Shown here one piece after another: positions 1 to 64,000 of a DNA stretch of 64,000 nt. The stretch's first letter is position 1. Each line of letters begins with the position of its first letter. Position numbers and translations under genes: made by a program. The notes beneath the pieces are model-generated. The model saw only the letters and a program-made list of their open reading frames with translations. It was not told where the DNA came from and ran no database searches. The stretch is taken from the NCBI RefSeq assembly GCF_018304765.1, contig NZ_CP072642.1, forward strand, positions 2,199,819 through 2,263,818, written 5' to 3'. Origin of the DNA: Chloracidobacterium sp. N (GTDB lineage: Bacteria > Acidobacteriota > Blastocatellia > Chloracidobacteriales > Chloracidobacteriaceae).

Positions 1-417
1 CCGGCGGCGTTCCGGCAGGCGGATGCGCGCCAGGTTGATGCCCCGGTCATCGAAGGTCAGGTTGAGCGCCGGGCGGTCAAGGGTCAGGTGACGCAGGGAA
101 AACGCCTGCCGCCAGAGGCTTTCGACGTTGATTTCCGCCGTCAGGCGGTCAGCAGTGAAAAATGGCTGGGCGTCGCCCGGCAGGAAGCAGGCAATCCGTC
201 CGGCTTCCGCCGAGGTCGAAAACAGATGCACCCGCAGATCGTCGATCTCTGCCCGCACGTCCGTCTGGCGTTCGAGTTCGGCAATGAGTTTGCGCCGTAC
301 GAAGTCGTCCAGCCCGCCCTGAACCACCCAGACGACACCGGCGCTGAGCAGTCCCGTGACGACGAGCGCCAGCGCCAGGAAGGCCATCCGCCAGCGTTGT
401 CCACGTGTCACAGCCAT
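1..417 (-). CDS. AsmA/TamB-like envelope protein, N-terminus (partial)
   Basis: An open frame runs from an ATG at 417 off the left edge (139 codons, no stop), so only the N-terminus is present. It has a short basic start (VTRGQRWR), one strong membrane segment at about residues 10-33, then text typical of the AsmA/TamB/DUF748 superfamily: a leading helix with FVRRKLIAELERQTD, followed by alternating strands ending in LTLDRPALNLTF. Members are inner-membrane-anchored periplasmic bridge proteins thought to move phospholipids or help outer-membrane assembly. Family assignment rests on this N-terminal pattern only; the product is otherwise unknown. Confidence 0.6.
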   Translation of the reverse strand, partial: MAVTRGQRWRMAFLALALVVTGLLSAGVVWVVQGGLDDFVRRKLIAELERQTDVRAEIDDLRVHLFSTSAEAGRIACFLPGDAQPFFTADRLTAEINVESLWRQAFSLRHLTLDRPALNLTFDDRGINLARIRLPERRR

Positions 418-738
418 GTTGCAGTGCTCACACAGGGGAATTTTGGGGGACCCGCACGAACCCGCCGCAGGCAGCTTAGCACGCCGGTTCATCCGCCCGG
501 TTTCCGAAAGATAACGCCAGGGACGGTAAGATAACGCCAGGGACGGTCCTGTTGCCCCTGCCGGACGTATCCCCGGTATTTCCGGTCAGCTACTTTACGC
601 GCGAATCTTATGCGCCAATCTTACGGATGACGTGCGGCGGAGCAGCGGATATAGTCGTGGGCACTTTATCTGTATTCAGTTCACGATCTTTGTCTGACCC
701 TTTTCTCTGGTTATGCCGTATATCGAGGAGAACATCCT
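418..738. other. Intergenic region between divergent genes
   Basis: This 321-bp gap separates the leftward AsmA-like gene from the rightward ECF sigma gene and must hold both promoters. I see a 20-bp tandem duplication (508-547), a pair of near-identical short direct repeats (GCGAATCTTA and GCCAATCTTA, around 600-625), and a weak TTGTCT/TATGCC pair just ahead of the sigma gene. I see no convincing ORF, RNA or strong promoter. Confidence 0.5.
508..547. repeat. Perfect 20-bp tandem duplication
   Basis: The unit AAGATAACGCCAGGGACGGT occurs twice head to tail (508-527 and 528-547) with no mismatch, in the noncoding gap. Identity suggests recent slippage or a duplicated regulatory site. Confidence 0.9.
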
Positions 739-1341
739 GTGTTACCGCCGGATTCCCCACATCGTCATCTGCTTGAGTTGATTCGTCGGATCGCCGCGGG
801 AGACCAGGCTGCCCTGGGAGAGTTTTATGACCTTACATCCCGACAGGTCTTTGGCGTGGCCAGACAGGTTTTACACAACGACAGTGATGCCGAGGAAGTG
901 ACCATGGCCGTCTATCTGGAAGTCTGGCGCCGCGCCAAAGATTATGACATCCAGCGTGGACGCCCCATGACCTGGCTCCTGATGATGGCCCGCAGCCGGG
1001 CCATTGACGCCCTACGAATGCAGCGGCCGGGCCGGCAGCTTCCGATGGAGTCCGTCACCAACGAGAATTATCCTGCCTCCCTGGAATCCCCAGAGAAGGT
1101 GCAGGACGTGGAACAATCCCTCCTTGCAATACAGCGGGGAGACCTGGTGCACAAGGCACTCCAGAACCTCTCGCCTGACCAACGACAAGTCATTGAGCTG
1201 ACATTTTTCCTGGGCCTGACCAATCAGGAAATTGCCGACCGCCTGGCAATTCCACTGGGAACGGTCAAAGGGCGCCTGCGCCTGGCGCTTCAACATCTGC
1301 GGCGCTGGTTGGGTCCGGCGATGAAGAAAGGTTGGTTATGA
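739..1341 (+). CDS. ECF sigma factor, SigK-like
   Basis: A 200-residue extracytoplasmic-function sigma factor that redirects RNA polymerase to a stress regulon. Region 2 is seen in GEFYDLTSRQVFGVARQ and the DAEEVTMAVYLEVWRRA helix, with RPMTWLLMMARSRAIDALR as region 2.4; region 4 has LSPDQRQVIELTFFLGLTNQEIADRLAIPLGTVKGRLR, the usual helix-turn-helix. The start is GTG at 739, chosen because GAGGAG lies eight bases upstream. It overlaps the next gene by four bases (ATGA), so the two are translationally coupled, the usual arrangement for an ECF factor and its anti-sigma. The exact ECF group is my estimate. Confidence 0.9.
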   Translation: MLPPDSPHRHLLELIRRIAAGDQAALGEFYDLTSRQVFGVARQVLHNDSDAEEVTMAVYLEVWRRAKDYDIQRGRPMTWLLMMARSRAIDALRMQRPGRQLPMESVTNENYPASLESPEKVQDVEQSLLAIQRGDLVHKALQNLSPDQRQVIELTFFLGLTNQEIADRLAIPLGTVKGRLRLALQHLRRWLGPAMKKGWL

Positions 1342-1958
1342 CAAACAATAGCTGGTCCGAGGAAGAGCAACCGTGGGAAACGCTTCTGGGTTATCTCCTC
1401 GAAACACTCGACGCAGATGAACGTCGGGCGATTGAAAACCACTTGGTGGACGACCATTGGCTGCGCACCGAAGGGTTGGAAACGATGCGCCAACTGGCCA
1501 CGCAGATTCTTGAAAGCTGTGCCGCCGAGCCGCCGGTGGCGCTCCGTGAGCGGCTGATGTCCGCCATTGGTCAGCCTTCCACCGTACCACCCTCTCCACC
1601 CGAAGCCATTCCCTATTCGACGCTTTCGCGGGCGCGCGATGGCGCGTGGATCCCCTGGCAGCCGGGGTGGATGACCCGGCTGCTTTATCACAACCCGGCC
1701 GAAGACCTCATTGTGGCCTTGGTTCGCGCCGAGCCGGGCGCGTCACTTCCACCACATCGCCACCAAATCGCTGAGGAAGTCTTCGTTCTGGAAGGCGATT
1801 TGACCGTGGGTGAAGAACGCCTTGGACCCGGAGATTACATTCGGTCGGAAGCCGGCACGACCCATACCCGCAACTTCACGACCACCGGCTGCACGATTCT
1901 GGTTCGCCGTTCCCTGAGCGAATGCCAAGCTGAATATCCAGGCAAAGGCGCAGAATAA
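1338..1958 (+). CDS. ChrR-type cupin anti-sigma factor
   Basis: A 206-residue protein coupled to the ECF sigma factor by an ATGA overlap; the ATG at 1338 has GAAAGG about eight bases upstream. Residues 1-75 are helical and should bind the sigma factor; residues 100-195 form a cupin barrel with an intact first motif (H140, H142, E146) and H176 in the second, so a metal should bind. This matches the ChrR cupin family, in which the cupin senses the signal (singlet oxygen or organic peroxides in Rhodobacter). The N-terminal zinc HxxxCxxC motif of ChrR is not visible: HLVDDHWLR has no cysteines. Signal and target genes are unknown. Confidence 0.82.
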   Translation: MTNNSWSEEEQPWETLLGYLLETLDADERRAIENHLVDDHWLRTEGLETMRQLATQILESCAAEPPVALRERLMSAIGQPSTVPPSPPEAIPYSTLSRARDGAWIPWQPGWMTRLLYHNPAEDLIVALVRAEPGASLPPHRHQIAEEVFVLEGDLTVGEERLGPGDYIRSEAGTTHTRNFTTTGCTILVRRSLSECQAEYPGKGAE

Positions 1959-1991
1959 AGCGCATCCGACCGGCATCGGTCGGATGCGCTT
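1958..1991. terminator. Bidirectional hairpin between anti-sigma gene and nuoB
   Basis: A 13-bp perfect stem (GCGCATCCGACCG, 1960-1972, pairing with 1977-1989) with a GCAT loop, extendable to 15 bp by AA/TT at the base. It starts at the last base of the TAA stop of the plus-strand gene and lies between two convergent genes, so it can serve both directions. The T-tract is short. Confidence 0.85.
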
Positions 1992-2017
1992 CAGGGGAAT
2001 ATCTGGCAGGCGTGACC

Positions 2018-2539
2018 CTAAGCGGCGGCGGATTTTTCCGGCTCGATGATTTCGTTCCCGCGCCCAAACAGGAAGCGCGTCGGGTGCTCCCGCATGATCT
2101 TGTCCTGCAGGCGCATCAGCCCGTAGAGCAGGGCTTCCGGGCGCGGCGGACAACCCGGTACATAGACATCCACCGGAATGATCCGGTCCACACCCTGCAG
2201 GGTTGAGTAGGTGTTGAACGGCCCGCCGACATTGGAGCACGACCCCATCGAAATCACCCACTTCGGGTCGGGCATCTGCTCATAGACGCGGCGCACCACC
2301 GGGGCCATTTTGAGCGTAACCGTGCCGGCCACAATGATGAGGTCAGCCTGCCGCGGACTGGGACGGAAGACCCCGGCGCCAAAACGGTCCAGGTCAAAGC
2401 GGGAAGCCCCGGTAGCCATCATTTCAATGGCACAGCAGGCCAAACCAAAAGTCATCGGCCAGAGTGCCGACTTGCGCGCCCAGTTGAAAATGTAATCCAC
2501 CGACGACAACACCAAACCCGGAGCTTCTTCACGCACCAT
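2018..2539 (-). CDS. nuoB: NADH-quinone oxidoreductase subunit B
   Basis: Subunit B of respiratory complex I, which carries the terminal 4Fe-4S cluster N2 that hands electrons to quinone. Family text is clear: [47 protein letters not shown] and [12 protein letters not shown], with the tandem Cys pair, the C of GSCSN and the C of PGCPP as cluster ligands. I place the start at ATG 2539 (173 aa) because AGGTGG sits about eight bases upstream; an in-frame GTG at 2551 would add four residues. It follows nuoA by 78 bases. Other nuo genes are not in the window. Confidence 0.96.
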
Positions 2540-2617
2540 GGTCTTCACCACCTTTCACAAAGGTCAGAGCAGCCTGTGCCGGAGCAATTTCCAGCGCGCA
2601 GGGCAACCGGGCCACCT

Positions 2618-3034
2618 TTACGCCCAGTCCAGCGCCCCTTTGCGCCAGGCATAGTAGTAGCCAACCACCAGGATGCCGATAAAAATGAACGCTTCGATGA
2701 GTCCGAACAGGGCAAGCTGATCGAAAATCACCGCCCACGGAAACAGGAAAATGGTCTCCACGTCAAAGATGAGAAACAGCATGGCGATGACGTAGTACCG
2801 CACCGAGATGCGTTCCCGCGCGTCGCTGACCGGGTCAACGCCACACTCGTAAGACATCATCTTTTCAGGCGTCATGACCGTCCGGCGGACAAACCGCCCG
2901 ACGGTCAGGGCCCCGACCGGAATCGCCAGCGCAATGGCAAAGAGAATCGCAATCGGTATGTAGCCCATGATGGGGCCGCGTACCGGCATTTCCGTGGCAG
3001 CTTGTTGCAGGAGAAAAAATACCGTGGAAACCAT
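2618..3034 (-). CDS. nuoA: NADH-quinone oxidoreductase subunit A
   Basis: Small membrane subunit of complex I (138 aa from the first ATG). Three membrane helices are visible: YIPIAILFAIALAIPVGAL, the VIAMLFLIFDVETIFLFPWAV segment with the conserved acidic D-E pair, and LIEAFIFIGILVVGYYYAW. The YECGVDP loop between the first two helices is a family signature. The start is uncertain: ATGs at 3034, 2989 and 2968 are all in frame, none with a strong ribosome site, and the last (MGYIPIA) best matches usual NuoA lengths. It precedes nuoB as in complete nuo operons. Confidence 0.93.
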   Translation of the reverse strand: MVSTVFFLLQQAATEMPVRGPIMGYIPIAILFAIALAIPVGALTVGRFVRRTVMTPEKMMSYECGVDPVSDARERISVRYYVIAMLFLIFDVETIFLFPWAVIFDQLALFGLIEAFIFIGILVVGYYYAWRKGALDWA

Positions 3035-3153
3035 AGCGGGCAGACCATGGGCGATACGCGGGCGACTTTCCGTAACCCAACGTACGCTGGAAGGTTGTCA
3101 CCCGGTGATTGTTCCGGGCCTTTGACCGGTTCCGCAGCCGTGAAGCGTGGGCG

Positions 3154-3609
3154 TTACTCGGCCGCTGGCGTCGGAGTGGACTCGCCGGACGCAGGCTCAG
3201 CAGCCGGCGCATTTGTGGCCGCCGCCGGCGCGGCTGCCGCTACGGCTTCCTTGTTGAGCTGCCGGGTGTCCAGTTCGCGGATGCGCGCCGCCTTGCCACG
3301 CAGCTTGCGCAGGTAGTACAGCTTGGCCCGCCGCACACGTCCCCGCCGCACAACCTCAATCTTGTCAATGCTCGGCGAGTGAAGCGGAAAGATACGCTCC
3401 ACCCCGATGCCAAAGCTGATCTTGCGCACGGTGAAGGTCTCCCGGACTCCCCCGTGCTTGCGGGCAATGACAACGCCTTCAAACACCTGAATCCGCTCTT
3501 TCTCACCTTCCTTGATCTTGACGTGGACGCGCACAGTATCGCCGGGAATGAAATCGGGATGCTCCCGCAAATAAGACTGCTCGATGGCCTGTAGTTCCGG
3601 CTTGATCAT
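3154..3609 (-). CDS. rplS: Ribosomal protein L19
   Basis: Large-subunit protein at the 30S/50S interface. The first ~115 residues match L19 throughout ([65 protein letters not shown]). The last ~30 residues are an Ala/Pro-rich tail (151 aa against about 115-120 usual) that is probably disordered. The start has AGAGGA nine bases upstream. It is the last gene of the ffh-rpsP-khpA-rimM-trmD-rplS cluster, 19 bases after trmD. Confidence 0.96.
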
Positions 3610-3628
3610 GGCTCTCGTTCCTCTCGCA

Positions 3629-4402
3629 CTATGATGATGAATGGCATGTCATGGGCTGACCGGCTGGCGGCGACGGGTGCAACAGCTCTGTCAGCAAGCG
3701 GCGGTCAATCTCATCCAGCCGCGTTTGGTCGGTCAGTAAATCCGGGCGATGGCGCAGCGTTTTGCGCAGGGCGGCCCGCCGCCGCCAGAGTTCGATTTCG
3801 GCATGGTTGCCGGTCAGCAGTTCGGCCGGCACGGCGTGTCCGCGATAGACGGGCGGGCGCGTATAGACCGGATAATCGAGACGTCCGGTCTGGAAGGATT
3901 CCTTCTGGGCTGAGGTCGGGTTGCCCAAAACGTCCGGCAGCAGGCGGATAACGGCATCCATCACAACCATTGCGGCCGGCTCGCCTCCGCTCAAAACGTA
4001 GTCGCCAATGGAAATCTCTTCGGTGGCCACGTGCTCCGCGACCCGTTCATCCACCCCTTCGTAGCGCCCACAAATCAGAACAACCTGGGATTGCCGGCTG
4101 AGGCGCTGCGCCACGGTCTGGTCAAAGCAGCGTCCCTGGGGTGTCAGCAGGACGACCGATGGGTTGGACTGGCGGTGGGTCAGGGCTTCGACTGCCCGAA
4201 AAATCGGCTCCGGCTTGAGCACCATGCCATCTTCGCCGCCATAGGGACGATCATCCACGACCTGGTGGCGATCATAGGTCCAGTCGCGCAGGTTGTGGAT
4301 GCCGATCTCGACCTGGCGGCGCTGGCAGGCGCGCCGGACGATGCCATAGGACAGGAAACCTTCAAAAAACGCCGGAAATATCGTCAGAACATCGAACCGC
4401 AT
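3629..4402 (-). CDS. trmD: tRNA (guanine37-N1)-methyltransferase
   Basis: TrmD uses S-adenosylmethionine to methylate G37 next to the anticodon, preventing +1 frameshifting. The 257-residue product has [25 protein letters not shown] at the start, the [17 protein letters not shown] loop, and the trefoil-knot SAM site ([13 protein letters not shown] and [18 protein letters not shown]). The C-terminal domain carries [26 protein letters not shown], and D of GNHAEI's family equivalent is within the catalytic loop. It lies 78 bases downstream of rimM in the conserved cluster. Confidence 0.97.
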
Positions 4403-4480
4403 GATGTCGCTCGCACTCCCTCCGGCCGTGTGGGTCTGGTCCCCATCAGCCGCCGGCGTTCTCAGCTACCCGGCTGCCCC

Positions 4481-5029
4481 TCAATCCAGCAGCCCTTCCG
4501 GGGGTGAAATCCGAATCCACTTGGCAACCACATCCACGCTGGTGCAGATGGCACGCACAAACGGCACGAGACATTCCTGGCGGCGTCCGTCGGGGTGTAT
4601 CCGTTCCACCACCAGGGCTCCCCCGCCGTAGGGCACCACGTCCACCACCGTCCCGACGACTTCCCCGTTTTCCAGTTCCACCCGGCAGCCGATGAGATCA
4701 TCCTGAAAGAACTCATCGGGCGGCGGGACGACCCGCGCCGAGAGCGGTACACAGACCTGGTGCCCGGCCAGCGGCTCGACGGCGTTGATGTGGTCCAGAC
4801 CGACAAACTTCAGAATGACGTTCCCTTTGTGAAACCAGGCCCGTTCAATCACGGCGGCCCGCGCCGTGCCACGTGGGGGGCGCAGCCACACCGGGATGCC
4901 GGGCGCAAACCGTTCGGGGTAGTCACTCAGCGACGTAGCCACGACTTCCCCCCGCAGTCCACGGGGACGGCGGATGGCCGCAATCGTGATGAGTTCTTCG
5001 CTCTGGTGCGGGTCAGCCAGCCCACTCAT
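4481..5029 (-). CDS. rimM: 16S rRNA processing protein RimM
   Basis: RimM binds S19 and helps mature the 30S head. The 182-residue product has an N-terminal RimM barrel (TIAAIRRPRGLRGEVVATSLSDYPERF and VILKFVGLDHINAVEPLAGHQVCVP) followed by a C-terminal PRC-barrel (DEFFQDDLIGCRVELENGEVVGTVVDV, GGGALVVERIHPDGRRQECLVPFV). Its ATG overlaps the khpA stop by four bases, and trmD follows, the common bacterial order. Confidence 0.95.
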   Translation of the reverse strand: MSGLADPHQSEELITIAAIRRPRGLRGEVVATSLSDYPERFAPGIPVWLRPPRGTARAAVIERAWFHKGNVILKFVGLDHINAVEPLAGHQVCVPLSARVVPPPDEFFQDDLIGCRVELENGEVVGTVVDVVPYGGGALVVERIHPDGRRQECLVPFVRAICTSVDVVAKWIRISPPEGLLD

Positions 5030-5265
5030 TCGACGAACTCCAACACCACCCGGCGGGCGGATGCACTCTCGACCGCAGTCAGCAAGGTACGGATGGCCGT
5101 GATGGTACGCCCTTGGCGGCCGATGACTTTTCCAACGTCCGGCGGCGCCACGGTCAGCTTGACCACCAATGTGTGGCCGTGCATTTCAGCCGAGGCCGAC
5201 ACCGCTTCGGGGGCATCCACGAGGGCGCGTGCCAGATGCTCTACCAAACAAACCACGTCGGCCAC
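5026..5265 (-). CDS. khpA: KH-domain RNA-binding protein KhpA
   Basis: A 79-residue single KH-domain protein (formerly YlqC) that binds RNA and in Gram-positives pairs with KhpB. The KH core is visible in LTVAPPDVGKVIGRQGRTITAIRTLLTAV, with the GKVIGRQG (GxxG) RNA-binding loop at about residues 45-52. It sits between rpsP and rimM, as in many bacteria, and overlaps rimM by four bases. Confidence 0.93.
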   Translation of the reverse strand: MADVVCLVEHLARALVDAPEAVSASAEMHGHTLVVKLTVAPPDVGKVIGRQGRTITAIRTLLTAVESASARRVVLEFVE

Positions 5266-5330
5266 GAGCGTTCCTCACCAGGCAGTCCACCATCCGATGT
5301 TGCCGCCGGCCCGTACTTGGGGGTCCGTAT

Positions 5331-5376
5331 CCGGTAGCGCCGCCGGCGCAGGCCCGGTAGCGCCGCCAGCGCAGGC
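5331..5376. repeat. 23-bp imperfect tandem repeat in the rpsP-khpA gap
   Basis: Two 23-bp units (5331-5353 and 5354-5376), beginning CCGGTAGCGCCGCC and ending GCGCAGGC, differ at one base. They fill most of the 119-base gap between rpsP and khpA and are followed by a short self-complementary run (GCTTCAGGCTGAAGC) inside the end of rpsP. Confidence 0.85.
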
Positions 5377-5384
5377 TGGCAGCT

Positions 5385-5654
5385 TCAGGCTGAAGCCTCC
5401 GGCGTGGCCGTTTCAGCTTCCCGCCGCGCCCGCGCAATCAGGGCCCGGACAGTATCCGAAGGCTGTGCGCCGCACTTGAGCCAGTAGTCCACGCGGTCAA
5501 GCTTGACGACCAGCTTTTCAGGGTTGGTCAGTGGATCGCGATAGCCGAGCACTTCGATGAAGCCGCCATCCCGCTTCGAGCGTTTTTCCGCCACGACGAT
5601 GCGATAAAAGGGCCGCCGATGTGTCCCACGGCGCGTCAAACGTATGGAAAGCAC
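5385..5654 (-). CDS. rpsP: Ribosomal protein S16
   Basis: Small-subunit assembly protein, 89 aa. It reads SIRLTRRGTHRRPFYRIVVAEKRSKRDGGFIEVLGYRDP, the S16 signature, followed by the KLDRVDYWLKCGAQPSDTVRAL helix region. A longer frame begins with ATG at 5699, but I choose the GTG at 5654: GGAGG lies nine bases before it and the family begins at this residue. A short Glu/Thr/Ala-rich tail follows the core. Second gene of the ffh cluster. Confidence 0.95.
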   Translation of the reverse strand: MLSIRLTRRGTHRRPFYRIVVAEKRSKRDGGFIEVLGYRDPLTNPEKLVVKLDRVDYWLKCGAQPSDTVRALIARARREAETATPEASA

Positions 5655-5733
5655 CGCTGATTTCCTCCCACAGGTCTTGAAAAGTTTATTTCCCAACAAC
5701 GCGCGCTGGCCGCCGCAGCCGCCACGTCACACA

Positions 5734-7224
5734 TCACTTCCGCTTCTTTTTCTTTTTCGGGGGCGTATGCTGCTTGCTCCGCTTGCCGCCGCCGAAACCG
5801 CCACCAAAGCCCATGCCGCCGCCGCGTGGACCGGCCGGGAGCATCCCGCCCAACCCGCCGCCCGGTCCGCCCCCAAACAGGCCGCCCAGTCCGCCGAAAA
5901 GCCCACCCCGGGTCATCTGCTGCATCATGCGGCGCATGATGGAAAACTCCTTGAGGAGTTCCTCGACCTGGCGCACCGAGGTGCCACTGCCCTTGGCCAC
6001 GCGCCGCCGCCGGGAGGTGCTGGCCGCCAGCAGGGTGTGGTCTTCCCGCTCCTGCTTCGTCATCGAGTTGATGATGGCTTCTGTTTCCTTGAGTTTCCGC
6101 TGCATCATCTGGGTTTGCTGGGGCGTCATCCGCAGGTTCAGCCCCGGCAACAGTCCATCGGGAAGCATTCCCAGCAGCTTGTCGAGTGAACCGAGCTTCC
6201 CGACCTGGCGCAACTGGGCGCGGTAATCTTCCAGCGTGAAGCGGTTCTCCAGCATCCGCTGCTGAAGGCGCAGGGCCTCGGCCTCATCCACCTCCTGCTG
6301 CACCTTCTCGATGAGCGACAGGACATCGCCCATGCCCAGGATGCGCTGTGCAATGCGGTCCGGATGGAAGGGTTCGAGGGCGTCGTACTTTTCGCCCACC
6401 CCGACGAATTTGATGGGCTGGCCCGTCATGCTCCGAATGGAGAGCGCCGCCCCGCCGCGCGCATCGCCGTCCATTTTCGACAGGATGACGCCGGTCAAGC
6501 CGATGCGTTCGTGAAACTCGGTGGTGCTGCGTACGGCGTCCTGCCCGATCATGGCATCGGCCACGAAAAGCGTCTCGATGGGATGGAGTTCGGCCTTGAG
6601 CTGGGCGAGTTCCACCATCAATTCGTCGTCAATGTGCAGCCGTCCGGCGGTATCCACGAGCAGCGTATCGAAGCCGCGCAGTTGGGCTTCCCGGTGCGCT
6701 GCCCGCGCCAGCTTGAGGGGATCGTTGGTGGTGGGGTCTTCATAGACCGGAATGCCAATGGCCTTGCCGATGACGGACAACTGATCGCGTGCTGCCGGGC
6801 GATACACGTCCACGGAAACCAGCAGCGGATGGCGTTTGCGTTGCTGCGCCAGAAAGCGCGCCAGTTTGCCGGTTGAAGTCGTCTTGCCCGACCCCTGCAG
6901 CCCGACCATCAGGATGACATTCGGCGTCTGGGAAGTGAACGCCAACTCTGACGTATCGCCGCCGCCCAGCAACTCCACCATTTCGTCGAAAACGATCTTG
7001 ACAACCTGCTGCGCCGGCGACAGCGCCTGCCAGACCTCCTGCCCCTGGGCTTTTTCCTTGACGCGCTCGACAAACTGCCTAACCACGCCGTAGTTGACAT
7101 CCGCTTCAAGCAGGGCAATGCGGATGTCGCCCATGGCCGCGTTGATGTGCGCTTCCGTGAGTTTGCTCTCGCCACGCAGCGTCTTGAGCGTTTTTTTCAG
7201 CTTCTCTGAAAGCGCCTCAAACAT
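5734..7224 (-). CDS. ffh: Signal recognition particle GTPase Ffh
   Basis: Protein part of the bacterial SRP, which delivers ribosomes making membrane proteins to FtsY. Of 496 residues the first ~85 are the N-domain four-helix bundle; the G-domain has GLQGSGKTTSTGKL (about 108-121), VDVYRPAARDQL, LVDTAGRLHIDDELM and ILSKMDGDARGG; the methionine-rich M-domain (EDYRAQLRQVGKLGSLDKLLGMLPD onward) binds 4.5S RNA and signal peptides. The tail is unusual: a long Gly-rich segment and a terminal lysine run. GGAGG is seven bases before the ATG. First gene of the six-gene cluster. Confidence 0.97.
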   Translation of the reverse strand: MFEALSEKLKKTLKTLRGESKLTEAHINAAMGDIRIALLEADVNYGVVRQFVERVKEKAQGQEVWQALSPAQQVVKIVFDEMVELLGGGDTSELAFTSQTPNVILMVGLQGSGKTTSTGKLARFLAQQRKRHPLLVSVDVYRPAARDQLSVIGKAIGIPVYEDPTTNDPLKLARAAHREAQLRGFDTLLVDTAGRLHIDDELMVELAQLKAELHPIETLFVADAMIGQDAVRSTTEFHERIGLTGVILSKMDGDARGGAALSIRSMTGQPIKFVGVGEKYDALEPFHPDRIAQRILGMGDVLSLIEKVQQEVDEAEALRLQQRMLENRFTLEDYRAQLRQVGKLGSLDKLLGMLPDGLLPGLNLRMTPQQTQMMQRKLKETEAIINSMTKQEREDHTLLAASTSRRRRVAKGSGTSVRQVEELLKEFSIMRRMMQQMTRGGLFGGLGGLFGGGPGGGLGGMLPAGPRGGGMGFGGGFGGGKRSKQHTPPKKKKKRK

Positions 7225-7725
7225 CGGTCATCCTCCCGCGCCCCATCTTCCCGCGTTGTATGGGGCGGCATCCGGCAGACAGTCGGGGGTCATGCTCCCA
7301 CAAAGGAAAGCGGTGAGCATAGCGACCAGCAGAGTACACGTCAAGCGCGATGCCAACCGTCAGGTGGCGAGTGGTGAGTAGCGAGTGGCGAGCGGTGAGT
7401 AGCGAGTGGCGAGTGGGGGCGAGTAGCGAGTGGTGAGTGGCGAGTGGTGAATGGGGGGAGAATAGCGAATGGTTAGTGGCGATAGCGCGCACGGCGATGC
7501 ATGGCGTGCCGGAGAGCTTTTGCCGCCCCTGGCTTCTCCTGCTTTCCCATTTACCACTCGCCACTCGCTACTCGCTACTCGCTACTCCCCACTCGCCACT
7601 CCCCTCCCAACCGGACTAGGCCATTTCAGCCCCGGCCGCTACACTCGTCTTCCCCCTGGCGATGGACGAACCCATCCCCTCCAGTTGCCGCCTGCATCAG
7701 AAGCCGGGCGGCTTCCGTGACACCC
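7225..7725. other. Intergenic region with heptad repeat arrays
   Basis: This ~500-bp gap lies between divergent ffh and the patatin gene. It is dominated by two oppositely oriented heptanucleotide arrays. Frames crossing it (for instance an extension of the patatin frame back to 7501) translate the repeats into Ser/Thr/His/Arg-rich text and are not genes. Confidence 0.7.
7363..7604. repeat. Inverted pair of heptanucleotide repeat arrays
   Basis: Left arm (about 7363-7454): roughly 13 copies of a 7-bp unit, consensus G(C/T)GAGT(A/G). Right arm (about 7553-7604): roughly seven copies of the complement (ACTCGCC, ACTCGCT, ACTCCCC). The arms are separated by ~100 bp and could pair into a long imperfect hairpin. 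They resemble the short tandemly repeated heptamers (STRR) described in cyanobacteria, but have no even spacers, so they are not a CRISPR. Confidence 0.85.
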
Positions 7726-8484
7726 ATGGCAGACCTGCTTTCATCCGCCCGCCTTGGACTGGCCCTGAGCGGTGGCGGCCCGCGCGGACTGGCCCACATT
7801 GGCGTCATCAAGGCGCTCGACGCCTACGGTCTCAAACCTGACTTCATCGCTGGAACCAGCGCTGGCAGCATCGTCGGCGCGATGCTGGCCGCTGGCATGA
7901 ACTGGCGTGAAATGCGCGCCATCGCTGCTTCCATTTTCTGGCCGGAACTCTTTGACGGCAAAAACCTGGAACGTTTCTGCGCGCAACACCTGCCAGCCAC
8001 CTTTGCCGAGCTGCGGTATCCCTTCGTGGCCATTGCCGGCGAGTGGCCCTCGCGGCGGCTGGTCATCCTGCGGGAAGGCGACCTGCCGAGCGCCATCAGC
8101 GCCAGTTGCGCGCTGCCGGGTGTACGCCGGCCGGTCCAGCGCGACGGGCTTTCCCTGCTCGACGGCGGCATTGCCTGTCCGCTTCCGGCGGAACCGGTCC
8201 GTGACATGGGCGCCACTTATGTCATCGCTTCGGATGTCCTTGGGATTTCTTCCGTCCTGCGCGCCGTCGGTGTCGAGCCGACGACGCCGACCGTCCGCCG
8301 GTTTTTCCCCCATCACTACCGGCAGGCGCTGGACGCAGCCGACATCCTGATTTCACCGGCCATTCCACTCGTCGGGATGCTGCCCGTCGGTCGCGGACTC
8401 GATGCCGTCATCGCCGCTGGCGAAGCCGCAACCTATGCCGTTCTCGACCGCCAACGGCAACTGCGGCTTCAGCAAACGGCCTGA
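7726..8484 (+). CDS. Patatin-like phospholipase
   Basis: A 252-residue patatin-fold serine lipase/acyl hydrolase. The glycine-rich oxyanion loop SGGGPRGLAHIG (15-26), nucleophile elbow GTSAGS (Ser45) and catalytic DGG motif (LLDGGIACPLP) are all present and in order, giving the Ser-Asp dyad typical of the family. Length matches compact bacterial RssA/YlbK-like members, which are cytoplasmic. I start at ATG 7726 because the longer frame runs into the heptad repeat. It is convergent with the S9 peptidase gene. Substrate is unknown. Confidence 0.9.
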   Translation: MADLLSSARLGLALSGGGPRGLAHIGVIKALDAYGLKPDFIAGTSAGSIVGAMLAAGMNWREMRAIAASIFWPELFDGKNLERFCAQHLPATFAELRYPFVAIAGEWPSRRLVILREGDLPSAISASCALPGVRRPVQRDGLSLLDGGIACPLPAEPVRDMGATYVIASDVLGISSVLRAVGVEPTTPTVRRFFPHHYRQALDAADILISPAIPLVGMLPVGRGLDAVIAAGEAATYAVLDRQRQLRLQQTA

Positions 8485-8531
8485 AGTGGCGGCCCTTGCC
8501 CCTGGTTCTCTCCGCCATCCACATCCGGCGC

Positions 8532-10829
8532 TTACAGGTGTTTTTCAATGAAGGCCAGCATGCGCCCGTAGAGGTGTTTGACCCGGTAGGGCGTGACCAC
8601 CCCGTGGCGGGATTGCGGATAGGGCAGGAACTCAAAGGGACGGTCGGCTTTGTGCAGGGCATCGATGAGCTGCACGGAGTTGCGCGGATGCACATTGTCA
8701 TCCATCAGCCCGTGAACGAGCAGCAACGGCCCGTGGAGTTGCCGGGCGGCAGCCACGACGGAACTTCGTTCGTAGCCTTCCGGGTTGTCCTGCGGCAGCT
8801 TCATGTAGCGTTCCGTGTAGATTGAGTCGTAGTTGCGCCAATCCGTGACCGGCGCACCGGCAATGCCGCACCTGAACACCGTGCTGTGCGTAAGGGCGTA
8901 GGCGGTGATGTAGCCCCCGTAGCTCCACCCCCACAGACCAATCCGGTTGCCGTCCACGTAGGGCAGCGTCTTCAAATAGGCCACTCCATCTTCCAGGTCA
9001 CGCAACTCCAGTTCACCAAGCCGTCCGTAAACCGGCGCCATTGACCGCATCCCCTTGCCGCTGGCCGAACGGTTGTCACACACCCAGACCAGATAGCCCC
9101 GCTGCGCCAGCAACTGATGCCAGAGCATGCGCTGGCCGCCCCACCGGTCAACGACCGACTGTGCCCCCGGGCCGCTGTAGGCATAGCACCAGACCGGATA
9201 TTTCTTCTGCGGACCGAAATCCGGCGGACGCAGCAGCATGGCTTCCATCACGAAGCCATCGCGCGTTTTGACCTGCTGAAAATCAGGACGCGCCAGACCA
9301 TACTCGGCAGCCAGCGCCCGCGCCTCGGCGTTGTCGGCGATGATGCGCACCAGCTTGCCGTCGGACTGGTGGAGTGTGATTTGCGGCGGCGTTGTGGCCG
9401 TGCTCGACACATCGAAGTACGCCGTACACGTCGCGTTGAACTCCGCCGCATGGGTTCCTTCGGTCTGGCTCAGGCGGGTCAGCCCCGTGCCGTCCAGTTT
9501 GATGCGGTACAGGTGATTGGCAATCGGCGAGTGTGCGGCGGCGGCAAAATACACCTGCCCGTTGGCGACGCCATACACCTCACGCACATCCCACTCACCC
9601 TGTGTCACCGCCCGCAGGCGTTTCCCATCCGCCGCGTGGTGGTAGAGATGCCGAAAGCCGGTCTGATCGCTCTGCCAGAGAAACGATCCATCCGGGAGAA
9701 AGGTCGGCAACTCGACGACTTCCACCCACGCCGTCGCACTCTCTTCCCGCAGCAGCCGCTCCGGCGCCGCCGGGCGTGGCAGTGGCGGCATGCTTTCCAG
9801 CATCAGCACTGTTGTCGTGTTGAGATCAAGCCGTGTCTGACGCCGGTTCTGCACCTCGAACAACAGCGTGTTGGGCTGCCGGGGATGCCATCCGACACGG
9901 GTGACGATCCGATCATCGGCCGGATACGCCTGCAAGCTGACTTCGGCAGTCTCGCCCTCACAGGTGGCCACGTGCAGCGACACCAGCGGGTTCGGATCGC
10001 CGGCCTGTGGGTAGTGCGTCCGCTCCACGCGCTGCCGGAAGGGTACGTCATCGGTCAGGACGTGGACAGGCACGGCCGTATCATCCAACCGCAGGTAGGC
10101 CAGCAACGTCCCCGTCGGATTCCACCAGTAGCCCCGGCGCTTCCCCCGTCCATAGACTTCTTCTTCATACACCCAGTCGAGAATGCCGTTGAACACACTG
10201 GTCGAGCCGTCCTGGGTCAGACGCTTTTCGGTTGGCGGAGTGGCGGTCAGGTCGAGCAGATACAGGTCATTACCCCGCACGAAACTGACGCGCCGCCCAT
10301 CGGGGCTGAAGTCGTACTCCTCTTCGGCTTCGCCAGGCGATGTGGTGAGCCGCTGGGCGCGGTCGGTCGTGAAGTCGTAGAGATACAGGTCGTTGTCGGC
10401 ACCAAGCAGTACGCGGCGGAAAGTGGCATCGAAAACGGCCCCCCGGAGACTGGCTGCCGGACGGCTGTCATCCGCCGTCATGCCGGCGGCTTCCAGGGCG
10501 GACTGCATCCGCGCCGGGTCGTGGAAGGGTGTCCGTTTGCCGGTCAGCGCCTCGACCCGCACCACTTCGTACTGGCGCGTCTGGGCATTGACCTCAAAGG
10601 ACAGGTATTGCTTCCCATCCGGCAACCAGACGAGACGCGGCAGATTGCCGGAAAAATTCACCCGCTGGACGGGATCGAACAGGGCTTCCAGGGTGAGTTG
10701 CTTTGTACCCTTGTCGGACGGACTGCCTTTCGCTGCCACACGCGACACAGAAGGGGACAGAGCCGCCGATACCAGAAGGGCCGCGCCAAGGAGCGCCAGC
10801 CGGGCTGCCGACCATCGAAAATATGTCAT
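8532..10829 (-). CDS. Secreted S9 family peptidase (dipeptidyl peptidase IV-like)
   Basis: A 765-residue serine peptidase with a signal peptide (ARLALLGAALLVSAALS), an N-terminal DPPIV beta-propeller (about 60-480, including YDFSPDGRRVSFVRGNDLYLLD) and a C-terminal alpha/beta-hydrolase domain. The nucleophile motif GLWGWSYGGY, the Asp in VHGLMDDNVHPRN and the His in PQSRHGVV form the triad; NWRNYDSIYTERYM is a typical DPPIV segment. The EEEVYGR motif, which in DPPIV binds the peptide amino end, is present in WVYEEEVYGRGK. So it probably releases N-terminal dipeptides in the periplasm. ATG 10829 has GGAG nine bases upstream. Confidence 0.94.
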   Translation of the reverse strand: MTYFRWSAARLALLGAALLVSAALSPSVSRVAAKGSPSDKGTKQLTLEALFDPVQRVNFSGNLPRLVWLPDGKQYLSFEVNAQTRQYEVVRVEALTGKRTPFHDPARMQSALEAAGMTADDSRPAASLRGAVFDATFRRVLLGADNDLYLYDFTTDRAQRLTTSPGEAEEEYDFSPDGRRVSFVRGNDLYLLDLTATPPTEKRLTQDGSTSVFNGILDWVYEEEVYGRGKRRGYWWNPTGTLLAYLRLDDTAVPVHVLTDDVPFRQRVERTHYPQAGDPNPLVSLHVATCEGETAEVSLQAYPADDRIVTRVGWHPRQPNTLLFEVQNRRQTRLDLNTTTVLMLESMPPLPRPAAPERLLREESATAWVEVVELPTFLPDGSFLWQSDQTGFRHLYHHAADGKRLRAVTQGEWDVREVYGVANGQVYFAAAAHSPIANHLYRIKLDGTGLTRLSQTEGTHAAEFNATCTAYFDVSSTATTPPQITLHQSDGKLVRIIADNAEARALAAEYGLARPDFQQVKTRDGFVMEAMLLRPPDFGPQKKYPVWCYAYSGPGAQSVVDRWGGQRMLWHQLLAQRGYLVWVCDNRSASGKGMRSMAPVYGRLGELELRDLEDGVAYLKTLPYVDGNRIGLWGWSYGGYITAYALTHSTVFRCGIAGAPVTDWRNYDSIYTERYMKLPQDNPEGYERSSVVAAARQLHGPLLLVHGLMDDNVHPRNSVQLIDALHKADRPFEFLPYPQSRHGVVTPYRVKHLYGRMLAFIEKHL

Positions 10830-10991
10830 GCCTGTGTTCTCCAGTGATTTGACGCCATTCGCCAACCCGCCATGTTTGGACATGGCGGACGCCATGTCCA
10901 GCCACCAGCACCATCCGCCGGCGCTGGTGGGAGCGCGAAGCTGTCCCCGGTGGCTTGGCCAGTGGCAGCGGCTTCCGGCACACTGCGCCGC

Positions 10992-11738
10992 ATGATTGTC
11001 GCTGAGCAGCTCGTCAAGGTGTATCGTGACCGCAAACGCGGCGAAATTCGCGCTGTGGATGGGATCAGTTTCACGGTCCGGCCCGGAGAGATTTTCGGAC
11101 TTCTGGGTGCCAACGGCGCCGGAAAAACCACGACGCTGCGCATGCTCGGCACGCTGCTGCAACCCACCGATGGCACGGCTTACGTGGCCGGCTTCGATGT
11201 GCGGCTCGAACCGGAAAACGTCCGCGCCAACATCGGCTTTCTTTCGACGACGACGGCGTTGTACGGCCGCCTGACCGTCCGGGAAATGGTGGAATACTTC
11301 GGACGCCTCCACGGCCTTGACGAAACGACCCTGCACCGGCGCATTGACGAGATTTTCACCACGCTGGATATGCACGACTTTGCCAAAGCACGCTGCGACA
11401 CCCTCTCGACCGGGCAGAAGCAGCGGACTTCGATTGCCCGCTCGATCATTCACGAACCGCCCGTCATGATTTTCGACGAGCCAACGACGGGCCTCGACGT
11501 GATGACCTCCCGGACGATTGTCGGTTTCATCCGGCGCTGCCGGGATGAAGGGCGCACAGTCATTTTCTCGACCCACGTCATGAGCGAAGCCGAACGGCTC
11601 TGCGACCGCATCGGGATTGTTCACGCCGGGCGGCTCGTGGCCACGGGCACGTTGGCGGAACTGCGGCAACAAACCGGGGCCACGTTCCTGGAAGAGGTGT
11701 TTTTACGGCTGGTTGCGCCTGACCAGCCGGACCTGTGA
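10992..11738 (+). CDS. ABC transporter ATP-binding protein, NatA-like
   Basis: A 248-residue ATPase subunit of an export-type ABC transporter. Walker A (GANGAGKTTTLRML), the signature LSTGQKQR, Walker B VMIFDEPTTGLD and the switch histidine in IFSTHV are all present. The DEPTTGLD and TALYGRLTVREMVEYFGRLHGL segments are typical of NatA. I start at ATG 10992; upstream in-frame codons read through the S9 gene's promoter region. The permease follows 51 bases later. NatAB exports Na+ in Bacillus, but substrate here is inference. Confidence 0.92.
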   Translation: MIVAEQLVKVYRDRKRGEIRAVDGISFTVRPGEIFGLLGANGAGKTTTLRMLGTLLQPTDGTAYVAGFDVRLEPENVRANIGFLSTTTALYGRLTVREMVEYFGRLHGLDETTLHRRIDEIFTTLDMHDFAKARCDTLSTGQKQRTSIARSIIHEPPVMIFDEPTTGLDVMTSRTIVGFIRRCRDEGRTVIFSTHVMSEAERLCDRIGIVHAGRLVATGTLAELRQQTGATFLEEVFLRLVAPDQPDL

Positions 11739-11789
11739 ACCCATTAACCGCCCGGACAAACGGCGACACAACCCCGCACAAGACGCACC

Positions 11790-13046
11790 ATGCCCAACGA
11801 TCTGCCTGCCGTCTCCCGCCCCCCGGATGTGTCCCCCCGGCCGCGGTCGCGTCCCGTATGGCGACGCCTCTGGTTCATCTATGAGAAGGAAATGCGCGAA
11901 ACCCTGCGCGACAAGCGGGTGCTGTTCGGCGTCTTCATCTCACCGCTCCTCATCACACCGCTGCTGCTGGTGGTCATTGGTTATTTTGCCAACCGGAAGG
12001 CAGCGGAAGAAAAGGCGGAAGTCCTTACCATTGCGGTGGCGGGTGCCCCGGCGGCGCTTCAGGAAGCTCTGGCGCGGACGCCTTCACTTTCCCTGCTGCT
12101 CATTGAAGCGGCCCAGGAGGCCGATGCCCTGATTGCCCAGCGCAAGGCGCGGGCGGCGCTCATTGCCCCACCGGCGGCCGAACAGGCACTGGCCAGCAAC
12201 CAGACGCTGGCGCTGGAACTCGTCTTTGACCCTTCCAACGAAAAATCCATCGCGGCCATGCGGCGGGTGCAGGACGCTCTGGAGGAGTTCAACCGCGCGA
12301 CGACCGGTGAACGCCTGAAGCGGCTCAACCTGGACACCTCGCTGGTGACGCCAACCACCCTGACCAAACGCAGCGTGGCTTCGGACAAGAATATCGGCGG
12401 TCTCATCCTGGGGGCGCTGCTGCCCTACCTGATTGTTCTGACGGCGGCTTTTGGTGGGATGACAAGTGCCTTCGACCTGGGCGCCGGTGAGAAAGAACGT
12501 GGGACGATGGAAACGCTGCTGGTGTCACCGGCGACCCGTACGGAGATCATTCTGGGCAAGACCCTGACCATCATGACCGTCAGTTTTGCCTCGGCGCTGT
12601 TTACCATCATCGGACTGGTCGGCTCGTTTGCCATCGGGCTGAGTTACTTTGCGCAGCTCACACAGGGCAAAATTGCCATTTCCTACACGGCTGTCGCCGT
12701 CATGACGCTGGTGACGCTGCCGCTCACCCTGTTGACTTCATCGCTGCTGATGATCCTTTCGGCCTTTGCGCGCAACCAGAAAGAAGCCCAGTCCTATTCG
12801 CTGCCCTTTGTCATGGTTGTCATTCTGCCGGCCCTGCTGTCATTGTTTGTGGGGGATGAAAACCCGCTGGGGATGAGCCTCATCCCGCTGCTCAACTGCG
12901 CCCTGGCTATCAAGCAATCCCTGGCCGGTTCACTGACGGTCGGATTCTTCGGGCTGACCCTGCTTTCGTCCGCACTCTATGCTGCGCTGGCCATTGCTGT
13001 GTGTACGGCGCTTTTCAACCGGGAGGAAATCCTGTTCCGCTCCTAA
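11790..13046 (+). CDS. ABC transporter permease, NatB/ABC-2 type
   Basis: A 418-residue ABC-2 permease partnered with the ATPase just upstream. It has a cytoplasmic N-terminus (RRLWFIYEKEMRETLRDKRVLFG), a first membrane helix (FISPLLITPLLLVVIGYF), a large extracytoplasmic domain (about residues 75-205), then five or so helices with the intracellular coupling motif GAGEKERGTMETLLVSPATR characteristic of NatB. It ends near FNREEILFR, also typical. Substrate is unknown. Confidence 0.92.
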   Translation: MPNDLPAVSRPPDVSPRPRSRPVWRRLWFIYEKEMRETLRDKRVLFGVFISPLLITPLLLVVIGYFANRKAAEEKAEVLTIAVAGAPAALQEALARTPSLSLLLIEAAQEADALIAQRKARAALIAPPAAEQALASNQTLALELVFDPSNEKSIAAMRRVQDALEEFNRATTGERLKRLNLDTSLVTPTTLTKRSVASDKNIGGLILGALLPYLIVLTAAFGGMTSAFDLGAGEKERGTMETLLVSPATRTEIILGKTLTIMTVSFASALFTIIGLVGSFAIGLSYFAQLTQGKIAISYTAVAVMTLVTLPLTLLTSSLLMILSAFARNQKEAQSYSLPFVMVVILPALLSLFVGDENPLGMSLIPLLNCALAIKQSLAGSLTVGFFGLTLLSSALYAALAIAVCTALFNREEILFRS

Positions 13047-13244
13047 GTCTCAGACATCAGCCTTTCGCCGCGTGGGGCAGCGTGGCAGACGGGCAGGAGG
13101 CACTAGCATTTGTGGGCGGCTCCGTGCAACATGGGCGATTGACACGAAAACTGCGCGGCCGTCCACAGCACCAGCCGGTGCTGAACACGGGCCGCCTCCC
13201 CATCATCACTTTTGTCCACAGTTGTTGGCCCCAAGGAAATCCCC

Positions 13245-13694
13245 ATGAAGATTGACCATCTTGGCATTGCCGTCGAATCCATCGAGCAGGCGCTGGTTTT
13301 TTACCGGACGGCACTGGGACTGGAACTGACCCACACCGAAGTTGTCGCCGAACAGGGTGTCAAAGTGGCGATGCTTCCGGTCGGTGAAAGCCGCCTGGAA
13401 CTTCTGGAGCCGACCGGTCCCGATACGCCCGTCGGGAAGTTTCTGGCCAAGCGCGGCGGCGGCATCCACCACATCTGCCTTGGCGTGGATGACCTGGAAG
13501 CCGTCCTGAGCCGCCTCAAGGCGCAGGGTATCCCGCTCATTGACGACAAGCCGCGGGTTGGGGCCGAAGGGTGTCTCGTGGCCTTTGTCCATCCCAAAGG
13601 GACAGGCGGGGTGTTGGTCGAACTGTCCCAGAAGCAGCCACAACCACTATCCTCCACGGAAGAAACAGCATCAGCCGCCGCCCACACGGTTTAG
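13245..13694 (+). CDS. mce: Methylmalonyl-CoA epimerase
   Basis: A 149-residue glyoxalase-fold (VOC) protein that interconverts (R)- and (S)-methylmalonyl-CoA in propionate and branched-chain acid metabolism. The pattern MKIDHLGIAVESIEQALVFY, GGGIHHICLGVDDLE and GGVLVELSQ carries the metal-ligand His and Glu of the family. The ATG at 13245 has AAGGA eight bases upstream. The last ~18 residues are a variable tail. The mutase is not in the window; the nearby acyl-CoA dehydrogenase fits the same metabolic theme. Confidence 0.92.
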   Translation: MKIDHLGIAVESIEQALVFYRTALGLELTHTEVVAEQGVKVAMLPVGESRLELLEPTGPDTPVGKFLAKRGGGIHHICLGVDDLEAVLSRLKAQGIPLIDDKPRVGAEGCLVAFVHPKGTGGVLVELSQKQPQPLSSTEETASAAAHTV

Positions 13695-13754
13695 TTGGCC
13701 GGTCCGGTGTTGACCTGCGGACAACGCCTGTCAACGCATCGGACTGGCTGAGGA

Positions 13755-14912
13755 ATGTATCGTTTTATGAAAAAATCACTCATCATCTTTACCGTCGTGT
13801 GCTTTCTGGCCACCGGCGCACTGGTTGCCCAAAACTACCTGACCAAACCCCAGCCTCCCCTGACCCTCACGACCGACGACATCAACGCCTTTCTGGCCGA
13901 ACTTCCAGACGCCAACCTGGAAGGACTGCGCTCCGACCCCAAAGGCAAGGAACTCTTCCGCCAGCAGATTGCCCGCTCCCTGGCCATTGCGGCGGAAGCC
14001 GAGCAGCGCGGACTGTTCCAGAAGCCCGAAATCAAGAGCCAGCTCGACATTGCCTACGCGCAAATTGTCGGTGAACTGTGGAAGCGCCGCCCCGAAGCCC
14101 AGGAAAAACCCATCACCCCACAAGACGTTGCTGCCTTTTACCGGGAAAAGCCCACGGCCTTTGAAGATTTCCTGGCGCAGAACCCACAGTACCGCCAGGC
14201 GCCCAAAATGGATGAGCTGAAGGAAAAGTACGGTGAGTTCCAGGTGGCCCGGATGCGTGGTGAGGCAGCCGGCATCAACAAGACACCGACGTTCCAGCTT
14301 CAACTGCGCCTCGTGCAGGCCCAGATCGTTGGCAACGACATCATCACCAAGCTCCAGGAAGCCGCCAATCCCACGGATGAGGAAATCGAAGCCTACTACA
14401 AAGCGCATCCAGAAGAGTTCGAGGAATACAAAGCCAGCCACATTCTGATCTCCACCCTGCAGCCGCCTGCCGGCGCGGACGGCAAACCGGCCCCCACCAA
14501 GCCCCTCACTGAGGAAGAAGCACTGGCCAAAGCCGAAAAACTCATCAAAGAGCTTCAGTCCGGCGCTGACTTTGCCAAGCTGGCCGAACAGCACTCCGAT
14601 GATCCCGGCTCGAAAAAACAGGGCGGCGATCTCGGTTACTTCCGCGAGGGCATGATGGTGCAGCCCTTCTTTGAGGGGGTGAAGGCGCTCCAGGTGGGCG
14701 CCTTCTCCACCACCCCCGTCAAGACCCAGTACGGCTACCACATCATCAAGCTGCTGGACAAACGCACCAAAACCATTGACGAGCCGCTCAAGCGCGAAAT
14801 CACCGAGAAGCTCCGGCAGCGCAAGGTCGAAGCCAAGCTCGATGAGCTGGTCACGCGCTACGGCATTGTTGTTCCCGCAGATTTCACAATTCCCCCGGCA
14901 CCAACGTCATAG
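13755..14912 (+). CDS. Parvulin-type peptidyl-prolyl isomerase (SurA/PrsA-like)
   Basis: A 385-residue envelope foldase. An N-terminal hydrophobic segment (SLIIFTVVCFLATGALVAQ) acts as signal peptide or anchor; a SurA-like helical domain spans about 30-220; the rotamase domain starts at EEYKASHILIST and has DFAKLAEQHSDDPGSKKQGGDLGYFREGMMV and TQYGYHIIKLLDKR. A start at 13767 (MKKSL) is as good as 13755: GAGGA is twelve bases upstream of the former and almost touches the latter. It probably assists folding of exported or outer-membrane proteins. Confidence 0.92.
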   Translation: MYRFMKKSLIIFTVVCFLATGALVAQNYLTKPQPPLTLTTDDINAFLAELPDANLEGLRSDPKGKELFRQQIARSLAIAAEAEQRGLFQKPEIKSQLDIAYAQIVGELWKRRPEAQEKPITPQDVAAFYREKPTAFEDFLAQNPQYRQAPKMDELKEKYGEFQVARMRGEAAGINKTPTFQLQLRLVQAQIVGNDIITKLQEAANPTDEEIEAYYKAHPEEFEEYKASHILISTLQPPAGADGKPAPTKPLTEEEALAKAEKLIKELQSGADFAKLAEQHSDDPGSKKQGGDLGYFREGMMVQPFFEGVKALQVGAFSTTPVKTQYGYHIIKLLDKRTKTIDEPLKREITEKLRQRKVEAKLDELVTRYGIVVPADFTIPPAPTS

Positions 14913-15009
14913 CCCCCGCACTTGTAAACCCGCGCGATTTCAGGCCGGCTTGTTAGCCATAAGCTTCTTCCGGCTACCGTCTGAAACCTACGGCAAGGAG
15001 GCAGCCCCG

Positions 15010-16194
15010 ATGCAATTCACCGAAGAACATCAGCTTTTCCGCAAGACGCTCCGCGACTTCATTGAAAAGGAAATCAACCCATACGTTGACCAGTGGGAAA
15101 AGGACGGGATATGGCCCGCCCATGAGGTACTCAAGAAAATGGGCGACCTCGATTTTCTGGGCGTGAACTATCCACCTGAGTATGGCGGCCTCGGTCTGGA
15201 CTACTGGTACAACGTCATCCGGGCCGAAGAACTCGGCCGGATTCCCTGCGGCGGTGTACCGATGGGCATCACCGTGCATACGGACATGTGTACGCCGGCG
15301 CTGGCTGAGTTTGGCTCCCACGAACTCAAAAAGCGCTTCCTGGAACCTGCCATTCGCGGCACGCAGTTGGGCGCCATTGCGGTCTCCGAACCCGATGCTG
15401 GCTCGGACGTGGCCCGCATTCGCACCCGCGCAGAATCCGACGGCGATCACTATGTGATTACCGGCAACAAGATGTGGATCACCAACGGCACCCAGGCGGA
15501 CTGGATTTGCCTTCTGGCACGCACCTCACCCGGCGAGTCGTTTGAAGGTATGTCCCTCATCATGGTGCCGACCGATACGCCGGGCTTCATTGTCAGCCGC
15601 AAGATTGAAAAACTGGGCAACTGGTCTTCCGACACCGCCGAGCTGGCCTTTGAGGGCGTCCGGGTTCCCAAGTCCTTCCGCATCGGTGAGGAAGGGGAGG
15701 GGTTCAAACTCCAGATGCAGCAGTTCCAGAAAGAGCGCCTCATTGCTGCTGTGACGTGCTACTCCGGGGCGGAGCGCATCGTCAACCTGACGAAGAACTA
15801 CCTCAAAACCCGCAAGACCTTCGGCAAGCCGCTCATTGACAACCAGTACATCCAGTTCCGCCTGGCCGAAGTCGTCACGGAAATCGAATGCCTGCGCCAG
15901 CTCTGCTACCACTGCACGGAAAAGCTCGTTGCCGGGCAGGACATGACCCGCGAAGCCTCGATGGCCAAGCTCAAGGGTGGGCAGCTCGTTCGTCTCGTCG
16001 CCGATGTCTGCCTCCAGTTCCACGGCGGCATGGGGTACACCGAGGAATACCCGCTGGCGCGCTACTTCCGCGACACGCGCCTGTTCCCGATTGGCGGCGG
16101 CGCGGACGAAATCATGATGGGCATCATTGCCAAGTATGAAGGCTTTTACAGCGAGCGCCCACGTCCCACGACGAAAGCGGCGACGGCTTCATGA
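15010..16194 (+). CDS. Acyl-CoA dehydrogenase
   Basis: A 394-residue FAD-dependent acyl-CoA dehydrogenase introducing the alpha-beta double bond. Typical landmarks occur in order: FTEEHQLFRKTLRDFIEKEI, AIAVSEPDAGSDVARIRTRA, GNKMWITNGTQADW, RKTFGKPLIDNQYIQF, the FHGGMGYTEEYPLARYFRDTR catalytic/FAD segment and a closing GGGADEIMMGIIA. In the last, the residue equivalent to the catalytic Glu of short/medium-chain enzymes appears within GADEIM. AAGGAGG precedes the ATG at 15010; the longer frame upstream overlaps the isomerase. Chain-length preference cannot be read from sequence. Confidence 0.95.
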   Translation: MQFTEEHQLFRKTLRDFIEKEINPYVDQWEKDGIWPAHEVLKKMGDLDFLGVNYPPEYGGLGLDYWYNVIRAEELGRIPCGGVPMGITVHTDMCTPALAEFGSHELKKRFLEPAIRGTQLGAIAVSEPDAGSDVARIRTRAESDGDHYVITGNKMWITNGTQADWICLLARTSPGESFEGMSLIMVPTDTPGFIVSRKIEKLGNWSSDTAELAFEGVRVPKSFRIGEEGEGFKLQMQQFQKERLIAAVTCYSGAERIVNLTKNYLKTRKTFGKPLIDNQYIQFRLAEVVTEIECLRQLCYHCTEKLVAGQDMTREASMAKLKGGQLVRLVADVCLQFHGGMGYTEEYPLARYFRDTRLFPIGGGADEIMMGIIAKYEGFYSERPRPTTKAATAS

Positions 16195-16222
16195 ACTGAA
16201 CCAGGCAACAGCCAACAACACC

Positions 16223-16261
16223 AACGGGGTGGCTTCAGTCAAAGCCACCCCGTTTGCTTTT
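16223..16261. terminator. Rho-independent terminator after acyl-CoA dehydrogenase gene
   Basis: A perfect 13-bp stem (AACGGGGTGGCTT pairing with AAGCCACCCCGTT) around a 6-nt loop, followed by TGCTTTT. It lies between convergent genes and its A-rich 5' flank lets it also serve the leftward hydrolase gene weakly. Confidence 0.9.
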
Positions 16262-16287
16262 CACACTCAGGCAGTTCGGATGCTGGA

Positions 16288-17457
16288 CTAGCCGCGATAA
16301 TCAGGCAGGATGACGTTGCGATCCACGGCGGCCGGATTCCGCATCCAGTCCTGCATCCGGCGTGTGACTTCAGGGTTGCCATTTGCGCCAAAGTAGTTCA
16401 GGTGATGACGAATGCCGAACCCGTTACGGATGAAGTCATCGAAATCACGGATGTTGATGCGCCCAAAGGCATCGCGGTTGGCGCCGAAGTACTGGCTGAC
16501 GATGTCGCTCTGGTGGGCAACGGAAGTGACGTTGACAGCCGCCGGAAAGTCATTGGCGTTGGCCGCACCGCCCAGCGTCATGACCTGCACGCGGGCAAGC
16601 ATCTGGTTGGCCGTGGCGGAACCATGCCGCCGCACAAGTTCCTGCTCGACCATGCGGAGCGCCTCGGCGCTGATGGCGGCCCCCTGGCTGTAGCCAATGA
16701 CGCGCACCGGATCGTTCGGATAGTTGGCGAGCTGCGACAAAATCATGTTCGCCTGTGTCTGGGCAGCCGGTGGGTTCTGGAGTGCATTCCGTTTCACCCA
16801 GTCGGCCGTCGCCGGGTTGACCGTGGCTTCCGCCAGATACCGCGTCGTCCGACCAAGGATGAAGGCTTCCCGGTTGGCGGGGCTGATGATGTTCATGGCC
16901 ACCCGTACCGCCAGCGGCAGGTTGTTGTAGTCGGCTTCGGCACGCGCCCGCGCCTGGCGGGCATGGTGCGCCAAGGACACTCCGGCGGCCACGGCCGGGT
17001 CGGAGTTGTTATAGACCATCTCGACCGGTCGCCCGGTCATCCGGGACATCTCCTGGGCAAAGCCCGTTGCGCCTGCAAACGGGGTACTGATGCCGTTGAC
17101 GACGATGACCGGCGGACCGGCGTTGGGATTGACCCCCGGCGCCGTCACCCGAAAGGCCGCACCGTTGAGGTGGCTGTCTGCGGAAAGGGGTGACACCCGT
17201 GGCGGCGCAGCCGGGTTGGGGCGCGCGCCGGTGATGGGCCCGGTCGGGAAAATCCGGGTGGGCGTCGCGGCCGAGGCCGCCAGGATTTGTCCCTTGCGAA
17301 GTGCACCGGCGGTCTGAAGTTCGCCCAAGCGGGTCGTGTTGGCCGGCGTGGTGGCCGCAGTGACTGGTGTTGATGGCTGTTTGCGCGGGGTGGAGACCTT
17401 CGGTTGTACTGCTGGGGTGGGCGAAGCTGGCCGCTGGGACTGAATCCGGTTCGTCAT
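16288..17457 (-). CDS. Putative alpha/beta-hydrolase with GYSQG motif
   Basis: A 389-residue protein. Residues 1-100 are Pro/Thr/Ala-rich and probably disordered; the rest looks like an alpha/beta hydrolase with PVIVVNGISTPF as the first strand, the nucleophile elbow VIGYSQGAA (cutinase/PE-PPE style GxSxG), and HHLNYFG near the C-terminus as a candidate catalytic His. No signal peptide or membrane segment is visible. ATG at 17457 has GAGGA nine bases upstream, so I prefer it to the ATG at 17496. Substrate unknown; fold assignment is from motifs only. Confidence 0.6.
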   Translation of the reverse strand: MTNRIQSQRPASPTPAVQPKVSTPRKQPSTPVTAATTPANTTRLGELQTAGALRKGQILAASAATPTRIFPTGPITGARPNPAAPPRVSPLSADSHLNGAAFRVTAPGVNPNAGPPVIVVNGISTPFAGATGFAQEMSRMTGRPVEMVYNNSDPAVAAGVSLAHHARQARARAEADYNNLPLAVRVAMNIISPANREAFILGRTTRYLAEATVNPATADWVKRNALQNPPAAQTQANMILSQLANYPNDPVRVIGYSQGAAISAEALRMVEQELVRRHGSATANQMLARVQVMTLGGAANANDFPAAVNVTSVAHQSDIVSQYFGANRDAFGRINIRDFDDFIRNGFGIRHHLNYFGANGNPEVTRRMQDWMRNPAAVDRNVILPDYRG

Positions 17458-17599
17458 GGGAGCAGGTTCCTCGGCAAAGCCCCTTGGAGCGTTCATCAAG
17501 GGGATGCGTTATGTTGTGCTTGCCCTTGTTATCGAAGTTTGGCCGGCATTGTTGCGTCCGAAAGGTTGGAAGTTTCAGAAATGTTGCCCCAACCAAACC

Positions 17600-19717
17600 T
17601 CAGCGCCGGTACTGGCGAAGCGTCCGCGCCAGCTTTTGGTACTCTTTGTTCTGTGGGTCGAGCTGAGTAGCGCGTTCGACGGCTTCGACGGCTTCGGCAT
17701 ATTTCTTTTCAAAGAAGGCGACGACGGCCAGTTGGGCATAGACCATCCCCCGCTCCCGGTCCGTCTTGATCGCGTTGTCCTGCATCAACTTTTCAAGCTG
17801 CTCACGCGCCAGGGCATACTGCTGACGATCAATGAACAACCCGGCCAGGACGAGCCGGGGTGAGACTTCCAGACTTTTCCGGGGCGCTGTGGAGAGCGCC
17901 CCCCGCGCCTCCATCTCGGCTTCATTTGACCGCGCCGCAAACTTGCGTTTGTTGGAAAAGTATTGTTCGGCATAGATCTGCGCCAGGTTGCCGTGGGCGT
18001 AGCAGGCATATTCCGGTTCGGGATCGAGTTCCAGACAACGCTTCTGATTGGCAATGGCCTCGTCCACTTTTCCCTGGCGGTATTGCAGCACACCCAGATT
18101 CTGGTAAGCCGGCCCGTAATCCGGGTGGGAGCGCAGTACGGCATAGACGATGTCTTCCGACTCCACGAAGCGTTCCTGCTCGAACAGGATTTCCGCCTTT
18201 TCGATGCGTAGTTCGGGTGAAGTTGGATTGGCCGTCAGCGCCTCATCCACCACGCGCAGCGCTGACTCGTAGCTGCTGACTTCCCGCAACGAACGTGACT
18301 GCTGCAGGATGGCCGCGACATCCTTCCCACCCCGGCGCGGCCCTGAAGTGTCATCCTTTTCTTCAACAGCCACCGGCCCTGAGCCGGTGCTTACGTAAAA
18401 GACATACAGACCGATGCCAACCACAAAGGCGAGAAGCAGGACTCCCACCCCGGCCACGAGTCCGCCAACAAGCCAGAAATTGGTTCCCGATGCACCAGAC
18501 GGCGCGGCGACGGGGGGACGGGCCGCGGGTGTGGGGAGCGTCGGGGACGGAGGGATGGCCGCCATCGGCGGCGGGGACGGGTTGGGTTGCACAACCGTCC
18601 CCGCCGAAACCGGCGACACACCGGGCATAACCGGCGGACGGAATCCCTCGTGGGGCGCCGGTCGCGGTGGCTGTGCCGTGACCGGCGCTGACGCGCCGGC
18701 CGTGGAAACCGTTGCCCCCTGATACTGGGTGGGTACACTGCCCGGCGGCGGAGAGGCCACCGGCCGGGTGCTCTCCATCACCGCCAGGGCTTTTTCGAGC
18801 TGTGCGGCAAAAGCCCCGGCCGAAGCCGGCCGGTCGGCCGGTCGCTGCGCCAACCCCTGGCGCACAACGGCTTCGATACCCGCCGGAACAGTCACCTGGG
18901 GCGCGGCGACGGACATCGGACGGGGCGGCTCCGACAGCCGAACGACCATCTGGGCCTGCATCGAATCACCGACAAAGGCCCGGGCGCCGGTCAGCATTTC
19001 GTAGGCGACGAGCGCGAGGGAGTACACATCCGAGCGGGCATCCAGCGGGCTGCCCATCACCTGCTCCGGCGACATGTAGTGCGGCGTCCCGACCACGAGG
19101 CCAACCTGCGTCATCGGCACGACGCTTTCCTGTCCGCCAACCGCCTTGGCAATCCCGAAGTCCACGACCTTCACCCGGTCGCCATCCATAACCATGATGT
19201 TGTCCGGTTTGAGGTCGCGGTGAATGACACCCAACTGATGGGCCACATCCAGCGCCCCGGCCACCTGGCGGATGATGTTCACCACCCGCGCCGGCGAAAA
19301 GGGACCCTCCCGTTGCAACAGCCTCGTCAGCGACTGTCCCTGGATGTATTCCATCGCCAGGAACGTCACCCCGGATTCCGTCTGTCCGAAATCGTGAATG
19401 ACGACGGCGTTCGGATGGTTGATGCTGGCCGCCAGCTTGGCCTCCCGCAGAAAACGGCGTCCGGCGTCGGCATCGGCCGCCTCCGGGCGCAGGACTTTCA
19501 CGGCGTCAATCCGCCCCAGGGTGCGGTGGCGCGCCGCATAGACGCTCCCCATGCCACCTTCGCCCAGTTTGGACAGGACTTCATACCGCCCGGCCAACAC
19601 CTGCCCAATGAAGGGATCATCCGGGGCAGCCGCCACGGAAACCAGAGTCGCGCCATCGTGTGGACAAAACTGGGCATTGTCCGGGTACTCGGTCCCACAG
19701 GTTGGGCAGCGTTTCAT
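17600..19717 (-). CDS. Ser/Thr protein kinase with zinc-ribbon and TPR domains
   Basis: A 705-residue Hanks-type kinase. It opens with a zinc-ribbon-like motif (CPTCG...FCPHDG; three Cys), followed by a complete kinase domain (about 44-315): GEGGMGSVY loop, Lys74, HRDLKPDN (166-173) and DFG (186-188). A Pro-rich linker, one membrane helix (VGGLVAGVGVLLLAFVVGIGLYVFYV) and a C-terminal block of TPR repeats (SPELRIEKAEILFEQERF onward) follow. So it is membrane-anchored with TPRs outside or on the far side. It is 97 bases downstream of pfkA and likely autophosphorylates; targets unknown. Confidence 0.95.
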   Translation of the reverse strand: MKRCPTCGTEYPDNAQFCPHDGATLVSVAAAPDDPFIGQVLAGRYEVLSKLGEGGMGSVYAARHRTLGRIDAVKVLRPEAADADAGRRFLREAKLAASINHPNAVVIHDFGQTESGVTFLAMEYIQGQSLTRLLQREGPFSPARVVNIIRQVAGALDVAHQLGVIHRDLKPDNIMVMDGDRVKVVDFGIAKAVGGQESVVPMTQVGLVVGTPHYMSPEQVMGSPLDARSDVYSLALVAYEMLTGARAFVGDSMQAQMVVRLSEPPRPMSVAAPQVTVPAGIEAVVRQGLAQRPADRPASAGAFAAQLEKALAVMESTRPVASPPPGSVPTQYQGATVSTAGASAPVTAQPPRPAPHEGFRPPVMPGVSPVSAGTVVQPNPSPPPMAAIPPSPTLPTPAARPPVAAPSGASGTNFWLVGGLVAGVGVLLLAFVVGIGLYVFYVSTGSGPVAVEEKDDTSGPRRGGKDVAAILQQSRSLREVSSYESALRVVDEALTANPTSPELRIEKAEILFEQERFVESEDIVYAVLRSHPDYGPAYQNLGVLQYRQGKVDEAIANQKRCLELDPEPEYACYAHGNLAQIYAEQYFSNKRKFAARSNEAEMEARGALSTAPRKSLEVSPRLVLAGLFIDRQQYALAREQLEKLMQDNAIKTDRERGMVYAQLAVVAFFEKKYAEAVEAVERATQLDPQNKEYQKLARTLRQYRR

Positions 19718-19814
19718 CGGTTGTCGGGGCCTCGCCTGAAAACATCCTGGTCACGGATGACACAGGCGCAACGCCCATGCCACCCGGCTCTGTCGCACAA
19801 ATGAGACACAGAGT

Positions 19815-20855
19815 TTACCCGAAAAAGACACGCGCTGTCTCATAGAGTTCGTCATCCAGGCGTTTGATGCACGAAACCGCATGCGCAATCGGAACCGAGA
19901 CCATGTGCTGGCCCTGCAGCGCCGCCATGTAACCAAACTCGCCGGCGCGCACCATATCCACGGCCTTGACGCCCAGCCGGGTCGCCAGCAACCGGTCATA
20001 GGCCGTCGGTACGCCGCCGCGCTGCGTGTAGCCCAGCACCGTCACCCGCGTTTCAATGCCTGTCAGTTCCTCGATCTTCTGCGCCAGCAGGTGCCCGATG
20101 CCCCCCAGCCGGGTGTGCTGAAAAACCCGCTCCCGTTCTTCCGCCGTGAGAAAATCTTCGTCGGGATGCGGGTGGGCATCCTCGGCCACGACAATGATGG
20201 AAAAAAACCGCCCCAGTGACTTCCGGTGATTGAGAATCTGGCACACCTCGCTGATCCGAAACGGATGCTCCGGGACGAGGATGATGTCCGCCCCGCCGGC
20301 AATCCCGGCCCCGGCCGCAATCCATCCGGCATGGCGTCCCATGACTTCGACCACCATGACGCGGTCGTGGGATTCCGCCGTGGTGTGCAGCCGGTCAATG
20401 GCCTCGGTCGCCACGGACAGCGCCGTGTCGAAGCCAAAGGTCATGTCCGTCCCGCACAGATCGTTGTCAATCGTCTTTGGCACGCCGACAATCGGATAGT
20501 CATACCGGCGGTGCATGTCCAGCGCGGCGCTGAGGGTGCCTTCGCCGCCGATGACCACCAGCGCATCGAGTTCGTACTTGCGCCAGTTGGCGCGTACCCG
20601 CTCGGCCACCTCATCGGTTTCCAGGGGATTGATCCGTGACGTGCCGAGAATCGTCCCGCCGCGGGGCAGGATGCCCGAAATGGAATACCGGGTCAGTGGC
20701 TCAACCCGCCCGTGAATGAGACCGTTCCATCCCTGATGAATGCCCAGCACCCGTATCCCGTACTGCATGGCGCGACGAACGACGGCACGCAGCGCGGCAT
20801 TGAGTCCGGGGGCATCCCCACCACCGGTCAACACACCCAACGTACGAACTTCCAT
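19815..20855 (-). CDS. pfkA: 6-phosphofructokinase, group III type
   Basis: A 346-residue phosphofructokinase for the committed step of glycolysis. It has the nucleotide loop GGGDAPGLNA (11-20), PKTIDNDL (126-133, catalytic Asp), the GRHAGW substrate segment and YTQRGG. The donor-deciding residues are mixed: GGEGT (Gly at the E. coli 104 position) favours ATP, while Lys127 (E. coli 124) is the residue seen in PPi enzymes; this Gly+Lys pair is known in ATP-dependent actinobacterial group III enzymes, so ATP use is likely but not certain. AGGGAG precedes the ATG. Confidence 0.93.
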   Translation of the reverse strand: MEVRTLGVLTGGGDAPGLNAALRAVVRRAMQYGIRVLGIHQGWNGLIHGRVEPLTRYSISGILPRGGTILGTSRINPLETDEVAERVRANWRKYELDALVVIGGEGTLSAALDMHRRYDYPIVGVPKTIDNDLCGTDMTFGFDTALSVATEAIDRLHTTAESHDRVMVVEVMGRHAGWIAAGAGIAGGADIILVPEHPFRISEVCQILNHRKSLGRFFSIIVVAEDAHPHPDEDFLTAEERERVFQHTRLGGIGHLLAQKIEELTGIETRVTVLGYTQRGGVPTAYDRLLATRLGVKAVDMVRAGEFGYMAALQGQHMVSVPIAHAVSCIKRLDDELYETARVFFG

Positions 20856-21076
20856 GACGCTCCCTTTCCCTGTTTATCCCAAAGTCGCCAGGCGCAGGTG
20901 ACACCCCGGCGGGCACCCGACGCGCTCCCCCACTATAGCAAAGCGCCAGGGGCATTCCGTTTCACCAGTGTGACATTTCGCACATTTGACCTCCATACCG
21001 CAGCCTGCACATGACTGACGCGCACCCGCCGGCAACCGGCTGGCAACCGCCACCACCGCCCATCGCCAACCCATCT

Positions 21077-21853
21077 TCAGGCGCGGCGCAGCGCCCGTTC
21101 CCAGCGGTGCAGGGCGCTGAGCAGCAGCAATGTGATCGGGGGAAACAGCAGCCCGTCATGGACGGCATCAAAAACCGGGAACAGCGCGTTCGGACGCCGG
21201 TTGACAAGCGTCCCCAGCCAGTATCCGATCACCAGCGCCGAAGCGTAACCGGCCAGAAGCAGACCGACGACGGCGCTTCGGCTGAAGGGCTGCGCCGGGA
21301 CGGAGGGCGCGGTCACGGAAAGCAGGGTCTGCCGGTAGGTGTAATGCTCCAGCATCACCCACAGCCGCCGCCCCAGAAACCACAGGCTGAACAGGCAGGC
21401 GCCCCACAGGACAAGCCGCACAACGAGATCATCCGGCCCAAACAGCAGGGAGGGCTGGACGGCCGTGGCCGCCAGCGTCGAAAACCAGCCCACCACGACA
21501 AACAGTACGGCTTCCGCCCGAAACTCGGCCTCCCGGCGCTCGGCTTCGAGCATGTCGTTGATGATGCTCTCGATGCGAATCTTGTAGGCCCGCGCCCGCG
21601 CTGCCCGCCGCCGGCGGCTTTCACGCGGACGTGGCGGTGGCGGCGCAACCGACTCGCCCCGGTCATACCGCGCCCGCAACTCCGGGTTGCCCAGCACCCG
21701 GTAGGCCGCCGTGATTTCCGCAAAGCGCGCGGCCGCATCCGGCAACTGGCTTACATCGGGATGATACAACCGCGCCAGCCGGCGAAAAGCGGACCGGATT
21801 TCATCTGGCGAAGCCTCACGGGACACGCCCAGGGTTGCGTAGAAGTCCCCCAT
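21077..21853 (-). CDS. J-domain membrane protein
   Basis: A 258-residue protein with an N-terminal J-domain (residues 3-65; [33 protein letters not shown]) carrying the HPD motif that stimulates DnaK ATPase. A Pro/Arg-rich linker and a charged helix precede three or four membrane helices ([51 protein letters not shown]; a further helix near [14 protein letters not shown]). It probably recruits DnaK to the inner membrane. The membrane part is unrecognised. Confidence 0.85.
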
Positions 21854-22121
21854 AACGCCACATGCGGGTCACAGTAAAATGGTGGGTGCGATCAGGCGTG
21901 GATTGACCCCGATGGTGCCGCCCGATGCGCGTGAATTCTAGCGCAACCGGGTGGCATCGGACGACAGCTTTGCACGTTGCGCCCATCGCGGGTCTCTGCC
22001 CGGCAGTTTCGCCTTTTTCCAACCATCCAGTACACTGGAGATGTATCCAGCACCGGCCTTGGGCACCGGCCATGTACGCCTGCCTGACGCCAGGACCCGT
22101 TATCCGTGGAGAACCTGCCCT

Positions 22122-22892
22122 ATGTCTCTGCCTGATGCCCGAACGGCCGTGCGCGAGCACCTGGCCGGACGGTTGTCGTCTGCAACGCTTTTCCGCAGCC
22201 TTATGACACATCCCGACTGGCACGTGCCGGTGTACATCAGCACCGAGGGCGAAGCGGCCGTGATGACCTTCGTGGATGCCGCCGGCGAACGTTGGATCAA
22301 AGTGTTTACTGACCTGGCCGCCGTCGAAGCCTGGGCTGAACAGTCCGGGGGCGCTCCCGATCAACAGTGCGTCGTCACGGACGGCGCCAACCTCTTCGGC
22401 GCCCTCGACGACACCCTGGCCGGCGTCGAAATCAATCCCGGACTGCCCGAAGGCGTTCACTATCAGCAGGCACACCTCCCGCTCCTGCGCCAGTGGGCCC
22501 GGATCGTGGAACTCGAAAGCGCCCTGGAAACGATTGACACGGGGGAAACCCCCATCGGGCTGCTGCGCGACTACGATGCCTATGTGCTCGTCCTGAAACG
22601 AACCGGCGCCGACACGGCCCAGTTGGTGCTGGCCCCCGATGCCGACGGACGCCTGCTTGCCGCCGTCTTCACCGCCGAAGACACCCTGGCCGCGTTCTTC
22701 GACCAGGTGCTCGCCACGGCCGACTTCGAGCCGATTCCCGTACGGGTCAACGGCATGCAACTTTTCGGACAACTCCAGGCGCTGCCTCTCGACGGCCTGG
22801 TGTTCAACTGTAGCGGCCCGACACCACCCCGCGCCTTCGGCAAACGGCTGGCGGCGTATGTCCTCGCAGCGGACGACGAAACCGCCCGCTAG
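22122..22892 (+). CDS. SseB-like domain protein
   Basis: A 256-residue protein. Residues 10-100 resemble the SseB N-terminal domain (VPVYISTEGEAAVMTFVDAAGERWIKVFTDLAAVEAWAEQSGG, i.e. the usual 'value, then bounded by F-T-D/S' layout); the rest may be a second related unit (VRVNGMQLFGQLQALPLDGLVFNCSG). SseB-type domains occur in secretion-linked and housekeeping proteins of unknown biochemistry. ATG at 22122 has GGAG about ten bases upstream; it is convergent with the ROK gene. Confidence 0.6.
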   Translation: MSLPDARTAVREHLAGRLSSATLFRSLMTHPDWHVPVYISTEGEAAVMTFVDAAGERWIKVFTDLAAVEAWAEQSGGAPDQQCVVTDGANLFGALDDTLAGVEINPGLPEGVHYQQAHLPLLRQWARIVELESALETIDTGETPIGLLRDYDAYVLVLKRTGADTAQLVLAPDADGRLLAAVFTAEDTLAAFFDQVLATADFEPIPVRVNGMQLFGQLQALPLDGLVFNCSGPTPPRAFGKRLAAYVLAADDETAR

Positions 22893-22903
22893 GGACTGCC
22901 GGA

Positions 22904-23863
22904 TTACCGCCCGGCGGCCGTGGACAAGGCCTGACAGGCCGCCTGGGCAGCCCCCACCGCCGCGCCAACCGTGGCCGGCAGCAGGCGGCAGACGGCCAGC
23001 GCCGAAGGTGCTGTCCGGCGCTCGACTTCCTCACGTACCGGAGCGAGCAGAACCTCGCCGGCGGAAACCAGCTCGCCCCCGACAATCAGCAACTCAGGAT
23101 TGAGCAGGTTGATGAGGCGCGCCGCCGCCATGCCCAGGTGAACCCCGGCACGGGCAATGATGACCTGCGCCAACTCGTCCCCCAGGCGCGCCATGGTGAG
23201 CAGGTCTTCAAGACCGATTTCCCGGTCACGCGGGATGCCGCGCCGTGAGAGCGAAGAGGTACGGTCACGGTACATCCGCTCCTTGGCCCGCCGAATCAGT
23301 CCTTCGCCGCCGACCCGTTCCTGCAGGGTGAGGTCGCCGTCCACATCCACCGAATCGTAGCCAATCGCGCCGGCAATGCCCGTTGCCCCGCTCCAGAGTC
23401 GCCCATCATGGAGCATGGCCGCTGAAAGTTCCGACCCGACTTCGACATAGACCACCGTCTGGCAGCCCCGGGCCACACCGCACCGGTATTCGCCCATCAG
23501 GGCCGCCGTCGCCCGCGAGACCAGGTGGGCTGTCCCCAGGGTGCCACACGGCCGCAGCTCATCCAACGCCACGGCCGACCAGAGCGTGTTGGACTCACAC
23601 CGGTCCGTCGCCCGGTTGAGGCTGCCCGGCAAGGCCAGCCCGACACCGCCAAACAAAGCCGGCTCGGACTCGGTCGCCAGCAGTTCGGCGATGAGCGCCC
23701 GCACGGCAGCCACGGCTTCCGCTGGCGCATGCCCGGTCAGCGGCCGCTGACGCTGCGTGACGACTTCCCCATTCGCTTCACAGACAATGCCCCGGAGAAA
23801 GGTGGCCGCGCACTCTACCCCCATCCACAAGCGCCCGTCTGTCGCGTCTGATGCATGTGCCAT
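22904..23863 (-). CDS. ROK-family protein, catalytically degenerate
   Basis: A 319-residue protein with the overall ROK (sugar kinase/repressor) layout: ALMGEYRCGVARGCQTVVYVEVGSE in the middle, LINLLNPELLIVGGELVSAGEVLLAPVREEVERR near the end. But key motifs are lost: the N-terminal phosphate loop DxGGT reads VECAAT, the catalytic ND reads RA (about 117-118), GTGIGGG reads GSELSAA, EIGH reads AIGY, and the zinc CxCGxxGC is absent. No helix-turn-helix precedes it either. So it is probably neither kinase nor repressor in the usual sense. Start at ATG 23863; the extended frame would overlap the VWA gene. Confidence 0.75.
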   Translation of the reverse strand: MAHASDATDGRLWMGVECAATFLRGIVCEANGEVVTQRQRPLTGHAPAEAVAAVRALIAELLATESEPALFGGVGLALPGSLNRATDRCESNTLWSAVALDELRPCGTLGTAHLVSRATAALMGEYRCGVARGCQTVVYVEVGSELSAAMLHDGRLWSGATGIAGAIGYDSVDVDGDLTLQERVGGEGLIRRAKERMYRDRTSSLSRRGIPRDREIGLEDLLTMARLGDELAQVIIARAGVHLGMAAARLINLLNPELLIVGGELVSAGEVLLAPVREEVERRTAPSALAVCRLLPATVGAAVGAAQAACQALSTAAGR

Positions 23864-24000
23864 AGTGCTACTATTGCCTACGCCAAAGGATGTTTGGGGA
23901 CATCCGACACGGCACGTACCGACATCGGATACCCAGCATAGCAAACGGCCGGGTGCGGCCACCAATACCGAAGTCTTCGCCAATACCGGAAGCCCTGCCT

Positions 24001-24990
24001 GTGAAACCGTCAAACCGTCTGACTCCCGCCCCTGGTATTCTGCCGGAAAGGCTGCCCCGGCGCGCGTTCCTGCTGCGGGCCGGCCTGGGATTGATCTGCG
24101 GACTGGGGCTGGGCCGGGACGCCCGCCAGCGTGTCTGGGGACAGTCGGGGCGGGCTGGAGACGCCCCGGTACCGTACCTCTCGCTCACGGTCATTGCGCA
24201 GGTGCCCACGCCGGAAGCTCCCCCAACCCGCCTGACGACAACCGATCTGACCCTGTATGACGCCGGGGTGGAGCAGGTCATCGAAAGCATCGAGCCGGAC
24301 CCATCGGCGGCAACGATCGTCTTTCTGGCTGACAACTCGGCCACGTTCCAGGTCGAAGTCGGTGATATGGAGCAGAAGGCGCGTTCGCTTATCCGGGAAC
24401 TCTTTACCGGCGACCGGCTGATGCTTGTCGGCTACGCCAAAGCGCCGGAAATTCTGTGTGATCTGACAGACGACGCGGCACAGCTCGTCGCCGGAGCCAA
24501 GCTCTTCCGCAAAAGCTCCGCGCCACGCCTCTACGATGCGCTTCTGGCCGTGACCGAAGATGTCTTCCGTCCGGCGACGACCGTCAGCAAGCGTGTCATT
24601 GTCCTGCTGTCAGACGGCTATGACGAAGGCTCCCAAACCTCGTTTGAAGCGGCGCTGGCGGCCCTTCAGTCGGCAGACGTGGTGGTGTATGCCATGCAGG
24701 CGCAGGACCGGACGTACGGCGCGCCCCGCGCCAGACGGCTCGGCCCGAAGCCGGCCGAGGCCCTCCGGCTGCTGACCGAGGGCACGGGCGGGCGCAGCTT
24801 CAAGCTGGATGAAGCCCAGGCCGCGGCCGTACTGACCGATGAAGTGCGGCGGCGCTGGTTTCGCCTGCGTTACAACCCGCAGGCGGTGAACAGCACGACG
24901 GCCCGCCGGCTGTTTCTGGTGGCGGCCAATGACCAGGTGGTGCTGCGCGCCAAGAAAACCCAGCCGCCGCCATCCACAATCCTGAAGTAA
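24001..24990 (+). CDS. VWFA-related (acidobacterial type) secreted protein
   Basis: A 329-residue protein with a twin-arginine-like leader (PRRAFLLRAGLGLICGLGLG) and a von Willebrand A-like fold. It carries the lineage-typical prelude in which a declared field is followed by 'DLTLYDAGVEQVIESIE', then VFLADNSATFQ as a MIDAS-like DxSxT, SKRVIVLLSDGYDEGS and VVVYAMQAQD. This matches the 'VWFA-related acidobacterial' family (TIGR03436). GTG 24001 is chosen because GGAAG precedes it by eight bases and it gives the leader; function in the family is unknown. It ends eight bases before the dnaK promoter. Confidence 0.82.
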   Translation: MKPSNRLTPAPGILPERLPRRAFLLRAGLGLICGLGLGRDARQRVWGQSGRAGDAPVPYLSLTVIAQVPTPEAPPTRLTTTDLTLYDAGVEQVIESIEPDPSAATIVFLADNSATFQVEVGDMEQKARSLIRELFTGDRLMLVGYAKAPEILCDLTDDAAQLVAGAKLFRKSSAPRLYDALLAVTEDVFRPATTVSKRVIVLLSDGYDEGSQTSFEAALAALQSADVVVYAMQAQDRTYGAPRARRLGPKPAEALRLLTEGTGGRSFKLDEAQAAAVLTDEVRRRWFRLRYNPQAVNSTTARRLFLVAANDQVVLRAKKTQPPPSTILK

Positions 24991-24996
24991 GAAAAA

Positions 24997-25026
24997 GTTG
25001 ACAGCACCATACTCAAATCTTATAGT
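24997..25026 (+). promoter_or_regulatory. dnaK promoter with overlapping HAIR-like operator
   Basis: TTGACA (24998-25003) and TATAGT (25021-25026) are 17 bp apart, a near-consensus housekeeping promoter. Over the -35 lies GTTGACA-N7-ACTCAAA (24997-25017), which aligns with the HspR box CTTGAGT-N7-ACTCAAG at 10 of 14 positions with exact spacing. HspR is encoded three genes downstream, so repression by HspR plus DnaK is likely. No CIRCE element is seen. Confidence 0.7.
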
Positions 25027-25131
25027 CCCACACAGGACACTTCCAATGCCGGCCGGTGAGCGTCACGACGCTCTCCAGCGGTGTTTGGTGAGCCTGATTT
25101 CAACGATTGTGTGGAGTGCAACAGGAAAGCC

Positions 25132-27033
25132 ATGGGGAAAATCATTGGCATTGACTTGGGAACGACCAACTCGGTGGTCGCCGTGATGGAAGGCGGCGAG
25201 CCGATCGTCATCACGAACTCGGAAGGGGCGCGGACGACGCCTTCCGTCGTGGCCTTTACCAAAGACGGAAGCCGCCTGGTGGGACAGGTTGCCAAACGTC
25301 AGGCGGTCACCAATCCCGAAAACACGTTTTACTCCGTCAAACGCTTCATCGGCCGGCGTTTCAACGAGGTCAAAGGCGAGGTCAGGCAGGTGCCGTACAA
25401 GGTGATGGAAGGTCCGAACGGCGACGTGCGCCTGGTCGGTGGCGGGAAAGAGTGGGCGCCGCCGGAGATTTCCGCCATGGTTTTGCAGAAGCTCAAGACG
25501 GCGGCGGAAGACTACCTGGGGCAGCCCGTCACCGAGGCGGTGATTACCGTCCCGGCGTACTTCAACGATGCCCAGCGTCAGGCCACCAAGGATGCCGGCA
25601 GGATCGCCGGTCTCGAAGTCAAGCGGATCGTCAACGAGCCGACGGCGGCGGCGCTGGCCTACGGGCTGGACAAGAAAAAGGATGAGACCATTGCCGTCTT
25701 TGACTTTGGCGGCGGCACATTCGACATCTCCATTCTCGAAGTCGGTGAAGGCGTGGTCGAAGTCAAGTCCACGAATGGCGACACGCACCTCGGCGGCGAC
25801 GATGTGGACGAGTGCCTGATCAACTGGATCGTCAGCGAGTTCAGGAAGGACCAGGGTATTGATCTGACGGCCGACAAGATGGCACTCCAGCGGCTGAAGG
25901 AAGCCGCCGAAAAGGCCAAGATCGAGCTGTCGTCGGCGATGGAGACCGAAATCAACCTGCCCTTCATCACGGCGGACGCCTCCGGGCCCAAGCACCTGGT
26001 GATGAAGCTGACGCGGGCGAAGTTCGAGCAACTCGTTGACCATATCCTCCAGCGGACGCTCGAACCCTGCCGCAAGGCGCTTGAAGATGCCGGGCTGAAG
26101 CCCTCCCAGATTGACGAAGTGATTCTGGTGGGCGGCTCGACGCGCATTCCCAAGGTGCAGCAGATGGTCAAGGAGTTCTTCGGCAAGGAGCCGAACCGTT
26201 CGGTCAACCCGGATGAGGTTGTGGCCATCGGGGCGGCCGTCCAGGCCGGGGTGCTGGCCGGCGATGTCAAGGACCTGCTCCTGCTCGATGTCACACCGCT
26301 CAGCCTGGGGATCGAAACGCTCGGCGGCGTCAACACCGTCATGATCCCGCGCAACACGACGATCCCGACGCGCAAGAGCGAAATCTTCTCGACAGCCAGC
26401 GACAACCAGACGTCGGTCGAAGTCCACGTCCTCCAGGGCGAACGCCCCATGGCCCGCGACAACCGGACGCTCGGCATGTTCCGTCTGGTGGACATTCCCC
26501 CGGCGCCGCGTGGTGTGCCGCAAATCGAAGTCACCTTCGACATTGACGCCAACGGCATCGTCAACGTCACGGCCAAGGACCTTGGGACGGGCCGCGAACA
26601 GAAGATTACCGTCACCTCCGGTTCGGGTCTGAGCAAGGAAGACATTGACCGGATGGTGCGCGAAGCCGAGTCCAACGCCGCCAAGGACCGCGAACTGCGC
26701 GAGCGCATCGAAACCAAGAACAAGCTCGACTCCCTGATTTACTCGACCGAGAAGCTCATTGCCGACAACCGCGAGAAAATCGAAGCGGCAACGCTTTCCG
26801 AAATCGAGGGGGTTCTGTCCGAGGCCAAATCGAAACTCGAAACCGCATCGCTTTCCGAACTCAACAGCCTGTATGACCGCCTGACCAAGGCGACGTACAA
26901 GGTTTCGGAAGCCATGTACAAAGACGCCGCCGGCAGCCGCGCGGCTGGCGCCGGGGCCAGCGGCACCGAACCCGGCAAGGGCGATGACAACGTCATTGAC
27001 GCGGAATACGTGGACGTGGATGACAAGCGGTAG
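25132..27033 (+). CDS. dnaK: Molecular chaperone DnaK (Hsp70)
   Basis: A 633-residue Hsp70. The ATPase domain starts [21 protein letters not shown] and has [52 protein letters not shown]; the substrate domain has [18 protein letters not shown] and [28 protein letters not shown]; the lid follows. The tail ends in EYVDVDD like the usual EEVKDDDK. It binds exposed hydrophobic peptides, driven by ATP with J-protein and GrpE. AGGA is five bases before ATG 25132. grpE is not next to it. Confidence 0.98.
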
Positions 27034-27141
27034 GGACCCGCGCGCCGGGGCCGGGGCCGCCCCTCCCGACGCCAGGTGCGGCAGGGATGCACGGTCCCGG
27101 CGGCGCGGCCCGGTTCTTCAAGTGTGGTCACGGAGGCGACC

Positions 27142-28083
27142 ATGGCGAAGCAGGACTATTACGCGACGCTCGGCGTTCCCAAAACCGCTTCGGCCGAAGA
27201 AATCAAGAAGGCTTACCGTCGGCTGGCGCGCAAGTATCACCCGGATGTCAACCCGGGTGACAAGGCTGCCGAGGAAAAATTCAAAAGCATCTCCGAGGCG
27301 TTCGACGTGCTGGGCGACGAAGAAAAGCGCAAGGTGTATGACCGGTTCGGCGTGTACACCGAAGCCCATGCCGAGGCAGCCAGACGTGGGGCGGACGGGG
27401 GCGGCATGCCCTTCGACTTCTCGACGTTCGACTTTGGCAGCGCCACCGGCGGAGCCTCGTTCCGGGACATCTTTGCCGAGATGTTCGGCGGCGGCCGCGC
27501 CACCGGCCGGAGTCCTTTCCCGCAGGCCGGACGTGACATCGAACAGACCGTCTCGATTACCTTCGAGCAGGCCATGGAAGGCACAACGGTCAAAGTCGCG
27601 CTGCCGCCCATGGCCGGGCGCCCGGCTGAAACCATCACGGCCCGCATTCCGGCCGGTGTGGACAACGGTTCAAAGGTGCGCATTGCCGGCAAAGGCTACC
27701 CCGGCGTCAATGGCGGGCCGCCCGGCGACCTCTACCTGGTGACCAACGTCGGGTCACATCCCTTCTTCACGCGCAAGGGGGACAACATTTACTGCACCGT
27801 GCCGATCACCGTGCCGGAAGCGGCGCTGGGCGCCAGAATCGAAGTCCCGACGGTTGGGGGCAAGGCGCAGTTGCGCATTCCACCCGGAACACAATCCGGG
27901 CAGAAGTTCCGCCTCCGTGAAAAGGGCTTCCCGGTGCTGCGCAGTCCCGGACAGCGCGGCGACCAGTTTGTGGAAGTCAAAATCGTCCTGCCGGCGATCA
28001 TCAGCGAAGAAACCAAGGAACTGCTGCGCCAGTACGAGCGCCTGAACCCGGAAAACCCACGCAAGTCACTCGGCGTCGAGTGA
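27142..28083 (+). CDS. J-protein, DnaJ/CbpA type without zinc fingers
   Basis: A 313-residue DnaK co-chaperone. The N-terminal J-domain ([37 protein letters not shown] present) is followed by a G/F-rich stretch ([26 protein letters not shown]) and two beta-sandwich substrate-binding domains ([50 protein letters not shown]). The CxxCxGxG zinc repeats of true DnaJ are absent, so it is CbpA/DnaJ type II. GGAGG precedes ATG 27142. Co-transcribed with dnaK and hspR. Confidence 0.93.
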
Positions 28084-28106
28084 CGTCACCTGTGCAGGAC
28101 AAAGCC

Positions 28107-28544
28107 ATGACGACACGCGACCGGAAGCAGACCAAAACACGCCGATACTCGATTGGTGTGGTCGCTGAAACCTTTGGCATCCACGAGCAGACGCTCCGCA
28201 TGTACGAGCGGGAGGGGCTGCTGATCCCTTCGCGCTCGGCGCGCAACACCCGCTATTACACCGACGCCGACCTCGAACGCCTCAAGTGCATTCTCAACCT
28301 CACCCGCGAGATGGGCGTCAATCTGGCTGGCGTTCAGGTCATTCTGGGGATGCGCGACCGGATGGAGGAAATGCACCAGAACATGATGGCCCTGCTCGAC
28401 TACATCCGCGAACACATGGCCGAGCATGCCGCCCACGCTCTGGTACGCATGCCGCCCATGCATCTGGTGCAGATGGAACCGCTCGCGCCGGAACGTTCTC
28501 CAGCGGTTCAGGTTCTGGACGCTTCGCGCCGCCGGCAGCCGTAG
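28107..28544 (+). CDS. hspR: MerR-family heat-shock repressor HspR
   Basis: A 145-residue MerR-type regulator. YSIGVVAETFGIHEQTLRMYEREGLLIPSRSARNTRYYTDADLERLKCI is the winged-helix core shared with HspR, and a helical dimer region with HMAEHAAHAL ends the protein. In actinobacteria HspR sits downstream of dnaK and represses the operon together with DnaK; the same order here, plus a HAIR-like box at the dnaK promoter, supports that role. An in-frame GTG at 28080 overlapping the dnaJ stop is an alternative start; the ATG at 28107 has AGGA seven bases upstream. Confidence 0.85.
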   Translation: MTTRDRKQTKTRRYSIGVVAETFGIHEQTLRMYEREGLLIPSRSARNTRYYTDADLERLKCILNLTREMGVNLAGVQVILGMRDRMEEMHQNMMALLDYIREHMAEHAAHALVRMPPMHLVQMEPLAPERSPAVQVLDASRRRQP

Positions 28545-28595
28545 TCAGGACGGCCGTCGTCAGGACTGAAGCCGCATCCGGGGAGCAGCGTTGTC

Positions 28596-30110
28596 ATGAA
28601 GGCCAAGCGCGTCATCATCGTCGGTGCCGGACTCGGCGGCCTTTCAGCGGCGCTGCACCTCGCCGCGAGCGGTTTTCAGGTGACGCTTCTGGAAAAAAAT
28701 CCGACGGTGGGCGGCAAGCTCAACCGTATCGTGGCGGATGGCTACACGTTCGATACGGGCCCCTCGCTCGTCACGATGCCGGACATCCTCCGCGACACCT
28801 TCGCGGCCGCCGGCGCCTGCCTTGACGATTACCTCACGCTTCAGCCACTTGACCCGATTTGCCGCTACCGCTGGCCCGATGGGGCGCAACTCGATCTTTC
28901 GGCCGATCTTTCCAAAACGGTCGCGGCACTGCGCCGCATCGCCCCGGAAGATGAAGCCGCTTTTTTTCGCTTCCTGAGCTACGGCGCTGACCTTTACACG
29001 GCCACCGCGCCGGTGTTTCTGTTCAGTGACTTTCGCAACTGGCGCCAGCTCTGGCAACGCCTTGACCGCCAGCTTCTGCGGCAGCTGCCACGCCTGGCCA
29101 CGCTCAAAACCGTTGCCGACCGCACGACGGAATTCTTTTCCAGCCCCTACCTGCGGCAGTTGTTCAACCGTTATGCCACCTACAACGGCTCCTCGCCCTA
29201 CCGCGCACAGGCGACGTTTTGCCTGATTCCCTACGTCGAGTTTGCCTTCGGCGCGTGGTACGTCGCCGGCGGGCTGTACCGCATTGCCGAAGCCCTGCTT
29301 CAGGTGGCGGCGGCGCGGGGCGTCACCATCCAGACGAATGCCCCCGTGGCCGAAATCGTCGTGGAAGGCGGGCGCGTCCAGGGGGTACGCCTTGAAGACA
29401 ACACCTTTCTGGCGGCCGAGGTCGTGGTATCGAATGCTGACTCGCTCTACACCTACGCCAGACTGCTTCCCGGACTGCGGCGGCGCACCTATGATGACCG
29501 GCGGCTGGCGCGCATCGAGCCATCCTGTTCGGGCTTCATCCTGCTGCTCGGCACACGCCGCCGTTTCGACACGCTGGCCCACCACAACATCTTCTTTTCG
29601 GGCGACTATCCCAGGGAGTTCAGCGAAATTTTCGACACCCTGACGCCGCCCCGGGACCCGACGATTTACGTCTGCGCCACAAGCCGTACGGACCCAACCC
29701 AGGCCCCGCCCGGAGGTGAAAACCTGTTCGTCATGGTCAATGCCCCGGCCGTCTGTGAAGCTTATGACTGGGACGACATTGCCTCCGCATACCGGCACCA
29801 CATTGTGGCGCGGCTGGAAGCTCTGGGACTGACCGGGCTTTCGGAAAGCATCGTGGTCGAAGAAAGGCTGACACCCAAGCGGTTTGCCGGCTGGTTCAAC
29901 GCCCATCGCGGCGCCATTTACGGGCTGTCCTCCAACAGCCTGCGCAATGCCTTCTGGCGTCCGCCGATTCGGGCACAGGAAGCCCAGGGACTCTATTTTG
30001 CCGGCGGCGGAACGCATCCCGGCGGCGGGATTCCGCTGGTCCTGCTGTCGGGCAAGCTGGCGGCCGCGGCTGTGGCTGAAGACTTCGGACTGCCGTCCGC
30101 GACGGCCTGA
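28596..30110 (+). CDS. CrtI-family carotenoid desaturase/oxidoreductase
   Basis: A 504-residue FAD-dependent enzyme of the phytoene desaturase superfamily. It begins RVIIVGAGLGGLSAALHLAASGFQVTLLEKN (dinucleotide-binding fold), then the TFDTGPSLVTMPDILRDTF segment, AFGAWYVAGGLYRIAEALL, and ends with GLYFAGGGTHPGGGIPLVLLSGKLAAAAV, the FAD-pyrophosphate motif of CrtI/CrtN/CrtP. Carotenoids, made from phytoene by such enzymes, sit in the inner membrane. Which step it catalyses is not certain from sequence, and no crtB neighbour is present. Confidence 0.85.
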   Translation: MKAKRVIIVGAGLGGLSAALHLAASGFQVTLLEKNPTVGGKLNRIVADGYTFDTGPSLVTMPDILRDTFAAAGACLDDYLTLQPLDPICRYRWPDGAQLDLSADLSKTVAALRRIAPEDEAAFFRFLSYGADLYTATAPVFLFSDFRNWRQLWQRLDRQLLRQLPRLATLKTVADRTTEFFSSPYLRQLFNRYATYNGSSPYRAQATFCLIPYVEFAFGAWYVAGGLYRIAEALLQVAAARGVTIQTNAPVAEIVVEGGRVQGVRLEDNTFLAAEVVVSNADSLYTYARLLPGLRRRTYDDRRLARIEPSCSGFILLLGTRRRFDTLAHHNIFFSGDYPREFSEIFDTLTPPRDPTIYVCATSRTDPTQAPPGGENLFVMVNAPAVCEAYDWDDIASAYRHHIVARLEALGLTGLSESIVVEERLTPKRFAGWFNAHRGAIYGLSSNSLRNAFWRPPIRAQEAQGLYFAGGGTHPGGGIPLVLLSGKLAAAAVAEDFGLPSATA

Positions 30111-30133
30111 GCCGAAGCCGCCTTCGCCCGGAG

Positions 30134-31594
30134 TCAGCTTTGGCGCTGACCGCGCACCAGCGCATCCATCCAGGCAAAAATATCCGGCAGCGCATCGGGC
30201 ACGACGAGCAGGTGTTCGGCTTCGTAGAGCTTGAACGTTGTAGGTGTTCCCTGCGCCCGGAGGCGTTCGGCAAGCTGCTCGGAACCCGAACGTGAGAAGT
30301 CCTTTGTCCCGGCAGAAACAAAGGCCGGCACGGCTTTGAGGGCGGACAGGCTGCCAGGGGCACGGCCGGAAATGGGTGCAATGCCGGCCAGGCGGTCGGC
30401 GTACCTGGCGGCCACCGCCAACGTCGTTGCTGCGCCGAGCGAGTGGCCGACGATGAACAGGCGCGTCGCCCTGGGGGCCACCAGCGCCGGCAGCCGCTCG
30501 ATGACGGGACCGTAGTCATCCAGCGGACTCGTCACCCGTGGGCAGATCAGTCCCCAGCCCCGCGCGCGGCACAGGCGGACGATTTCGCCGTCGCCGTAGC
30601 TGTCAAAAAACATGTTTTCGCTGCCGCCCGCTCCGTGAAAGGCCACGACCACGACGGGCGCTTCCGGCGCGGCCAGGGCGCGTACCGGAAGGGGTCCCTT
30701 GGCCGTCGGGACGCTCAGGAACAGCTCGCCCTGTCGCCCGGCCAGCGTCGAGGCCGCCGGTTTGGCGCGAAGCTGCTGCACCATGGCTTCGGTATCCTGC
30801 AACAGCCGGACGCCGGGCACATCGGTCTCGGCCGGGGCGCTTTCGCGCATGGACTTGAGCATCGCCAGCCGGCTGGAGAGCGTGGCCAGGTCCACATCCA
30901 GCGCGTCAGGCGGGGGTGTTTTCGTCAACTCGGCCGCAGCGGCCTGCAAGGCGGCCAGCCGCCGGTCGAGGTCGCGCGCCCGGCTGAGTCCGACACGCCA
31001 GCTCCGGCGTGCCGGCGCGTCCGGCGTTCCCACCACGATGTCGAGCGCCGTATCCGCTTCCTGCCGTGCCGGTTCGCAGGTCACACGTACCCGGTGCGGC
31101 AGGGCCGTCCGGGCCGCAAGCCGGACGTTGGTCGTCTGCCGGCCAACCCGCAGTTGCAGCACCAGTTCGGGACGCGGCGCAGTGACCTCGTAGAGCGTGT
31201 TGATGACGACGTCACAGGCTGTTTCCCGCAGGTCGAGCAACGCCCGCGCCGGCGTGACGGACAAGGCCCCAGCCCAGCGGTCGGCAGCCTCCATGGGCTG
31301 GTTGCCCAATGCCGCCGCCGTTTCATCGAGCGCCTGGGCAACGGCGCCGGTATTGCCCGAAAAAAAGCCCAGCACGGCCGTTTGCACCCGTGGAATCGCC
31401 GCCGCGCGCCGCTCCGGGTCGCGGCACTGCATCCAGGCGCGTTCAAGGGCGCGGGTGCGCCGGCCCAGTTCATAACGTCCTTCAGCAAAACGGATGGGGC
31501 CCGACGGCCCCTGCACCGACGGCGCGGCCAGCACCACCCCGGCCAGCGCCAGACTCACCATCCCCAACATCACGCGCATTGGTTGCTTCATCAT
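30134..31594 (-). CDS. Secreted alpha/beta-hydrolase (esterase/lipase-like)
   Basis: A 486-residue exported protein: a signal peptide (RVMLGMVSLALAGVVLAAPS), a long helical N-terminal domain (about 25-290), then an alpha/beta-hydrolase domain. The nucleophile elbow is FIVGHSLGAA, preceded by VVVAFHGAGGSENMFFDSYGDG; an Asp/His late in the domain (AGTKDFSRSG; YEAEHLL) complete a plausible triad. The arrangement resembles Esterase-D-like polyester/feruloyl esterases with an acidobacterial N-terminal extension, but substrate is unknown. AGGA precedes the paired ATG codons. Confidence 0.75.
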   Translation of the reverse strand: MMKQPMRVMLGMVSLALAGVVLAAPSVQGPSGPIRFAEGRYELGRRTRALERAWMQCRDPERRAAAIPRVQTAVLGFFSGNTGAVAQALDETAAALGNQPMEAADRWAGALSVTPARALLDLRETACDVVINTLYEVTAPRPELVLQLRVGRQTTNVRLAARTALPHRVRVTCEPARQEADTALDIVVGTPDAPARRSWRVGLSRARDLDRRLAALQAAAAELTKTPPPDALDVDLATLSSRLAMLKSMRESAPAETDVPGVRLLQDTEAMVQQLRAKPAASTLAGRQGELFLSVPTAKGPLPVRALAAPEAPVVVVAFHGAGGSENMFFDSYGDGEIVRLCRARGWGLICPRVTSPLDDYGPVIERLPALVAPRATRLFIVGHSLGAATTLAVAARYADRLAGIAPISGRAPGSLSALKAVPAFVSAGTKDFSRSGSEQLAERLRAQGTPTTFKLYEAEHLLVVPDALPDIFAWMDALVRGQRQS

Positions 31595-31634
31595 CAGGCA
31601 TCCTGCATGTGGTCCCGGCCCGCAAACGCATCCG

Positions 31635-32228
31635 TCACCCCTCCGGTATGCCTTCCCCGGCCACTACGGCCCGGCGCATGGCCCGGCCGGAATCGGCGGC
31701 AAAGCGCCACTGAAACAGCCGTGTCACCGGATACGCCAGTTGGGTGAGCGGATGCGCCGGACGCGAAAAGGCCAGAATGTCATACGCCACGGTGTCCGTG
31801 GAAGCCTCCCACTCGATGAGAAACCGCTCTTCCCCGGATTCGACATGGGCCGGCAACGTTCCGTAGCCAAATCCGAACCGGCGTTCCTCAGCAATGACAT
31901 AGACAATCCGGCAGGCATTGAGTGACCAGAACCCGAAGTGCCACGGCACAATCGCCACCACCTGTCCGGCTTCGATTGGCGTAGCGCGGGGGTGGCAGGT
32001 GAGCCAGCCCAGGTTGAACATCTCCCACCGGCGCAGGGCGGCACAGGCCCGCCGGAAGACGGTTTCGCCAGAGCCAAGCGCAACGCGCCTGTGGTCAACC
32101 GTGTAGCCGTCCGGCAAGGCGGCGGCCAGGCGCGTGGCTCCCTCGGCCGTATAGGTCAGGGGCTGCCGGGTCTGGCTTTCCAGAAAGGTTTTCAACTGCT
32201 CCGCCGTCGGCGGTGTGAAGAGGAACAT
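31635..32228 (-). CDS. DUF1990 family protein
   Basis: A 197-residue cytoplasmic protein of the DUF1990 family: LTYTAEGATRLAAALPDGYTVDHRRVALGSGETVFRRACAALRRWEMFNLGW and later FGFGYGTLPAHVESGEERFLIEW match the family's START-like barrel. Function is unknown; the fold suggests hydrophobic ligand binding. The ATG at 32228 is better than the TTG at 32234; no ribosome site is obvious. It is between a secreted hydrolase and a lipoprotein on the same strand. Confidence 0.7.
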   Translation of the reverse strand: MFLFTPPTAEQLKTFLESQTRQPLTYTAEGATRLAAALPDGYTVDHRRVALGSGETVFRRACAALRRWEMFNLGWLTCHPRATPIEAGQVVAIVPWHFGFWSLNACRIVYVIAEERRFGFGYGTLPAHVESGEERFLIEWEASTDTVAYDILAFSRPAHPLTQLAYPVTRLFQWRFAADSGRAMRRAVVAGEGIPEG

Positions 32229-32326
32229 GGACAAACGACAGCGCCGGGAACCTGCGCATGCAACCGGCGCATGTCCCCGGCGGCATGGTGGAGCCGGCAG
32301 GTGGTCCAGTGTAGGGGGGTGATCCG

Positions 32327-33010
32327 TTAGCTGTTACCGCTCGCCCCACCGCTGTACATGGTGAAGCTGCCCCAAATCTGGTCAATCTCCTGCTCGTGGG
32401 CTTTGAACTCATCCTCCGTCGTGCCGACAACCATGATGTAGTTGTCCGTGACGTCGGTTGCGACGAGAATCTTCACCTTGTACTTCTTGCCATCCTTGTC
32501 TGTCAGGTTGCCCAGGGCCAAACCGTAGTCATCGGAGAGCATCTCTTCCTTGCCGTGTGAGAGCAGGAAGCCAAGCTCTTTGAGAATGTCCTCGGAAGTC
32601 TTGAACAGGTCATTTATTGTGAGCCGCTTGTCCTTGAAAGCCACAACCAGGATGGTCAGTTCCGAAGGTTTGGGCGTCGTGCCGATATAGACATCAACGC
32701 CGTCCTTGCCCTCGTTGTGATCTTCCGTCGTACCCTTGGGAACTTCAAACGAATAGCCGCGCACCGGGTCATACATGGTTTCCCAGTCGGCGGGTGGTGC
32801 GACCCGCTTCTCCCTGGGCAGTTCTTTTTTCTGGGCGTTCGGGGGTGGCGCCGGTTTCGTACCTGAAGCCGCCGGCGGTGCGGCTGACGGCGCTGGGGCT
32901 GGCGTTGTCGGCTTGGCAGGTGGGGGAGTCGGCTGGCTTCCTGTGGAACAGGCCAAACTCGCTCCGATTGCGGCAACAAAAGTAGCCGCCAGGATTGTTG
33001 AATGGGGCAT
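32327..33010 (-). CDS. Lipoprotein of unknown function
   Basis: A 227-residue lipoprotein with a hydrophobic leader and lipobox SLAC (Cys about residue 21), a Pro/Ala-rich linker (residues 25-65), and a folded domain with FEVPKGTTEDHNEGKDGVDVYIG and DVTDNYIMVVGTTEDEFKAHEQEIDQIWGSF. It should be anchored to a membrane with the domain in the periplasm. AAGGA is six bases before the ATG. Not matched to a named family. Confidence 0.75.
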   Translation of the reverse strand: MPHSTILAATFVAAIGASLACSTGSQPTPPPAKPTTPAPAPSAAPPAASGTKPAPPPNAQKKELPREKRVAPPADWETMYDPVRGYSFEVPKGTTEDHNEGKDGVDVYIGTTPKPSELTILVVAFKDKRLTINDLFKTSEDILKELGFLLSHGKEEMLSDDYGLALGNLTDKDGKKYKVKILVATDVTDNYIMVVGTTEDEFKAHEQEIDQIWGSFTMYSGGASGNS

Positions 33011-33088
33011 AAGGCATCCTTTTTACGCTGGACGTGGAAGGCTGTGGCGCAGTACGGGTCAGGGCCGGCTGAAATCCCGGAAGGGAAA

Positions 33089-33105
33089 CACCTGCCCGGC
33101 AGGTG
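33089..33105 (-). promoter_or_regulatory. 17-bp palindrome near the lipoprotein promoter
   Basis: CACCTGCC-C-GGCAGGTG is a perfect 8-1-8 palindrome lying at the expected transcription start of a TATAAA -10 (33110-33115, minus strand) whose -35 (TTGCTT, 15-bp spacing) is poor. It would suit a repressor or activator site ~85 bp upstream of the lipoprotein gene. Confidence 0.4.
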
Positions 33106-33306
33106 CGTCTTTATACTCCAAGCCAAACCAAAGCAAGCTCCGGCTGTGTTTTTTCCCAGCCCGACACAGGGCACAGGCAGCCGTTGCGCCATTGAGCAAC
33201 ATCCGGCCAACAAAGCGGGGGACACGCGCCGCCCGGCGCGCATCCCCCACCGGAACTTCCCTTCCGGGACATCAGCTTTCAGGCCCGGAGTTCAAACCAC
33301 CGCGGC

Positions 33307-34770
33307 TCAGTCTTCCCCTTGGGCTTTGGTGTAGCCGGCTTCGCCATCAAACTCCGGCAGCTTCTCGATGTGCATCCAGCGATACTGGCTGCCGATGCGC
33401 TGTACCAGATCGAGAATCTGAGCGTCGTTCAGATCGCCGGCGGCATCCCGCGCAATGAAGCGGCAGCGGTAGTGGTCAACGCAATCCGTCATCGCCCCAA
33501 CCGAGGGATAGACCTTTGTCCCACGGTTGGAAATCATCTTGAGCTTGAGGGCGCTTCCTTCGGCAATGGCTTCAAGCGCCGGCCCAAGCTGTTCCGGCAA
33601 CTGGCCCGTCTCAACAAAAATGTCCGCGCCAATCGTCCGCCGCACTTCAGCCTTGACCACATCCGGGGCCTTCGGGAAGTCAGGCAGCACAATCGGCTTG
33701 TATTCACGCACCCGCCAGTTTTCGGACTGCCTGCCCAGATTGCCGATGATGGTGTCCGTAAAGGCCCGCGTGCCGACAGCTTTGGCATCGCCCACGACAT
33801 CCCGGGTCAGAATGCCCTGTTCCAGCGTCACGAGCAGGGCGTTTTCGATTTTGGCCGCCGCCTCGAACTCGCCCAGATGGCGCAGCATCATCACCCCGGA
33901 CATCAGCACCGCCGTCGGGTTGATGACATCTTTCCCGGCATACTTGGGCGCTGAGCCGTGGACGGCCTCGAAGATGGCGACTTCACTTCCGATGTTGGCG
34001 GAAGGCGCAAAGCCCAACCCACCAATCAAACCGGAAGTCAGGTCACTGATGATGTCGCCGTTCATGTTCGTGGTGACGATGACATCGAACTGCTCCGGGC
34101 GCTTCACAAGCTGGTGGGCGCAGTTGTCAATGATGATGTGGTTGGCCTCGATGTCGGGATACTCCGGCGCAATGGCCTCGAAGGTACGTTTGAGCATCCC
34201 TTCGGTCTGCTTCATGATGTTCGATTTTGTCGCACAGTGGACTTTCGTGCGTCCCTCGGAGCGGGCAAACTCGAAAGCCAGACGTACGATCTTCTCGCAT
34301 CCCTTGCGGGAAATGAGCTTCAGACACTGGGCGACGCCGGGCGTCTGCATGTGTTCAATCCCGGCATACAGGTCCTCCACGTTTTCCCGCACCACCACCA
34401 TGTCCAGCCGCCGCCCGGTGAAGGGGGTCGGCACGCCGGGCATCTCGCGTACCGGACGGATGTTGCCGTAGGTCTCAAACAGCTTGCGCAGCGTCACGTT
34501 GGCGCTCTTTTCACCGAAGCCAACCGGTGTTTCGAGCGGCCCTTTCAGAACGACGCGCGTTTTGGTGATGGATTCAATGGTTTCAGGCAGAACGCCGGAG
34601 GGCACGCCCTGCTGAAAGACACTTGCCCCGGCCGCCCGCTCCTCCCAGGCCACAGCCGCCCCGGCGGCCTCGATGATGCGCCGGGTTGCCTCAACACATT
34701 CCGGCCCAATCCCGTCACCAGGGATCAGCGTGACGAGCTTCTTCCCATCCGCAGTGATGTGAAACGCCAT
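33307..34770 (-). CDS. icd: Isocitrate dehydrogenase, NADP type (subfamily II)
   Basis: A 487-residue isocitrate dehydrogenase of the long (Thermus-like, type II) form, oxidising isocitrate to 2-oxoglutarate in the citric-acid cycle. Isocitrate and metal ligands appear in GPLETPVGFGEKSANVTLRK, RENVEDLYAG and NMNGDIISDLTSGLIGG. The cofactor loop AVHGSAPKYAGKDVINPTA has Lys-Tyr after AP, the pair that reads NADP in E. coli (Lys344/Tyr345), so NADP is expected. The ~130-residue C-terminal extension with KMISNRGTKVYPSVGAMTDCVDHYRCR is typical of this subfamily. GAGGA is nine bases upstream. Confidence 0.95.
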   Translation of the reverse strand: MAFHITADGKKLVTLIPGDGIGPECVEATRRIIEAAGAAVAWEERAAGASVFQQGVPSGVLPETIESITKTRVVLKGPLETPVGFGEKSANVTLRKLFETYGNIRPVREMPGVPTPFTGRRLDMVVVRENVEDLYAGIEHMQTPGVAQCLKLISRKGCEKIVRLAFEFARSEGRTKVHCATKSNIMKQTEGMLKRTFEAIAPEYPDIEANHIIIDNCAHQLVKRPEQFDVIVTTNMNGDIISDLTSGLIGGLGFAPSANIGSEVAIFEAVHGSAPKYAGKDVINPTAVLMSGVMMLRHLGEFEAAAKIENALLVTLEQGILTRDVVGDAKAVGTRAFTDTIIGNLGRQSENWRVREYKPIVLPDFPKAPDVVKAEVRRTIGADIFVETGQLPEQLGPALEAIAEGSALKLKMISNRGTKVYPSVGAMTDCVDHYRCRFIARDAAGDLNDAQILDLVQRIGSQYRWMHIEKLPEFDGEAGYTKAQGED

Positions 34771-34793
34771 GTAACGATGTCCTCGAAGAAAAG

Positions 34794-34809
34794 TGTGCGA
34801 AAGCGCACA
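34794..34809. promoter_or_regulatory. Palindrome upstream of icd
   Basis: TGTGCG-AAAG-CGCACA is a 6-4-6 inverted repeat 24 bases before the icd start codon. It could be an operator or a 5' leader hairpin. No clear promoter elements are visible around it. Confidence 0.3.
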
Positions 34810-34858
34810 TAATGTCAGGCAGTCTAGTTCCCGGATGCCGTCCGGTCAAGAAACAGCA

Positions 34859-34889
34859 ACGGCGTCGCGCCACGTGGACGCAACGCCGT
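34859..34889 (-). terminator. Hairpin after clpC-like gene
   Basis: ACGGCGT and ACGCCGT pair (7 bp), extended by three more pairs across a mismatch around a loop. It lies between the end of the clpC-like gene (34922) and icd. No strong T-run follows, so termination is only possible. Confidence 0.4.
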
Positions 34890-34921
34890 CAGAAGCAAGG
34901 TCCGGAACTGGAAACGGGGAA

Positions 34922-37294
34922 CTAGGAAGTTGCTAGGGCTTCGGTTGGTTCCGGCGTCAGGGCGCGGAACTGAATCTGACCGTTTTCGATGAACACCTCG
35001 ATGTGCGTGGCATCCTTGAAGTCGCCACGGATGACGGCATCCGACAGTGGGTCCTCAATGAACCGCTGGATGGCACGCCGGAGAGGACGCGCGCCATACT
35101 GGCGCTCATGCGCCGTCTGCTGCACGATCCAGGCCAGCACTTCCGGCGTGGCCGACAGGGACAGCCCCCGGAAACTCAACGTCTCGTTGAGATGGGCCAG
35201 CAACAGGGCCACAATGGCTTCCAGATCGGCTTCGACAAGCGGCTCAAAGAGGATGATGTCGTCCAGCCGGTTGATGAACTCCGGGCTGAAGGTCTGCCGG
35301 ACGGCATTCATCACCGCGGCTTCATCGTCCGGGACACTGCCGGGATGAAAACCGAGCCGTCCCCGTTTCTGGATGTGGCGGGCGCCGATGTTTGAGGTCA
35401 GAATGATGATGCAGTTCTTGAAGTTGACCGTCGTGCCCAGACTGTCCGTGAGTTGTCCGTCTTCCAGAACCTGCAACAGGAGATTGAACAGGTCAGGGTG
35501 GGCTTTTTCGATTTCGTCAAACAGCAGCACGGAGTAGGGATGCCGCCGTACCTGCTCGGTCAACTGCCCGCCTTCCTCGTGGCCCACATAACCGGGCGGT
35601 GAGCCGATGAGTTTGGCTACGGCGTGTTTTTCCATGTATTCCGACATGTCGAACCGGATCAGCGCCCGCTCGCTGCCAAAGAGCAGTTCGGCCAGGGTGC
35701 GGGCCGATTCGGTTTTCCCAACGCCGGTCGGGCCGAGAAAGAGAAAGCTTCCGACAGGCCGTTTCGGGCTGCGGACGCCGGCGCGGGAACGGCGGATGGC
35801 CCGGGCCAGGGCCGAAATCGCGCGGTCCTGGCTGATGACCCGCCGGTGCAGCTCATCTTCCAGACGCAACAGCTTCTGGACTTCATCTTCCTTCAGGGCC
35901 GACACGGGAATCCCCGTCCAGCGGGCAATGACTTCCTCGATGTCGGCGCGTGTCACCACAGGAGTGGACAGCGGCGGGGGTGGGGTCTCCAGGGACGGCG
36001 GCAACTCGCTGCCAAAACTGGTGAAGTAACTCGTGCGGCGGGGCGCTGGTGAGACCGGCGCCGGGGTGACCTGCTGCGCAGCGCGCAGTTTGACCTGGGT
36101 GCCGGCCTCATCAATGATGTCAATCGCTTTGTCCGGCAGGAAACGATCCACGATGTAGCGGTTTGACTGGTGAACGGCCGTGGACAGGGCTTCAGCAGTG
36201 TAGGTTACGCCGTGGAAGTCTTCATACTTTTCCTTCAGACCGGTGAGGATGGCCAGGGCTTCCTCCTCGGTGGGCGGCGCGACCGGAACCGACTGGAAGC
36301 GGCGCTCCAGTGAGCGGTCTTTTTCGATGCTCCGGCGGAAATCGGCAGGCGTTGTGGCGCCAATGCACTGGATTTCCCCGCGCGACAGCGCCGGCTTCAT
36401 GATGTTGGCCGCGTCGAGGGAGCCTTCAGCCGAACCCGCGCCGACGAGCGTATGGATTTCGTCAATGAAGACGATGACGTTCTTGGCCTCGGCCAGCTCC
36501 CGCATGATGTTTTTGAGGCGTTCCTCAAACTGCCCGCGGTACTTCGTTCCGGCCACGACCAAGCTGAGGTCAAGGGCGACGATACGCTTGTCCGCCAGAA
36601 AACGTGGAACCTCACCGTTCACAATCCGCTCGGCCAGCCCCTCGACAATGGCGGTTTTGCCCACGCCCGGCTCCCCAATGAGCAGCGGGTTGTTCTTGTT
36701 GCGCCGGCAGAGAATCTGAATGACCCGTTCGATTTCGGTCTGCCGTCCGATGAGGGGATCAAGCATCCGCCGCGCCGCCATCTCGGTCAGATCGCGGCTG
36801 TATTCGGCAATCCCGGAGGATTCTTTCTTGCTGCCGCTGGAGGGCGTTGTGCTGGGCGCGGGCGAGAGGGTCCGCAGGATTTCCTCCCGGATGGCCTGCG
36901 GCCGCAGGCCATGTTCATACAGGATACGCGCCGCCAGGGTGTTTTCCTCGCGGAGCAGTGCCAGCAACAGGTGCTCGGTGCCAATGGCACGCAGGTTCAT
37001 CCGCTCGGCCTCTTCCGCCGCATGGACAAGAATCCGCTTGGCTTCCGGCGACAGGGGCAGGTCCATCGCCACCGTCGTCCGTTCCCGCCGCACCGTGCGC
37101 GCTTCGATGTCACGGCGCACCCCGTCCAGCGTCAGGTGCGCCTTGAGAAAGAACCGGTTGGCCAGTGCCTTGTCTTCGCGCATCAAGCCCAGTAACAGGT
37201 GCTCGGCATCAATGGCGGGCGCGCCAAACTGCCCGGCCTCGTACCGGGCGAAGAAGACGACCCGCCGGGCCTTTTCGGTATATCGCTCGAACAT
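34922..37294 (-). CDS. ClpC-like AAA+ unfoldase lacking the middle domain
   Basis: A 790-residue Clp/Hsp100 ATPase. The N-domain (two Clp_N repeats, residues 1-145) is followed by AAA-1 with Walker A GEPGVGKT (207-214) and VIVFIDEIHTLVGAG, and AAA-2 with GPTGVGKT (521-528) and NIGARHIQKRGRLGF; the LGF tripeptide is at the site of the ClpP-docking loop of ClpC (compare GLGF). Between them, residues 407-446 are a Pro-rich linker where ClpC has a coiled-coil M-domain. It is thus ClpC-like by its N-domain and LGF loop but ClpA-like in lacking the M-domain. AGGA is nine bases before ATG 37294. Confidence 0.88.
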   Translation of the reverse strand: MFERYTEKARRVVFFARYEAGQFGAPAIDAEHLLLGLMREDKALANRFFLKAHLTLDGVRRDIEARTVRRERTTVAMDLPLSPEAKRILVHAAEEAERMNLRAIGTEHLLLALLREENTLAARILYEHGLRPQAIREEILRTLSPAPSTTPSSGSKKESSGIAEYSRDLTEMAARRMLDPLIGRQTEIERVIQILCRRNKNNPLLIGEPGVGKTAIVEGLAERIVNGEVPRFLADKRIVALDLSLVVAGTKYRGQFEERLKNIMRELAEAKNVIVFIDEIHTLVGAGSAEGSLDAANIMKPALSRGEIQCIGATTPADFRRSIEKDRSLERRFQSVPVAPPTEEEALAILTGLKEKYEDFHGVTYTAEALSTAVHQSNRYIVDRFLPDKAIDIIDEAGTQVKLRAAQQVTPAPVSPAPRRTSYFTSFGSELPPSLETPPPPLSTPVVTRADIEEVIARWTGIPVSALKEDEVQKLLRLEDELHRRVISQDRAISALARAIRRSRAGVRSPKRPVGSFLFLGPTGVGKTESARTLAELLFGSERALIRFDMSEYMEKHAVAKLIGSPPGYVGHEEGGQLTEQVRRHPYSVLLFDEIEKAHPDLFNLLLQVLEDGQLTDSLGTTVNFKNCIIILTSNIGARHIQKRGRLGFHPGSVPDDEAAVMNAVRQTFSPEFINRLDDIILFEPLVEADLEAIVALLLAHLNETLSFRGLSLSATPEVLAWIVQQTAHERQYGARPLRRAIQRFIEDPLSDAVIRGDFKDATHIEVFIENGQIQFRALTPEPTEALATS

Positions 37295-37352
37295 ACAGTG
37301 AGTTCCTGGTTGTAAGGTCAGTGTGGGGCTGGCTACCTGATGAGGACGTAAC

Positions 37353-37381
37353 CGGATAGCCAGAGGATGTCCTGCTGCCAA
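37353..37381 (-). promoter_or_regulatory. Candidate promoter for clpC-like gene
   Basis: TTGGCA and TATCCG are 17 bp apart on the minus strand about 60 bp before the ATG. The -35 matches 5 of 6, the -10 matches 3 of 6. No HAIR or CtsR-like box is seen near it. Confidence 0.4.
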
Positions 37382-37658
37382 TACCCTTGGATTATGCGCC
37401 GATGGGCGGGGGTTGTTCGTACCGAAAACGACACTGGTGCATTTTCCATGCTTCTGCCCTGGCGAAAAAGGCGGGAAAGCACCACGTCCGGGCTTCAAAG
37501 CGCCAGCGGGCAACCCGTTTCAGGCAGCGTCCCTGGGGGAAAGAACCTGCCAGTCAGAAACCGAAGGCTTGATACCGTCCGGGAAATCAAGCGTGTTTTT
37601 GCGGGGGAAAATCCGCCATGCCACCAGGAAACACGGCCGGCAGTGGAGTGAGCCGCCG

Positions 37659-37691
37659 ATGGCAGGATGCCTGACGGGGCGATCCTGCCAT
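37659..37691. other. Perfect 10-bp inverted repeat
   Basis: ATGGCAGGAT (37659-37668) and ATCCTGCCAT (37682-37691) around a 13-nt loop, ~90 bp beyond the stop of the RHH-like gene. No T-run follows on either strand, so it may be a terminator with Rho or an RNA hairpin. Confidence 0.5.
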
Positions 37692-37781
37692 GTTCTCTCC
37701 GGCTATCGGGGTTGGGGCGTGGGAACCGCACCGTTTCCGGTCAGGCTCCCCGGAAGGACAGGAGATGATTCAGGCCGGGCT

Positions 37782-38039
37782 TCACTCTTTGGCTTCACCC
37801 TTTTGCTCACGTCCGAGGTTACTGCTCAATTGGCGTGCCAGATTTTCCCGCAAATCTTCAGCCGCGCGCGCCAGAAGTTTCCCGGCAACGGCACTTGCCG
37901 AGGTTGCCTGGCCGAGCATGACATAAGTTTCAAGAACGGCCATCGTCTGGCGACTGACCGGTATCGTGATACTTTGTGCCACTCTTCCGCGGCGCTTCTT
38001 CACTTCACTCTGGGCTGAGTTTTGCTTTGTGTTTGCCAT
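37782..38039 (-). CDS. Small ribbon-helix-helix-like protein
   Basis: An 85-residue protein: basic lead (SEVKKRRGRVAQ), one strand (SITIPVSRQTMAVLE), a helix-turn-helix stretch (TYVMLGQATSASAVAGKLLARAAEDLRENLARQL) and a charged tail. This layout suits ribbon-helix-helix or plasmid-partition-like DNA binders, but the match is weak. GGGGAAG is about ten bases before its ATG, and nested inverted repeats lie directly upstream, consistent with self-repression. No toxin is adjacent. Function unknown. Confidence 0.5.
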   Translation of the reverse strand: MANTKQNSAQSEVKKRRGRVAQSITIPVSRQTMAVLETYVMLGQATSASAVAGKLLARAAEDLRENLARQLSSNLGREQKGEAKE

Positions 38040-38048
38040 AGCTTTTAC

Positions 38049-38150
38049 ACTTCCCCTTTTTTCGAGTTATCTCGGTAATGCTTTCAAGTGGACGAAATGT
38101 CTTGAAAGTGCCAGGCCGTTTATAGACGAAATAACTCAAAAAAGGGAAAT
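38049..38150. promoter_or_regulatory. Nested inverted repeats upstream of RHH-like gene
   Basis: Outer arms CCCTTTTTTCGAGTTAT (38054-38070) and ATAACTCAAAAAAGGG (38131-38146) are complementary with one bulged base; inner arms CTTTCAAG and CTTGAAAG pair perfectly around 12 bases (about 38083-38110). The tract is AT-rich compared with the rest of the window and is just upstream of the RHH-like gene, so it is a good operator candidate. Confidence 0.6.
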
Positions 38151-38170
38151 ACTTTTTCTCTGAATTACCC

Positions 38171-38818
38171 CTAACCAGCCACCGACAATGTTGTTTCCGG
38201 GGTGAGTGGGGATGATTTTGCAGCACACCGCGCCGAATCAATCGCAGCGCCGAGCTTTTCGGTTACGTTTCGTCTCCCCTGAAGTAATACCGTTTGGACG
38301 GTGCCATCCTGATTTCGTATCAGCAGGCCAAGGTAGTGCCGTTTTTTCTGAACGAGATAGGCCAACGGCCCCAGAATGGCTGCCCGAAAGCCTGTCAACT
38401 GCCGTTCGGAGTAGCTTCGTACCGCTTCCAGGTTGGCATAACGGACGACCACTTCCGACTGCCAACCCTGGTGGTGCAGGCTGGCCAGAACAAGCCCCTG
38501 CTCGTAGAGTTGAACGGCGCTGTACGCCCGTTCTGATTCATCCGTATCCGCGATATTCAGCCGATCCAGAACCACCGGTTGGTCAATGGCCACACCGAGT
38601 TGGTGGGATTCGGCCAGATGTGCCAACCGCTTTATATCACGGGCTTCAATCCGGGTGGCCTGACGGATCAAATCCCGAAAGACAAACACCCAGATGGCGT
38701 ACATGGTGCCGATGGCAACGACCGTAAAGGTGATGCGCATGGGCAAAGGCAACTGATTGAAACCTGGCGCGTCCTGAAGGAACACAACCCAGCCCGGCAT
38801 CATTGGCAGCAGTGGCAT
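38171..38818 (-). CDS. Membrane-anchored hypothetical protein
   Basis: A 215-residue protein with one membrane helix (RITFTVVAIGTMYAIWVFVF, residues about 28-47), then a cytoplasmic domain: HLAESHQLGVAIDQPVVLDRLN, ERAYSAVQLYEQGLVLASLHHQGWQSEVVVRYANLEAVRSYSERQL and LAYLVQKKRHYLGLLIRNQDGTVQTVLLQGRRNVTEKLGAAI. This resembles a PH-like barrel fused to a membrane anchor, but I recognise no family. GAGG precedes the ATG by eight bases. Confidence 0.55.
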   Translation of the reverse strand: MPLLPMMPGWVVFLQDAPGFNQLPLPMRITFTVVAIGTMYAIWVFVFRDLIRQATRIEARDIKRLAHLAESHQLGVAIDQPVVLDRLNIADTDESERAYSAVQLYEQGLVLASLHHQGWQSEVVVRYANLEAVRSYSERQLTGFRAAILGPLAYLVQKKRHYLGLLIRNQDGTVQTVLLQGRRNVTEKLGAAIDSARCAAKSSPLTPETTLSVAG

Positions 38819-38908
38819 GGCAGAAACCTCGGATGGAAAGCAGTCAGGAGACCTGCTTCCAACATAGTCAATTGTCTTCCGAGGTGTGAGAAGAAAAGCG
38901 GTCCAAAT

Positions 38909-38929
38909 GAAAAAAGCCGGCCATTCCGG
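38909..38929 (-). terminator. Rho-independent terminator of pyrF
   Basis: On the minus strand GCCGG-AATGG-CCGGC (5-bp GC stem, 5-nt loop) is followed directly by six T. It lies 30 bp after the pyrF stop and before the next leftward gene. Confidence 0.75.
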
Positions 38930-38958
38930 CCCGCTGCTCCACCGTTACCGGGCAGATT

Positions 38959-39681
38959 TCAGAGTGCAGCCAGGTCTTCCACGATGCGCTGCGCGGCGGC
39001 CGCCGGGTCAGTCGCCGCCGTAATCGGACGCCCCACCACAAGGTAGGTAGCCCCGGCCGCCAACGCCGCGCGGGGCGTCAGCACCCGCCGCTGGTCGTCC
39101 GGGATGGCATCCGGCAGACGGATGCCCGGCGTCACAATGGCGAAATCCTTGGGCACGAGACGCCGCACTGCCGCGACTTCCTGGGGCGAACACACCACGC
39201 CCCCCAGCCCGCAGTCCACGGCCAGACGCGCCAGACGGAGAACAACCTCCTCCGGTGTTCCAGCCAGCCCAATCTCATCGAGTGTCGCCTGATCGGCGCT
39301 CGTCAGCAGGGTCACGCCCAGAATGGTCGGCCGCCGGCTGCCCGGCGGTAGTGCAGCCAGTGGCTCGACGGCCGCTTGCAGCATCGCCCGTCCGCCCAGC
39401 GTGTGTACGGTGCACAGGTGTACGCCGAGCTGCATCACCGCCGCCACCGCACCGGCCACCGTGTGGGGAATGTCATGAAACTTCAGGTCCAGAAAGACAC
39501 GTGCGCCGGTCGCCAGCGCCGCTGCCACAACGGGTGGACCGGCCGCCGTAAACAGCGTCTTGCCAATCTTGAAGCCTCCGACATAGGGAGCGACCTCCCG
39601 CATGAGCTGCTCGGCCACGGCGCGGTCGGCCGTGTCCAGTGCAACCAGAAGCCGCCCGGCAGGCGAGGACGGATGATTCAT
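38959..39681 (-). CDS. pyrF: Orotidine 5'-phosphate decarboxylase
   Basis: A 240-residue decarboxylase for the last step of UMP synthesis. The catalytic Lys/Asp network is in LDLKFHDIPHTV (DxKxxD-type motif), with LLVALDTADRAVAEQLM at the start, GVTLLTS, FAIVTPGIRLP and YLVVGRPITAATDP (phosphate-binding) following in order, as in PyrF family I. A TTG at 39693 would add four residues; ATG 39681 is preferred though no ribosome site is evident. Confidence 0.95.
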   Translation of the reverse strand: MNHPSSPAGRLLVALDTADRAVAEQLMREVAPYVGGFKIGKTLFTAAGPPVVAAALATGARVFLDLKFHDIPHTVAGAVAAVMQLGVHLCTVHTLGGRAMLQAAVEPLAALPPGSRRPTILGVTLLTSADQATLDEIGLAGTPEEVVLRLARLAVDCGLGGVVCSPQEVAAVRRLVPKDFAIVTPGIRLPDAIPDDQRRVLTPRAALAAGATYLVVGRPITAATDPAAAAQRIVEDLAAL

Positions 39682-39786
39682 AGGCGCGGTCAAGCCAATC
39701 TGCCGCCCGCGGCAGCCACAACGCCACAGACGGCAGGTGGGAGGTCATCCGAACGGCGTGCCCAGCGGGGCAACCGTAGCACGCTG

Positions 39787-41109
39787 TCAGTAACGGGTCC
39801 GGTAGCGGCGTCCCGTCGTGCGCGCATTGCGCGTGGTGTAACGTGGGGCGACGGCCGGCCGGCTTTCAGCCAGGGTGGGCGTCACAGCCGCGCCCAGACG
39901 GTCCTGGGGTGTCAGCGCCGCATAGGCCACGGCAAAGCGCTCGCGGGTGCCCACCGGAAGCTTGAGGCTGAAGCCTGCCGGGGCCAGCGCCCGGTGCAGC
40001 TCAGGATTGAGGGTCGAAAGCTCACTGACCGGAACCTGGAGCAGGTCGGCCGCCACAACCAGCGAGGTTGGCGAATCGAGCGGGAACGTTTCGTACTGCA
40101 TCGGCGGCTCCGGTGTCACATCAAAGCCGTATTGCCTGTGATTTTTGGCAATGGCGATGACGGCCAGAATGGCCGGAACATAGTTCTGTGTCTCACGGGG
40201 CAGCAGTCCGCGCTGATGCAATTCCCAGAAGTCGGCATAGCCGCACCGCTCGATGGCGCGCTCGACATTGCGCTCACCGCAGTTGTAGGCCGCCATGGCC
40301 AGCAGCCAGTCGCCGGCAAAGTAGTTGTGCAGAAACTTCAGGTAGCGGGCCGCAGCGCGGGTGGAAGCTTCCGGCGCCACGCGCTCATCCATGTAGGCAT
40401 CCTGCCGCAGTCCAAAGCGCGTGCCAGTCCCCGGAATGAACTGCCAGATACCGCGCGCCTTGGCAAAGGACAACGCCCGTGGCTGCCACACCGATTCGAC
40501 CTGGGCCAGCCAGATGAGGTCTTTCGGAACACCTTCTTCGGCAAAAATGCGCTCGGCCATCTCGCGGTAGCGCCCGGAGCGGATCAACCCACGCTCCATC
40601 GTGATGCGGCCCCGCCCAGCCGTGTAGAAGTTCATAAACTGATACACCTGCGCCGTCACCGTGAACCTGAAGTCGAAGTTCGACATATCCAGCTCACCCA
40701 TCGGACGGGCGCTGATGCGGCTGATGTCCAGGGCCGCCAGTTCGTCGCGGTAAGTCCCCTGACCGGCTGCCAGCGCCGCCTGTCGCAAACCGGTGTGCAG
40801 CAGTTCAATGCGTCCCTGGAGTTCAAAAGCGTAAGCCTGCACATCCTGTCCGGCGCGCAACTCGGCTGGAGCCTGTTCAAGAACGGCCCTGGCCTGCGCA
40901 AAACACTGCCTGGCGTCTTCAAACTGACCGTTGCGGAAGGCTTCTTCACCGCGTTTGAAATGACGCTCCGCAGCCGCAATGAGGGCGCGCCCCGACGTTG
41001 TTGGAGTGGACACCAGAGGCGCTGGCGACTGCGCAACCGCGACGACCGTTCCGCATAGCGTCAACGCACAGAATGCGGATACGCGCCAAAGACCAAGGCA
41101 TGACGTCAT
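39787..41109 (-). CDS. Lytic transglycosylase (MltD-like) with a LysM-like C-terminal segment
   Basis: A 440-residue murein transglycosylase. A signal sequence (LWRVSAFCALTLCGTVVAVAQ) is followed by a TPR-like helical domain, then the SLT domain: IWLAQVESVWQPRALSFAKARGIWQFIPGTGTRFGL (catalytic Glu in QVES) and the ALYNCGERNVERAI-type loop as AMAAYNCGERNVERAIERCG. The C-terminal stretch (PTSLVVAADLLQVPVSELSTLNPELHRALAPAGFSLKLPVG) looks like one LysM repeat. AGGAG is five bases before ATG 41109. It cleaves peptidoglycan in the periplasm. Confidence 0.9.
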   Translation of the reverse strand: MTSCLGLWRVSAFCALTLCGTVVAVAQSPAPLVSTPTTSGRALIAAAERHFKRGEEAFRNGQFEDARQCFAQARAVLEQAPAELRAGQDVQAYAFELQGRIELLHTGLRQAALAAGQGTYRDELAALDISRISARPMGELDMSNFDFRFTVTAQVYQFMNFYTAGRGRITMERGLIRSGRYREMAERIFAEEGVPKDLIWLAQVESVWQPRALSFAKARGIWQFIPGTGTRFGLRQDAYMDERVAPEASTRAAARYLKFLHNYFAGDWLLAMAAYNCGERNVERAIERCGYADFWELHQRGLLPRETQNYVPAILAVIAIAKNHRQYGFDVTPEPPMQYETFPLDSPTSLVVAADLLQVPVSELSTLNPELHRALAPAGFSLKLPVGTRERFAVAYAALTPQDRLGAAVTPTLAESRPAVAPRYTTRNARTTGRRYRTRY

Positions 41110-41229
41110 GGCATCTCCTGAAAAGTCCCAACTTGAATGGTGGTGAGCCTCCGAACGCATCAACCTGCGAGAACAGATCAGGGCGGAGTACGCAAAACGC
41201 TCGAAAAGCTCAGCCGGAAGTGCCAGCCT

Positions 41230-41257
41230 TCTATCATCAGGGTGAAGGCAATGTCAA
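41230..41257 (-). promoter_or_regulatory. Candidate promoter for lytic transglycosylase gene
   Basis: TTGACA (41252-41257, minus strand) and GATAGA (41230-41235) are 16 bp apart about 120 bp upstream of the ATG. The -35 is perfect, the -10 weak. Confidence 0.35.
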
Positions 41258-41299
41258 ACCCTGTCTCATATTTTTGGGGTCAATCGCCGCCTGCAAAGG

Positions 41300-42310
41300 C
41301 TATTCGGCAGCCGGGGTCTGCGCCGCCTGGAGTGCCGTCAGGGCAATGGCGTCCACGATGTCGCTGGCATCACAGCCACGGGAAAGGTCGTTGGCTGGCT
41401 TGGCCAACCCCTGCAAAATCGGCCCGATGGCTGTCGCCCGGCCCAGGCGTTCGACCAGCTTGTAGGCAATGTTGGCCGCTTCCAGACTGGGAAAAATCAG
41501 CACGTTGGCGTAACCGGCCACCGGGCTGCCAGGCGCTTTGCGCGCCCCGACGACGGGCACGATAGCGGCATCGGCCTGCATTTCACCATCCACGAGCAGT
41601 TCGGGACGCCGCGCCGCCACCAGCCGCACAGCCGCTGCCACCTTGTCCACGAGCGGATGCTCGGCACTGCGCCGCGTGGAAAACGACAGCATGGCAATCT
41701 TTGGCTCGACGCCCAGAAAGGTACGGCAGTTTTCCGCTGCGGCCAGCGCAATGTCGGCGAGTTCAGCCGCGGATGGTTCGATGACAATCGCGCAGTCCGC
41801 AAACAGAAAGTTTCCGTCAGCACCAAAGGACGGGTCCTGTACCGTGACGAGCATGAAGCTGGAAACGATGTTGAAGCCCGGCGCCAGACCGATGACCTGA
41901 AGCGCCGCCCGTACGGTTTTGGCCGTCGAATGCGTAGCCCCGGCCACGGAACCGTCGGCACGTCCCGTCTGCACCATCATGTTCCCGAAGTAAAGGGGGT
42001 CACACATCACTTCGCGGGCCTGTTCCAGAGACAAGCCCTTGGCTTTGCGGCGCTCATAAAAAGCTTGGGCGAAGGTTTCGTGCTCCGGGGCCGTGGCTGG
42101 TTCGACGATGGGAAAGCGGTCCGGGTCAATCCCCAGCGCCTGGGCCTGCTCACGAATACGCGCGGCGTCACCCAGCAACGTCACCCGTGCCATTCCCTGT
42201 TCCTGGCACATCACGGCCGCGCGCAGCGTGCGCGGGTCCTCCCCTTCCGGCAGAACAATATGCCTGGACAACTGCGCGGCCCGCTGACGCAGGCGTTCAA
42301 GTAGTGTCAT
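41300..42310 (-). CDS. pta: Phosphate acetyltransferase
   Basis: A 336-residue enzyme interconverting acetyl-CoA and acetyl phosphate. It reads [46 protein letters not shown], then [54 protein letters not shown] and [26 protein letters not shown], all typical. It is the short form lacking the E. coli N-terminal extension. AAGGAG is eight bases before the ATG. ackA is not in view; it follows ftcD by 30 bases. Confidence 0.95.
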
Positions 42311-42340
42311 AGCGGTGCTCCTTGCGGATAAGGCGTCCGT

Positions 42341-43225
42341 TCATTCGAGCCGTAAGCGACGACTGAGGATTTTTTCGTCGGGAAACAGGCTCGCTTGTGT
42401 AGCCGCATCAAATCCGAGGGTGGAATCCGGCGTCGGTACGAGACCAACCAATTCCGGCCGCCCAACCCGAACCCCATGGCGTTTCGCCGCCGCCACGACC
42501 GCGTGAAATACATCTGCCGGGTGTGTCCGGCGCACGTCGGTCAGGTTGCAGGAAACCTGTACCGTACCACGGGAAGCCAGGTGCAACCCCAGCGCCTTGA
42601 CCCCTGGCAGGCCGCCCTGCGCTGCCCGCAGTTCCCGCGCGATAGACCGGGCAATGTCCAGCGCGTCCGTTTCAAGTTCGACATTGAAGGCAATCAGGTA
42701 ATCGCGCGCCCCGATGGCCACGGCTCCGGCCGTGGGATGCGGCCGTGGCGGGCCGTAGTCCGGCGTCGGAAAGGTCGGCACAGTCCGTACGGCCCGCCGA
42801 ATCGCAGCCAAATCACGGTACACCGCCTGACGCACCGCCTCGCCATAGCAGAAGACCGGAAGCCCATGGCGGGCGGACACCTGCTGGCTGACCTGATGGG
42901 CCAGGGCCACGCAATCGGCCATGGTCACGCCGCGTACCGGAATGAACGGCACGACATCCACGACGCCAATGCGCGGGTGAACGCCCTGATGTCTGGAGAG
43001 ATCAAGGCATTCCACCGCCTGGGCCAGGCCGGCTATGGCGGCGGCGCGCACGGCTTCGGGTGAACCGGCAAAGGTGATGACCGACCGGTGGTGATCGGGA
43101 TCAAGATGCTGGTCAAGGATCGGTTGCCCCAGGGCGTGCTCTATTGCCGCCACAATGGACGCCACGACCTCCGGCCGCCGACCTTCGCTGAAGTTGGGGA
43201 CGCACTCGACCAGCGGTGCACCCAT
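42341..43225 (-). CDS. Glutamate formiminotransferase
   Basis: A 294-residue enzyme transferring the formimino group from N-formiminoglutamate to tetrahydrofolate in histidine breakdown. It starts PLVECVPNFSEGRRPEVVASIVAAIE and has DLSRHQGVHPRIGVVDVVPFIP, GAVAIGARDYLIAFNVEL and VKALGLHLASRGTVQVSCNLTD, all family hallmarks. It is the transferase domain alone, without the cyclodeaminase domain found in the eukaryotic fusion. Six bases separate it from dps. Confidence 0.92.
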   Translation of the reverse strand: MGAPLVECVPNFSEGRRPEVVASIVAAIEHALGQPILDQHLDPDHHRSVITFAGSPEAVRAAAIAGLAQAVECLDLSRHQGVHPRIGVVDVVPFIPVRGVTMADCVALAHQVSQQVSARHGLPVFCYGEAVRQAVYRDLAAIRRAVRTVPTFPTPDYGPPRPHPTAGAVAIGARDYLIAFNVELETDALDIARSIARELRAAQGGLPGVKALGLHLASRGTVQVSCNLTDVRRTHPADVFHAVVAAAKRHGVRVGRPELVGLVPTPDSTLGFDAATQASLFPDEKILSRRLRLE

Positions 43226-43231
43226 AGCTCG

Positions 43232-43726
43232 TCAGCGCGCTGCCTGCAGGTGGGCTTCAAGAAACCACAGCCGCTTGTCCATCGCGCGCGAAATGCCGGT
43301 GTAGAGATCGGCCGTATCGGCATCGCCCAGTTCATCGGTTTCGGCAATGGCTGCCCGAACATGGTGGGCAAATGGGGCATACCGCTCGGCCAGCGCCTTG
43401 ACGTGATCCAGCCCGTCCTGGATGTCGGTGGGATATTCCGCCAGAACCGACTGCGCCGCCGCGATCCGCGCCGTTCCCAGCGCCGTACCACCCAGCGCCG
43501 TCACGCGCTCGGCAAGGTCATCCACGAAGCCGTCCAGCTCGGTCGCCATCTCGTCAAACATCTCGTGCAGGGCAATGAACTGCGGCCCTTTGACATTCCA
43601 GTGGGCCTGTTTGACCTGGGTTTTGAGGTCGAGTGCCGTGGCCAACGATTGATTGAGAAGCCGAATGACCGCAACCCGAATTTCTTCGGGCAGGTCAAGG
43701 CGTGTTGCGTGCAGTTGCTCACCCAT
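43232..43726 (-). CDS. dps: Dps-family ferritin-like DNA-protection protein
   Basis: A 164-residue Dps protein forming a 12-mer that oxidises Fe2+ with H2O2 and stores iron. The ferroxidase ligands occur in KQAHWNVKGPQFIALHEMFDEMATELDGFVDDLAERV (H, then D and E of the paired subunit) and the DELGDADTADLYTGISRAMDKRLWFLEAHL helix follows. AGGAGG lies eight bases before ATG 43726. It is the first of dps-ftcD-pta, right after the flavin reductase on the same strand. Confidence 0.93.
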   Translation of the reverse strand: MGEQLHATRLDLPEEIRVAVIRLLNQSLATALDLKTQVKQAHWNVKGPQFIALHEMFDEMATELDGFVDDLAERVTALGGTALGTARIAAAQSVLAEYPTDIQDGLDHVKALAERYAPFAHHVRAAIAETDELGDADTADLYTGISRAMDKRLWFLEAHLQAAR

Positions 43727-43809
43727 AACGCTATCCTCCTGTGGAAAAAACTGTGAAAATGTGGAAACCCGTAAACAAGCCCCGGCACCCGCTGGAAAGG
43801 CCTTGCCTT

Positions 43810-43839
43810 TACACGTAGCGCAGTTACACGTAGCGCAGT
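43810..43839. repeat. 15-bp tandem duplication over a stop codon
   Basis: TACACGTAGCGCAGT (43810-43824) is repeated exactly at 43825-43839. On the minus strand this duplicates the last four codons plus the TAA of the flavin-reductase gene (LRYV-stop read twice). Confidence 0.85.
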
Positions 43840-44339
43840 CGCATGGAAGTTTCCGCCAACTCATCAACGCGGGCGGCGATTTCCGGTGAGAAGAGTTGCC
43901 CGTCCCGGAAGTCGGCTTTCGTAGCATAGACGAAGCGCGGGACAATCACGGCCCGAAAATCCAGCATCAGGCTGTTGGCCAGTCCAAGCACTGACATATA
44001 GCTCCGCTGTCCGCCGGCGGCGCAGAGAAAGGCCACGATCTTGCCCGCCCAGGCCGGGCCGGTAAGTTCGACAAGGTTCTTGGCCGCTGCATTCACATCG
44101 TAGTTGTAGATGGGAACGGCCAGCGTCACCACCCGCGCCTTGGCAATGAGTGCCGACAGGGCCGCCACGCCGGGGTCATCGTAGGCCGGCCCGCCATCGC
44201 AGAGCGGCAGAGGATAATCGCGCAAGTCCACGAATGCCACCTGTCCACCACGTTGGGCATAAGCCCCAGTCACCTGGCGGGCCAGAATCCGGCTGTGGCT
44301 GTCCGTACGCAGCGACGTGGCCAAAACGAGGTATTCCAT
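43824..44339 (-). CDS. NADPH-dependent FMN reductase-family protein
   Basis: A 171-residue flavodoxin-like protein. LVLATSLRTDSHSRILARQV is the FMN-phosphate loop, VDLRDYPLPLCDGG follows, then VVTLAVPIYNYDVNAAAKNLVEL and GKIVAFLCAAGGQRSYMSVLGLANSLM, typical of the NADPH-dependent FMN reductase/SsuE-like family. AAGGAG is eight bases before ATG 44339. Its place between rubrerythrin and dps suggests a role in oxidative stress (supplying reduced flavin or NAD(P)H-dependent reduction). Confidence 0.85.
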   Translation of the reverse strand: MEYLVLATSLRTDSHSRILARQVTGAYAQRGGQVAFVDLRDYPLPLCDGGPAYDDPGVAALSALIAKARVVTLAVPIYNYDVNAAAKNLVELTGPAWAGKIVAFLCAAGGQRSYMSVLGLANSLMLDFRAVIVPRFVYATKADFRDGQLFSPEIAARVDELAETSMRLRYV

Positions 44340-44434
44340 AAGTGGTGCTCCTTGGTGCCAGGACACGCGCCAGACGCCTCCGGGAACACCAGCCTGCGCC
44401 CGGGCGCGCGTCACCTGGCTGAGAAAATGAACGT

Positions 44435-44911
44435 TCAGCGTGCCGTCACTTTTTCCAGCGCCTCGGCATAACGTCTGGCATGGGCAGCCTCGACCCGTCC
44501 AAAGGCTTTGAACTGTTTGGCAGCCCGCTGGAGCATGGCTTTGAACCGCTCGGCATGCTCACGGGATTCAGCCCCCTGCTCGACGAATTCCGCCACGGCG
44601 GCAGACTCCCCTTCCTGCCGCGCTTCTTCGGCAAAGGTCGGGTACATCTGCTCGGTTTCGTACATTTCGCCTTCATAGGCGATTTGAAGCAGCTTCTCGA
44701 CGGTCATTTCCGACTCTGGATATATCAGTTGCAGGTGGGCAAAGGCGTGCCCGGTTTCTTCGTCGGCCGTACGCTCGAACAACTGGGCGACTTCCTCGTT
44801 GCCCAGCTTGCGGGCGAGCTGTCCGAAGTAGAAGTAGCGGCGGTTGGCCATGGCTTCACCGGCAAAGGCCGCCTGGAGGTTCTGCTGGGTTTTGGTCTGG
44901 GGTTGGTTCAT
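44435..44911 (-). CDS. Rubrerythrin (diiron domain only)
   Basis: A 158-residue diiron protein. The four-helix bundle starts LQAAFAGEAMANRRYFYFGQLARKLGNEEVAQLFERTADEETGHAFAHLQLIYPE and includes EGEMYETEQMYPTFAEEARQEGESAAVAEF; the E-xx-H diiron ligands (EETGH; EFVEQ; AESREHAERF) are visible. The C-terminal rubredoxin domain is absent, so it is a sulerythrin-like form reducing H2O2. AAGGAG precedes the ATG and a palindromic operator lies upstream. Confidence 0.92.
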   Translation of the reverse strand: MNQPQTKTQQNLQAAFAGEAMANRRYFYFGQLARKLGNEEVAQLFERTADEETGHAFAHLQLIYPESEMTVEKLLQIAYEGEMYETEQMYPTFAEEARQEGESAAVAEFVEQGAESREHAERFKAMLQRAAKQFKAFGRVEAAHARRYAEALEKVTAR

Positions 44912-44938
44912 GGTGTGGTCTCCTTTATGGACAGAATT

Positions 44939-44963
44939 CTGATTTAGATTTTGTCTAAATCAG
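44939..44963. promoter_or_regulatory. Perfect PerR/Fur-like operator between rubrerythrin and perR genes
   Basis: CTGATTTAGA-TTTTG-TCTAAATCAG is a perfect 10-5-10 inverted repeat about 30 bp upstream of the rubrerythrin start. A Fur-family gene (44978-45418) is immediately upstream on the same strand, so it is the natural candidate for binding. Confidence 0.85.
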
Positions 44964-44977
44964 TGGGTAAAAAAATT

Positions 44978-45418
44978 TCAGGCCCCGGCCGCCTGGCCCG
45001 ACTGGGCACAGTCCGCACACAGGCCACGCAAGGTCAGGTCGAAGCCCTCGATGACGTGCCGCCCCGGTAACGTGCACTGCGGCCACGGCCCGACCAACTC
45101 TGACTCAACATCCTCAACCCGTCCGCACTGACGGCAGACAAAGTGATGATGTGGCTCAAGGTTGGGATCGAAACGCATCACGCCCCCTTCGTGGATTTCC
45201 ATCAGATGCCCGTTTTCCCGAAGCCAGTTGAGCGTGTTATAGACCGTTGCCCGCGACGCCATGGGAAACCTGGCGTTGACGGCAGCCAGCACCTCTTCGG
45301 CCGTCGGATGGTGGGTGCACTGCTGCAAATACTCGACGATGGCCAGGCGCTGCGGCGTCAGCTTGAGGCCACGGGTGCGAATCAGGGCAATTACTTCTTG
45401 GGCCGTGAGTCGTTTCAT
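44978..45418 (-). CDS. Fur-family regulator, PerR-like
   Basis: A 146-residue Fur-family repressor. The winged helix is visible (GLKLTPQRLAIVEYLQQCTHHPTAEEVLAAVNARFPMASRATVYNTLNWLRENG), followed by the metal domain with EPHHHFVCRQCGRVEDVES and LCADC, giving two CxxC zinc pairs. The neighbouring rubrerythrin, flavin reductase and dps suggest peroxide sensing (PerR). I start at ATG 45418; the longer frame from 45469 would read through a strong promoter, so it is not used. Confidence 0.85.
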   Translation of the reverse strand: MKRLTAQEVIALIRTRGLKLTPQRLAIVEYLQQCTHHPTAEEVLAAVNARFPMASRATVYNTLNWLRENGHLMEIHEGGVMRFDPNLEPHHHFVCRQCGRVEDVESELVGPWPQCTLPGRHVIEGFDLTLRGLCADCAQSGQAAGA

Positions 45419-45428
45419 AACACTGGCT

Positions 45429-45457
45429 AGACTAAGTCCAAAAAAGGAATTTGTCAA
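45429..45457 (-). promoter_or_regulatory. perR promoter, near-leaderless
   Basis: TTGACA (45452-45457) and TAGTCT (45429-45434) are 17 bp apart on the minus strand. The expected start (about 45422) is only some four bases before the ATG at 45418, and no ribosome site is present, so the transcript may be leaderless. A partial TTAG/CTAG sequence overlaps the -10. Confidence 0.6.
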
Positions 45458-45465
45458 TACCCTTT

Positions 45466-47385
45466 TCACCGGCCCAGCGACCCGCCAGATTGCCGCTCGC
45501 TACGGTACCGCTCTATCTCACGTGGCGACACATTCACGACTTCCGCCTGGGACGGAGTGATGCCAGCCAGGGTGTCAAGCGTCATGGCAACCGGCTGCGC
45601 CTGCCCTTCGGCCTCAAAGCGCAGCGGCAACCACCCAAGCCAGGTGCGCCGGTAGCGGACGTGCAGCATGACCTGCTGATTGGGGGGGTCCAGCCGGACA
45701 CGGACACTTTCCACCTCCAGCTTCCGGGCGGCAAGCCGGGCTGCTGTCCGTTCGCGCAGGGTGGCCAGAGGCTGCTGCCGATCCCGGGCCAGCGCCGCCA
45801 GTTCTGCCCCCAGGCGGAAGTTTGCCTGGCGATAGAGGAGATACATCGCCAGGGCGTAGGTCAGCACCACCAAACCGACCAGCAGCATTCCCGTTTTCAT
45901 CCACGGCCAGGCTGCGGTCCGACGGATGGCCCACACCGGTTGCGACTCAAACGTGGGACTGGAGGAACGCACCGGCTCCGGGGCGGCTTTCAGAGCAACG
46001 CCCTTTGACGCACGGGCCGGGGCAGCCGCCGCCGCGGCTGCACTTTCCATAGCGGGGAGTGACGGCTCGGGTGCCCGGTCAACCGTTCCGGCAACCGGCG
46101 CAACCGCCTCGGGCCGAATAGAAGCCACCTCCGGTGGCGGCGGCGGTGCCGGGGCAGAAGGCGCTGGAGCCGAAAGCTTTTCCGTGGATGAACGCGCCTC
46201 GGCCGCCCGCATGGACTCAGGGCCGCTGTGGGCTTCCCCACGGTCGTGCACCGGCAACGGCACAACCGGCGTGGCGGGCAATTCTTCGGACGGAGGTCTC
46301 CCTCCCCGCGGGAGAAGCACCGGTGGCGCGACCGCCGCGGCCTGGCGAAGCTGGGCGCGAAAATCCAGGGCCGGATTCGATGCCGGTTCCTCCGTGTGCA
46401 GACATGGCGCGGGAGAGGACAGCGCGGCCTCAAACTCAAGGGCAAAGTCGAGCGCCGTCGCATGCCGGGCTGCCGGATTTTTGCTCAAGGCACGCATGAC
46501 GCAGAGTTCGACGGCTTCCGGCAAATCCGGGCGCAGGTCACGGAGCGGACGCGGCGCGGCAGTCACCTGCTGCATCATGACGGTGGTTGTGACCTTGCCC
46601 GGAAAGGGCACATTGCCGGTCAACAGTTCATAGACCAGCGTCCCCAGACTGTAGATGTCGGAACGGGCATCGAGCGGCTTGCCTTCACACTGCTCCGGCG
46701 ACATGTAGTGGGGCGTGCCCATGACACTGCCGGTTTCGGTCGTGAAGTCCGTGCCGACGGCGACGGCATCCATGAGTTTGGCAATCCCGAAGTCGAGGAC
46801 GCGCGGGATTTCCTCGCCATCCACGACTTCAATCATCACATTGTCCGGCTTGAGGTCACGGTGAATGATCCCCTTGCGGTGGGCGGCATGGACGGCCGAG
46901 CAGATCGGTTTCAGCCAGCCGACGAGCTTTTCCGGCGCCAGCGTTCCCTGCGCATTGAGAATACGGCGCAGGCTCCTGCCCTCGATGAAATCCATAACGA
47001 GGTAGGCCACGCCATCCGGCGTAAGGCCAAAGTCCGTCACAGAAACGATGTTGAAGTGCTTGAGGCGTCCGGCCATGGCGGCCTCGCGGCGGAAGCGGGC
47101 CAGCGCATCGTCATCCGAAACCAGGTCCAGGGACAGCACCTTGACGGCAACGGTGCGGTGGATGAGCAGGTGACGCGCCCGATAGACCGTACCGGACCCG
47201 CCGCGGCCAATCCGCTGCTCGATGCGGTATTTGCCATCCAGTGTCCGTCCCAGAAAGGGATCATTCTGGGAGGCTTCACGCGGGGCAGGGTCCGAAGTCA
47301 CATCCAATGGCAGGCGCATCGTCAAACCGGCCAGCAAAGCCGGCGGCACGGCCGACGCGCCGTGGGGAACAGAAGCGTCGCGCAT
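45466..47385 (-). CDS. Membrane-anchored Ser/Thr protein kinase
   Basis: A 639-residue Hanks-type kinase. The kinase domain (about 54-325) has GRGGSGTVY, Lys82, HRDLKPDN (175-182) and DFG (198-200), with SVMGTPHYMSPEQ as activation segment. A long Pro/Ala-rich linker (about 350-490) precedes one membrane helix (WPWMKTGMLLVGLVVLTYALAMYLLY) and a periplasmic domain with RVRLDPPNQQVMLHVRYRR. GAGGA is six bases before the ATG. It lies just downstream of the DUF2752 gene; targets are unknown. Confidence 0.95.
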   Translation of the reverse strand: MRDASVPHGASAVPPALLAGLTMRLPLDVTSDPAPREASQNDPFLGRTLDGKYRIEQRIGRGGSGTVYRARHLLIHRTVAVKVLSLDLVSDDDALARFRREAAMAGRLKHFNIVSVTDFGLTPDGVAYLVMDFIEGRSLRRILNAQGTLAPEKLVGWLKPICSAVHAAHRKGIIHRDLKPDNVMIEVVDGEEIPRVLDFGIAKLMDAVAVGTDFTTETGSVMGTPHYMSPEQCEGKPLDARSDIYSLGTLVYELLTGNVPFPGKVTTTVMMQQVTAAPRPLRDLRPDLPEAVELCVMRALSKNPAARHATALDFALEFEAALSSPAPCLHTEEPASNPALDFRAQLRQAAAVAPPVLLPRGGRPPSEELPATPVVPLPVHDRGEAHSGPESMRAAEARSSTEKLSAPAPSAPAPPPPPEVASIRPEAVAPVAGTVDRAPEPSLPAMESAAAAAAAPARASKGVALKAAPEPVRSSSPTFESQPVWAIRRTAAWPWMKTGMLLVGLVVLTYALAMYLLYRQANFRLGAELAALARDRQQPLATLRERTAARLAARKLEVESVRVRLDPPNQQVMLHVRYRRTWLGWLPLRFEAEGQAQPVAMTLDTLAGITPSQAEVVNVSPREIERYRSERQSGGSLGR

Positions 47386-47543
47386 GGCGAATCCTCAGAA
47401 GATGGTCGGGAAGAAGTCAACCTGGCTGAAACGAATGCCACGTCCGGGAAGGTGTTGAAAACTTCCTCAGAAAAGGATTCCCAAACCTTGAGGAACCGCA
47501 GGTTACACGCCCACGGCCACAAGTTCAACCCGGAATCCGGCCC

Positions 47544-47966
47544 CTACTGGAACCACAGCTTGAACAACCAACTGACGAGCATCCCCGTCACCACGACCAG
47601 CACCGTCAACAGCGGTGGGAACCAGGTCTCCACCCGGTTCACCCAGTCTCCCTTTCCCAGCAGGTGCAGCAGGGAACGCAGCCACCACCAGCCAAAGAGG
47701 GCAAACACGGCCGGCGAGAGCGGATGAAAACGCAGGGCGCGCTGCCACTCCCCCTTGGCCAAGGCACAGAAGGCACGGGTCAAACCACAGGTCGGACAGT
47801 CAATTCCGGTGGTGGACTTCAGCGTGCAGAGCACCACCGTCGGCACATCCGGCGGGCGATACCAGAAGCTGACCAGAAAGACGAGCGTCGTCAGGACAAA
47901 TCCCGACAAATATGCCATGATGGCAATTTGGTCAGAAGCCTTGGGTGTATCAGGTGTGGGACGCAT
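47544..47966 (-). CDS. DUF2752 membrane protein
   Basis: A 140-residue inner-membrane protein of the DUF2752 family. Three helices are visible (YLSGFVLTTLVFLVSFW; AVFALFGWWWLRSLLHLLG; FPPLLTVLVVVTGMLVSWLF), with the family signature STTGIDCPTCGLTRAFCALAKGEWQRAL, including the CPxCGLTR motif. Function is unknown. Its ATG overlaps that of the divergent TMTC gene (CATG at 47964-47967); M17 at 47918 is a plausible alternative start. Confidence 0.75.
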   Translation of the reverse strand: MRPTPDTPKASDQIAIMAYLSGFVLTTLVFLVSFWYRPPDVPTVVLCTLKSTTGIDCPTCGLTRAFCALAKGEWQRALRFHPLSPAVFALFGWWWLRSLLHLLGKGDWVNRVETWFPPLLTVLVVVTGMLVSWLFKLWFQ

Positions 47967-49956
47967 GTCCGAAAGCCATCAGATACGGGATGCCGGAATA
48001 CCGCTTTCTCCCGGATTGGAAACCCCGTCAGCCACGTTGCCAACCGCCACACCGGGGCTGGCGCGACGTACCGCCTGCCTCGTCATCGCCCTGGTGGTCA
48101 CGATTGGCTATGCCAACAGCCTCAACTGCGGGTTTGCGCAGGATGATGTGTATGTCACATTCAACCGCACCCTTCGTGATTTGCTACACATCTACCGCGC
48201 ATTTGCCCAGCCCTACTGGGGAACGGGTTATGAAGAACTGGCCACCTACCGGCCGGTGGTCAACATCAGCCTGGCGCTCAACTACGCCGTTCACGGATTT
48301 CACCCCCTTGGTTATCACTTCGTCAACCTGGTGCTCCACGCCTTCAACTGTTGCCTGCTGTATGGTCTGGTTTACGCCTACACCCGCTGGAGCCAGCTCG
48401 CCCTGTTTACGGCGCTGCTGTTTGCCGCCCATCCGGTGCACGTCGAAGCCGTCACACAGGTGGTGGGGCGCACCGAGTTGCTGGCGGCCGGATTTGGTTT
48501 TCTAAGCTGGCATGCCTACCTGCGCATCGGCGAAGGACGGCACTGGCGCTGGCTGGCCTGGGCCGCCTTTGCCGGTGGGATGTACGCCAAGGAAAGCGCC
48601 CTGACCCTCATCGGCGTCATCGGCTTGGCCGAACTGTGCGCCGGACGCCTGCGCACCCGGCAGGAGTGGCAACGCGCGGCACTCGATGCCACAGGGTATC
48701 TGGTCGTCGCGGCGAGCTACATCCTCATCCGCCGCCTCGTCAACGGGCAGTTCGGCGTCCACGGCGACCAAACCTTCTTTCACGGCGATCCGTGGCACAC
48801 CCGCTTTCTGACCATGGCGCAGGGCATGGTGGAATACTTCCGCCTGCTGGTGTTTCCCTACAGGCTCTGTGCTTTCTACGACTTCAGCTTCTTCCCGAAA
48901 GTTTCGACGCTCACCCCCCGCGTGGCGGCGTCACTGCTGTTGGTGGCAGCGGTCATCGGGGTTGGTCTCCGGGCCTGGCGGCGGCAACCGCTCGTCGCGT
49001 TTGCCATCCTGATGTTTTTTGTCTCGGTGTCGCTGGTCTCCAACATCGTTGTCCCAACGGGTATCGTCATTGCCGAACGGGTCCTCTATGTGCCATCGGT
49101 TTCCATCTGTCTTCTCGGTGGGCTTGGATTGGCAACGCTCTACCGGCAGTCACGGGGTGGACGCTACGCGGCCGTCGGGCTTTGCGTCATCATTCTGGGA
49201 CTGATGTCCTGGCGAACCATCACCCGCAACCCCGACTGGACAGACAATGAAGCCTACGGTCGGGCGCTGGTACGGGATGCCCCCGGCAACCCCAAAGGCT
49301 GGCTGGCCATGGCCAAAGTCCATGAAGAGGCTGGTGACCTGGCGGCGGCGGAAGCGGCGCTTCAGCACGCCATTGCGATTGGTGCTCACCGTGCGGCCCC
49401 GCGTACGGCCTTGGGACAGCTCTACCTGCGCCAGGGACGGCTGGCAGAAGCCGAGGCATTGTTCCGGGCGGCTATCGCCGGTAATCCCCTTGGCTGGCAA
49501 GCCTACTATGCCCTCGCCAACCTGCTGGCCCGACAGGGGCGCACGGCAGAAGCCCTCCAGTGGTACGAAGCCGGGAAACGGCAGTATGTGCCTTCCGCCG
49601 AGGTTCTGGCCGGAACGGCCGCCAGTTTCTACCGGGGCGGTCAGTACCCGGAAGCCCGCCGTATTTACGAAGACGCCCTGCGCCGTGATCCCCTTCTGGC
49701 ACAGGCCTGGGCCGGATATGGCACAACCCTGCTCCGCCTCCATCAACTGGATGACGCGCGGAGGGCCCTGGAGCAGGCCGTTGTCCTCGACCCCAACCTG
49801 GCCGATGGCTGGATGAACCTGGGGAGTGTGGCTGGCGAACAGGGTGACTACCCGACGGCCCGGCGGGCCTTTGCTGAAGCCCTCAAACTGGACTCGGCCT
49901 CAGCAGAAGCCTATGCCAATCTTCGGTTGGCAACCAGCTTGGCCTTTTCTCAGTAG
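47965..49956 (+). CDS. TMTC-like membrane glycosyltransferase with TPRs
   Basis: A 663-residue protein with about ten membrane helices in its first ~420 residues (LVIALVVTIGYANSLNCGF, ALFTALLFAAHPVHVEAVTQVVGRTELLAAGFGFLSWHAYL, FAILMFFVSVSLVSNIVVPTG and others). FAQDDVYVT and HPVHVEAV match the DUF1736/TMTC and PMT-like GT-C fold (Asp-Asp near the first loop). It ends in six or so TPRs (GNPKGWLAMAKVHEEAGDLAAAEAALQHAIA onward). AGGTG precedes the ATG. Sugar donor and acceptor are unknown. Confidence 0.82.
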   Translation: MSESHQIRDAGIPLSPGLETPSATLPTATPGLARRTACLVIALVVTIGYANSLNCGFAQDDVYVTFNRTLRDLLHIYRAFAQPYWGTGYEELATYRPVVNISLALNYAVHGFHPLGYHFVNLVLHAFNCCLLYGLVYAYTRWSQLALFTALLFAAHPVHVEAVTQVVGRTELLAAGFGFLSWHAYLRIGEGRHWRWLAWAAFAGGMYAKESALTLIGVIGLAELCAGRLRTRQEWQRAALDATGYLVVAASYILIRRLVNGQFGVHGDQTFFHGDPWHTRFLTMAQGMVEYFRLLVFPYRLCAFYDFSFFPKVSTLTPRVAASLLLVAAVIGVGLRAWRRQPLVAFAILMFFVSVSLVSNIVVPTGIVIAERVLYVPSVSICLLGGLGLATLYRQSRGGRYAAVGLCVIILGLMSWRTITRNPDWTDNEAYGRALVRDAPGNPKGWLAMAKVHEEAGDLAAAEAALQHAIAIGAHRAAPRTALGQLYLRQGRLAEAEALFRAAIAGNPLGWQAYYALANLLARQGRTAEALQWYEAGKRQYVPSAEVLAGTAASFYRGGQYPEARRIYEDALRRDPLLAQAWAGYGTTLLRLHQLDDARRALEQAVVLDPNLADGWMNLGSVAGEQGDYPTARRAFAEALKLDSASAEAYANLRLATSLAFSQ

Positions 49957-50094
49957 GCCGGACGGTGCACAATCACCACACCCGCACGGTCAGGCTTGGG
50001 GGGTTGACTTGCATCGTCCAGACCCGCAGCACAACGTCTTCTACATAGAAGCCAGGTCGCCGAACGTAACACCATCCTGGCAGTTGATGGAGCG

Positions 50095-50718
50095 ATGACC
50101 ACTTCAAACAATCTGGCTCAGAGCACATCCGCGACAAACCTTGACTTGGCACGGCAGGCCTTTCAGCAGGGCAACTATGAAGAAGCCCTGATGCACATCT
50201 ATGCCGCGTTATGGAACAACACGCCTGATCCCAATGTGCACCTGCTTCTGTGGGATGTCCTTGAAGCCCAGCGGCTGGAACGAAGCCGGGTCAAACTGCT
50301 GCGCAAAGCCATCGAGGAAGTGGCGTTTTCACGCAAGCCCAAAGCCCCTCTGCCGGTCATCGAACCCGATCCCGATCCGAACGGAAAGCGACGGGCGCCG
50401 CGCTTTCCGGTCTCGCATCCGGTGATCCTCGTCGCCAATGATCCCCGGCGCACACTCTGGGCGGAACTGGCCGTGGTCGAAGTCACGAGTCTGGTGGGTG
50501 CGCGGCTGCGTGTGGCTACGGAGTTTATGGCGGGCGAACACATTCACCTGTTTGGCACCCGGGGCGACGCCCAGGAGGCGATTGAAGCTGTCATCCGCAA
50601 CATTCGCCCCGATGAGGAGGAAGAAGGGCGTTTCCTCGCCGGCGTCGAGTTTCTGACGCCCGCCGGCCACTGGCTGCTCCCCAACCAAAACCAGGCTGAA
50701 ACCGCAGACGCTTCCTGA
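50095..50718 (+). CDS. PilZ-like domain protein with TPR-like N-terminus
   Basis: A 207-residue protein. The N-terminus has a TPR-like helix pair (LDLARQAFQQGNYEEALMHIYAALWNNTPDPNVHLLLWDVLEAQ). The C-terminal part resembles PilZ: KRRAPRFPVSHPVILVAND (the RxxxR c-di-GMP motif) and EVTSLVGARLRVATEF plus GVEFLTPAGHWLL (a degenerate D/NxSxxG). It may bind cyclic-di-GMP, but residues are partly altered so this is tentative. Confidence 0.55.
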   Translation: MTTSNNLAQSTSATNLDLARQAFQQGNYEEALMHIYAALWNNTPDPNVHLLLWDVLEAQRLERSRVKLLRKAIEEVAFSRKPKAPLPVIEPDPDPNGKRRAPRFPVSHPVILVANDPRRTLWAELAVVEVTSLVGARLRVATEFMAGEHIHLFGTRGDAQEAIEAVIRNIRPDEEEEGRFLAGVEFLTPAGHWLLPNQNQAETADAS

Positions 50719-50774
50719 ACGCTGACGACCCTGTTTCGCAGTGGTGGCCAGCGCCGGTCAACGACTTCCGTCCA

Positions 50775-51929
50775 TCACCGTTGGGCGCGGCGGCCGGCGC
50801 GCAGGAGCGGGTGGGCGGTGTAGCTCGTCGGGAAGTTGTTCCCCAACTGAAAATGGCGCTTGATGGTGGCCGCCGGGTCGAAGTACCACTCACCGAGTGG
50901 GCGCTGTCGCTCATTGCGGTCAAACCATCCCCAGGGGGGACGGGCCATGTTGCGGCCGCCGTTGACGCCCAGGAACGCCGAACCCAACACGCCCAACCAG
51001 ATCGCCCGACGCTTTCCGGCCACGGTGATATGGCGTGTGCCGTAGTTGAACTGCTCGCCGTAGGTTTCGTTGCGTCCATCCTGCGCACGCGCCCACAGCG
51101 TGGTCTCCAGCGGCACGAGGGCATAACCCAGCCGGCGCGGTGGTTCACCATCACCGGGAACATCCGCCTGTCCTGTGTACTCATAGCGCACGACGCCTTT
51201 GACTGCGGCGCGAAGCTGGCGCTGGCTGCCCCGGTACGCCTCGATGCCATGCCCGCGTGGCTCGATAAACAGCAAGGGCCGCTGCCCTTCGAGGCGGATT
51301 GAGTTCGAGGACTGCCCGGTACCGGGGGTGTAACGGAGAAACTTGTTGTGGGCCAGCGACTCCACAAAGACCACCTGCTCCCCCGCCCGTCCGGCCCGGG
51401 ACTTGGCCACGACGACGAGACAGCCTTCGAGGTCGTTTTCGTGGGCCAGCACCAGATCATCCACCACGCCGGTGGGGTCGTACTTCCGCCCGTAGCGCGC
51501 CCCCAGACGCATGAGATCACTCATCACCACGCCCCGGCGGTTACCCCCCTTCCAGTCGCGGGGATGAAAGACGGCATAGTGGATGAAGTAGTGGGTCGCC
51601 GTTTCGCAAACCGAAAAATAGACCCACGCCGCCAGCGGAAAGCGTGGGTCGTCAGCATTCTGCCAGTTGTTGTCGCCGCGCCAGTCACCATCGAAATCAA
51701 AGTTGGTGATGTAGTCGAAACGCGGCGTCTGACCCAGCCCCTGGTAGAAAACCGGCGCATAACGGGCGGCCAACGCCAGATCGGCGTCAAAGCCCGGCGA
51801 CTGGGCGTAGCCAAGAACAGACGACGCAGCCAACAGAACCCAAGTCAACCAGCAGAAGTCAACCAGCAGACCAGCCAGCCTGTTGCCCACCGAAGCCAAC
51901 CTTGTGCACTGCGGGTTGGCATGAAACAT
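50775..51929 (-). CDS. Exported protein of unknown function (Vps62-like)
   Basis: A 384-residue protein with an N-terminal membrane/signal segment (LLVDFCWLTWVLLAASSVLGYAQS). The mature part starts AARYAPVFYQGLGQTPRFDYITNFDFDGDWRGDNNWQN and continues WVYFSVCETATHYFIHYAVFHPRDWKGG, which resembles Vps62/DUF946-type proteins, and ends near the WYFDPAATIKRHFQLGNNFPTSYT segment. Its ATG shares one base with the TGA of rpsT (TGATG), so translation should be coupled. Unrecognised beyond this. Confidence 0.6.
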   Translation of the reverse strand: MFHANPQCTRLASVGNRLAGLLVDFCWLTWVLLAASSVLGYAQSPGFDADLALAARYAPVFYQGLGQTPRFDYITNFDFDGDWRGDNNWQNADDPRFPLAAWVYFSVCETATHYFIHYAVFHPRDWKGGNRRGVVMSDLMRLGARYGRKYDPTGVVDDLVLAHENDLEGCLVVVAKSRAGRAGEQVVFVESLAHNKFLRYTPGTGQSSNSIRLEGQRPLLFIEPRGHGIEAYRGSQRQLRAAVKGVVRYEYTGQADVPGDGEPPRRLGYALVPLETTLWARAQDGRNETYGEQFNYGTRHITVAGKRRAIWLGVLGSAFLGVNGGRNMARPPWGWFDRNERQRPLGEWYFDPAATIKRHFQLGNNFPTSYTAHPLLRAGRRAQR

Positions 51930-52294
51930 CAGGCACTGGGCGTTGACGAGGCCGTACCGCCGGCTTTGTGCTGGTTCAGTACGGTTGTGATCCGATGCCA
52001 GAGGCGGGATTTGTACCGGGCCGCCGTGTTGCGGTGAATGATGCCTTTCTGCACCGACTTATCAATGACCGAGATGGCATCCAGATACACTTTCTGAAGC
52101 CCCGTCGCCGTCTTCCGCTTGACGCCCGAAAGCTTCTTCGGTTCGACCAGCGCGAGGTCTTCAGCCGTTGGTTTTCTCAGGGCAGCGCGAAGTTTTTTGA
52201 TAAAGGTACGCAAGCGGCTGCGGTTGCGACGATTGACGGCGTTGCGCCGCTCGGTCTGGCGGACCCGTTTGATGGCGGAAGCCTTGTTCGGCAT
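51929..52294 (-). CDS. rpsT: Ribosomal protein S20
   Basis: Small-subunit protein, 121 aa. MPNKASAIKRVRQTERRNAVNRRNRSRLRTFIKKLRAALRK is the S20 N-terminus, and KVYLDAISVIDKSVQKGIIHRNTAARYKSRLWHRI its second half. An inserted loop (about residues 42-65) and a short tail make it longer than the usual ~87. A near-consensus promoter lies upstream. It overlaps the downstream gene at one base. Confidence 0.95.
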   Translation of the reverse strand: MPNKASAIKRVRQTERRNAVNRRNRSRLRTFIKKLRAALRKPTAEDLALVEPKKLSGVKRKTATGLQKVYLDAISVIDKSVQKGIIHRNTAARYKSRLWHRITTVLNQHKAGGTASSTPSA

Positions 52295-52344
52295 GTGGCT
52301 TGATGTGTCTCCTTCGTAAAACGCTGGCTCAAAGCAAGTCGCTT

Positions 52345-52373
52345 AGGATAAGGACTCAGCCTCTTTCCGTCAA
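52345..52373 (-). promoter_or_regulatory. rpsT promoter
   Basis: TTGACG (52368-52373, minus strand) and TATCCT (52345-52350) are 17 bp apart, about 50 bp before the rpsT ATG. The match to sigma70 consensus is good (5/6 and 4/6). Confidence 0.65.
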
Positions 52374-52509
52374 CGTTCACCGCATGACGGGCTGGCAAAA
52401 ATTTTCCCTGACGGAAACGCCCACGGCGCTGACGCTTGCCAGGTGCATCGGCAGGCCGGTATGGTTGCTCCCACGATTCAAACAATAATTTTCCTTGATT
52501 GGATGCGCC

Positions 52510-52932
52510 ATGACCGAGCCGCACACCCCACTAACCGACACACCTTCCTGGATGGACCGGCTCAACTGGGTCGGAGCGACGGCCTCACTCATCTGTGCCG
52601 TTCACTGCCTGGCCATGCCGCTGCTCGTCGGTGTACTCCCGATTCTGGGGCTGAGCCTGCTCACGTCCCCATGGCTTGAATGGTCTCTGATTGGCTTTAC
52701 GGGCGCAATTGGTCTGCTCACGCTGCTGCCCAGCTACCATCGGAAACATCGCCGGTTACAGCCACTGGCCCTGTTCCTGCTGGGCTTCGGACTCATCCTT
52801 GGCACAAAGTTCCTGCTCGATGAAGGCTCCTCGCTGGAAACCTCCGGCATGGTCACGGGAGCGCTCTTCGTGGCCGGCGCCAATCTGACCAATCACCGCC
52901 TTACACACACCTGCACTGTCTGTCGGCACTGA
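52510..52932 (+). CDS. MerC-family membrane protein
   Basis: A 140-residue membrane protein of the MerC mercury-transport family. LNWVGATASLICAVHCLAMPLLVGVLPILGL holds the Cys-rich first helix (AVHCLAMP) of MerC; further helices are LEWSLIGFTGAIGLLTLLPSY, LALFLLGFGLILGTKFLL and VTGALFVAGANLTNH. The tail ends HTCTVCRH, a possible metal site. Ion specificity is unknown; no merA or merR is near. Start ATG 52510. Confidence 0.8.
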   Translation: MTEPHTPLTDTPSWMDRLNWVGATASLICAVHCLAMPLLVGVLPILGLSLLTSPWLEWSLIGFTGAIGLLTLLPSYHRKHRRLQPLALFLLGFGLILGTKFLLDEGSSLETSGMVTGALFVAGANLTNHRLTHTCTVCRH

Positions 52933-52962
52933 CGGGCCACACCAGCAACAGTCACAGAGCAC

Positions 52963-53892
52963 TCACTTCCCGGAAGGCAGGGCTTCCAACGTGTCGCTCC
53001 GGCTGGGAAACCGTGACAACTCGGCCTTGAACTCGCCGATCTCATTGCCGCCCGTGATCCGTACGGCATAGCGATAGGCATCATCCGTAATCCACAGTCG
53101 GATTCTGCGTTCATCGGAGGGCTTCCCGTTGGCGTCGAGTGGGCGCAGCGCAAGCTGTACGACCGGGACAGTCTGCCCGTCAACCTCCAGGGTCTCACGT
53201 CCAAGGCGCTCAATCTCAACCGTCACGAGCGTGCCGTTGCGTTCGTTCAGGGCCGACAGCCTGACGGTCGCCGGCCCCTCGAAATCAAGGTTGCGCGTCG
53301 TCCAGAGCAGGCCCGCCAGGTCGTAGGTGTCGCCATTCAGCTTGACCGAACGGCTGCCGTTGACCTGCGCCGTTCGCCCGGACTGGTCAAAAACCGTCAC
53401 CGTCCGCTCAACCCGCCCCCCTTCCTTGAGATCAGCTTCGGCGCGGTAGGGCAGCCGCGTCACTGGATCGAGATAGGTTACAAAGCGGTCGTCGAGATCA
53501 AACAACGTTGCCTTGACAAACCCGATGGTTTCAGCGCGCACAAGCAGCCGCAACCCCTCCCGCCCGTGGAACATCCCCTGCTCCACGACTTCCGTCGAGA
53601 AACGCGCCACTGGGGCATCGCGCAGGCCCAGGCTGGGCACCGTGACCCGTACGCCGTACACGAGTTTTTCCCCAACGACGAATTTGTGGCGGGCCGCTGG
53701 CGGCACAACCACACGCCCGTTGCCGGCCGGGGATTCCCCCGGCCCGACGACCCGTGGCCGCTGCTGTGCAGCGCCCGACACGTCCGTAACCCATGACCAG
53801 CCAACCAGCAGCAGGATGCCCGTCCACACCCCACACAGAAGCCGGGGGCAGCGCCGATGTTCACCGTGCCCGTCAACGTTCATGCTCACCAT
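52963..53892 (-). CDS. DUF3108 exported protein
   Basis: A 309-residue protein with a signal sequence (LLCGVWTGILLLVGWSWVTDVSGA) and a DUF3108-like domain: FVVGEKLVYGVRVTVPSLGLRDAPVARFSTEVV, YLDPVTRLPYRAEADLKEGGRVERTVTVFDQSGRTA, YDLAGLLWTTRNLDFEG, and VPVVQLALRPLDANGKPSDERRIRLWITDDAYRYAVRI. Such proteins are envelope beta-rich domains of unknown function. ATG at 53892 or 53883 are both possible. Confidence 0.75.
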   Translation of the reverse strand: MVSMNVDGHGEHRRCPRLLCGVWTGILLLVGWSWVTDVSGAAQQRPRVVGPGESPAGNGRVVVPPAARHKFVVGEKLVYGVRVTVPSLGLRDAPVARFSTEVVEQGMFHGREGLRLLVRAETIGFVKATLFDLDDRFVTYLDPVTRLPYRAEADLKEGGRVERTVTVFDQSGRTAQVNGSRSVKLNGDTYDLAGLLWTTRNLDFEGPATVRLSALNERNGTLVTVEIERLGRETLEVDGQTVPVVQLALRPLDANGKPSDERRIRLWITDDAYRYAVRITGGNEIGEFKAELSRFPSRSDTLEALPSGK

Positions 53893-54088
53893 GGCAGCCA
53901 ATTACCTTTCCCAAAAACGAAGCCTTCTTTCGGAAAATGCCTGTGGTGCATCATCGGATGCCGCCCCCAAGGCCGGATGTTGGCTAGGGTACGGCGCACA
54001 GCAAGACCGGGTTTGTATCCTGATGCGCAATTCAGCACAATGCGCAGGTATCACCCCAGCCTGTATTCATCCCAGCGAGCCATTTTTC

Positions 54089-54901
54089 ATGCTTCAGTTC
54101 AAGCTTCGACGTGGTCATTGGTGGAGACTGTCCTGCATGGTCTGCCTGGCCGGTTTTTTCGCCCTGGCCACCACTCCGTCCCAGGGGCAATATGTGCCTG
54201 TCCGCACCACGGACATCGTGCCTTTCGTTCCTGACCCGGATCAGTCCGGTGGAACGGCCAGCCCAACCGATCAGGGAGCCGGGGACCCGCTCCAACCCGC
54301 AGACCCAACCAAAGATGCCGGGGGCAAGGACCGCACCGGTGTCAATTTTGCCTCTGGCAAGGGTACGGTTTCTGAAGACGACTACCATCCCCTCACCGGA
54401 AAAGAGCGGTGGGAGTATTACTTCCGGGCAACCTACTGGAGTCCGGCGGCGGTGTTCGGGGCGGCCGGCCCCGCGCTGGGCGCACAGATCGGCAACTCTC
54501 CGCCAGAATGGGGTGGCGGCATCAAAGGCTACAGTCGGCGGCTGGCTTCGGAGTTTGGCAACAACATCATCACCAACAGCATCCAGTCGGGCCTGGCGGC
54601 ACTCATCAAACATGAGCCACGCTATGTTCGGAGCGCCAAGAAGGGTTTCCTGAGACGAACCGGGCACGCCCTGGCCTTTGTCTTCGTCACCTACAACGAC
54701 GATGGCAAGGTCCGGCCCGCCATCGCCAACCTGGTCGCCGACTACGGCGGCGCGTTTGCGCAAATCGCCTGGTATCCAAGTCGTTACACGGTACGTGGGG
54801 ACGGCGTGCGGTTTGGCAACCTGGCGCTCGGCTTCAACTTCATTGCCAATCTCATCAATGAGTTCACGCCGGACATCAAACGGGTTTTCAAGCGCAAGTA
54901 G
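54089..54901 (+). CDS. Conserved acidobacterial envelope protein
   Basis: A 270-residue exported protein: signal sequence (LSCMVCLAGFFALATTPSQGQ), a Pro/Thr/Asp-rich linker, then a domain with LTGKERWEYYFRATYWSPAAVFGAAGPALGAQI, PPEWGGGIKGYSRRLASEFGNNIITNSIQSGLAALIKHEPRYVRS and AKKGFLRRTGHALAFVFVTYNDDGK. I recall this pattern (PxEWGxGxxGYxxRxASxFGxxxI, then HExPRY) as common in hypothetical acidobacterial proteins. Function unknown. ATG 54089 gives the signal peptide. Confidence 0.65.
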   Translation: MLQFKLRRGHWWRLSCMVCLAGFFALATTPSQGQYVPVRTTDIVPFVPDPDQSGGTASPTDQGAGDPLQPADPTKDAGGKDRTGVNFASGKGTVSEDDYHPLTGKERWEYYFRATYWSPAAVFGAAGPALGAQIGNSPPEWGGGIKGYSRRLASEFGNNIITNSIQSGLAALIKHEPRYVRSAKKGFLRRTGHALAFVFVTYNDDGKVRPAIANLVADYGGAFAQIAWYPSRYTVRGDGVRFGNLALGFNFIANLINEFTPDIKRVFKRK

Positions 54902-54956
54902 GCTGCGCCACGTGCACGCAGATCACGGCTGACGCCTTCCGGTTTCCAACTGGACT

Positions 54957-55616
54957 ATGGCTCATGGACAGTACTTTGAAACCTCCCATGTCTCGCCGCG
55001 ACAGTTGGACGTCCTGTGGGCCAACGGCTGGCGTCACTTTGGGACGTACTTTTACCGCTACTGGATCAACCTGACGGACGAGGGCGTACGGCACGTCCTC
55101 CCCCTGCGGATCAGACTGTCCGACTTTGCCCTTTCTGAGAGCCAACGCCGCATCCGCCGCCGCAACCGGGACCTGCGGGTGGTCATTCAGCCCACAGTCA
55201 TTGACACGGCGACGCTTTTGCTCTTCGAGCGCCACAAACAGCGTTTCACGCACAATATCCCGGACTCCATCTACTCGTTCCTGTCGCCGGAACCGGCGTC
55301 GGTGCCCTGCCGCAACGAGGAAGTTGCGGTCTATGACGGAGAACGGCTCGTCGCCAAAAGCTTCCTGGACCTGGGCAAACAGTCCAGTTCCAGCGTCTAT
55401 GGCATTTTCGACCCGGACTATGCCAGACGCAGCCTGGGCATTTTCACGATGCTGCTCGAAATTGCCTACTCGCAGGCACGGGGAGACAAGTTCTATTACC
55501 CCGGCTATGCCTACCACGAACCCTCCCACTACGACTACAAAAAGCGGTTCGTGGCGCTCGAATGGTTTGACTGGCAGGGCACCTGGCATCCCCTCCCCAA
55601 TGGCCACCGTGGGTGA
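54957..55616 (+). CDS. Arginyl/leucyl-tRNA-protein transferase-like protein
   Basis: A 219-residue protein with the GNAT-like core of Ate1/Bpt: WHFGTYFYRYWINL-type start (WRHFGTYFYRYWINLTDEGVRHVLPLRIRLSDFALSESQRRIRRRNRDL), EVAVYDGERLVAKSFLDLGKQSSSSVYGIFDPDYARRSLGIFTMLLEIAYSQARG and FYYPGYAYHEPSHYDYKKRF. The N-terminal zinc/cysteine domain of the full-length enzyme is missing. Such proteins transfer an amino acid to substrate N-termini for N-end-rule degradation. The transferred amino acid is not known. Confidence 0.75.
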   Translation: MAHGQYFETSHVSPRQLDVLWANGWRHFGTYFYRYWINLTDEGVRHVLPLRIRLSDFALSESQRRIRRRNRDLRVVIQPTVIDTATLLLFERHKQRFTHNIPDSIYSFLSPEPASVPCRNEEVAVYDGERLVAKSFLDLGKQSSSSVYGIFDPDYARRSLGIFTMLLEIAYSQARGDKFYYPGYAYHEPSHYDYKKRFVALEWFDWQGTWHPLPNGHRG

Positions 55617-55845
55617 TGTGGACAATCGTTCACACTACAGCGCCGCTTTTGCGGCCAACCGGCCACGCCGGGGCAGCCACTGACCGGCGCGAAACAGCCA
55701 ACCAGTCGGCATAAGACCTTTTGTTTTCAGATACCTGGACACCCCACCCCACCTGTCTGGTGCGTGGCACGGAAACTGCTCCATAGCTTTGGGTTGGCAT
55801 CATTCCTTTGGTTTCATCCTGATGACGGCCTGATCTTTCGTTTCC

Positions 55846-56787
55846 ATGACCTACCAAACGACGCTGCGCCGCGCAGTCTCCCTTCGCGGCATTGGACTTC
55901 ATACGGGACAGGAAGTTGAACTCACGCTGTGTCCGGCCCCGGCAGACACCGGTTACGTTTTCCGCCGCACGGATTTGAACGGTTTTGAAGTGGCGGCCGT
56001 CCCCCACCATGTCACGCACGTCAGCTATGCCACGACGTTGATGCGCGCCGGCGTGATGGTTTCAACCGTCGAGCATGTTCTTTCGGCGCTCTACGGCTGC
56101 GGCATAGACAACGCCATCCTCGATGTCACGAACTGCGAAGTGCCCATTCTGGACGGAAGCGCGCGCCACTTCGTCGAGGCCATTGCTGAAGCTGGAATCC
56201 TCACGCTGGAAAGTCCCCGGCAGGTCTTACAGGTCGAGCAGCGCATCGAAGTGGTCGAAGGCAACCGCCGGCTGGCCATCGAGCCGAGTGACCGTTTCTT
56301 CATCGAGAGTACGATTGACTTCGACCACCCGTGCATTGGGCGTCAAACCTTTGCCTGCGAAGTGACCCCGGTGACGTACCGGCAGGAGATTGCCCCGGCG
56401 CGCACCTTTGGCTTTCTCGCCGAGGCCGAGGCACTGCGCCGGCACGGGCTGGTGCGCGGGGCAACGCTCGAAAACGCCATCGTCCTCGATGCCGATTCCA
56501 TCCTCAGCCCGAAGCCGCTGCGATTCCCGGATGAATTTGCTCGTCACAAGGTGCTGGACATCATTGGTGACTTCGCCCTGCTGGGGCTGTCACTGCGGGG
56601 ACGCATCATCGCCGAACGCTCCGGGCACGGACTGCATTCGGCGCTCATCGGACGCCTGCTCCGGGAAGCCCGGGCCTGGACGGTCAACGGACTACCCAAC
56701 GGGAACGGGCGGCCCTCTGCAACTACAGCTTCGGCGGGGGCAGCGGCAGGGTCAGGAGCAACTGCTGCGCTTGCCGCTCCCGGATGA
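55846..56787 (+). CDS. lpxC: UDP-3-O-acyl-N-acetylglucosamine deacetylase LpxC
   Basis: Zinc deacetylase for the committed step of lipid A synthesis. Of 313 residues the core reads TTLRRAVSLRGIGLHTGQEVELTLCPAP, STVEHVLSALYGCGIDNAILDVTNCEVPILDGSAR (VEH zinc His), PARTFGFLAEAEAL, HKVLDIIGDFALLG (zinc His and Asp) and ERSGHGLHSALI (catalytic His). The last ~25 residues are an Ala/Gly-rich tail (ATTASAGAAAGSG) encoded where it overlaps the 3' end of the convergent PDZ gene. No ribosome site is visible at ATG 55846. Confidence 0.95.
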   Translation: MTYQTTLRRAVSLRGIGLHTGQEVELTLCPAPADTGYVFRRTDLNGFEVAAVPHHVTHVSYATTLMRAGVMVSTVEHVLSALYGCGIDNAILDVTNCEVPILDGSARHFVEAIAEAGILTLESPRQVLQVEQRIEVVEGNRRLAIEPSDRFFIESTIDFDHPCIGRQTFACEVTPVTYRQEIAPARTFGFLAEAEALRRHGLVRGATLENAIVLDADSILSPKPLRFPDEFARHKVLDIIGDFALLGLSLRGRIIAERSGHGLHSALIGRLLREARAWTVNGLPNGNGRPSATTASAGAAAGSGATAALAAPG

Positions 56788-58195
56788 TTTCCACTGTTAC
56801 CGGCGCTTCACCCTGCTGACTCAGGGACTGAAGTATCACTGCCGAGAGGTCGCGGCCGCGCCGGACCGGCTGGCCCTCCACCCGGACAATCACATCGCCC
56901 GAACGCAGCCCGGCCGCGGCGGCCGGGCTGTCGGCCAGAACATGCGTCACCAACAGACCGCCCGCCACACCAAAGAACTGTGCCAGTTGGGTGGTCAGGT
57001 CGGATGTCACCAGCCCGATGGCCAGGTGTTCGGCGGCCGGCGCTCTGGGCGTCGGCATATCTTCCGGCGAACCAAGTGTGACCTCGCACACCTGCTGCTG
57101 ACCGTCGCGCTCCACCAACAGCTTGAGGGTCTCTCCGGCGGCGTGACTGACAACGACTTCATTGAGTTCACGCCTGGACTCCAGCGGTTGGTCATTGGCG
57201 GTCAGGATGAGATCGCCGGGGGACAGACCGGCTTCCTCGGCCGGACTTCCCGGCACAACGGCCGTGACCACCACCCCTTGGGCGGCAGAAGCCCCGAAGC
57301 GCGCGCGTTCTTCGGCTGGAAACGTCGCCAGGGTTTTTCCTTCAATGCCGAGCCAGCCGTGGGGGACACTCTTCCCGGCGGAAATGATGCGGTGCATCAC
57401 CCGCTTGACATCTGTAACAGGCAACATGCGCAGGGACTTACCCTTCGGCTGCACAATCGCCACCAGCCGGTTCTGGCTGTCAACGGCGATGCCACAGTTG
57501 GCTTCAACCGGCAGGGCCAGCGATGGGTCCACGACCCAATCCGTCACCACCTCATCCCACACCAGGCGCGAAGCTGACTCCTCCGCCCGCCCGGGTGCCG
57601 CGTGCGCGGCCGGCGGCTGAAACATCGGCAGCATGATGCGTACCGTAAGGGGCTTGGTTGAGGCGCGCGTGTCCCGGACGGACAGTTTGCGCTCCGGCGC
57701 GGCCAGGGCATGCATGGTTGGCGGCGCAACCTGTAGCCCCGGAACCTGCAAGACACACAACCCCGTTGCCCCGTCCCGGCCAATGAACCGGGCCTGAAAC
57801 TCCTGGCGGTCCTGGGTCTGGACCACAATGGTTGGATTGCCGGGGCCGGGCGGTACGTTGACGAGTTGGGTCAGCACATGCCCTTTGTCATCCACCACGA
57901 TCCCCGTCGTGACATTCGTCAGCACGACATCCGAGGGCGCACATGTGCCATCAAGGGCGGCCGTGGAGACATCTTCGGCCGCGGCCGTCAGTTCCCCCAT
58001 CGTCACGTGATGGTTGACGATGACGAGCCAGCGCCCCACACCAGTGGTGTCTGATTTGCGGAGGTCGGGCCTGCGCGAAGCGGAGGCGGCATCACGCGGG
58101 CGCTCGGCAACCTGGGCGTATCCGATAGCACCCGACAGAAGCGCACCCGCCAAAACCTTCATGGTCAATGCGCGCGCGCTGTGCGACAGCATCAT
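56723..58195 (-). CDS. HtrA-like PDZ protein without the catalytic triad
   Basis: A 490-residue exported protein (signal segment MKVLAGALLSGAIGYAQ, from Met12) with an HtrA-like N-terminal barrel (about 85-275) and two PDZ domains (about 279-370 and 385-485: GWLGIEGKTLATF, VVTAVVPGSPAEEAGLSPGDLILTANDQPL; VTHVLADSPAAAAGLRSGDVIVRVEGQPV). Protease motifs are lost: TNxHV reads TQLVNVP (no His), the DxxTDLAVL Asp site reads DGATGLCVL, and GNSGGP reads ANCGIA (Cys in place of Ser234). It is probably a ligand-sensing or scaffold protein. Last gene of the sigma operon. Confidence 0.82.
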   Translation of the reverse strand: MMLSHSARALTMKVLAGALLSGAIGYAQVAERPRDAASASRRPDLRKSDTTGVGRWLVIVNHHVTMGELTAAAEDVSTAALDGTCAPSDVVLTNVTTGIVVDDKGHVLTQLVNVPPGPGNPTIVVQTQDRQEFQARFIGRDGATGLCVLQVPGLQVAPPTMHALAAPERKLSVRDTRASTKPLTVRIMLPMFQPPAAHAAPGRAEESASRLVWDEVVTDWVVDPSLALPVEANCGIAVDSQNRLVAIVQPKGKSLRMLPVTDVKRVMHRIISAGKSVPHGWLGIEGKTLATFPAEERARFGASAAQGVVVTAVVPGSPAEEAGLSPGDLILTANDQPLESRRELNEVVVSHAAGETLKLLVERDGQQQVCEVTLGSPEDMPTPRAPAAEHLAIGLVTSDLTTQLAQFFGVAGGLLVTHVLADSPAAAAGLRSGDVIVRVEGQPVRRGRDLSAVILQSLSQQGEAPVTVEIIRERQAQQLLLTLPLPPPKL

Positions 58196-58205
58196 GGGTG
58201 TCACG

Positions 58206-58880
58206 TTAGAATATGGAGTCGTCAGATGACTCTCCCTCTGCGGCTGGCCGGCGGTCCACGATCGGCTGCGCGCCGTACACCACGGGGGGCAGGCGCAGGA
58301 CCTGCTCACCAGAGCGTCCCCGCCACAAGACGACGACGCCATTGGCTTCCCGGGCCGGCAACGATGCCTGGCGTACGGCAGCCGGTGTCATGCGTCCCGG
58401 ACGGGCAACGGCCACCGCGGCCCGGGCCGGGACCGGCCGCGAACCCGGAAGGTTTCCACTGAGCTGACTCCTCAGTGCCGTCACCAGCGCCTGCTCCGGC
58501 AGGGTGGGCAGCACCAGTGCTGCCGCCACCGTGGGCGCGGGGTGGAGCACCATCTGCATGGACGAACGGACGGCGAGGGCACTGGTGACAACCACCACCA
58601 GCGCCACGGCAGCCAGTACGGGCGTGGGCACCCAGGCTAGGAAAGGTTCCCGAAAACGATGGGCATCCCGCCCCAACCGCAGGCGAAGTTCTGCATCGAA
58701 GGTGGCGGGCGGCAGGATGCGCGGCTGCCCGGACAGCAGGACCCGCAGAGACTGCATTTGTGCCGCATACGCCCGGCACTCCGCACAGGCCATCAGATGG
58801 GCGGCTGACTCTGGCGGCAAGGCTTCCGGGTCATACTCGACGGCTTCCAGTTGACGACGAATCGTGGAGCAACTCACCAT
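58206..58880 (-). CDS. Zinc-binding anti-sigma factor (RseA/ZAS-type), transmembrane
   Basis: A 224-residue membrane anti-sigma factor. The N-terminal domain has HLMACAECRAYAAQM, an intact HxxxCxxC ZAS motif, preceded by LPPESAA and helical text that should wrap the sigma factor. One membrane helix follows (VPTPVLAAVALVVVVTSALAV), then a Pro/Ala/Arg-rich periplasmic tail (about 115-224). The ATG at 58880 has AGGAG eight bases upstream. It sits between the sigma gene (43-bp gap) and the HtrA-like gene, so it should hold the sigma factor inactive until a signal. Confidence 0.9.
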   Translation of the reverse strand: MVSCSTIRRQLEAVEYDPEALPPESAAHLMACAECRAYAAQMQSLRVLLSGQPRILPPATFDAELRLRLGRDAHRFREPFLAWVPTPVLAAVALVVVVTSALAVRSSMQMVLHPAPTVAAALVLPTLPEQALVTALRSQLSGNLPGSRPVPARAAVAVARPGRMTPAAVRQASLPAREANGVVVLWRGRSGEQVLRLPPVVYGAQPIVDRRPAAEGESSDDSIF

Positions 58881-58922
58881 AACGATCACTCCTGCATACT
58901 GCCCGGCAACAAACCGGCCACG

Positions 58923-59567
58923 TCACAGGTAAGCGCGCAGCTTGTCGCGCAACAATCCACGGGCGCGGTTGATGCGCGATTTCACGGTTCCTTCCGAGAT
59001 GTTCAGGATGCCGGCAATTTCGTCATAGCTCAGCCCTTCGACATCCCGGAGCACCAGCGCCGCCCGGTATTTCTCCGGCAGCGTCTGAATGGCGCGCCCC
59101 ACGGCTGCCCGGCGCTCACGCTCAATCAGGTCGGCATCCTGAAGGGGGCGCTCGTCAGGAATATCCAGTGGGGTTTCTTCCTCATCCTCGTGACGTGCCC
59201 AAGGGGTGAACAGCGAAACCAGTTTGCGGCGGCGACGCTGCCGTAGCTCGCTAATCGCCAGGTTCGTCGCAATCCGGTAGATGTAGGTCGAAAAATGAAA
59301 CGTCGCCCGATAGCGCGCCACATTGGCATAGACGCGCAGGAAGGTTTCCTGCGCCAGTTCCACGGCGCGGTCGTAATCATCGAGCATGCGAAAGATGAAG
59401 TTCGTAATGGGCGTGCGGTAGCGCCGGACAATCTCCTGAAAGGCCTGTTCATCACCAGCCTGGACGGCGGCAATGAGTTCGTGGTCGCTGGCCGCATCCA
59501 CCGTCACGACACGGTGTATCTCACCAGGTACGGGGTATGTCAGGGCGCTACTCATCAGATGCGACAT
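58923..59567 (-). CDS. ECF sigma factor, RpoE-like
   Basis: A 214-residue ECF sigma factor. Region 2 reads DEQAFQEIVRRYRTPITNFIFRMLDDYDRAVELAQETFLRVYANVARYRATFHFSTYIYRIATNLAISELRQRRRR, and region 4 reads LPEKYRAALVLRDVEGLSYDEIAGILNISEGTVKSRINRARGLLRDKL, both close to RpoE/SigW types. It is followed by its membrane anti-sigma factor and the HtrA-like protein, an RpoE-RseA-like order. A sigmaE-like promoter lies ~65 bp upstream, suggesting self-control. Start ATG 59567 (TTG 59570 is possible). Confidence 0.92.
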   Translation of the reverse strand: MSHLMSSALTYPVPGEIHRVVTVDAASDHELIAAVQAGDEQAFQEIVRRYRTPITNFIFRMLDDYDRAVELAQETFLRVYANVARYRATFHFSTYIYRIATNLAISELRQRRRRKLVSLFTPWARHEDEEETPLDIPDERPLQDADLIERERRAAVGRAIQTLPEKYRAALVLRDVEGLSYDEIAGILNISEGTVKSRINRARGLLRDKLRAYL

Positions 59568-59633
59568 CAACGCTCATTCCTCGCTCACAAAGTCAACATT
59601 CCACACAACCCGCAGTGACAGAGTTCGTTGGGG

Positions 59634-59661
59634 TTACACGCGCCAGACAGTCCGAAGTTCC
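59634..59661 (-). promoter_or_regulatory. sigmaE-like promoter upstream of the ECF gene
   Basis: On the minus strand GGAACTT (59655-59661) is followed after 16 bp by TGTAA (59634-59638); the E. coli sigmaE consensus is GGAACTT-N16-TCAAA. The transcription start would lie near 59626, about 60 bp from the ECF start codon, which fits autoregulation. Confidence 0.55.
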
Positions 59662-59814
59662 ACGATCTCAAAACGTTCTGCCGAATCGTCGGCGGGCCGT
59701 CGCCATGGCGCGCGTGGATGCCGGCGCGTTTCATGGCTATAGCGTGTTCACACGGCGCGCACAAGTGTTACATTGGCAGACAGGTCTCCCCCGCGCCATC
59801 CTGAATCCGTCCGT

Positions 59815-61095
59815 ATGTCGCTTCATCCGATGACTGAATTTCCACGTCTCCGTCCGCTCCAGCTTTTTGCCGACGAAACTGCCCAGGTCATCATTGCCTA
59901 TGATCCTCAAGGCTTCACGGAACCCATCGGTCTTGACATCCGCCTGGCGCCGCTGCTCCTGCTGTGCGATGGACAGCATTCCCTGTCCGAACTGCCGGCG
60001 CTGCTTCTGCACCGTTTCGGACAGCGGTGGTCGGCCGATGACCTGGCGGACATCATCCACCGCCTCGACGAGTGGTTGCTTTTGGACAGCCCACGTTTTG
60101 CCACCCTGGCAGCGCGTCAGATGGTGGAGTTCCGGGCGGCAACGGTACGGCCAGCAGCGCATGCTGGTGTCAGCTACCCGGATGAGCCGGAGGCGCTCCG
60201 CCAGCGCCTCGACGCCATTCTGGCGCACACGCCGGACTGTCCGCTTGGGGCCGCCCGGCTTGAGCAGCTTGTGGGCGTTGTGGCGCCGCACATTGATTTG
60301 CGGGTTGGGGAGCGGGCTTATGCTCCGGCCTACCGGCTCATCGAACGGCTTGCCGCCACCCTGCCGGACGGCGAACCGGTGACGTTCGTCGTGTTGGGCA
60401 CGTCGCACTATGGCGGCGACGGGCTGTTCGTCGCCTCGCGCAAGGACTATGCCACGCCCTTGGGCGCGCTGCCCTGCGACCGTGAATTCCTTGACCGGCT
60501 GGAAATCCGCCTGGGCGCTTCCATCAGTGCCGACGACACCCCTCATCGGCAGGAACATGCCATTGAGTTTCAGGCGGTGTTCCTGCGGCACATCTTTGAC
60601 CGGCATCTGGAGGCTGGGCGGCCGGTACGCATGGTGCCCATCCTGTGCACTTCCCTGCACGAACTGTATGCCGCAGACGAGGCCTGCCGCGAGCGCACGC
60701 AGGCGGAGTACCGGGCATTTATCGAGGCGTTACAGGCGACGCTGGCTGAACAGACCCACCGGACGCTGTTGCTGGTTGGCGGCGATCTGGCGCATGTGGG
60801 CCCCAAGTTTGGCGACCGCTTCGATGCCCAGACCAGGGCGGCGGAGCTGGAGCGCGCCGACACGGAACTGCTCGACTACGTTGCCACCGGCGACAGCGCA
60901 GCGGTGCTTGACCACATTGCCCGCGACGAAGATGTGCGCCGGGTCTGCGGTTTTCCGCCGCTGATGGCTTATCTGGATGCGCTGGCGGCGTTTGGCCCCA
61001 CGGAAGGGCAGGTTCTGCACTATGAACAGTGGCAGGAACGCCCAACCCGTTCGGCCGTCACCTACGGCGCAGCCGCCGCATGGCGCAGCGTTTGA
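59815..61095 (+). CDS. MEMO-family (AmmeMemoRadiSam B) protein with N-terminal extension
   Basis: A 426-residue protein. Residues about 30-115 form a PqqD-like winged-helix segment (IGLDIRLAPLLLLCDGQHSLSELPALLLHRFG). The rest is MEMO1: GVVAPHIDLRVGERAYAPAY, VVLGTSHYGGDGLFVASRKDYATPLGALPCDREF, HRQEHAIEFQAVFLRHIF, LLVGGDLAHVGPKFGDRF and GFPPLMAYLDALAAF, with the His-rich metal site (APH, TSH, EHAIE, LAH) of the family. The AmmeMemoRadiSam A and radical-SAM partners are not here. No ribosome site; ATG 59830 is also possible. Confidence 0.82.
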   Translation: MSLHPMTEFPRLRPLQLFADETAQVIIAYDPQGFTEPIGLDIRLAPLLLLCDGQHSLSELPALLLHRFGQRWSADDLADIIHRLDEWLLLDSPRFATLAARQMVEFRAATVRPAAHAGVSYPDEPEALRQRLDAILAHTPDCPLGAARLEQLVGVVAPHIDLRVGERAYAPAYRLIERLAATLPDGEPVTFVVLGTSHYGGDGLFVASRKDYATPLGALPCDREFLDRLEIRLGASISADDTPHRQEHAIEFQAVFLRHIFDRHLEAGRPVRMVPILCTSLHELYAADEACRERTQAEYRAFIEALQATLAEQTHRTLLLVGGDLAHVGPKFGDRFDAQTRAAELERADTELLDYVATGDSAAVLDHIARDEDVRRVCGFPPLMAYLDALAAFGPTEGQVLHYEQWQERPTRSAVTYGAAAAWRSV

Positions 61096-61389
61096 TGGAG
61101 CGGAAACCGCGCCCCACCCTCCTGCATGTCGCACCCTGTTCATCGGTACCGACAAAAGCTGGTCCGGGACAATCTCCGCGCCTGCCTCGTCGTCAATTCA
61201 GCCCTGCAAACCAGATCGCATTGATCGTTCGATACAAGTCAGGTCTGAATCAGTTTATCCGGCTCACCTGCTTCCCGCACTGCACTACGTGCCGCACTGC
61301 CCCGGAACTGCGCCAGGGACGAGAGATTCCATCCCGGCCAGGCGTTTGTAACCTTGGTAGCCATGAGCCGCACCGGGGCAATTTAAATT
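61096..61389. other. Gene-poor region downstream of MEMO gene
   Basis: About 290 bp between the MEMO gene and the methylase/wHTH remnants. I see a pair of direct near-repeats (GCGAGCAATT / GCGAACAATT) flanked by short inverted CGAGCAA/TTGCTCG around 61392-61433, but no gene or clear promoter. Confidence 0.4.
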
Positions 61390-61456
61390 GTGCGCGAGCA
61401 ATTCCCATTTGCACGCGAACAATTATTTGCTCGGCAATCCATATCGCGTTCCCTTC

Positions 61457-61634
61457 GTCGAACCGGCAACGCGCCTGATTTTCCAGTTTTTTCAAGCCTT
61501 TTCAGCAAGCGGTAAGCCTGCATTGGGCCTGTTTTGCAGAGTTCGGCAACTTCACCCCGATCGGTAGAGCCGTGTCTTTCCAGGTATTGGAGTACCATCT
61601 GCTCCTGCTGGAGCAGTTCAAACCCACGCTGGTG
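61457..61634 (-). pseudogene. Winged-helix gene remnant
   Basis: In one frame the text reads HQRGFELLQQEQMVLQYLERHG then EVAELCKTGPMQAYRLLKRLEKTG, a winged-helix C-terminal segment like those of AlbA/ATP-binding or helicase-linked proteins. It lacks a start and merges with a shifted frame, so it is a fragment. The original gene cannot be named. Confidence 0.4.
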
Positions 61635-61639
61635 GATGC

Positions 61640-61850
61640 AGGCGGATGTTGACCAAGGCGGCGTTTGAGCCAGACGTAGAAGAAATCAGAGAGGTCGGCG
61701 TAGGTCCACGTTGCCACAGTACGGCGGGTCGGTCAGCACAGCGTTGAAAGAGTTGTCGGGATAGGGAAGTTGCGTCGCTGCCCCCAGTGAACCTGTGGGA
61801 TGCTCAAAACTTTCATTATGCTCTTCCTTGCTGGCTGAACCTCGTCGAAG
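61640..61850 (-). pseudogene. DNA methylase remnant (DUF1156-like), frameshifted
   Basis: In one frame LPYPDNSFNAVLTDPPYCGNV contains a DPPY motif (methylase motif IV; DNA codons at 61719-61730); one base out of frame the text continues TYADLSDFFYVWLKRRLG, a family-typical continuation. So one +1 shift lies near 61705 and the rest of the gene is missing. DUF1156-type methylases are usually ~900 aa. The fragment directly follows the HepT stop. Confidence 0.6.
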
Positions 61851-61855
61851 AACTC

Positions 61856-62199
61856 TCACTGCAAGGTCTCTCTGGCCAACCGCTCCAGTACCGGAAGCAA
61901 GGGCGGAATATCCTGAGAAACTGTTTTCCAGATAATCTGCAAGTCAACACCGTGATATTCGTGAATGAGTTTATCGCGCATCCCTGCGATTTCCTTCCAG
62001 GGAACTTCGGGATACCTGCTCCGGGTATCTTCCGGTATCTTCTTTGCCGCCTCGCCCATGACCTCCAGCGAACGAATCACCGCATTGGCGGTCTTCCGGT
62101 CGTGGATGAATTCTTCGAGCCCATCCCCTCCACAAACTCCAAAGCCTCTTCGGCCGCGTTCCACATGTCCTCCAGATAGTCCTTCAAGGTTCGGCTCAT
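61856..62199 (-). pseudogene. hepT: HepT toxin (HEPN ribonuclease), frameshifted
   Basis: HepT is a HEPN-fold RNase toxin, neutralised by MntA. The first frame from ATG 62199 gives RTLKDYLEDMWNAAEEALEFVEGM; near 62117-62124 a one-base loss moves the text to another frame, LEEFIHDRKTANAVIRSLEVMGEAAKKIPED, then MRDKLIHEYHGVDL with the RX4-HXY catalytic motif intact. So the toxin is split unless the shift is a sequencing error. Its ATG overlaps the MntA stop by four bases. Confidence 0.8.
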
Positions 62200-62489
62200 A
62201 TTGGCAACGCCTCTTGGAGGATGTACTTGCCGATGTGGGGTTTGAGGGCCTGGCGCGTCACCAGTTCCACCCGCACGCCCAAGAGATCGCTTAGGTACTG
62301 CTCCAGTTGAAGGAACCGAAAGAAGCCGGGGGGATCGTCAAACTCCACCAGGATGTCCAGGTCACTTTCTGCCGTCGCCTCTCCCCGCACATGGGAGCCG
62401 AAGATGGCAAGCTCCCGAACCCCGTAGCTTTGCGCCAGCTCTTCTTTGTGCTGCCGGAGAATCTGTATAAGCCGCTCAAGGTTTTCCAT
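62196..62489 (-). CDS. mntA: MntA-family antitoxin nucleotidyltransferase
   Basis: A 97-residue minimal nucleotidyltransferase: IFGSHVRGEATAESDLDILVEF contains the GSx10DxD catalytic motif (Gly31-Ser32, Asp43, Asp45). MntA AMPylates its partner HepT, silencing it. The C-terminal part (FFRFLQLEQYLSDLLGVRVELVTRQALKPHI) is typical of the pair. It is four bases overlapped with the frameshifted hepT. The frame from 62590 translates upstream remnant text; the ATG 62489 is the start. Confidence 0.9.
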   Translation of the reverse strand: MENLERLIQILRQHKEELAQSYGVRELAIFGSHVRGEATAESDLDILVEFDDPPGFFRFLQLEQYLSDLLGVRVELVTRQALKPHIGKYILQEALPI

Positions 62490-62499
62490 TTACTTTCCT

Positions 62500-62590
62500 C
62501 TTGATGCGCATAACGGATACGGTGCGCTTCCATGGCGAGGAAGAAGGCTTCGCTGCGTCCACTAAAATCGCGCCCTGTCCCGGTTGTCAC
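62500..62590 (-). pseudogene. SNF2-type helicase N-terminal remnant
   Basis: In frame -, the text GRDFSGRSEAFFLAMEAHRIRYAHQ resembles the pre-helicase segment of SNF2-family proteins ('FALEAYRIRYAHQFDPLLAVNVS'), then stops matching at the MntA gene. Only about 25 residues match, so this is tentative. It would be upstream in the same transcription direction as mntA-hepT and the methylase remnant. Confidence 0.3.
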
Positions 62591-62756
62591 GCTTACCCTG
62601 TCAGGTTCTTTACACTGAGAATACAGGGATAAAACTTCTGGGTCTTCGCGCTAACGACTTCAATCTTGATACGGTTTCCAAGCTGCTCGTGCGTGAGCAG
62701 GCGCACCGGCTCGGGCAAAAGGGGATGAATCGGCTGGCTGTGCAGGAAAGCTGGAG

Positions 62757-62830
<74 letters not shown>

Positions 62831-62937
62831 CCGCAACGAAGGCCCCAGACCCTAACAAACTCTTGCACCAACGTCAATTCAACCGATACAAACCAGCGCA
62901 CAGGCACGCCATCCCACCACTGCATACATAACCCTTT

Positions 62938-63999
62938 ATGCAAACACGAACCCTGCGCTGCATCCTGACCGGACTGGGCAACATCGGGCGTACCTTTCTG
63001 GAAATGCTCCCCAGCCGCACCACGCTCCTGCGCGAACGCTACGGACTGACCCTTCAGTTCGTCGCCGTGGCCGATACTTCAGGCTGCCTCGTCGGTGAAC
63101 AGGGGCTGGACCCCGCCGCCATTGTGGAAGCCAAACGCCGCCGCCAGGGCGTCACCACACTGGCCGGCGGCAACCTCCACGTCACGGACATGCTGACCGC
63201 CGTCCGGCAACTGCCCGCCGACCTGCTCCTGGAAGCCACCCCGACCGACATCCAGACCGGACAGCCGGGACTCGACCTCGTGCGCGCGGCCCTCCAACGC
63301 GGGATGCACGTCGTCATGGCAAGCAAAGGTGCGCTCGTCGTCGCCTTCGATGAACTGGCCCGACACAGCGACTGGTCCGGCAACCGCCATGCGCCACGGC
63401 TGCGTTTCAGCGGCGCCGTGGCCGGGGCGCTCCCCAGTGTCAACGTTGGCTGGCGCGACCTGGCCGGCGGCGAAATCACCACACTTGAAGCCGTCCTCAA
63501 CGGCACAACCCAGGTCATGCTGACCATGATGGGGGAAGGAAAAACCTACGCCGAAGCCTTGGCGGAAGCGCAGCGCATCGGCATTGCCGAACCCGATCCG
63601 ACCCTCGATGTCGAGGGCTGGGATGCCGCCAACAAGCTGCTCATTCTGGCCAATGCCGTCCTGCGCCAACCCACACGCCTTTCCGGCATCGCCGTGGAAG
63701 GCATCACGCATATCACCCCGGATGACATCCGGCAGGCCCGGCATAACGGCGGCAATCTCATCCTTCTGGCCCGGGCCGAACGCGGAGCCGATGGACGCTA
63801 TGCCCTGAGCGTCCGCCCAACCGCCGTTCCAGCCCATCACCCGCTGGCGCGTCTGGGCATGCAGGAAGCTGGCATCGTCTATCACAGCGATATTTTCGGA
63901 CGGACGGCAGCCTTCAGCATGGAAGACGGCCCCCTTGGAACCGCCGCCGCCATGCTGCGCGATATTCTCTCCATCGCGCCTGACATCCTGCCCGAATAA
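62938..63999 (+). CDS. hom: Homoserine dehydrogenase
   Basis: A 353-residue NAD(P)-dependent homoserine dehydrogenase, branch point to methionine and threonine. The nucleotide motif is CILTGLGNIGRTFLEML; PADLLLEATPTDIQTGQPGLDLVRAALQRGMHVVMASKGALVV, RFSGAVAGALPSVNVGWRDLAGGEITTLEAVLNGTTQVMLTMMGEGKTYAEALAEAQRIGIAEPDPTLDVEGWDAANKLLILAN is the conserved catalytic region with the Lys/Asp pair, and the C-terminus GMQEAGIVYHSDIFG completes the fold. It has no ACT domain, so no built-in threonine feedback. It ends with TAA at 63997-63999. Confidence 0.95.
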   Translation: MQTRTLRCILTGLGNIGRTFLEMLPSRTTLLRERYGLTLQFVAVADTSGCLVGEQGLDPAAIVEAKRRRQGVTTLAGGNLHVTDMLTAVRQLPADLLLEATPTDIQTGQPGLDLVRAALQRGMHVVMASKGALVVAFDELARHSDWSGNRHAPRLRFSGAVAGALPSVNVGWRDLAGGEITTLEAVLNGTTQVMLTMMGEGKTYAEALAEAQRIGIAEPDPTLDVEGWDAANKLLILANAVLRQPTRLSGIAVEGITHITPDDIRQARHNGGNLILLARAERGADGRYALSVRPTAVPAHHPLARLGMQEAGIVYHSDIFGRTAAFSMEDGPLGTAAAMLRDILSIAPDILPE

Positions 64000-64000
64000 T

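Follow-up and report, generated by a model that had tools for sequence, protein, structure and literature searches.

An HtrA-like pseudoprotease encoded with an ECF sigma factor and a zinc anti-sigma factor in Chloracidobacterium: a probable non-catalytic partner of the anti-sigma C-terminus

In the 64,000-nucleotide stretch of DNA from Chloracidobacterium sp. N that was analysed (the window), an ECF sigma factor and a zinc-binding membrane anti-sigma factor are encoded next to an HtrA-like protein that is a predicted pseudoprotease. Loss of the catalytic triad, linkage of the three genes, a conserved hydrophobic C-terminus of the anti-sigma factor, the correlation of this tail with the first PDZ domain (PDZ1) of the HtrA-like protein, natural fusions of PDZ domains to anti-sigma factors and a conserved promoter can all be seen in the sequences. 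The pseudoprotease probably docks on the anti-sigma C-terminus via PDZ1 and would act as a non-catalytic, RseB-like sensor or gatekeeper in a self-amplifying envelope-stress switch.

The three genes had been predicted to form an operon read in one direction. Their reading frames are indeed open at the predicted coordinates on the minus strand, on which all features described here lie, and the linkage recurs in the class. The ECF sigma factor (58923..59567) matches the Sigma70_r2 and r4_2 profiles and lies above the TIGR02937 cut-off. An in-frame TTG is located upstream of this reading frame at 59570. The anti-sigma factor (58206..58880), which starts with the ATG at 58880, is encoded between the sigma and HtrA-like genes and contains a hydrophobic segment as well as the zinc-binding HxxxCxxC motif HLMACAEC (58776..58799). 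A Pfam search with this protein gave no match, and its NCBIfam match is weak (24.2 against a cut-off of 50). Sigma regions 2 and 4 together with the adjoining HxxxCxxC protein identify the pair as an ECF sigma factor with a zinc anti-sigma factor (ZAS). The third gene (56723..58195) encodes a protein of 490 amino acids that was analysed by translation, domain search and structure modelling. A predicted N-terminal signal peptide (58112..58195; a hydrophobic stretch followed by YAQ, read off the translation by eye) is followed by a degenerate trypsin-like barrel region, which was used as the search query (57338..58039), by PDZ1 with the carboxylate loop GWLGI (57071..57364) and by PDZ2, identified by domain search (56744..57022), the limits of both PDZ domains being approximate.

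The description of the third protein as HtrA-like with two PDZ domains is borne out by two PDZ stretches with matches above cut-off and by an AlphaFold model with an HtrA fold (Z 20.8 with DegQ and about 18 with DegS), so that the HtrA/DegP architecture of a trypsin-like barrel followed by PDZ domains is present. The barrel scores 22.1 bits with Pfam Trypsin_2, below the cut-off of 27.6, and the protein also misses the NCBIfam cut-offs for HtrA/DegP (TIGR02037; 148.6 against 416.2 bits) and for the DegS equivalog (TIGR02038; 100 against 422.95 bits). As predicted, the His and Asp sites are lost: the former is occupied by Val112 (57860..57862) and the latter by Gly145 (57761..57763). Among the 77 orthologues of the class neither His nor Asp occurs at its site (Gly in 76 and Trp in one at the Asp position), and the His-Asp-Ser triad of an HtrA/DegP endopeptidase is therefore missing; canonical DegP controls (L048, L054, L060) align with all three triad residues. 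Aligned to canonical DegP, the Ser region of the window protein reads N233-C234-G235 (residue numbers counted by hand), with Cys234 (57494..57496) beside the catalytic Ser position. The predicted replacement of Ser by Cys thus holds for the window and for five of the six loci of its genus, but it is lineage-specific and not conserved, L034 having Phe instead (TSFG). Alignment and model are weakest around this site, and model confidence is low in the second half of the barrel, which holds it (block means 40-87). An alternative His-Asp-Cys triad, which had been named as a point to check, was found nowhere in the alignments, and a conserved triad of this type was rejected. His is also absent in the aligned operon-linked relatives from other classes (nine of which have a sigma gene in the sequence fetched) and other phyla (14), and Ser is retained in a group of operons from other Acidobacteriota classes (group B) and in nine of 11 Poribacteria. 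Since His is lost in 77/77 orthologues and in operon-linked relatives elsewhere, the protein is, by sequence, no DegS-type protease, in agreement with the original prediction. A protease fold conserved by descent and catalytic residues lost at 77/77 loci characterize it as a pseudoprotease comparable to MamO.

The barrel was found in 77 of 162 genomes of the window's class and in 38 of 53 genera. For this survey 80 loci were fetched, of which four (L048, L051, L054, L060) were dropped for want of a barrel match. A sigma gene is located upstream on the same strand at 72 of the 77 barrel loci (the window and 76 others), the five remaining loci all being at contig ends. An anti-sigma factor was picked by the zinc motif itself, by which 73 of the 77 loci had one and four had none. 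With these counts, a chance arrangement of the genes was rejected. A search for the triad-lost protein beside ECF genes in other Acidobacteriota, proposed along with the prediction, shows that the linkage holds in relatives; His-less relatives adjoin similar operons in other Acidobacteriota classes, in Poribacteria and in Zixibacteria. The weaker profile matches in other Acidobacteriota classes were considered as ordinary HtrA proteins (13 loci, L078-L087 and L089-L091, with eight further matches left out); this was rejected, as 11 of the 13 have no His at the aligned site. In nine of these 11, the fetched DNA also contains a sigma gene; L085 and L086 are canonical HtrA proteins and have none there. 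The HtrA pseudoprotease family is old and spans several phyla.

The anti-sigma factor of the window ends with DSIF (58209..58220), a proposed PDZ ligand. The last residue is F, W, Y, L or I in all 73 operon-linked anti-sigma factors of the class, compared with 4/22 unlinked zinc anti-sigma factors (the readable ones of 30 loci), and the same holds for the anti-sigma factors of four additional operons truncated at contig ends (L242-L245). In the linked proteins, these residues do not exceed 15% at any of positions -2 to -14, and on a sigma tree of 70 taxa the last residue changes seven times, always within F/W/Y/L/I. An aromatic residue at position -2 is found in none of the 73 tails; this sets them apart from the activating peptides Y-x-F and W-V-F, read by DegS and AlgW, and is a point against docking. 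The periplasmic part of the anti-sigma factor comprises about 107-175 residues (median 138 in the class). Within it, 23 residues from the C-terminus, the window protein has a YGAQ box (58266..58277), and a loose GAQ-like pattern occurs within the last 45 residues of 72/73 linked anti-sigma factors (raw count). In other phyla (L281-L337, with an anti-sigma ORF in 50 and L331 masked over the Ser site), the hydrophobic tail is present in 14/14 cases with an HtrA gene about 2.5 kb or less downstream versus 4/36 without one (Fisher p 3e-9, uncorrected for relatedness). In group B, the protein between sigma factor and HtrA ends with Y or F in 7/7 operons. Another group from other Acidobacteriota classes (group C; L078, L081, L090) has anti-sigma factors with the conserved, non-hydrophobic end NVSH, and these three operons do not fit a simple tail rule.

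The carboxylate loop of PDZ1, x-hydrophobic-G-hydrophobic, is retained in 77/77 pseudoproteases, in 69 by pattern and in eight by eye (PLLGV/I), and the distribution of single PDZ domains suggests that the anti-sigma tail largely tracks PDZ1. All 11 Poribacteria proteins have a single PDZ domain nearer to PDZ1 and have kept the hydrophobic tail; in Pyrinomonas (two genomes) the single PDZ domain is nearer to PDZ2 and the tail is missing too. In Zixibacteria L310 the tail is hydrophobic, yet the single PDZ domain is slightly nearer to the PDZ2 profile (65.6 versus 61.2 bits). A PDZ-like domain fused to the anti-sigma factor was matched in 60 genomes, none of them among the 77. Only four of the 30 fused proteins read end with F/W/Y/L/I, and in 29/30 the fused PDZ resembles PDZ2 of the pseudoprotease more closely than its PDZ1 by profile score; the Delongbacteria fusion L312 is nearer to PDZ1 (41.7 versus 35.5 bits). 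When the fused-PDZ profile was applied to 16 genomes, the pseudoprotease was the best match in four (G411, G342, G023, G354; coordinates read by eye), and generic PDZ proteins matched equally well or better in the remaining ones. A sigma tree, from which the low-scoring row L119 and four identical rows were removed, places the split form as ancestral with the main fused clade nested within it. Pyrinomonas and the main fused lineages may represent one evolutionary event, and the joint loss of tail and PDZ1 is therefore based on few independent cases.

What follows is inferred from this anatomy: that the two proteins bind, in which direction regulation runs, what the signal is, that the sigma factor activates its own operon and which protease cuts. 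The zinc anti-sigma factor would tether the ECF sigma factor at the membrane, with its tail reaching into the periplasm, to which the non-catalytic HtrA relative would be exported. PDZ1 would bind the hydrophobic last residue, perhaps aided by the GAQ box, and the pseudoprotease would sit on the anti-sigma factor as RseB does on RseA. The signal would be read by PDZ2, by competition at PDZ1, or by both, and would most likely consist of exposed C-termini of unfolded envelope proteins. Upon loss or rearrangement of the complex, the tail would become open to cleavage, first by a distinct site-1 protease and subsequently by an RseP-type site-2 protease, and the freed sigma factor would transcribe its own operon from GGAAC-N16-CGTG. 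Loss of the triad while fold and PDZ1 carboxylate loop are retained speaks for docking. More tentatively, the anti-sigma end may mimic the C-terminus of an outer-membrane protein that occupies PDZ1 of an ancient, multi-phylum His-less HtrA receptor; unfolded envelope proteins would displace this decoy and expose the anti-sigma factor to proteolysis, the receptor being reduced to a fused PDZ in some lineages.

An opposite sign of regulation is unlikely but has to be weighed: the tail-bound pseudoprotease could be an adaptor and positive regulator, recruiting an active HtrA or C-terminal protease and promoting cleavage once its PDZ domains hold unfolded proteins. The anatomy would be the same as for docking as a gatekeeper, the sign cannot be read from the sequence, HtrA proteins oligomerize, and the third of the genome read encodes three HtrA-like proteins with His and GNSGG motifs. 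MamO, no protease itself, promotes cleavage by MamE (PMC4794232, in part). Against the need for a barrel-barrel contact, a PDZ without a barrel suffices in the fused lineage.

C-terminal proteases read nonpolar tails, and a PDZ-containing protease would be an equally good candidate reader of a conserved hydrophobic tail, which counts against docking. It is nonetheless improbable that an active protease of the Prc/Ctp or DegS type reads the tail as a site-1 signal and that the pseudoprotease acts elsewhere. The best Foldseek match of the fused PDZ, the PDZ of CtpB, would suit this explanation, but a general protease signal should persist where PDZ1 or the HtrA gene is missing, and there the tail is absent or rare; in other phyla, it accompanies the HtrA gene. 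HtrA genes are known from sigma operons, with MucD and DegP as examples of proteins encoded next to theirs; HtrA proteins can serve as chaperones, and two PDZ domains suit substrate binding. That the protein is merely such a sigma-controlled periplasmic chaperone without contact to the anti-sigma factor is nevertheless improbable, as this leaves unexplained the conserved tail, its correlation with HtrA gene and PDZ1, and the anti-sigma-PDZ fusions. An active enzyme with an unusual nucleophile, either the Cys of the window's genus or the Ser of group B and Poribacteria, can practically be discounted, since neither residue is conserved, the base-position His occurs in no aligned operon-linked member and Asp is lost throughout the class.

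Docking by a gatekeeper recalls the RpoE-RseA-RseB-DegS-RseP system of E. coli, with which it shares an ECF sigma factor, a single-pass anti-sigma factor, an available RseP-type protease, an HtrA-fold sensor with PDZ and, as proposed here, a periplasmic partner on the anti-sigma factor. However, E. coli employs an active, membrane-bound HtrA protease together with an RseB of another, lipid-binding fold, whereas the HtrA fold described here is predicted to be inactive and is encoded in the operon. The gene order sigma, anti-sigma, HtrA is shared with mycobacterial SigE-RseA-HtrA, in which the three genes lie in a row and HtrA, unlike the window's protein, is catalytic and membrane-anchored. The PDZ domain of DegS reads foreign OMP tails (PMC8103513, in part), in contrast to the anti-sigma factor of the window, which bears its own PDZ-ligand-like tail. 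In the Pseudomonas AlgU-MucA-MucB-AlgW system, the C-terminus WVF of MucE is read by an HtrA PDZ and controls cleavage of the anti-sigma factor, and MucB shields MucA (PMC8545111, in part). The hydrophobic C-terminus as proposed HtrA PDZ ligand is alike, but in Pseudomonas another protein carries the signal peptide, and AlgW is an active enzyme. A periplasmic partner on the C-terminal domain of an anti-sigma factor, as proposed here, is also known from Pseudomonas, where the FoxA signalling domain binds the C-terminal domain of FoxR and protects it from proteolysis (PMC11637429, in part); that partner is a domain of a TonB-dependent transducer, and no HtrA protein is involved. MamO of magnetotactic bacteria is a trypsin-fold pseudoprotease of the HtrA/Deg branch with a similarly degenerate triad and a new non-catalytic role; it differs in binding metal and carrying a transporter domain, and the available part of its description mentions no link to a sigma factor (PMC4794232).

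Neither an operon-linked HtrA pseudoprotease nor an anti-sigma-PDZ fusion was found described in the titles and opening lines of abstracts searched. Envelope-stress sensing by HtrA proteins has so far been understood as catalysis turned on by the PDZ domain; here, the sensing fold appears to be retained and catalysis discarded, with an anti-sigma factor carrying its own PDZ-ligand-like tail. If true, this would represent non-proteolytic control of a sigma factor by an HtrA protein and a role for at least one group of HtrA pseudoproteases, with split, one-PDZ and fused forms as a natural series for testing. For bacteria with little-studied stress responses, among them the isolate Pyrinomonas methylaliphatogenes K22, it would also offer a promoter motif and a contact between two proteins that can be put to the test. 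The original interpretation, a PDZ-based sensor of misfolded outer-membrane protein ends acting on the anti-sigma factor or another protease, or else an inert chaperone, is partly supported: the tie to the anti-sigma factor is strengthened by conserved linkage, conserved tail and natural fusions, whereas misfolded outer-membrane protein ends are a hypothetical signal. It took no account of the C-terminal end of the anti-sigma factor, of fusions to PDZ domains, of promoter conservation or of the age of the multi-phylum family.

The predicted promoter of the window's operon, GGAAC-N16-CGTG (59637..59661; GGAAC at 59661-59657, CGTG at 59640-59637), has counterparts of the form GGAAC-N16/17-CGT upstream of 50 of the 51 orthologous operons with readable upstream sequence, compared with a mean of 0.77 in shuffles. 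It scores 24.5 with a matrix built without it (class median 27.5). When about 1.19 Mb (roughly one third of the genome) and the window were scanned with the matrix, no site other than that of the operon itself exceeded 18 bits; as no clear second regulon member emerged from this third, an envelope-stress role is putative. One site of 17.5 bits, within the range given by resampled sequence, precedes another gene, which presumably encodes a Bax-inhibitor-type membrane protein. The genome also encodes an M50 site-2 protease with two PDZ-like repeats, recognized by eye, and two Omp85 proteins ending in F.

The DNA stretch corresponds to G000:C1:2199819-2263818 in the two-contig, 3.7 Mb genome of Chloracidobacterium sp. 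N. Translation confirmed the three reading frames of the original prediction, which form an operon on the reverse strand encoding an ECF sigma factor (58923-59567) with both sigma-70 regions, a membrane anti-sigma factor (58206-58880) with an HLMACAEC motif and a hydrophobic segment, and an HtrA-like protein (56723-58195). The latter consists of a degenerate trypsin-like barrel, which scores below the Pfam cut-off (22.1 vs 27.6), and two PDZ stretches. An AlphaFold model built from 26 orthologues (mean pLDDT 75.8) matches the structures of DegQ, DegP, and DegS (Foldseek, E down to 1.4e-24), with a VIA Z of 20.8 against DegQ and of about 18 against DegS. Confidence is good for most of the PDZ region and the first barrel half (block means mostly 78-94) and poor for the second barrel half (block means 40-87, mostly below 75).

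A barrel profile (A1) has one match each in 77 of the 162 genomes of the class Blastocatellia, covering 38 of 53 genera. A same-strand sigma gene lies upstream in 72 of these 77 loci, the five others all being at contig ends, and a zinc-motif anti-sigma factor is present in 73, so that the proposed linkage of the three genes holds in relatives. In an alignment of the 77 loci that included three canonical DegP proteins, none of the loci had the catalytic His, and the Asp position was occupied by Gly in 76 and by Trp in one. The loss of His and Asp predicted for the single protein thus extends to all 77 loci of the class. The Ser position varies, and the alignment is least certain at this site; the Cys predicted there occurs in five of the six loci of the genus and is replaced in the sixth (L034), which means that it is not fixed. 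Triad loss throughout these loci together with conserved linkage points to an old and stable loss and to a protein that has been retained in place.

The anti-sigma factors linked to these pseudoproteases share a hydrophobic C-terminal residue, which is W in 34, F in 27, L in eight, I in two, and Y in two of the 73 cases; in four more operons, with an HtrA-like gene truncated at the edge of a contig, it is W, W, W, and F. Such an end (F/W/Y/L/I) was found in only 4 of 22 control anti-sigma factors, read from 30 Pfam zf-HC2 loci and by coordinates not located at such an operon. Among 463 long ORFs of the operon loci the frequency is 33% with the anti-sigma factors included, and about 21% by arithmetic once these 73 are subtracted. 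The feature is limited to the last residue, since the same residues make up 18% at position -1 and at most 15% at positions -2 to -14. A FastTree phylogeny of 70 sigma factors implies seven changes of the last residue, all within F/W/Y/L/I, compared with 19 to 38 changes at positions -1 to -5. Of the 73 proteins, 72 have a loose GAQ-like pattern, counted without a chance control, among their last 45 residues, mostly 18-26 residues from the end. On the side of the pseudoprotease, the carboxylate-holding loop of the first PDZ domain (PDZ1) is kept in all 77 proteins (69 by pattern, eight by eye). The PDZ domains of DegS and AlgW are described as binding C-termini with a final Phe and another aromatic residue at the second position before it (PMC8545111). 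In contrast to these ligands, none of the 73 linked tails has this second aromatic residue. The Omp85-type proteins found in the genome, two in number, both have a C-terminal Phe.

Loss of PDZ1 coincides with loss of the tail in Pyrinomonas. The barrel proteins of Pyrinomonas methylaliphatogenes (L202/L271) and of a second Pyrinomonas genome (L240/L270) have one PDZ domain, which is PDZ2-like (63 and 70 bits vs 21 and 33 for PDZ1), and their anti-sigma factors end with LTPQH and PRTEQ. In those other Pyrinomonadaceae read that lack the pseudoprotease, the orthologous sigma gene precedes one gene for a membrane anti-sigma factor with a PDZ-like periplasmic end. Pfam PDZ_2 was found in seven of seven fused proteins at E 0.1 or better, in L204 under the curated cut-off, and a model of the fused domain (pLDDT 84.6) first matches the PDZ-bearing proteases CtpB and DegQ (Foldseek, E about 8e-4). 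The fused form has strong matches (E below 1e-22) in 60 of the 162 class genomes, none of which is among the 77 with the barrel. An F/W/Y/L/I end was seen in only 4 of the 30 fused proteins that were read.

In a sigma phylogeny with 119 rows, operons of the split form, with separate anti-sigma and HtrA-like genes, are paraphyletic and enclose a clade of 39 fused rows (100/99), so the split form is ancestral. The one-PDZ Pyrinomonas pair is the sister of this clade with modest support (82/53). A further zinc anti-sigma-PDZ fusion (G360, L241) lies outside the main fused clade on a long branch. It is directly followed by an ATP-grasp-like gene (named by eye), and such a gene also comes after the HtrA-like gene in Pyrinomonas; this is therefore the same locus, from which the HtrA gene has gone in L241. 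The joint loss of tail and PDZ1 amounts to one to three events.

The possibility that profile matches in other Acidobacteriota classes represent ordinary HtrA proteins was ruled out for most of the loci read (11 of 13 without His at the aligned site), among which two groups, B and C, were found. Group B (L079, L080, L082, L084, L087, L089, and L091) has lost His and Asp and kept Ser. Where the anti-sigma factor should be, between sigma and HtrA, it encodes a short protein without zinc motif that has a VYILEQVSE-like box and ends with Y or F in seven of seven loci. In group C (L078, L081, and L090), the HtrA proteins are triad-less and the neighbouring anti-sigma factor ends with NVSH in three of three loci; this end is conserved and not hydrophobic and speaks against a simple form of the tail rule. 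In L081, the sigma gene lies beyond the part of the locus read and an extra small ORF precedes the HtrA gene.

Outside the phylum, 50 anti-sigma ORFs were readable at loci L281-L337, drawn from the best 80 sigma relatives. Among these, all 14 anti-sigma factors that are followed within about 2.5 kb by an HtrA gene end with L or F, whereas without such a gene only 4 of 36 have an F/W/Y/L/I end, all of them Y (Fisher p 3e-9, relatedness ignored). These 14 loci of the best-80 sample comprise three from Zixibacteria and 11 from Poribacteria (L283, L287-L289, L295, L302, L307, L308, L316, L327, and L332), the latter with anti-sigma factors ending with GGL. None of the 14 HtrA-like proteins has the catalytic His; in the 11 Poribacteria of this sample it is replaced by Phe (10) or Leu (1), while Asp is kept in 11 and Ser in nine. 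The loss of this His is therefore common to all operon-linked members aligned, and that of Asp and Ser is not. The single PDZ domain is nearer to PDZ1 in all 11 Poribacteria among the best 80. The Zixibacteria are non-discriminating, with L330 leaning to PDZ1 (73.0 vs 69.8) and L310 to PDZ2 (65.6 vs 61.2). A contig of Candidatus Delongbacteria (L312, 4573-5307) encodes a fusion of a zinc anti-sigma factor with a PDZ domain. The protein ends with QDQK, and the fusion is apparently independent of those in Pyrinomonadaceae. Across the class and the other phyla, a tail is found with PDZ1 plus PDZ2 and with PDZ1 alone and is missing with PDZ2 alone, so that it mostly accompanies PDZ1.

We propose that PDZ1 of the pseudoprotease would bind the anti-sigma tail and that the resulting complex would shield the anti-sigma factor from a separate site-1 protease. 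Exposed protein C-termini could be sensed by PDZ2 or by competition at PDZ1. The first cut might be made by three HtrA-like proteins encoded in the third of the genome read, which carry His and GNSGG motifs (L371, L391, and L394), and an M50 site-2 protease (L254) would finish the cleavage. The main rival to shielding is an adaptor function, in which the pseudoprotease would act with the opposite sign. A simple chaperone explains less of these observations, and so does an active enzyme. The parts are of known kinds, namely an ECF sigma factor, a zinc anti-sigma factor, and an HtrA fold. A non-catalytic HtrA protein docked by PDZ on the anti-sigma factor's own C-terminus was not found described in the literature searched (mostly titles and abstracts), and a term search of the main text of a class I anti-sigma classification paper (PMC7406223) gave no occurrence of PDZ or Acidobacteria.

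Upstream of 50 of the 51 operons with readable upstream sequence, a GGAAC-N16-CGT (45) or GGAAC-N17-CGT (5) pattern is present, compared with a mean of 0.77 in 200 shuffles; the copy in the window is located at 59661-59637 (reverse strand). From this conserved site, the sigma factor is predicted to activate its own operon. No second convincing site emerged when roughly one third of the genome was scanned with a matrix, and the regulon may therefore be small. A weaker GGAAC-N16-CGT, within chance expectation, lies near base 17853 (forward strand) of L356 before a gene for a Bax-inhibitor-type-looking membrane protein.

Around the operon, an lpxC-like gene (named by eye; 55846-56787, forward strand) converges on the HtrA-like gene with a tail-to-tail overlap of 65 bases, and a MEMO1-like protein (also by eye) is encoded divergently from the sigma operon at 59773-61095 (forward strand). 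Two small adjoining genes on the reverse strand (61856-62164 and 62196-62489) resemble a HEPN/minimal nucleotidyltransferase pair in their motifs, possibly a toxin-antitoxin system.
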